Virus record (IMG/VR): IMGVR_UViG_3300028844_000425
Coordinates: 1 to 20,315 of that record
Origin: a virus
DNA length: 20,315 nucleotides
Strand: one strand, 5' to 3'
A model generated the notes under the pieces. That model was not told the DNA's origin, ran no database searches, and worked only from the letters and a program-made list of their open reading frames with translations. The stretch's first letter is position 1. Every line of letters starts with the position of its first letter. Of this stretch, positions 1 through 20,315 are shown piece after piece. The translations under genes and the position numbers were made by a program.

Positions 1-1
1 T

Positions 2-3000
2 AATCAGGGTACAATTAAAACCAAAAGAGATTTAAAATCTTTTTTGGATACGAATGATATTGACTTTGATAAATTTATGGAAGTTGATAAAGAGTATGAA
101 CGTAGAAAAAAATCAGGTACTCTTAATGATACTACTTTTTCTTTGGGTAAAGTTATTTCTGGTGCGGTAGGTAAAGTTGCAGAAGATGTAGGGCAAATTA
201 GTGGTGATGCTGTTGAGTTTTTAGCTGGTAAAGAAGCAAGAGAAACAGTAGAAGGCGGTGTTAAAGCTGCTGCAGATTACCTAGATGAAAAACTTCCTAC
301 TGCAATAACTTATGCAGCTAAAGAAACTTTTGATCCAAAAATGAATATTGGTGAAGACATAGCAGCAGAGCTAACGTCTTTTGCTGTACCTGCAGCAGGG
401 GCTACAAAGGCTCTAAAGTTTGTAAAACCTGTAACTAAGATAGGTAAAGTAACTAAGGCTGGTGCAATAGGTGTAGCTGCTGACGTAATGTCTCGTGGAC
501 AAGACGAAACATTTGTAACTGAGTTTGCACAACTTGTTCCAGAAAGTGAAGAGTTTATTCAAAAACTAGCTATTGATCCTGATGATTCTGTAGCAGAACG
601 TAGATTAAAACAAATTGTAGACTCTGCTGTTCTTGGTGGTGTAATAGCTTTACCTGCTGCCGTAGCTTTTAAGTTTTTAAAAAGTGGAGGCAGAAGATTA
701 TTTGGTAGGGCAAATGCCCAAAGACAAAATGTAACACAGCAGATTAATCCTACTCCTACTGCACGAGTAACTGAGGCAGCAGTTGAAGAAACATCTCCCG
801 GTGTTTTTAATCAAAGGGGTAGAGTATCTCAGATTTTAGGTAAGATAAATACTAAAGCAGCTAGATTGTTTCAGTCTACTGCAGGATTGCCAGAACCTAT
901 TTTTAAATCTTATCTTCGTAAAAACCAATTTGTACAGGCTTCTGATGCTCTTATTAGAAAAGAAGCTAAAGACTTAGAAAAATTATTGAAGCAGACTAAT
1001 ACTGACAAGCAACTTGTTAATCGTCTTCTTATGGGTGAAAATCTTACACAAGCAGAACTTGCACAGATACCACAAGACGTACAAGTTATTGTAAATAGAA
1101 TGAAACTAAAGATTGATAATAATTCTATTCTTATCAAAGATACTTTAGGTCTTCCAGAAAATAGTAGGCTTGGAGCTATATTAGATCCGGCAACTGGTGG
1201 TTCTTATATTACCAGAACTTTTGAATTTTCTACAAATCCTAAGTGGTCTAAAGACGTAGCTAAAGCTATTAAAAATGAACTAACTCCTGATGCACACAAT
1301 GCTGATATTATTTCTGCGGTCCAAAACGCAAGAATGCATATATCACGAACTAACCCTGATTTGTCTCCTGAACAAATTAATGCTTTGTTAATGGACATGA
1401 TTGACCGTGGTAAAAAAGGTAACTCATTAGATGTTCTTGGCGAATTTATTTCAGAGGGTACAGGAATAGGTGCAGCTAAAATTCTTAAAGGTAGAAAAGA
1501 TTTAGATAAACCTATACTAGATTTTTTAGGTGAGGTTAAAGATCCTGTAAGAAACTTTACTGAGACAATGACAAATCAAAACAAACTTCTTGCCAAAGCT
1601 AGATATATTAATGATGTTAGAAAGTTTGCAGAACAAAACTTGGGTAGAGAAGTACAGCTAGGTGGTTTATTTCCTTTCTTGCCAAAAGAAACAACTACGT
1701 TTTTACGTAAGGGTCAGTTTGGTCCTGACATAGATGTTCGTTCTTCTATTGAAGATTTAGCACAAAAAGAACTAGGTGCTTTTGGTTCTGCAGGAGAAAC
1801 TGTAGGATTAAATAAATTTGTAACTACAAAAGAATTTAGTGATATGTTGGACAAAGGTATTGATACCTTTGATCCTGCAGGTCCAATGGGAAGGACTTTG
1901 TTTGGGCAAGGGTTACAAAGAACTGCTGCTGTAGGTCAGGCTATGGAAACTGTGTTTGATCATACTGCTCACTTGGTAAATACTTATGGTATGGTTCAAC
2001 AGTTGGGAATGAATGGTGTTCTTTATCGTCCAAAGGTTGCAAAAGAAGCTTACAAAGCTGCTCATGCAATGTATCAAAAAGCTGTAAAAGGTGACGAACA
2101 AACATTAAAGTTTTTACAGGCACTAAAAAATAGAGGTATTATTGATTCTAGTGTAGTAGGTGAAAACATTAAAAGAAACCTTGACAGATTTGGTGAAGGT
2201 ACAGACAATATGGAAAACCTTGTAACAAAAGTTGCTAAAGCACCTTTCCGTGGCATGTCTGCTGTATATGGTGGAGTAGATGACTTCGGTAAAATTGTAG
2301 CTTTCCAAGCTGAATACAATGCATATAAAAAAGCATTTCCTAATTTACCAGATGCAGAAGTTTTTGACAAGGTTACAGAAATTGTTCGTAATACTATGCC
2401 ATCTTATACTACTGCAGCCCCAGTAGTTCGTGCCTTATCACGATTGCCTTTTGGTACTTATGCTACATTCCCTGCAGAAATGGTTCGTACTACAAAAAAT
2501 ATTTTACTACAAGGTGCAAAAGATATTGCTGAAGGAAAACGAACAAACAATCCTGCTCTTATTCGTATTGGTATGAGAAGACTAGCAGGTATTGGAGCTA
2601 CAACTGCAGGTATTGAATTTGCAATTAACAATCAGAATAGTGAAATGGGTGTTTCCGAAATAGAAAAACGTGCAGTTAATATGACAGTTCCTGAATACCA
2701 AAGAAATACAAACAAGGTATTTACCCAGCCATTTTATAAAGATCCAAAAACTGGTGAGATTATGACAAAGTTTGTTGATTCAGGGACTTTAGATTCACTG
2801 CAATATATTAAAGGACCAACACGTGCTATCATTGGTCGTATTATGGCAGGTGAAGATGTAACACAAAGAGAGATAGATGATGCATTACCAGAAGCAATTG
2901 CTGAATTATACTCACCCTTTGTATCAGAAAAGTTTTTAACAGAAGCTGCAATTAATGCCTATCGTGGATACGATGCAGAAGGGAATGAGTTAAGTCCTGA

Positions 3001-3691
3001 AGAAAGAGCTATGGGTTTGGTATCTGTATTAAATCCGGGAAGTATTAAAGCAGGTCAAAAGTATCTTAATGCAAAACAATCTGAACTACTACGTGGTGAG
3101 GGTCGTGGGCAAACTGCTGCAGGATTTCCTATGCGTAAAGAAGATGCAGCATTTTTCTTTACAACAGGTATAAGAAATAATACTATGAACTTAGACAGGT
3201 CAGTAAGTTATAGTCTGTATCAAGATGCTCAAGAAGTAAATAAATCAAAAGCTAAGTTTAAAGACTATATAAAGCAGATACCTGACAAAAATTTAACAGA
3301 GGATGATATAAAGGATTTATATCAAACTTATGTAGATATACAGTTAGAAAAGAAAGAAGCGATGGCTCGTATGTCTGATAAAGCAAATATTTTTAGGCAA
3401 GTAGAGTTTTATGAAAAGGGAAAAGATGGTAAAATATACAAGACACGTTATGGTATTGATGGTATTGTAAAAGCAGCATCGGGAAAAGGTAAGTATAATA
3501 TTAATCCTAACCTGCTATACTCTCTTGTTCAAGGACCTGAAGGTCAAGGTGTATTTATGCCAGACAGTTTAAATGAAAAAGAAATACTAGGATTATTACA
3601 AGAAAGAAAGTTTCCACCATCTGTAATCAATGGTCTAAAAAGAATAGAAGCAGAACTGGCTGGTAAGTCACTAAGAAAGGTAACAGAGTAA
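2..3691 (+). CDS. Internal virion / DNA-ejection-type protein (5' end cut by window)
   Basis: Large virion protein, most like the internal core or ejection proteins of T7-like podophages that enter the host with the DNA. The frame is open from base 2 with no stop. The first start-like codon, TTG at 44, has no ribosome binding site, so the gene almost certainly begins upstream of the window. About 1,230 residues are visible. The protein is rich in Ala, Gly, Lys and helical segments. A hydrophobic stretch near residues 190-215 (counted from the TTG) could be membrane-active, and the C-terminal third is charged and helical. I see no lysozyme or transglycosylase motif. It ends in TAATG, overlapping the next start by one base. 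The role comes from size, composition and position before the lysis genes. It could instead be another large tail or core protein. Confidence 0.75.
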   Translation, partial: NQGTIKTKRDLKSFLDTNDIDFDKFMEVDKEYERRKKSGTLNDTTFSLGKVISGAVGKVAEDVGQISGDAVEFLAGKEARETVEGGVKAAADYLDEKLPTAITYAAKETFDPKMNIGEDIAAELTSFAVPAAGATKALKFVKPVTKIGKVTKAGAIGVAADVMSRGQDETFVTEFAQLVPESEEFIQKLAIDPDDSVAERRLKQIVDSAVLGGVIALPAAVAFKFLKSGGRRLFGRANAQRQNVTQQINPTPTARVTEAAVEETSPGVFNQRGRVSQILGKINTKAARLFQSTAGLPEPIFKSYLRKNQFVQASDALIRKEAKDLEKLLKQTNTDKQLVNRLLMGENLTQAELAQIPQDVQVIVNRMKLKIDNNSILIKDTLGLPENSRLGAILDPATGGSYITRTFEFSTNPKWSKDVAKAIKNELTPDAHNADIISAVQNARMHISRTNPDLSPEQINALLMDMIDRGKKGNSLDVLGEFISEGTGIGAAKILKGRKDLDKPILDFLGEVKDPVRNFTETMTNQNKLLAKARYINDVRKFAEQNLGREVQLGGLFPFLPKETTTFLRKGQFGPDIDVRSSIEDLAQKELGAFGSAGETVGLNKFVTTKEFSDMLDKGIDTFDPAGPMGRTLFGQGLQRTAAVGQAMETVFDHTAHLVNTYGMVQQLGMNGVLYRPKVAKEAYKAAHAMYQKAVKGDEQTLKFLQALKNRGIIDSSVVGENIKRNLDRFGEGTDNMENLVTKVAKAPFRGMSAVYGGVDDFGKIVAFQAEYNAYKKAFPNLPDAEVFDKVTEIVRNTMPSYTTAAPVVRALSRLPFGTYATFPAEMVRTTKNILLQGAKDIAEGKRTNNPALIRIGMRRLAGIGATTAGIEFAINNQNSEMGVSEIEKRAVNMTVPEYQRNTNKVFTQPFYKDPKTGEIMTKFVDSGTLDSLQYIKGPTRAIIGRIMAGEDVTQREIDDALPEAIAELYSPFVSEKFLTEAAINAYRGYDAEGNELSPEERAMGLVSVLNPGSIKAGQKYLNAKQSELLRGEGRGQTAAGFPMRKEDAAFFFTTGIRNNTMNLDRSVSYSLYQDAQEVNKSKAKFKDYIKQIPDKNLTEDDIKDLYQTYVDIQLEKKEAMARMSDKANIFRQVEFYEKGKDGKIYKTRYGIDGIVKAASGKGKYNINPNLLYSLVQGPEGQGVFMPDSLNEKEILGLLQERKFPPSVINGLKRIEAELAGKSLRKVTE

Positions 3692-4752
3692 TGGCTAAAA
3701 TAACAGAAGATAAAAAAGGACTGGCAGGTATTGTAAAAAACGTACCTCGTGAACTAGACATCAAAGGCCAGAAGCATATGCTTGCTTGGATTACACCTAA
3801 AGAAGGTGAAACTCTAAAAGCATTAGGTGGTGCAGGTGTAGCTGGGCCTATGGATATTCCTACTTATTTTGATGGTTTTGGTGATGACAGAACTCAGGCT
3901 GGAGAAGACTCAAGCGGTGGTTATGGTGGTGATCCGCAGGGAGACAACGTAGACAGAAGTGACGCTGGTGATGATTCCGATGATAGCCCTTCCAGAGATG
4001 TTGATAAAATTGGTTCTGATGATGACGAGAATGAAGACCAAGACGTTCAGCAGGATATAGCTTTACGAGACTACTTGGATGATAAAGAAGACCGTAACTG
4101 GGTTGAAAACCGTATGTTGAATAAGCTTAAAAAAGCTAACCTTGAACAATATACTGGTTTAAGTCCTGCTCAATATAATGCAAGAACTGGGGTATTAACT
4201 AGTTATCAAGATAAATTTTCGCCATTCCAATCAGGTCAAGCTAATGTTACTTATGATGAAGATGGTGTTATAACATCCTATGAGCAGCCAAGACCGGGGC
4301 TTGAGTATGACCCTAAAACAGACCAATATACTGGCTATAGAGAGGATGTAAATCTTCCCGGTTCTTTAGGATTTGTGGCACAGGCACTTGGATTACAACC
4401 TAATGTATACACAGGATTTGGTGTAGGGTCACAGCCTGATGAAGGTAGGGGTGGGGATGGCCCAGATAGACCTAGAATTAGTGGATTAACTTCTTTGCAA
4501 GAAGAACCTAAAGTAGAACCTGTGTCTGTATCCCCTGCTGATTATTATGGTAAGGGTATTGGCTCTGCCACTATTGATATGTCTGATCCATTACAACGTG
4601 AACAATTTTTAATGAACCTATATGGATATACTCCTAGCCCCATTGGTGCTACCTTTGATCAACCTACTAGTTCTTATACTATTCCCGGTGGTTCAAAGAA
4701 AAGTAGAACAAGGTTAAGAGGACTGGACATTTTTAAACCAGTAACATTGTAA
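3691..4752 (+). CDS. Acidic virion-associated protein, function unknown
   Basis: A 353-residue protein whose start overlaps the stop of the internal virion gene (TAATG), implying coupled translation. Residues 28-54 (LAWITPKEG then LKALGGAG) resemble a Gly-rich N-terminal motif I recall from virion-associated proteins of marine phages. Residues 61-135 are a low-complexity Asp/Glu/Gly/Ser stretch, probably disordered. The rest is rich in Tyr, Pro and Gly with short recurring YTG elements (at QYTGL, QYTGY, VYTGF). There are no catalytic motifs, signal peptide or membrane segment. Position after the internal virion protein suggests a structural or assembly role; that is inference only. Confidence 0.7.
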   Translation: MAKITEDKKGLAGIVKNVPRELDIKGQKHMLAWITPKEGETLKALGGAGVAGPMDIPTYFDGFGDDRTQAGEDSSGGYGGDPQGDNVDRSDAGDDSDDSPSRDVDKIGSDDDENEDQDVQQDIALRDYLDDKEDRNWVENRMLNKLKKANLEQYTGLSPAQYNARTGVLTSYQDKFSPFQSGQANVTYDEDGVITSYEQPRPGLEYDPKTDQYTGYREDVNLPGSLGFVAQALGLQPNVYTGFGVGSQPDEGRGGDGPDRPRISGLTSLQEEPKVEPVSVSPADYYGKGIGSATIDMSDPLQREQFLMNLYGYTPSPIGATFDQPTSSYTIPGGSKKSRTRLRGLDIFKPVTL

Positions 4753-4753
4753 C

Positions 4754-4993
4754 ATGGCAGCACAGGTAATATTAGAATGGAAAATCCTACCAAGATTCAT
4801 GATGCTTATCATGACAATAATGAGTTGGCGAGTAGTAGAGTGGTTTATGACCTTACCAGATCCAACTGCAGCACAGGCTGGTTTAGTATCTGTGGTAACT
4901 GGGGCAATGACAGGAGCCTTTGCCGTGTGGATGAACCACGAAGGTAAACACCCACATCAATCTAACCATCGTATTTCGGAGACAAGAAAATGA
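4754..4993 (+). CDS. Small two-TM holin-like membrane protein
   Basis: A 79-residue protein with two hydrophobic helices, about residues 12-35 (rich in Met, Ile and Trp) and 39-61, separated by a short LPDPT turn, with a charged His/Lys/Arg tail. Small two-helix proteins beside phage lysozyme genes are often holins or antiholins, and I recall similar proteins in marine phages. A second holin candidate lies at 7077-7460, so this could be its antagonist or an unrelated membrane protein. It starts one base after the previous stop and ends in an ATGA overlap with the next small gene. Confidence 0.7.
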   Translation: MAAQVILEWKILPRFMMLIMTIMSWRVVEWFMTLPDPTAAQAGLVSVVTGAMTGAFAVWMNHEGKHPHQSNHRISETRK

Positions 4994-5100
4994 AGTTTAT
5001 TAATTTTATAAAAAATTTGTTTAATTTAGATGATCTAATTGAAAGAGATTTGTCTGCACATAGACAGCACTCAACAAAATATGAGGACTTGTGTAAGTAA
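4990..5100 (+). CDS. 36-aa hypothetical protein
   Basis: A 36-codon ORF read directly from the sequence. The ATG overlaps the previous stop as ATGA, and its TAA overlaps the next start as TAATG, so both ends fit the coupled architecture of this strand. The N-terminal half is hydrophobic/aromatic and Lys-containing (MKFINFIKNLFNL), the C-terminal half charged. It may be a short amphipathic, membrane-associating peptide. Support comes from exact junctions and from filling an otherwise empty 106-bp gap; the function is unknown. Confidence 0.55.
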   Translation: MKFINFIKNLFNLDDLIERDLSAHRQHSTKYEDLCK

Positions 5101-5294
5101 TGAATGTAATTATTTGGGCATTAGTTCTTACTGTTTGTAATTCAAATGGTCAGTGTTTTAATCAAACAGTGCAATGGTTTGATAAGGAAAACCAATGTCT
5201 AAAGTATAAGGAAATATATGAAGAGATTCCACAAGATGGTGGATGGGCTTCTGTAGAATATAAGTGTGGAGTTGTAGGAGCAATGGAGATATAA
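5100..5294 (+). CDS. Small four-cysteine protein, possibly exported
   Basis: A 64-residue protein with a hydrophobic N-terminus (residues 3-12) and four Cys at 13, 19, 33 and 56. This pattern suggests two disulfides if it reaches the periplasm. The N-terminus has no positive charge, and the residues before C13 (LTV) do not make a canonical lipobox, so a signal peptide or an Rz1-like spanin is only possible. Alternatively it is a small cytoplasmic beta fold. It is translationally coupled (TAATG) to the 36-aa ORF and lies in the lysis-gene neighbourhood. Confidence 0.6.
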   Translation: MNVIIWALVLTVCNSNGQCFNQTVQWFDKENQCLKYKEIYEEIPQDGGWASVEYKCGVVGAMEI

Positions 5295-5295
5295 T

Positions 5296-5511
5296 ATGTC
5301 TATGTTTAAAATGGAAAATACTGAGGGACATCCTAAAGTAAAAACATATTTAGAGGATGATATCAAAGCTGCAGTTACAAAATATGTAATGAGTTGGGAT
5401 ATTCAAACTCTTATAAATTATGCTATTAGTGGTACATATAAAAAGTATATGGATAGAACACAATCTAGAAAAACTATAGACACTTTAATGGAAGAGTTTA
5501 ATAAAAAATAA
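5296..5511 (+). CDS. 71-aa hypothetical protein
   Basis: A small, probably helical protein without recognised motifs, Cys pairs or membrane segments. It begins one base after the preceding TAA and ends in TAATG shared with the lysozyme start, so it is translated as part of the lysis block. The C-terminal third is rich in Lys, Arg and Glu. I do not recognise the family. Confidence 0.6.
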   Translation: MSMFKMENTEGHPKVKTYLEDDIKAAVTKYVMSWDIQTLINYAISGTYKKYMDRTQSRKTIDTLMEEFNKK

Positions 5512-5996
5512 TGAAGTACAATCGTTCACATTTTTTAGATAAGTTAATTGAGCATGAAGGTTTAGTACTTACTGTATACCAAGACACGTTAGGGATTGAT
5601 ACCATCGGAATAGGGAGAAACTTAAAAGACCGGGGTATCAGTAAAGAGGAGCTAGATTACCTTGACATCCCAAATATGGAGGTGATCTACGAACATGGAA
5701 TATCTGAAGCTGATGCAAGGTATCTAGCCCTCAATGATATTACAATAGTAGAGAATGAACTATGTCGTGTACACTCTTGTGTAGAAGAACTGGACGGTGT
5801 AAGACAATTAATCCTTATGGACATGGCATTTAATATGGGTGTTCCAAGGCTGTGTAAATTTAAGAAGATGTGGAATGCTATACATGAACAGAATTTTGAA
5901 GCTGCATCTTTGGAGATGATGGATTCTAGGTGGGCTAGGCAAGTAGGTGGAAGAGCTAAGAAGTTATCTGATGCTATGAAAATAGGGGAATTTTAA
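5511..5996 (+). CDS. Endolysin: T4-type lysozyme (GH24)
   Basis: A 161-residue muramidase expected to cleave the MurNAc-GlcNAc bond of peptidoglycan at the end of infection. The active-site triad is visible as E16 (in EHEG), D25 and T31. Their spacing of 9 and 6 residues is the same as E11-D20-T26 of T4 lysozyme, and length matches T4's 164. A later ALNDI...DMAFNMG segment fits the helical lobe of the family. There is no signal peptide, so release should depend on a holin. The start is fixed by a TAATG overlap with the preceding gene. Confidence 0.93.
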   Translation: MKYNRSHFLDKLIEHEGLVLTVYQDTLGIDTIGIGRNLKDRGISKEELDYLDIPNMEVIYEHGISEADARYLALNDITIVENELCRVHSCVEELDGVRQLILMDMAFNMGVPRLCKFKKMWNAIHEQNFEAASLEMMDSRWARQVGGRAKKLSDAMKIGEF

Positions 5997-6184
5997 TGGC
6001 TAATAAAAAAGGATATACTTTAAAAACTGTAGATGGTAGAGTATATAAAGTATATAAAAACGGTACTAGAGAATATCTTGGCCCTGCTGCACCTAAGAAA
6101 TCAAAAGATGGTGAAAGCATTGCTTCACAAATAGGATTTAAGAAAGGTGGTCGCATTAAATGTAGCCATAATAGGTTGTACTAA
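5996..6184 (+). CDS. 62-aa basic hypothetical protein
   Basis: A small Lys-rich protein starting in a TAATG overlap with the lysozyme stop; a GGGGA sequence about 9 bases upstream could serve as ribosome binding site. Short beta-type segments (YTLKTVDGRVYKVYKNGTREY) precede a basic KKGGRIK segment and a tail with one Cys. No family recognised. Its stop overlaps the start of a 20-codon ORF. Confidence 0.6.
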   Translation: MANKKGYTLKTVDGRVYKVYKNGTREYLGPAAPKKSKDGESIASQIGFKKGGRIKCSHNRLY

Positions 6185-6246
6185 TGTTGGATGTAGACCA
6201 TACATATTTTAAAAAATCTGTAGAAAAAAAGAAGGGTGGTAAGTAA
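6184..6246 (+). CDS. 20-aa micro-ORF in the stop-start chain
   Basis: A 20-codon ORF whose ATG overlaps the upstream TAA, and whose own TAA overlaps the start of the structural gene at 6246. Both junctions are TAATG. The peptide ends in KKKGGK, echoing the basic Lys/Gly stretch of the preceding protein, so it could be a remnant of a duplicated neighbour. It may encode a real peptide or simply carry ribosomes to the next gene. The ORF and junctions are certain; its coding status is not. Confidence 0.4.
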   Translation: MLDVDHTYFKKSVEKKKGGK

Positions 6247-7040
6247 TGGGTACGCCTAGTTCAATGACACGTACAGGAAAGCATGAGCCTTGGGAACTAC
6301 AAGTTTCTAGGGAACAAATAGCTTTCCACCAAGCATTATATAAGTTTGGATATAATGGTGATGTAAATGGAACAGAAGAAACTATTTGGTCACAGGGTGG
6401 TATCTATTCTTATCCTACCAGTGCTGCTCAATTGTATGTAAGTTCTAGCAGCACAGCAGATACTAATGGTGGAACAGGTGCTAACTCTGTAAAGATTATT
6501 GGTCTTGATGCTAATTATAATGAAGTAGAAGAAGACATTACCCTTACAGGACAGACGCAAAAGATTACTCAAAAATCTTGGTTACGTGTCTACCGTATGT
6601 ATATTACCCTTGCTGGTTCAGGTGGGGCAGCAGCAGGAACTATTTATCTTGCCAATACAGGGGCAACTGCAGGTGTGCCTACTGGTACTATCTATGCTTC
6701 TATTCTTTTAGGGGCAGCACAAACAGAAATGGCTGTGTATACAGTACCTGCAGGATATACTCTTTATTTAGATGATATTAACTTTACTGCTGCTGTTTCG
6801 CTGGCAAACTCTTATGCACAAGTTAGATTTTTACAGCGTAATTTTGGGACAAATGTTTTCCGTGAACAGCTTAGAGTTGTATTACAATCTAATACTTTTA
6901 TTGATAAGTTTAATTATCCTTTACGTATACCAGAAAAAACTGATATTGAGGCTCGTGGTCTTAGTGTAGGTAGTACTAACAATCCTATATCTGCATCATG
7001 GCAGGGTATACTTATTAAGAATGAAATACCAACAAGCTAA
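6246..7040 (+). CDS. Beta-rich virion structural protein
   Basis: A 264-residue protein rich in Ser, Thr, Gly, Ala, Asn and Tyr, typical of beta-sandwich virion proteins (tail, fibre-associated or decoration). An N-terminal segment with REQIAFHQALYKFGYNGD is familiar to me from structural proteins of marine phages, recalled without a search. The middle (residues about 65-190) alternates hydrophobic strands with Gly/Ser/Thr loops. The C-terminus reads like a jelly-roll domain (FREQLRVVLQSN, then ISASWQGILI). No enzyme motif or membrane segment. Translationally coupled by TAATG to the micro-ORF. It sits among lysis genes. Confidence 0.7.
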   Translation: MGTPSSMTRTGKHEPWELQVSREQIAFHQALYKFGYNGDVNGTEETIWSQGGIYSYPTSAAQLYVSSSSTADTNGGTGANSVKIIGLDANYNEVEEDITLTGQTQKITQKSWLRVYRMYITLAGSGGAAAGTIYLANTGATAGVPTGTIYASILLGAAQTEMAVYTVPAGYTLYLDDINFTAAVSLANSYAQVRFLQRNFGTNVFREQLRVVLQSNTFIDKFNYPLRIPEKTDIEARGLSVGSTNNPISASWQGILIKNEIPTS

Positions 7041-7076
7041 TGTTCAGTCAAATATTAAATATAACAGGAGAAGCTT

Positions 7077-7460
7077 ATGTTAAACCTTCTGATAGGCCCG
7101 ATTGCAGACTTAGCAGGTACTTGGCTAAAAGGTTCTGTGGAAAAGAGCAAGGCCAAGACAGAGGCAAAGGTAGCCCAAGCAAAAGCTGAAGCAGTAATAA
7201 TGGAAAAAAAGGCCACTGGAGAAATCGACTGGGATTTGGAAATGGCTAAAGGAAGTCAGACATCTTGGAAGGATGAATGGCTTACTATACTATTTTCAAT
7301 CCCATTGATTTTAGCTTTTATTCCCGGTATGGAAGAGGTGGTAGCCAATGGCTTTGCACAGCTACAAGCTATGCCTGAATGGTATCAGTACAGTTTAGGT
7401 GTCATCGTTGCTGCCAGCTTCGGTGTCCGTAGTGCTAGTAAGTTCTTCGGTAAGAAGTAA
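7077..7460 (+). CDS. Holin, GTA-type 3-TM family
   Basis: A 127-residue protein matching the architecture of the GTA_holin_3TM family, which permeabilises the inner membrane so the endolysin can reach the wall. A weakly hydrophobic amphipathic N-terminus (residues 1-18) is followed by a charged Lys/Ala/Glu helix (19-50), a conserved-looking WKDEWLT segment, a strong TM at about 69-85 and a second at about 104-120, then a basic tail. An AGGAG at 7066-7070 lies 6 bases before the ATG; this is the clearest ribosome binding site on this strand. The last 66 bp overlap the 3' end of the terminase gene on the other strand. Confidence 0.75.
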   Translation: MLNLLIGPIADLAGTWLKGSVEKSKAKTEAKVAQAKAEAVIMEKKATGEIDWDLEMAKGSQTSWKDEWLTILFSIPLILAFIPGMEEVVANGFAQLQAMPEWYQYSLGVIVAASFGVRSASKFFGKK

Positions 7461-7916
7461 TTGTACATCTTCTTCTTCCTCGTAGTCTTCTACATCATCT
7501 GCAAACTGTTCGGGAAAAGCTTCTTCAAAAAGTAAATAGCACTGCTCAAATCCTAAGTTCTGCATGATACCTATAATGTCTGCTTCCAGACTTTCAGCAG
7601 TCTTATCTTCTACATCTGTATTGTTACCTCGTACACGAGACAGTAGCTCCAAAGCTTTCAAGGCTGTTGTGCCGTGTCCACCATTACGAGCTACCTCATA
7701 TTGCTTTTCAATCTCACTGATAACATCAACATTCGTTATCATTTCATTGGTGAGTTCTTTTAGTCTTTCTTTTATTCGTTCTTCTTGTAAAAGTCTATGA
7801 CCTTGGTTATAGGCAGATGCCTCACTATATCCTGCAGCCTTTGCTGCTTTAGTAGCATTTCGACTGAGGACATAGTTCTGACAAAACTGTTCTTGTTTAT
7901 CATTAAGCTGCGACAT
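7395..7916 (-). CDS. terS: Terminase small subunit (Terminase_2-like)
   Basis: A 173-residue protein expected to recognise phage DNA and start packaging with the large terminase. Residues 4-55 carry the signature of the Terminase_2 family: LNDKQEQFCQNYV, then NATKAAKAAGYSEASAY as the helix-turn-helix, then a helix with RIKERLKEL. A central helical oligomerisation region follows, and the tail (about 135-173) is strongly acidic. It is the last gene of the minus-strand block and overlaps the fusion gene upstream by 14 bp. Its stop lies 66 bp inside the convergent holin gene. The large subunit is not in the window, which separates the pair usually found side by side. Confidence 0.85.
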   Translation of the reverse strand: MSQLNDKQEQFCQNYVLSRNATKAAKAAGYSEASAYNQGHRLLQEERIKERLKELTNEMITNVDVISEIEKQYEVARNGGHGTTALKALELLSRVRGNNTDVEDKTAESLEADIIGIMQNLGFEQCYLLFEEAFPEQFADDVEDYEEEEDVQLLLTEELTSTTDTEAGSNDDT

Positions 7917-10116
7917 TTAGTAACTCAGAGTAATGTTTTTCTTTACCACGTTTAGACTGTTTCCAAACTGTTGAAGCAAGAGTATCTTCGCCATGAAAAT
8001 TAATACCCATATCCATTTCCATGTTATCAAACAGCTTCTCACAATCCTGTGCCATAGCAAGTAGTTCACCTGTAGTCCAGAACTTATATCCGCCTGTCTC
8101 TACCTGCATATATTTAGGTTTAGTTTGCTCTGTATCAGTCTTTTCTTTTTTCATTTCTTCTGTTATATTTGAAACAGAACAATCAAAACCAAACAGTTCA
8201 AAGTTTCTAAATCCTAGTGTGTGGGCAATAGCAATAGTTCGCATAGCTGCACAAGTACCACCAGTAATAAGAGTAGAACCCTCTTCAATACCTGTTGACT
8301 TGTCTACAACAATCTTATCTTTTACATTCATATCACGTAATGCATCTGAGTAAGCTTGCCAACCCTTTATATTAGCACCCTGTTCAAGTAAGTATTTAGT
8401 AACAGAAGGGTCAGTCATAGAGGCAACAAGCATAATAGTATTGTCATCTACTTTCTTAAACAAATTCTCAAGCATCATTGGATAACTATGCTTCACACAA
8501 AATACTTTACCTTTTGTTTTCTTAATTACCTGTTTTAATTTTTTCCAATTGGTACTAGCTCCACCAGAAACAATAATAGCTGTTTCGTTATTAATTTTAC
8601 TTGTCTTAATCCAATCAAAGTCTTTAATAAGTTTCTTGTTTTCAATTACATTGTTAATAATTTCTTCCTTTGGTCGTGAATCTTTTGGAGTAACTACAAT
8701 AGGTACTCGTGTAAATTCTTCTGGAAGTTTTGGTGTACCTTCTTTCATAGCAACAAAACAAAGATGTGTTATGCCCCCACCAAGAACCATGTCAGAACTA
8801 GGAAGAACAACTTTACCATAGGCTTCTATTTCTTTCATGAGTTTATTAACACCCATGTGTTCATCTTTAGGTTGATTTCCTTCTTTGTCCTTACCAAAGT
8901 AATCATCAAAGACAAGAATAGGAATGTGTTTTAAGTTTTCAAAGTCTGTCTTGACAGTTTCATAGGAATGCCCACCATCAATGTATGCAAAGTCTGCATC
9001 TTTAACGATTGAAGAATTGGATAATGTTTCTTTAGTATCTCCTTTAAATAAATCAAAAGTAAATTCTTTATTAACCTTTGACATTCTGTAAGAAAAATCC
9101 TCAAGCCGCCTGTCTACTGCAGCTATAGTATTATGTGCCTTACTATTCATTTCATATGCATCTAATTCTTCTGTAGCTTCTTCAAACAAATCATATCCAA
9201 CGTAGTGTACTTTGTCTGAATGTTCAAAAGCAGCAAGAGCCATTTCAATAGCACGGCCACCATTCCATGTACCTGTCTCAACAATTTTCTTTGGTTTGTA
9301 GAACCGTACCATATCTGCTAACTGTTTGTATCTACGAGGTCCAGTTACATCTGGAGCAACATCTGTTTTACTTAGGTTCTTTTTTAGATTACCTTTAAAG
9401 TGATCAAAGTATTCTGACAAGGGTGACTGTGCAAACGCTGCTAATCCACTAACGCCTTCTGATAAGTTGTTAGTGACCATACCGTGTGCTTTGTAGATGT
9501 TGAGGAGTCGTTCAAAAATAAATCCGTCATGCCACTCTCTGTATGCGACTGTCTCTCCAATAGTGTAGGCACCCCTAAAATCAGCAATGATGCTGCAGCT
9601 ATTATGACTAGATAAATTGAAGCCCATAAAACTTGTTTCACTGTAATCTACATCCTTTCTTCCTAAGTGTACTAGGTCTGCCCGATCAGGCAACCATTTC
9701 TGTACGTCTTTAACATCAAGTCTTTTCTTTGTAATGGTATCTGCATCAAGCCAAATCATCCAATTGCTTTCGTCATACTCGTCTTCCATCATTTCAAATG
9801 CAAGATCAGACAATGCATAAACTTTGTGGCACCATTTGATAGCATCAAGACGCCAGTTGTATTGCATCTTACCACCTTCTGTACCATCATGAATCTTCAT
9901 ACGTTCACGGTACTGCAACATCTCCCCTACATCGTTAAGGTTCCTGTACTCAATACATTCAGACTGAGGTGGATTATAGCTTTGAATATCAAAGTCATGG
10001 TAGTAAGCCACAAGTTTAAAGTGTTTTGGATTCCACTTTTCAACTACACTTTCAAGCATCTGCTTTGCATATTCATTATAACCTAATTCACTAAAAGATG
10101 TTACAAATACGTACAT
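7903..10116 (-). CDS. Glycosyltransferase-methyltransferase-DUF115-like fusion protein
   Basis: One continuous 737-residue ORF with three apparent domains. Residues 1-240 look like a GT-A glycosyltransferase: an N-terminal Rossmann-type start and a metal-binding DxD in WLDADT (D124, D126). Residues about 255-460 look like a class I SAM methyltransferase of the Methyltransf_24 type: VETGTWNGG (279-287), YVGYDL, YIDGGHSYE (378-386), FDDY (403-406). Residues about 505-650 resemble DUF115/MAF_flag10 proteins of flagellin-glycosylation loci: IIVSGGAS (514-521) and ELFGFDCS near 640. The likely role is glycan or nucleotide-sugar modification of host surface, virion or phage DNA; substrate unknown. 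The start overlaps the upstream glycosyltransferase stop (TAATG). Domain calls are motif-based; the third is least certain. Confidence 0.7.
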   Translation of the reverse strand: MYVFVTSFSELGYNEYAKQMLESVVEKWNPKHFKLVAYYHDFDIQSYNPPQSECIEYRNLNDVGEMLQYRERMKIHDGTEGGKMQYNWRLDAIKWCHKVYALSDLAFEMMEDEYDESNWMIWLDADTITKKRLDVKDVQKWLPDRADLVHLGRKDVDYSETSFMGFNLSSHNSCSIIADFRGAYTIGETVAYREWHDGFIFERLLNIYKAHGMVTNNLSEGVSGLAAFAQSPLSEYFDHFKGNLKKNLSKTDVAPDVTGPRRYKQLADMVRFYKPKKIVETGTWNGGRAIEMALAAFEHSDKVHYVGYDLFEEATEELDAYEMNSKAHNTIAAVDRRLEDFSYRMSKVNKEFTFDLFKGDTKETLSNSSIVKDADFAYIDGGHSYETVKTDFENLKHIPILVFDDYFGKDKEGNQPKDEHMGVNKLMKEIEAYGKVVLPSSDMVLGGGITHLCFVAMKEGTPKLPEEFTRVPIVVTPKDSRPKEEIINNVIENKKLIKDFDWIKTSKINNETAIIVSGGASTNWKKLKQVIKKTKGKVFCVKHSYPMMLENLFKKVDDNTIMLVASMTDPSVTKYLLEQGANIKGWQAYSDALRDMNVKDKIVVDKSTGIEEGSTLITGGTCAAMRTIAIAHTLGFRNFELFGFDCSVSNITEEMKKEKTDTEQTKPKYMQVETGGYKFWTTGELLAMAQDCEKLFDNMEMDMGINFHGEDTLASTVWKQSKRGKEKHYSELLNVAA

Positions 10117-10892
10117 TAAATTACTTCTCCTATCATTTTGTCCATAAGGACTTTACTTTTAAAGGCTTGCCACTCACCTGCATATTCAATGTCTGACTTT
10201 CGTTTAGGTTCCCAATCATCAAACCAAGGACCACCTGTCGTAAAGTGAACATTTTTAGGCGAAATGTTTTCAGATGACCAGCCATCTAACCAGTTCCATT
10301 CAGGGTGAATAGATCCAATCTCTTCATTTTTTAACCAAGAGAAGCCATGTAACCAACCACCAGTCTTAGTGTTTACATCATCAACTGTTAGATTTAGATT
10401 TGCTTCATGAGCACAGTTCCATAAAATAAAACTAGACCAGTTTTTACGATTATAATTTTGTTGAACTTGTCCATCCATCTTCTTTGTATCTGATGGATTG
10501 TAATCATGCTTGACTACTTGTACTGCATACTCTTCATTCTTACCATATGTTTCAAACAATTCTTCAATGTCTGTACGAACAAACATATCTGAATCCATGA
10601 ATAAAGCCAAGCCATCATACTGGTTAAGTGCAGGGATTAGAAACCTGCTAAATGTAAAGTCAGTACTAAATGGTCTACCATCAAACTCATCTATCCGGGT
10701 ACGAGATGTAGCATCACTATCAAACCTAATAGTCCTGCGATACAAACCTGCTCTACGTAATGCAGATTGGACGATAGGAATGATGTCATACTTGTCATTA
10801 AATCTAGTAATTGATTTACGTAATACCTCATATGCTTCGTGCTCCCTAGAATCATATCCAATATAAATTACAGGACGTTTTTCAATAAACAT
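10116..10892 (-). CDS. Glycosyltransferase, GT8-like GT-A fold
   Basis: A 258-residue protein with GT8-like features: an N-terminal IYIGYDSREHEAYEV strand-loop, STDFTFSRFLIPAL, the metal and nucleotide-sugar binding DxD in LFMDSDMF (D100, D102), and a C-terminal VHFTTGGPW segment. No TM segment, so cytoplasmic. It is first in the last minus-strand unit, with AGAGG about 8 bases before the ATG and a sigma70-like promoter just upstream. It is translationally coupled to the fusion gene, which carries a second glycosyltransferase domain, so the two may act in sequence on one acceptor. Donor and acceptor cannot be inferred. Confidence 0.8.
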   Translation of the reverse strand: MFIEKRPVIYIGYDSREHEAYEVLRKSITRFNDKYDIIPIVQSALRRAGLYRRTIRFDSDATSRTRIDEFDGRPFSTDFTFSRFLIPALNQYDGLALFMDSDMFVRTDIEELFETYGKNEEYAVQVVKHDYNPSDTKKMDGQVQQNYNRKNWSSFILWNCAHEANLNLTVDDVNTKTGGWLHGFSWLKNEEIGSIHPEWNWLDGWSSENISPKNVHFTTGGPWFDDWEPKRKSDIEYAGEWQAFKSKVLMDKMIGEVI

Positions 10893-10923
10893 TACTACAC
10901 CTCTAAAAATTTAAACTATCTAT

Positions 10924-10952
10924 ATGATATCAAAATATATCTAGTATGTCAA
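10924..10952 (-). promoter_or_regulatory. Sigma70-like promoter for the glycosyltransferase-terS unit
   Basis: Reading on the minus strand, TTGACA (10952-10947) is separated by 17 bp from TATCAT (10929-10924). This is a perfect -35 and a 5/6 -10 at optimal spacing. Predicted initiation near 10917 leaves a leader of about 25 nt before the ATG at 10892. The -35 overlaps the stop codon (10949-10951) of the upstream 217-aa gene. Assigned by eye. Confidence 0.7.
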
Positions 10953-11602
10953 TCTTTTTTTTCTGAGGTTGATTTCCAAAAGTATTCGTCTGTATCACCA
11001 AGTGTACCCCAACTTGTAAATGGGTTTTCCACTTCATAATATTCTGTAGATACTTTGAAGTCAGGTGTCTTTACTTCTTCTGGTGAAAGGGACACATCAT
11101 ATATTCTCATTCGATTGTTAGGATAAAGACAGTACTGTCCATTCACAAGCTCGATACAGTTAAATGATTTGTGTTCTTGAGGTATCTCACTTACATTACA
11201 ATCTACTTGCTGGATGTTACCATGAAAATTATCAAGAGTAAAAACATACTTACCATTAATCATGCCATGGTTCTTTGTTCTGGCTTGAAAGCCCATTGAA
11301 CCAATGAATTGTTTATCTATAACTGTTACATCATAGTCCATACAATTCCAGAACTGTAGCTCGTCAAGAGGCAGATCAGGATCTGGAAGCTTTGGCTCTG
11401 ACAAGAAGGCAGAGATAGGCAGCTTGTCATACATAGCTGCATAACTTGGAAGATAGGTTTCAAAATAAAAGGTTCTACCGGGCAACGACTTTGCCGTTAC
11501 CCAGTAGCCTTCCACGAACTCCCCATGTCCAGAGGTATGGTCTGTAAGATATTCTTTTCTTACCCATACCTTTTGGGGCGGAATATTTACTATGTTACTC
11601 AT
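10949..11602 (-). CDS. 217-aa hypothetical protein downstream of ribonucleotide reductase
   Basis: A soluble protein without recognised catalytic motifs. It is rich in aromatic residues and Pro with a beta-type pattern, and has Cys at the WNCMDYD, VDCNVSE, FNCIEL and QYCLYP positions. The start overlaps the ribonucleotide reductase stop as ATGA, so the two are translated together and may be functionally linked, for example in nucleotide metabolism; that link rests only on position. I do not recognise the family. The -35 of the next promoter overlaps its stop. Confidence 0.65.
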   Translation of the reverse strand: MSNIVNIPPQKVWVRKEYLTDHTSGHGEFVEGYWVTAKSLPGRTFYFETYLPSYAAMYDKLPISAFLSEPKLPDPDLPLDELQFWNCMDYDVTVIDKQFIGSMGFQARTKNHGMINGKYVFTLDNFHGNIQQVDCNVSEIPQEHKSFNCIELVNGQYCLYPNNRMRIYDVSLSPEEVKTPDFKVSTEYYEVENPFTSWGTLGDTDEYFWKSTSEKKD

Positions 11603-12966
11603 GCTGCTTGAATGTCTACAATTTCACATACACCTGCAGTACAAGCCAACTCACGCCCACCTGACGTTGTGTCTTCCTTCTCATAGTCTTGTAACCACAT
11701 CCAGTCAATGGGTGGTGGCATTTTACTTTTCATTTCTTCATACTCCTCTTTTGTACAATCCTGATAAGGTGCTTGCTGATATGTATGTTCACTAAATGGA
11801 AGGAAGCTAATGCCACTTACATCGTCAAAGTTTTCATACACCCAAGCACCCACATCAAACCATTCATCTTCTTTAACAGAGATGGTCACTGATGGCTTAT
11901 GCTCACACCAGTTCTTCTGATATGTCAACCACAGATCAAGCTGCTCAATAGCAGTCATCTCATTACGAGTTACTGCACCAGTTGGTGATTTCATTGGGAA
12001 ACTAAATACTGTAGTACTATCAGGCTTCATTACATCAGGCTCACTAGGAATACCCATAGACACCATAAACTGTGTCAGTGGATCTTTATTATCCCCACGA
12101 ACAGTACGAATGTAGTATGGATTATGCCGTGCATGAATACCAGATGCACTATCTACCAACTGTGATACTGTACCTGATGGCTTGACACAGGTGATTGCTG
12201 CAGCCTGTGGAATGCCTAATTCTTTGGACAGCTTTTCATTTACTGTGATGGCAGTGCCTTTCATCTGACCAAGGATATGACTGATGTTCATACCATGCTT
12301 TGCATCTTTACCAGACATTAACTTGTTATCTAATATACCTGTAAGAGATACACCAAGTAGTCGTTCTTCTTCTGTATTATTCTTCCAAATGTTTCTAAGA
12401 TATTTAAAGTTAGTTAAAGTAGCTTGGAATGTTCCCAAGATGGTTGCTAATCTAACCTTTTGTGTTAGTGTTTCGGTGGTGTCGTTCTCACGAACAACTA
12501 CTTCCGAAAGATTGCAGAACTGGTATGGACGTAAGATAATTTCTGAACAGGGATTACATCCAAACATATGGTCAGGATCACGCCTACCATTCTTAGCAGC
12601 TTGCTTCTGTGCAGACTGACGATTGAAGATACCACGTTCACCTGACTTACCACGTTCACCTGACTTTGATTCATATAGAGACAACCACTCACGCATGAAT
12701 GTACCCATCTGGGGCTTCTCTTTGTAAGCCACAGAGTTATTAGCCAATGCACGTTGACCCTCATTCTCCCACCACTGACCTGACTTAGCATGGGCCATCT
12801 GGTCATCATTCAGGTTTGACAGGCTAATAAGGGCTGACCTACGAACACCACCTACGACTACCACTTCACCAATCTTACACATGATGTCGTGACATTCGAT
12901 TGGATATAGTCTACGTCCTGCTGCAGCCTTGAACTTCTCAATACAAAAGTTGAATAGATCAATCAA
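11599..12966 (-). CDS. nrdJ: B12-dependent ribonucleotide reductase, C-terminal catalytic part (frameshift-split)
   Basis: The catalytic half of a monomeric class II (RTPR-like, adenosylcobalamin-dependent) ribonucleotide reductase, which makes deoxyribonucleotides without needing oxygen. Visible here: HDIMCKIGEVVVVGGVRRSA; NPCSE with the candidate thiyl-radical Cys140 and Glu142; FCNLSE with partner Cys151, spaced 11 as in C408/C419 of the Lactobacillus leichmannii enzyme; and the redox pair C442/C447 near the C-terminus (ACTAGVCE). The apparent start is a TTG with no ribosome binding site inside a 71-bp tandem duplication, so this is not a natural beginning. Removing one copy joins it in frame to the upstream piece, giving one 652-residue protein. 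Confidence 0.9.
   Translation of the reverse strand: MIDLFNFCIEKFKAAAGRRLYPIECHDIMCKIGEVVVVGGVRRSALISLSNLNDDQMAHAKSGQWWENEGQRALANNSVAYKEKPQMGTFMREWLSLYESKSGERGKSGERGIFNRQSAQKQAAKNGRRDPDHMFGCNPCSEIILRPYQFCNLSEVVVRENDTTETLTQKVRLATILGTFQATLTNFKYLRNIWKNNTEEERLLGVSLTGILDNKLMSGKDAKHGMNISHILGQMKGTAITVNEKLSKELGIPQAAAITCVKPSGTVSQLVDSASGIHARHNPYYIRTVRGDNKDPLTQFMVSMGIPSEPDVMKPDSTTVFSFPMKSPTGAVTRNEMTAIEQLDLWLTYQKNWCEHKPSVTISVKEDEWFDVGAWVYENFDDVSGISFLPFSEHTYQQAPYQDCTKEEYEEMKSKMPPPIDWMWLQDYEKEDTTSGGRELACTAGVCEIVDIQAA
12631..12666 (-). repeat. 18-bp tandem duplication inside the reductase gene
   Basis: Two exact 18-bp copies, 12631-12648 and 12649-12666, give a duplicated six-residue unit (KSGERG twice) in the reductase. 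It is in frame, so harmless to reading. The second exact tandem duplication in this gene. Confidence 0.85.
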
Positions 12967-13072
12967 AGGGGCAGGTCCTGATGCTCGTCCACCAAAGGTC
13001 TGAACTTCTCAATACAAAAGTTGAATAGATCAATCAAAGGGGCAGGTCCTGATGCTCGTCCACCAAAGGTCT
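12930..13072. repeat. Exact 71-bp tandem duplication that frameshifts the reductase
   Basis: Bases 12930-13000 are repeated without mismatch at 13001-13071, with one further matching base. The unit is 71 bp, not divisible by three, so it shifts the reading frame of the ribonucleotide reductase. Both copies encode the same protein segment (around PLIDLFNFCIEKF). Deleting one restores an open frame from 13628 to 11599, exactly 653 codons including the stop. This may be a true mutation or an assembly artefact. Confidence 0.97.
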
Positions 13073-13628
13073 TCAATCTTGCACCCGCTGGACGTACTTC
13101 TGAAACATCCCACTGTGGAACCTGACCAGCATAAAGCATGGCAATAAGTTCACGAAGTGACTTAGCCCATCCCGGTCTGCTATCACCCACTTTAATTACA
13201 GTTGTTGTCTCGTGGAAAGATTCATTTACTGTTGGTAATTTATCCACGTTAAAGCGTTCCACAGAGAAGCCTACGCCTGTACCACACATCAAGATGTACA
13301 TACACTCATCGAAAGCACGAGGGTTGTCTACAGGGATATAAGAGCAGTTGTAGCCACCTACATGGCAACGGTCTAGAGCAGGTCCACTTGTCATCAAAGC
13401 CCTCATGCTGGGCATTATAGACTGATTAAGAACACCCTCTTCTAGTTCTGCACGAAGCTTATTTGTTAGTTTATAATTGTGATTCTTTGCCAGATGATTT
13501 TCCATGTAATCAAAGTATCTTTGTACTGTTTCAGCCCACGTTTCTCTACGCTGCTCATCTTCTTTCCAACGAGCATAACGAGACAATGCGATAAAACTTT
13601 GGTAGTCTGTAGGTAAATAATTGTTCAT
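12963..13628 (-). CDS. nrdJ: B12-dependent ribonucleotide reductase, N-terminal part (frameshift-split)
   Basis: The N-terminal part of the same class II reductase. It contains an N-terminal helical region with SRYARW and RRETWAETVQRY, the substrate-proximal Cys candidates in CHVGGYNCSY (C88, C95; C95 best matches C119 of the Lactobacillus enzyme), ILMCGTGVGFSVER, and GGRASGPAPLIDLF. I place the start at the ATG at 13628, not the upstream in-frame ATG at 13673, because GAAAGGGA sits just before it and the sequence then matches the family. After residue 209 the frame runs into the second repeat copy and ends in about 12 unrelated residues, at a stop at 12963. As written, the gene could not make active enzyme. 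Confidence 0.88.
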   Translation of the reverse strand: MNNYLPTDYQSFIALSRYARWKEDEQRRETWAETVQRYFDYMENHLAKNHNYKLTNKLRAELEEGVLNQSIMPSMRALMTSGPALDRCHVGGYNCSYIPVDNPRAFDECMYILMCGTGVGFSVERFNVDKLPTVNESFHETTTVIKVGDSRPGWAKSLRELIAMLYAGQVPQWDVSEVRPAGARLKTFGGRASGPAPLIDLFNFCIEKFRPLVDEHQDLPL

Positions 13629-13663
13629 TGATATCCCTTTCTTGAACTGAGTTTGAACTTGGA

Positions 13664-13692
13664 ATTGTATCACAATATGACGGTTATTACAA
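13664..13692 (-). promoter_or_regulatory. Sigma70-like promoter for the ribonucleotide reductase unit
   Basis: On the minus strand, TTGTAA (13692-13687) is followed after 17 bp by TACAAT (13669-13664). The -35 matches 4/6 and the -10 5/6. The -35 begins two bases after the stop of the upstream 110-aa gene. Initiation near 13657 gives a leader of about 29 nt to the ATG at 13628. A short dyad (ATTGT, 3-bp spacer, ACAAT; 13664-13676) covers the -10. Weaker than the other three promoters. Confidence 0.5.
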
Positions 13693-13694
13693 TG

Positions 13695-14027
13695 CTACTC
13701 ATGCCCTAAAACTGCATTTATTCTTCTTCGAACATAATCAACTTCACCTGATCTCAAAACCTTGAAGGCAAACTCTCTCATGTACACAGGATTAACTCCT
13801 GCATAATCACAGACAACAGTAAAGTCTTCTGCTGTTACACCAACAGAAGCAAAGAACCATGCTTTTGCTCTATCCCTTTCGATGACAGAGTTAACAGGTT
13901 CACCTTCATATTCAGGTTTTGTTGCATCCAATAGAGCTTGTAAAATTACTGTGAGAAATAAAGTTTTCTCAGAGGTTTGTAATTCAACTTGCTCGTCTTC
14001 TGCCAGTATTATGTCCTTTATTTGCAT
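13695..14027 (-). CDS. 110-aa hypothetical protein after endonuclease I
   Basis: A small, probably all-helical protein. Residues 50-60 (ERDRAKAWFFAS) and the C-terminal segment (VCDYAGVNPVYMREFAFKVL) resemble small phage proteins in which a helix-turn-helix-like C-terminus follows an RAWF-type element; this is a weak, recall-based impression. Its 5' end overlaps the endonuclease I gene by 44 bp, and no later in-frame ATG offers a natural start. It is the last gene of the ssb-led unit. Function unknown; a small DNA-binding or regulatory protein is one possibility. Confidence 0.6.
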   Translation of the reverse strand: MQIKDIILAEDEQVELQTSEKTLFLTVILQALLDATKPEYEGEPVNSVIERDRAKAWFFASVGVTAEDFTVVCDYAGVNPVYMREFAFKVLRSGEVDYVRRRINAVLGHE

Positions 14028-14424
14028 TAGGTTTTAACCATTCCTCTGGTACTCCTTCTCCACCTTTACAGTAAATAAAATCATACTTCTCACACCAATC
14101 TGCATACGTCATCTTCCCACCTTTGTATAACTTCCTATTAGGATTATCAAAGACGAATCGAATGTCGTGTTCAGGATGTTGATTGCGAATAAACAGATGT
14201 TTCTTTCTGTCCTCTAGCATGAACCTTCCCTTTACTTCCAGTATAATTCCATTAGGTAAAATGAAATCTGGTATATACTTTTTATGTTCTTGCCATAAAT
14301 AGTTTATATGTTCAGCTTCATACTGGAAATCTATTTTGTTTTTATGTAAAAAGCAAGCACAGTTATACTCTGAATTAGAACGATATCTGTGCTCACTTTT
14401 ATTACGTGATCTACGTTTAGTCAT
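13984..14424 (-). CDS. Endonuclease I, Holliday-junction resolvase (T7 gp3-like)
   Basis: A 146-residue nuclease of the T7 endonuclease I family, which cuts branched DNA, resolves recombination intermediates and degrades host DNA. The active site is visible: E19, D53 (in YIPDFIL), E63 and K65 (in LEVKGRF). Spacings are almost identical to T7 E20-D55-E65-K67, and length compares with T7's 149. The basic N-terminus is typical. The start overlaps the exonuclease stop by 8 bp. Its last 44 bp are shared with the next gene in another frame. Confidence 0.92.
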   Translation of the reverse strand: MTKRRSRNKSEHRYRSNSEYNCACFLHKNKIDFQYEAEHINYLWQEHKKYIPDFILPNGIILEVKGRFMLEDRKKHLFIRNQHPEHDIRFVFDNPNRKLYKGGKMTYADWCEKYDFIYCKGGEGVPEEWLKPNANKGHNTGRRRAS

Positions 14425-15277
14425 TTGTTACCTCTGCCACATCAGGTACTTTACCTACCTGTGTGAGGTATCTAATACCATTAGAGTACTTGAACTTACG
14501 TAAACCCATACCACCATTAGCATCTTTCCAACAGTCATCCTTAAACGAGCAATAGATACATCCTATTGCAAGCTTACGATTGCCTGACTTTCCATCCTCT
14601 TCATCAGGATAACACCGGGGTGGTGGTGTAGTAGATGCCACAAAGTTTTTAACTTTACCTATTCGTTGGGTAGCATTGATCATATGAATAGGCTCAACCT
14701 TCATTACTGTCATCTCACTAGATGATTTGTCTATAGCAAAGAAGGCTGCTTCATTATCTTTACCTGCCTCTGCATACCCAGATATCTGGGCAATGTAACC
14801 AAAGGGGTCATCTGAGTGTAGTGTTTCATCTTTGAACTTCTTAAAGCCATAAGAAGATGCAGTCTTAATATCAACAAGGGTGCCATCAATGCGACAGTCC
14901 TTGTGTCCTTTAATACCTGCGAGTTCTACTTCTTGCTGCTCTTCAGAAATTTCATGACCAGATAGTTTAGTTAGTAGAATCAATAGAGCCTCTAGGATAT
15001 CTCCCATAATAAACTTCATTTTAGTTTGACCATCAATTGGTGCTGGCTCTATATCACTGGTAAGTTCATACCAAAGTTGTCGATCTGGTTTACCGATCTG
15101 AGACATACGCAAAGAAGATTGCTTACCTCTTTTACCCTCGCCAAGCTGACGATTAATAGAGTGTGTTAGATCTCTAGTAAAGCTATGAATAGCATCACGG
15201 TTCTTAACCGTAGAAGTATTGATACCTTCTTCTAGAGTTTTGTGAATGTCTTCTATTAGTGTGTCAATAGTTTTCAT
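14417..15277 (-). CDS. PD-(D/E)XK exonuclease, RecB/Cas4-like
   Basis: A 286-residue nuclease, likely the counterpart of T7 gp6 exonuclease in recombination and primer removal. Motifs, numbered from the ATG at 15277: LGEGKRGKQSSLRMSQIGKP then RQLWYEL (about 45-72), MGDILEALL (91-99), GHKD with D127, VDIKTA with D136 and K138, and QxxxY with Q164/Y168. Four Cys follow at 222, 240, 243 and 249, possibly a Zn or Fe-S site. The N-terminal Cys of true Cas4/AddB clusters is absent (KPDRQLWY). The start at 15277 is preferred over 15313 because AAAGGAAAAGAA precedes it and it forms an ATGA overlap with the DUF3310 stop. Confidence 0.82.
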   Translation of the reverse strand: MKTIDTLIEDIHKTLEEGINTSTVKNRDAIHSFTRDLTHSINRQLGEGKRGKQSSLRMSQIGKPDRQLWYELTSDIEPAPIDGQTKMKFIMGDILEALLILLTKLSGHEISEEQQEVELAGIKGHKDCRIDGTLVDIKTASSYGFKKFKDETLHSDDPFGYIAQISGYAEAGKDNEAAFFAIDKSSSEMTVMKVEPIHMINATQRIGKVKNFVASTTPPPRCYPDEEDGKSGNRKLAIGCIYCSFKDDCWKDANGGMGLRKFKYSNGIRYLTQVGKVPDVAEVTND

Positions 15278-15543
15278 TTCTTTTCCTTTGCTAAGTATCT
15301 TTGTAGATACCACTGTGATTTGGCTAGGTCTTCATCCTGACCTTTGTATTGTTCTCGCCATGTGTATTTGATTACATTGCCTTTACAGTAGCCACGAAAC
15401 TCTTCTGGTGTTAGTGCAGCTTCAATGGCTTCAATACACTCTATACCATCTCGTTGATAATGAGGTGGATGGTTTACTTGATCAGACGTTGAATCACTAG
15501 CAATATAATGTGTTGATTTAAATCTTGACATATTTTGCATCAT
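15274..15543 (-). CDS. DUF3310 protein (related to T7 gp1.7 C-terminal part)
   Basis: An 89-residue protein whose residues 24-85 match DUF3310: VNHPPHYQRDGIECIEAIEA, FRGYCKGNVIKYTWR, KSQWYLQRYL. In T7 the domain occurs in gp1.7, a nucleotide kinase. A stand-alone copy this short probably has only part of that activity or another role in nucleotide metabolism. The start is ambiguous among Met1, Met2 and Met5; AAGGAG about 10 bases upstream favours Met1 or Met2. It ends in an ATGA overlap with the exonuclease gene. Confidence 0.85.
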   Translation of the reverse strand: MMQNMSRFKSTHYIASDSTSDQVNHPPHYQRDGIECIEAIEAALTPEEFRGYCKGNVIKYTWREQYKGQDEDLAKSQWYLQRYLAKEKK

Positions 15544-15610
15544 CCCTTGTTATCTCCTTAAAAAGCTGGCGTACCCACCCTACTCTAGCCAGTTCACTAC
15601 CATATAACAT
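15518..15610 (-). CDS. Possible 30-aa small protein between ssb and the DUF3310 gene
   Basis: This ORF fills most of the 96-bp gap after ssb. The ATG at 15610 follows AAGGGTG at about 8 bases. The peptide has mixed basic, acidic and hydrophobic residues and overlaps the DUF3310 gene by 26 bp in another frame. No family recognised. The ribosome-binding-site-like sequence and the otherwise empty gap support it; the short length and overlap count against it. Confidence 0.35.
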   Translation of the reverse strand: MLYGSELARVGWVRQLFKEITRDDAKYVKI

Positions 15611-15639
15611 ATGTGTAGCACCCTTATTGATGTTATGCT

Positions 15640-16110
15640 TTACGCAGTGTTGCCGAAGGGGATATCGTCATCAAGAGCATTTACTGCACTATAACCGTCA
15701 GGCACAACATCAAGATCTTCTGAGTTGTCATTGTATTCAATAAGCTTAGTAACTTGAACTTTTTGTAGTTCAGTACCAATGCCCATCTTACCTGCATACT
15801 CCCATTCATAGGTCTTGAACAGAACATTTACATCTGAACCATTACCTACCAGAGTATTACCCATGTCATTCTTATTGGAATCCATAAGGGCAGGGCGTTG
15901 ATTTTGTGAACCATCTTTACGATTTACTTTACGTTTGATGGTTACAAAGTCACCACGTTCATCAGACTTATTCTTAATGCTAAGATTCATCTGACGAGCC
16001 TTATCCAACTCACCATCTTTAACAGCAAGATCAACAGACCATACTGGTTCAAAGGTTGTGTTTGGATTTGTTACACTTGCCCAATAAGCTTTACCTGATA
16101 ATGTTGGCAT
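15640..16110 (-). CDS. ssb: Single-stranded DNA-binding protein (T7 gp2.5-like role)
   Basis: A 156-residue protein with an OB-fold-like beta pattern (GKAYWASV, EPVWSVDL, DFVTIKRKV, VNVLFKTYEWEY, KVQVTKLIEY) and an acidic C-terminus containing DDDIPF, the tip sequence of E. coli SSB, followed by four more residues (GNTA). It should coat ssDNA and recruit polymerase and helicase. I choose the ATG at 16110 because GGAG lies about 9 bases before it; the upstream ATG at 16119 directly abuts that element. It leads the second early unit, behind a strong sigma70-like promoter with an operator-like dyad. The family call rests on these patterns and on context. Confidence 0.8.
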   Translation of the reverse strand: MPTLSGKAYWASVTNPNTTFEPVWSVDLAVKDGELDKARQMNLSIKNKSDERGDFVTIKRKVNRKDGSQNQRPALMDSNKNDMGNTLVGNGSDVNVLFKTYEWEYAGKMGIGTELQKVQVTKLIEYNDNSEDLDVVPDGYSAVNALDDDIPFGNTA

Positions 16111-16138
16111 AATTTTCATCTCCTTGTTTTGTTACTGT

Positions 16139-16152
16139 GTGGTCTTAGCCAC
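16139..16152 (-). promoter_or_regulatory. Short inverted repeat in the ssb leader
   Basis: GTGG, a 6-base loop, then CCAC in the ssb leader between the predicted transcription start and the ribosome binding site. The hairpin is weak (4 bp), with no U-tract, so not a terminator. It could affect ssb translation, or be chance. Confidence 0.2.
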
Positions 16153-16165
16153 TTTCTATTTTTGA

Positions 16166-16194
16166 ATTATGACATATGTAAAAATATATGTCAA
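16166..16194 (-). promoter_or_regulatory. Sigma70-like promoter for the ssb-led recombination unit
   Basis: On the minus strand, TTGACA (16194-16189), 17 bp, then CATAAT (16171-16166): a perfect -35, a 5/6 -10 and optimal spacing. It lies six bases after the DNA polymerase stop, in the 81-bp gap before ssb, giving a leader of about 50 nt. Confidence 0.75.
16170..16193. promoter_or_regulatory. Operator-like dyad inside the ssb promoter
   Basis: TGACATAT (16170-16177) and ATATGTCA (16186-16193) form a perfect inverted repeat with 8-bp arms and an 8-bp spacer. It covers the space between -10 and -35 and touches both boxes. A dimeric repressor bound here would block RNA polymerase. No repressor gene is recognised in the window, so the binding protein is unknown. 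The region is AT-rich, and chance symmetry remains possible. Confidence 0.45.
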
Positions 16195-16200
16195 CAACTT

Positions 16201-17850
16201 TTAATGAGTTTCTGCCCAATTGTTTCCAATTTTATACTCACTATCCAGAGTACAATTAACAGACAAACTTTTTTCTACTGTCTTCATTGCTCTTTGAGTG
16301 AGTTCACCAAATCTTTCGGATTGATCGGCACGAATCTCAAACTGATACTCATCGTGGATAGACGCAACAAGATTGTAATCATAATCCTGTTGCGCCATTA
16401 AAGTTATTTGTCGCAACCATTCCTTGCAAATAATTGCACCTGCACCTTGAAGTAACAGGTTCATGGCTGCATGTTGCTGTCGTACTTTCAAAAGTCTACC
16501 ATCAAGTCCACGAATATATCCTGTGCCAGATGCTCTATCAACCTTATCACGCAAGGTCTTTAGTGCTGGCATATTCTTCATGAACTTATCCATGATGACC
16601 TTACCTTCTTTTGCACCACCACCAACAATGCTACCAATCTTAGCTGGCCCTGCCCCATAAATTAGAGCATAGATAAATGTCTTTGCTGCATCTCTGGTAG
16701 GTAGGCCAGCAGCTTTCTGATTTGCAGTATGGATGTCACCACCCACTACCTCATCAGTAAATTTCTTGTCACCCATGTAGTGTGCCAAGCATCTCAGTTC
16801 AAGTGAACTGGCGTCACAACCTAACAGCTTGTACTTATCACTGCTAGTCATCCAAACCTGTCTACATTCCTTGCCGTAGGGAGAATAAACGGCAGGGATC
16901 TGAGCCATGTTGGGTGAGTTGTGTGCCATGCGTCCACTGATGGCCTTCAGAGTAATAACTCTGCCGTGAACTTTGCCATCATCTTTCACAACGTCAAGCC
17001 ATGACTTGACTTGCGAAACTCTTTTTTGCAATAGAAGATACTGTGCAATCTTCTTTGCCTCTGGTATGTCAACGTCTTTAAGTGTACCTTCATCTACAAT
17101 AGGTTGCCCGGTTGGTGTGAAGGTCTTAGGCTCCCAACCCTTACTCATCAAACGTTTACCAATCTGCTGTCTTGATGCAGGATTAAACACCTCTACATTA
17201 TCCTTCAGTCTGTTACCAGTCTTCTCTGAGTAACGTTCTGTTATGATAGGTGGGAAGATGTCCTGCATCTCTTCTTCAATTTCTGTAGCCTGTTCTGATA
17301 GTCTTGCTACCAGACAAGAAGCTTCAGGTATGTTCAAGGTAAATCCATTGGCCTCTTGCTTGTCAACGATTGCTCTTACTTGATGCTCAAGCTTAATAGA
17401 TTTACCAGAGTATTTTTTAAGATATGGTAATAAGTAATTATATAACTTAGTAGTAACTTCTACATCTCTTATACAATAAGTCAACATCTCTTGCGAGAAA
17501 CCAGAGAAGTCATTAAAGTCAATCTTACTCATACCTAATCTTTCACCCCATGCAGCAAGTGAATGACCACCTTCAAGAGATGGGTCATGTAGTTGCGACA
17601 TGATAAGTGTGTCACGAACTTTACTGAGAGGTATTTTACTACCAGTCAGTCTGTTCACTACAGGTGCATCGAAAGACACACCATTGTGCATAATGAAGAC
17701 ATCAACATTCTCTGACCATGCAGGAAAGTTCTTGATGTCTTCACCATACCATGTGTCTACAACACCTGTATCTAAATCCTGTGCAGCAATACAATGTATT
17801 ACAGTTGCATTGATGTCATCAGTTTCGATATCAAGTACTACACGTTTCAT
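16201..17850 (-). CDS. DNA polymerase, family A (T7 gp5-like), Tyr-762 type
   Basis: A 549-residue replicative polymerase with a 3'-5' exonuclease. Exonuclease motifs: D7/E9 (DIET), N56 to D61 (HNGVSFD), and Y125 to D129 (YCIRD). Polymerase motif A: CDASSLELR with D346. Motif B: R386, K390, Y394, Y398-G399. Motif C: HDE at 499-501. All catalytic residues are present. Motif B has Tyr at the position of E. coli Pol I Phe762, as in T7; the published viral polymerase scheme links Tyr762 to virulent phages. It is much shorter than T7 gp5 (704), so a thioredoxin-binding loop is probably missing. The start overlaps the upstream stop as ATGA. Confidence 0.96.
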   Translation of the reverse strand: MKRVVLDIETDDINATVIHCIAAQDLDTGVVDTWYGEDIKNFPAWSENVDVFIMHNGVSFDAPVVNRLTGSKIPLSKVRDTLIMSQLHDPSLEGGHSLAAWGERLGMSKIDFNDFSGFSQEMLTYCIRDVEVTTKLYNYLLPYLKKYSGKSIKLEHQVRAIVDKQEANGFTLNIPEASCLVARLSEQATEIEEEMQDIFPPIITERYSEKTGNRLKDNVEVFNPASRQQIGKRLMSKGWEPKTFTPTGQPIVDEGTLKDVDIPEAKKIAQYLLLQKRVSQVKSWLDVVKDDGKVHGRVITLKAISGRMAHNSPNMAQIPAVYSPYGKECRQVWMTSSDKYKLLGCDASSLELRCLAHYMGDKKFTDEVVGGDIHTANQKAAGLPTRDAAKTFIYALIYGAGPAKIGSIVGGGAKEGKVIMDKFMKNMPALKTLRDKVDRASGTGYIRGLDGRLLKVRQQHAAMNLLLQGAGAIICKEWLRQITLMAQQDYDYNLVASIHDEYQFEIRADQSERFGELTQRAMKTVEKSLSVNCTLDSEYKIGNNWAETH

Positions 17851-18317
17851 AGCTCTACTAACTCTGCCCTTTCATATGGTATGTGAAAAAAGCTTTCACC
17901 TTTTACACGATAGCTGAATAGCTGTTTTACTTCTGATTCGGCAACAACATAATCTTTAATACGCCATGCCATCTTTGCATCGTTACGAATCACATAGAAA
18001 TTAAAGAAGTGATTGTCTGCTCCAAGTTCTGCCATTCGATTTATTAGTTTGTGTTTGCGATAAGGTATCCTGATTTCCTTCCAAGTATCAGGCCAGTCAC
18101 CCTTCCACTGGTTTTTCATCTCTGCTTCTGAGAAGTAGTTATTATCCCCCTTTTTACTCTTGATGTCAAATGAAAAGTCTTCTTTGCTATCAAGAATTGT
18201 ATGTCCATTTTTAATTAGGTATCCAATAACTGCTTCCTTTGCTTTGTTATCATTCTCCTCATAACTAGCACGAATAAAACGTCTATTGTATGCTCCATCT
18301 ATCTTTGCTACTTTCAT
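17847..18317 (-). CDS. Putative PD-(D/E)XK-like protein between helicase and polymerase genes
   Basis: A 156-residue protein joined to both neighbours by 4-bp ATGA overlaps, so tightly bound to replication. It has an early helix (about residues 20-38), then SFDIKS (D51) and FSEAEMK near 62-68, which together could be the Asp and E-x-K of a PD-(D/E)XK nuclease fold. WKEIRIPYRK and a strand pair (HFFNFYVIRND) follow. The nuclease reading is tentative, since the key spacing is not canonical. The protein could instead be an inactive relative with a structural role at the replisome. Confidence 0.5.
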   Translation of the reverse strand: MKVAKIDGAYNRRFIRASYEENDNKAKEAVIGYLIKNGHTILDSKEDFSFDIKSKKGDNNYFSEAEMKNQWKGDWPDTWKEIRIPYRKHKLINRMAELGADNHFFNFYVIRNDAKMAWRIKDYVVAESEVKQLFSYRVKGESFFHIPYERAELVEL

Positions 18318-19975
18318 AGAAAATCTCCTGTATCTTCTGTTGTTGTGTCGGCTTCAAAAGGATTCTCAATCTCTGACATCCTACCTGTGTCTTTATCGTA
18401 CAGAAGATAGGAAGCTACACCTGTCTCACCTGCATAACGGTTCTTCAATACCCTGACTGCTGTTGTGTTAGCTTGTGTTGGGTCTTGTGCTTGCTGGTCA
18501 CGTTCCAAAGCAATAACTGCATCACTGATCTGAGCAATACTGTGTGAGCCACGCAGCATAGACAGTGATATTTCCTTGCCTTGTTCTTGACCCTTATCAC
18601 CAGAAGCTCTACGCAAGTGAGAGACAAGAAGCATTGCACATCGTGTTTCTTCTACAAGTGAACGCAGCTTGGTCATAAGCTGGTCAATGTTCCTACGTTC
18701 ATCCTCACCTTCCAATCCTGATACAAGGATAGATAGGTGATCAATGATAATATATTTACAGTCCAATGCCTTGACCATGTAACGCACACGATTAAGGATT
18801 TCATCTGTAGTAATAGAACCAAAGTGATCAAAGGCATAGAACCTGCGACTGCCAATGGTCTTTTTCTCAAACTCTTTCAGTTGCTCAAGGCTATACTTTT
18901 CACGAACCTCTTTAATGTAGATACGATCACTTGCCTCAACAGACATCAAATGAAATGCAGTCTGCTTGATGTTCTCTTCAAGAGAGAAGACTCCCACATT
19001 ATGTTCTGTGCTTGTTAGCAGGTGATGCATCAACTCACGCATCATACTAGACTTACCTGCACCTGTACCTGCAGTGACAGTAATCAACTCGCCTGTCCGA
19101 ATACCAAACAGCTTATCATTAAGACCCTGATAAGGATAAAGGCAAGTCTCGACATCCTCTTCTTTGTATAGTCTGTCCGATATATCTGCAAGGTTATGGA
19201 TACCTGCAGGTGTGTATGGTTTAGCATCCCACCAAGCACGAGTAAACTCTTCACGCTTGTTCATTTTTAGATACTCATTCGCATCCTTGTATTGCATGTC
19301 CATAATCTTACAACGATTTGGCTCAAACAACTGAGCAACCTTGTTGGCTGCAGCCTTACCCTGATCATCGTTATCAAAGCAGATAACAATAGTTTCAAAC
19401 TGATTCAGATAATCATAGCTACTCTTGATATCTTTCAAGGCAGACTGAGCACCATTCTTGATAGATACAGAAGGCCACTTCGATCCCATCAACTCATAGG
19501 CAGACATGGCATCAAGCTCACCTTCACAAACAGTAATGAACTTACCCCTTTGTCCAAACTTTTGCTGACCAAATAGTTTTCCCTTTGGTAATTGTCCTTC
19601 AGACAGGAAGCCTTTGTTTTGTACCTGCCGAACCTTGTTGGCAATGTGTGTTCCTGATTCATCAAAGTATGGATAGATATGTTTTACCACATCATTACCT
19701 TGTGTCACAGTCTTAACACCATAGAACTGGCAGGTTTGTTGACTTAGTTTCCTGTCTTCTATGGCAGTCACCTGTCCTTCGGTAAAGTGATTGCTGTATA
19801 CACCCTGAACTGGGGCCGGTCTGGTATTATCTTGCATATTGTTTGTATCCCCTTTCGTATATGCTGAACATGAGAAGCAATAGGTATGACCATCAGAGTA
19901 GGTGATGTTTGCATCTGATGAGCCACATGCATCGCATGGACCTCTTGACACTTCTTTTGAATCTGTATGTTCCAT
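18314..19975 (-). CDS. Bifunctional primase-helicase (T7 gp4-like)
   Basis: Synthesises primers and unwinds DNA at the fork. Numbering from the upstream in-frame ATG at 19987: zinc ribbon Cys 18, 21, 37 and 40, nearly identical to T7 gp4 C17/20/36/39; TOPRIM residues E155 and E157 (CEGELDA) and D205/D207 (CFDNDDQGK); Walker A GTGAGKSS with K312; Walker B YIIIDHLS near D416; SHLRR and LKNRYAGETG as later RecA-core motifs; an acidic tail ending DTGDFL, like the polymerase-contacting gp4 tail. I prefer the ATG at 19975 (553 aa), as GGGGAG precedes it by about 4 bases and the upstream stop ends one base away; 19987 has no ribosome binding site. Confidence 0.95.
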   Translation of the reverse strand: MEHTDSKEVSRGPCDACGSSDANITYSDGHTYCFSCSAYTKGDTNNMQDNTRPAPVQGVYSNHFTEGQVTAIEDRKLSQQTCQFYGVKTVTQGNDVVKHIYPYFDESGTHIANKVRQVQNKGFLSEGQLPKGKLFGQQKFGQRGKFITVCEGELDAMSAYELMGSKWPSVSIKNGAQSALKDIKSSYDYLNQFETIVICFDNDDQGKAAANKVAQLFEPNRCKIMDMQYKDANEYLKMNKREEFTRAWWDAKPYTPAGIHNLADISDRLYKEEDVETCLYPYQGLNDKLFGIRTGELITVTAGTGAGKSSMMRELMHHLLTSTEHNVGVFSLEENIKQTAFHLMSVEASDRIYIKEVREKYSLEQLKEFEKKTIGSRRFYAFDHFGSITTDEILNRVRYMVKALDCKYIIIDHLSILVSGLEGEDERRNIDQLMTKLRSLVEETRCAMLLVSHLRRASGDKGQEQGKEISLSMLRGSHSIAQISDAVIALERDQQAQDPTQANTTAVRVLKNRYAGETGVASYLLYDKDTGRMSEIENPFEADTTTEDTGDFL

Positions 19976-19976
19976 A

Positions 19977-20213
19977 CTACTCCCCATTCGTTGAGCCTGT
20001 TAGCATCCAATTATTGATCCACTTGTCCAGAGTTTGTTCACCCTCATCGACATCACCCATGTAGGTGGTGACTAGATTGTGAGCAGCATCTAACATTTCC
20101 TGCACTTTAAATTCAAGCAACTCCAGATCCTGCTGGTCTTCTGTCTGCCAGATAACTCCAGAAAAAACTCTGTCGTATTTATCGCCAAGCAACGTCAAAG
20201 AATTTTTATGCAT
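19977..20213 (-). CDS. 78-aa acidic hypothetical protein heading the replication unit
   Basis: The first clear gene of the leading early transcription unit. It is acidic and helical (residues about 24-50), followed by a TLDKWINNWM segment. AGGAG lies 7 bases before its ATG, and a sigma70-like promoter is just upstream. Its TAG is one base before the chosen primase-helicase start. First-position genes in such units are often host-takeover or regulatory proteins, but nothing here shows a function. Confidence 0.65.
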   Translation of the reverse strand: MHKNSLTLLGDKYDRVFSGVIWQTEDQQDLELLEFKVQEMLDAAHNLVTTYMGDVDEGEQTLDKWINNWMLTGSTNGE

Positions 20214-20228
20214 GAGTTTTCTCCTGTT

Positions 20229-20315
20229 TCAATTTCTGGTGAAGTATACACTGCGAACTACGTCATTGTCAACCACATGTAACATTCGTGGTGCTAACTT
20301 TGTTTCAAATCCCAT
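20229..20315 (-). CDS. Possible short ORF or gene end at the window edge
   Basis: The minus strand is open from an ATG exactly at the last bases of the window to a TGA at 20229, 28 codons plus stop. It may be a tiny gene or the C-terminus of a longer one cut by the edge. It ends 15 bp before the next gene and contains the promoter at 20243-20272, which makes it either an ORF with an internal promoter or non-coding leader DNA. No family recognised. Confidence 0.35.
   Translation of the reverse strand: MGFETKLAPRMLHVVDNDVVRSVYFTRN
20243..20272 (-). promoter_or_regulatory. Sigma70-like promoter for the replication unit
   Basis: On the minus strand, TTGACA (20272-20267), 18 bp, then TATACT (20248-20243): a perfect -35, a 5/6 -10, spacing one longer than optimal. 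Initiation near 20236 gives a short leader containing AGGAG before the ATG at 20213. It drives the 78-aa protein, primase-helicase, nuclease-like protein and polymerase, and lies inside the short edge ORF. Confidence 0.6.

Follow-up and report, generated by a model that had tools for sequence, protein, structure and literature searches.

A phage fusion protein with predicted GT-A, sugar O-methyltransferase and Maf-like domains, encoded between a GT8-like glycosyltransferase gene and terS

The window analyzed here, an entire virus record of 20,315 bases, carries on its minus strand an open reading frame of 737 codons (positions 7903 to 10116; ATG start; 737 aa) whose product places a GT-A domain, a Methyltransf_24/TylF-type O-methyltransferase domain and a Maf/MptE-like domain in one polypeptide. 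Our analysis confirmed that this fusion and its three-domain reading are real. When viral contigs were scanned using the fusion as query, 305 stretches proved to encode relatives, a stretch not necessarily being a distinct virus, and dN/dS in each of the three domains is approximately 0.05-0.18 when near-identical pairs are set aside. Taken together, these two observations argue that the frame did not arise by chance. The most economical reading of the fusion and its GT8 partner is a role in building and capping a glycan, as had been suggested from the sequence alone.

Operon layout and domain architecture

The fusion is tightly packed between two other genes. Upstream, and overlapping it by one base (TAATG), lies a gene for a 258-aa GT8-like (GT-A) glycosyltransferase (10116 to 10892, minus strand), which matches Pfam Glyco_transf_8 above the curated cut-off (5.3e-6; 26.6 bits versus 24.3) and phrog_28018, a family with no function assigned there, at 7e-56. 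Downstream, the fusion overlaps by 14 bases the gene for the terminase small subunit, terS (7395 to 7916, minus strand; Pfam Terminase_2, 2.7e-17). A sigma70-like promoter, TTGACA-17-TATCAT, precedes the GT8 gene (10952 to 10924, minus strand) and matches 11 of 12 positions. The one-base coupling to a GT8-like partner and the separate promoter, both proposed in the sequence-only reading, are thus present. Promoters matching at least 10 of 12 positions are found upstream of GT8 in 51% of 49 relatives, versus 6.6% of shuffles, suggesting that GT8, the fusion and terS can be expressed independently of the replication genes in a large share, though not all, of the group. Judging from this arrangement, the cassette (GT8 plus fusion) and terS could be cotranscribed.

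Domain 1 (residues 1-250; 9367 to 10116, minus strand) is, by fold and motif, a predicted GT-A glycosyltransferase. These residues have no sequence match in Pfam, NCBIfam or PDB, and the fold was read from an AlphaFold2 model (pLDDT 81.6) of the corresponding domain of a near relative, L005. A Foldseek search of PDB with this model returned the xyloside xylosyltransferase XXYLT1 (GT8) as the top match (1.8e-8, probability 1.00), with GT6 alpha-1,3-GalT (2.2e-8) and glycogenin among further matches, all at TM scores of about 0.45-0.5 that identify the fold class only. A W-x-DAD motif of the metal/nucleotide-sugar type (residues 122-126; 9739 to 9753, minus strand) is consistent with this assignment. 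Both W122 and D124-A125-D126 are invariant among 35 diverse relatives, and the latter directly follows model strand 119-123, which places the DxD where a GT-A fold expects it. We considered whether domain 1 might be a duplicate of the adjacent GT8 protein and rejected this idea, because profile-profile comparison gave a probability of 1%; any kinship between the two goes no further than the fold.

Domain 2 (residues 258-458; 8743 to 9345, minus strand) is a class I SAM-dependent O-methyltransferase domain of the Methyltransf_24/TylF/CmcI type, and is predicted from its motifs and family matches to be a TylF/CmcI-type sugar O-methyltransferase. In the window copy, Methyltransf_24 (residues 279-397, 3.4e-9) is the only one of these profiles to pass its curated cut-off; those for TylF (13.8 versus 23 bits) and CmcI fall below theirs. 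Matches at E<0.1 among the 35 relatives number 35 for Methyltransf_24, 25 for TylF and eight for RMNT_CmcI. The window sequence carries a SAM-binding loop, ETGTWNGGRA (280-289), followed by DGGHSYE (380-386) and DD (404-405). The loop and DGGxSYE are invariant in the relatives and D404-D405 is nearly so; we take the DG-H...DD residues to be the metal ligands of TylF-type enzymes.

Domain 3 (residues 462-737; 7906 to 8733, minus strand) has a Maf/MptE (PF01973) fold according to Pfam and a structural model, with Maf as its closest solved relative, and a Maf-like transfer activity is predicted. It includes the GGTCAAMRTIAIAHTLGFRNFELFGFDCS motif at residues 619-647, and the FGFDCS of this domain is invariant among the 35 relatives. 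The PF01973 (MptE-like) profile aligns to residues 486-649 of the window copy at 4e-7, just below its cut-off (30.3 versus 34.6 bits), and to L005 above it (8e-14, 52.2 bits); all 35 relatives match at E<0.1. In a model of the intact L005 domain (pLDDT 87.5), the central-domain fold of Maf is present. The first PDB match is the Maf glycosyltransferase 5MU5 (9e-8, probability 1.00), followed by the MptE/HPPK structure 8SD5 (1.3e-5) and, further down, thiamin pyrophosphokinase. The NCBIfam PseD match is partial (33.9 bits versus a cut-off of 670), indicating that the full-length PseD/Maf architecture is absent.

The depressed PF01973 score of the window copy is probably due to a hole that the sequence-only reading had overlooked. 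Alignment with relatives places the junction of an in-frame deletion of 81 bp (27 aa), peculiar to the window, after residue 550 (8466 to 8469, minus strand). A blastn comparison likewise shows 81 bp lost at 8468 relative to L005, whose neighboring genes are mostly 96-100% identical to those of the window. The missing stretch, GIxPFxCxxLDPRPIxGxSTHGxxRKD, belongs to the most conserved part of domain 3. Nearly all aligned relatives have about 27 residues at this point (consensus GIxPFACVILDPRPIDGxSTHGVVRKD), and many of the columns are 90-99% conserved. Functional readings in this report are based on the intact copies of relatives rather than on domain 3 of the window. With these copies, fold models, Pfam and motifs agree with the three domains that were originally proposed: all three folds or families were found, and the DAD and SAM-binding residues are kept in relatives. 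Catalysis by each domain is a prediction.

Distribution and selection

The order GT8-fusion-terS recurs well beyond the window. Among the best 80 loci of the 305 stretches, GT8 precedes and terS follows the fusion wherever the contig reaches far enough. To avoid circularity, we also used loci picked by their DNA polymerase and having at least 2.5 kb after the gene for RNR (n=26), and GT8-fusion-terS lies downstream of RNR in all 26. Gene order is unchanged even in L432, a relative at 49% identity, and gene content between RNR and GT8 differs among loci. Mean amino-acid distances are 0.26 for the fusion, 0.21 for RNR, 0.28 for lysozyme, and 0.33 for both GT8 and terS. The dN/dS values of the individual domains and the 26 of 26 loci together show that purifying selection keeps all three domains in a core gene of this phage group. 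The superinfection-exclusion idea, in the form of a sporadic moron, does not fit such a core gene.

Three other candidate explanations were set aside. A recent host-derived moron is disfavored by the presence of the cassette in the core of the phage group and by the lack of any relative among contigs from the genomes of 84,980 species of bacteria and archaea, the latter being a weak search with two short patterns only. GT8, fusion and terS differ between near-identical flanks in some pairs of loci, such as L011 and the window. We do not claim allele swapping as a sign of an arms race, since mosaicism extends to the flanking genes and distances in general correlate with those of RNR (0.87). Finally, an anti-phage defense family was dropped given the outcome of a PADLOC search, in which the fusion had no match and GT8 had only a chance-level match to Csn2.

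The carriers are a group of uncultured, mostly marine phages. The RNR DNA of the window is 75% identical to that of phage HMO-2011, and the isolates nearest to its 549-aa polymerase are the Pelagibacter phages HTVC115P, HTVC104P and HTVC103P (46-47%). HMO-2011-type phages encode a DNA polymerase with DnaJ-like CXXCXGXG repeats (PMC9038755), and no such CXXCXGXG is present in the polymerase of the window. This absence, together with the nearest isolates, suggests a relative of these podoviruses rather than a member of the HMO-2011 type. Among HMO-2011-type phages, RNR and terS count as common or core genes, and the text describing these phages mentions no glycosyl genes (PMC9038755).

A more distant pairing of the same components occurs in the Pelagibacter myophage Mosig and approximately 80 related contigs, where domain 1 is a stand-alone protein. 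A GT8 homologue (Glyco_transf_8, 30.9 bits in Mosig) adjoins it or lies near it in most of these contigs, often with an overlap of one or four bases. Like our cassette, the Mosig cluster (Mosig_00186-00191) has adjacent homologues of domain 1 and GT8 in one operon with methyltransferases. Unlike it, the domains are unfused, the order is reversed (domain 1 before GT8), and the additional enzymes are two FkbM methyltransferases and a sulfotransferase. This recurrent adjacency indicates that the GT-A/GT8 pair is a long-standing functional unit that has acquired enzymes of methyl transfer in various ways.

A possible glycan device and its acceptor

We tentatively propose, with a little less than even confidence, that GT8 and the fusion work as a single device, building a short glycan and adding an O-methyl cap, with a phage structural protein as the likeliest acceptor; catalysis, step order and acceptor are all inferred. 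Three active sites of the glycosyltransferase type (GT8, GT-A domain 1 and Maf-like domain 3) would act during infection together with a SAM-dependent O-methyltransferase for sugars in domain 2, the tethered sites handing the intermediate from one to the next. The Maf-like domain may start the chain on serine or threonine or attach an acidic sugar; lengthening of the chain would fall to the GT-A enzymes, and the methyltransferase would block its end. Sugar donors would be supplied by the host. Twelve records, several of them incomplete, contain no Epimerase, NTP_transferase or CTP_transf_3 match; the lack of an NDP-sugar epimerase, nucleotidyltransferase or CMP-sugar synthetase points to host donors, and we rejected phage-made nucleotide sugars for the same reason.

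As acceptors, virion proteins are slightly favored over the host surface, and DNA is unlikely. Two considerations favor a protein. First, Corndog-type clusters, which combine three glycosyltransferases with an O-methyltransferase, offer a precedent for virion decoration. Second, Maf enzymes O-glycosylate flagellin on serine and threonine residues (PMC11339370), and an enzyme of this kind would act on protein. Against this, a search of the G004 structural proteins for serine/threonine-rich stretches yielded no acceptor site, the richest stretches lying in large, probably tail or fiber proteins; the cassette sits with terS at the end of the replication/RNR operon and away from capsid and tail genes, and its glycosyltransferase parts have no detectable homology to those of Corndog.

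The strongest competing explanation, which we regard as possible though somewhat doubtful, retains the device and changes its acceptor. Early in infection, the cassette would place an O-methyl-capped branch on a glycan of the host surface, whether LPS, capsule or flagellar glycan, so that competing phages could not adsorb and progeny would not bind to debris. LPS synthesis commonly involves enzymes of the GT8 and TylF/FkbM types. The Mosig homologues of domain 1 and GT8, with their FkbM methyltransferases and sulfotransferase, resemble a surface-polysaccharide cluster, and the replication genes adjoin the cassette in its operon. Surface-glycan clusters are frequent among phages, and comparable ones have been interpreted as modifying LPS or capsule (PMC7824862). 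However, surface-modification genes are described as sporadic and polymorphic (PMC7824862), whereas the cassette is a core element (26 of 26 loci) whose rate of evolution is about as low as that of RNR and lysozyme. Furthermore, no membrane-anchoring or polymer-handling gene is adjacent to it.

The 27-residue gap of the window copy raises a separate possibility, compatible with the other readings and in our view rather unlikely, that the fusion has lost part of its function in this one virus. An in-frame deletion that removes the most conserved stretch of domain 3 would leave this domain inactive, with GT8, GT-A and methyltransferase functions remaining, and the 27 missing residues likewise weigh against the complete glycan device in this virus. 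Yet selection on domain 3 is not relaxed in the window, where its dN/dS relative to L005 is 0.072, versus 0.059 and 0.052 for the other two domains. Moreover, the RNR gene of the window is interrupted by an exact 71-bp tandem duplication (12930 to 13072) and carries an 18-bp duplication at 12630 that is present in one of 35 sequences checked. These window-only duplications make it equally likely that the cause is an error of assembly or else a lesion of very recent origin, and such an event likely best accounts for the 27-aa loss and the RNR duplications together.

A further objection to the glycan device is that Maf and MptE share a fold, such that domain 3 could be diphosphokinase-like or a non-catalytic module. 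We think it improbable that domain 3 is an MptE/thiamin-pyrophosphokinase-like diphosphokinase or docking module with a small pterin- or sugar-based metabolite or modified cofactor as the product of the protein. Pfam names PF01973 after MptE, and the archaeal HPPK 8SD5 and thiamin pyrophosphokinase do appear among the structural matches, but the Maf match is stronger (9e-8 versus 1.3e-5), the weak NCBIfam match is to the flagellin-modification protein PseD, and both partners are glycosyltransferases.

Least probable is that the cassette glycosylates and methylates the bases of phage DNA, a target that the sequence-only reading had entertained: the position in a replication operon near RNR and terS, the existence of phage glycosyltransferases that hypermodify DNA (Pyle 2024, as cited in PMC12619734) and a best PHROG match labeled DNA methyltransferase speak for it, but that match covers only positions 306-461 of 599, domain 2 has the DGGHSYE and DD motifs of the sugar-O-methylating TylF/CmcI type with no DPPY- or PCQ-type DNA-methyltransferase motif, and the 12 records contain neither Thymidylat_synt (PF00303; the ThyA/dCMP hydroxymethylase family) nor ThyX (PF02511).

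Returning to the protein-directed glycan device, its most specific form is unlikely to be correct in full, and would be consequential if it were. In this form, a one-protein glycosylation line with GT-A, sugar O-methyltransferase and Maf-like domains in series, in an operon with GT8 and terS, would decorate a conserved component of a widespread group of uncultured phages with a methyl-capped glycan that might contain nonulosonate. To our knowledge, this would be the first case of Maf-type protein O-glycosylation by a phage system, and the system would be a core rather than accessory part of that phage group; we know of few phages in which phage-encoded protein glycosylation is established by experiment. 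Since the fusion is core and strongly conserved across many contigs of aquatic phages, sugar decoration would then be a fixed trait of a common phage group. The fusion also offers a single expressible protein with which to ask about Maf-type transfer in phages and the reason for methyl caps, and its pairing with terS raises the possibility that decoration is tied to the packaging of DNA or to maturation of the particle.

Relation to known systems

Domain 3 shares its fold and PF01973 match with the Maf/PseD flagellin glycosyltransferases, which include its best solved structure (5MU5). In Maf proteins, the N-terminal domain has a degenerate Rossmann fold that weakly resembles methyltransferases in its motifs (PMC11339370). 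In the phage-borne fusion, by contrast, an intact methyltransferase and a GT-A domain come first, and there is no full-length PseD match. MptE-type 6-hydroxymethylpterin diphosphokinase (8SD5) has the Pfam family and fold in common with domain 3, but it is a weaker structural match than Maf, and the cassette offers a context of glycosyltransferases, not pterin synthesis.

The suggestion that this is an undescribed system holds for its function, and not for the protein itself. Literature searches found no description of the fusion architecture. Proteins of similar length have already been deposited under generic names in records of uncultured Caudovirales phages: A0A6J7X5Q0 (714 aa, 'Methyltransferase domain containing protein') and A0A6J7XC21 (685 aa, 'MptE-like') are structural matches to domain 3, through which alone they were compared, at 4e-23 with 34% identity and 3e-16 with 20% identity, respectively. 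No function is assigned in either record.

The Corndog-type cluster provides the closest parallel in composition. Its three glycosyltransferases and O-methyltransferase are encoded near portal and capsid genes, and virion modification was proposed (PMC4351075); the enzymes are reported to modify the capsid and tail tube (Freeman 2023, as cited in PMC11600133 and PMC12619734). In the cluster O mycobacteriophage JangDynasty, gp33-36 comprise three glycosyltransferases and a methyltransferase matching TylF and Methyltransf_24, beside the portal and capsid genes. As in our cassette, the genes lie together, the number of enzymes is equal, and the methyltransferase belongs to the Pfam families of domain 2. 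In contrast to our cassette, the enzymes are encoded by separate genes between portal and capsid protease, the glycosyltransferases come from other families, and no Maf-like domain was detected; four cassette profiles gave no hit to gp33-36 at E<10. The cassette resembles Corndog-type clusters in composition rather than being one of them.

The slot between RNR and GT8

Across the group of related, mostly marine phages, the gene content of the slot between RNR and GT8 differs from member to member. In the window, this slot holds the gene for a 217-aa phrog_3704 protein (10949-11602; labelled ferredoxin, moron), which is found in only some of the group, yielded no match in a Pfam search, and resembles a stretch carried by Synechococcus phage S-SKS1. 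Two relatives (L079 and L005, the latter a near relative with an intact fusion) have 255 bp between RNR and the phrog_3704 gene that are absent from the window (at 11596).

RNR itself is a single ORF of ~646 aa in relatives, whereas in the window a 71-bp exact tandem duplication (12930-13072) splits the reading frame into two ORFs (11599-12966 and 12963-13673). This duplication is likely to be an assembly error or a recent lesion. Another duplication in RNR, of 18 bp and in-frame (12630-12666; SGERGKSGERG), is present in one of the 35 sequences checked.

Variable proteins and a small ORF

A hypervariable 353-aa protein (3691-4752) is encoded with a structural gene of 1215 aa on one side and the lysozyme region on the other. 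It differs from its L005 counterpart by numerous indels even though the flanking genes are mostly 96-100% identical. For a 264-aa protein (6246-7040), two or more alleles appear to exist among otherwise similar genomes of the group, with about 90% or about 48% identity to the window copy. Between DNA polymerase and primase-helicase, a 156-aa ORF (17847-18317) carries a D...E-x-K-like pattern (FSFDIKSKK...EAEMK); a family search with this ORF returned nothing significant.

The Mosig operon

In Pelagibacter phage Mosig, homologues of GT8 and of the GT-A-fold domain 1 of the fusion share an operon (L002:5940-10897) with two FkbM methyltransferases, a DUF6716-like putative glycosyltransferase and a sulfotransferase, possibly constituting a cluster for a sulfated, methylated glycan.
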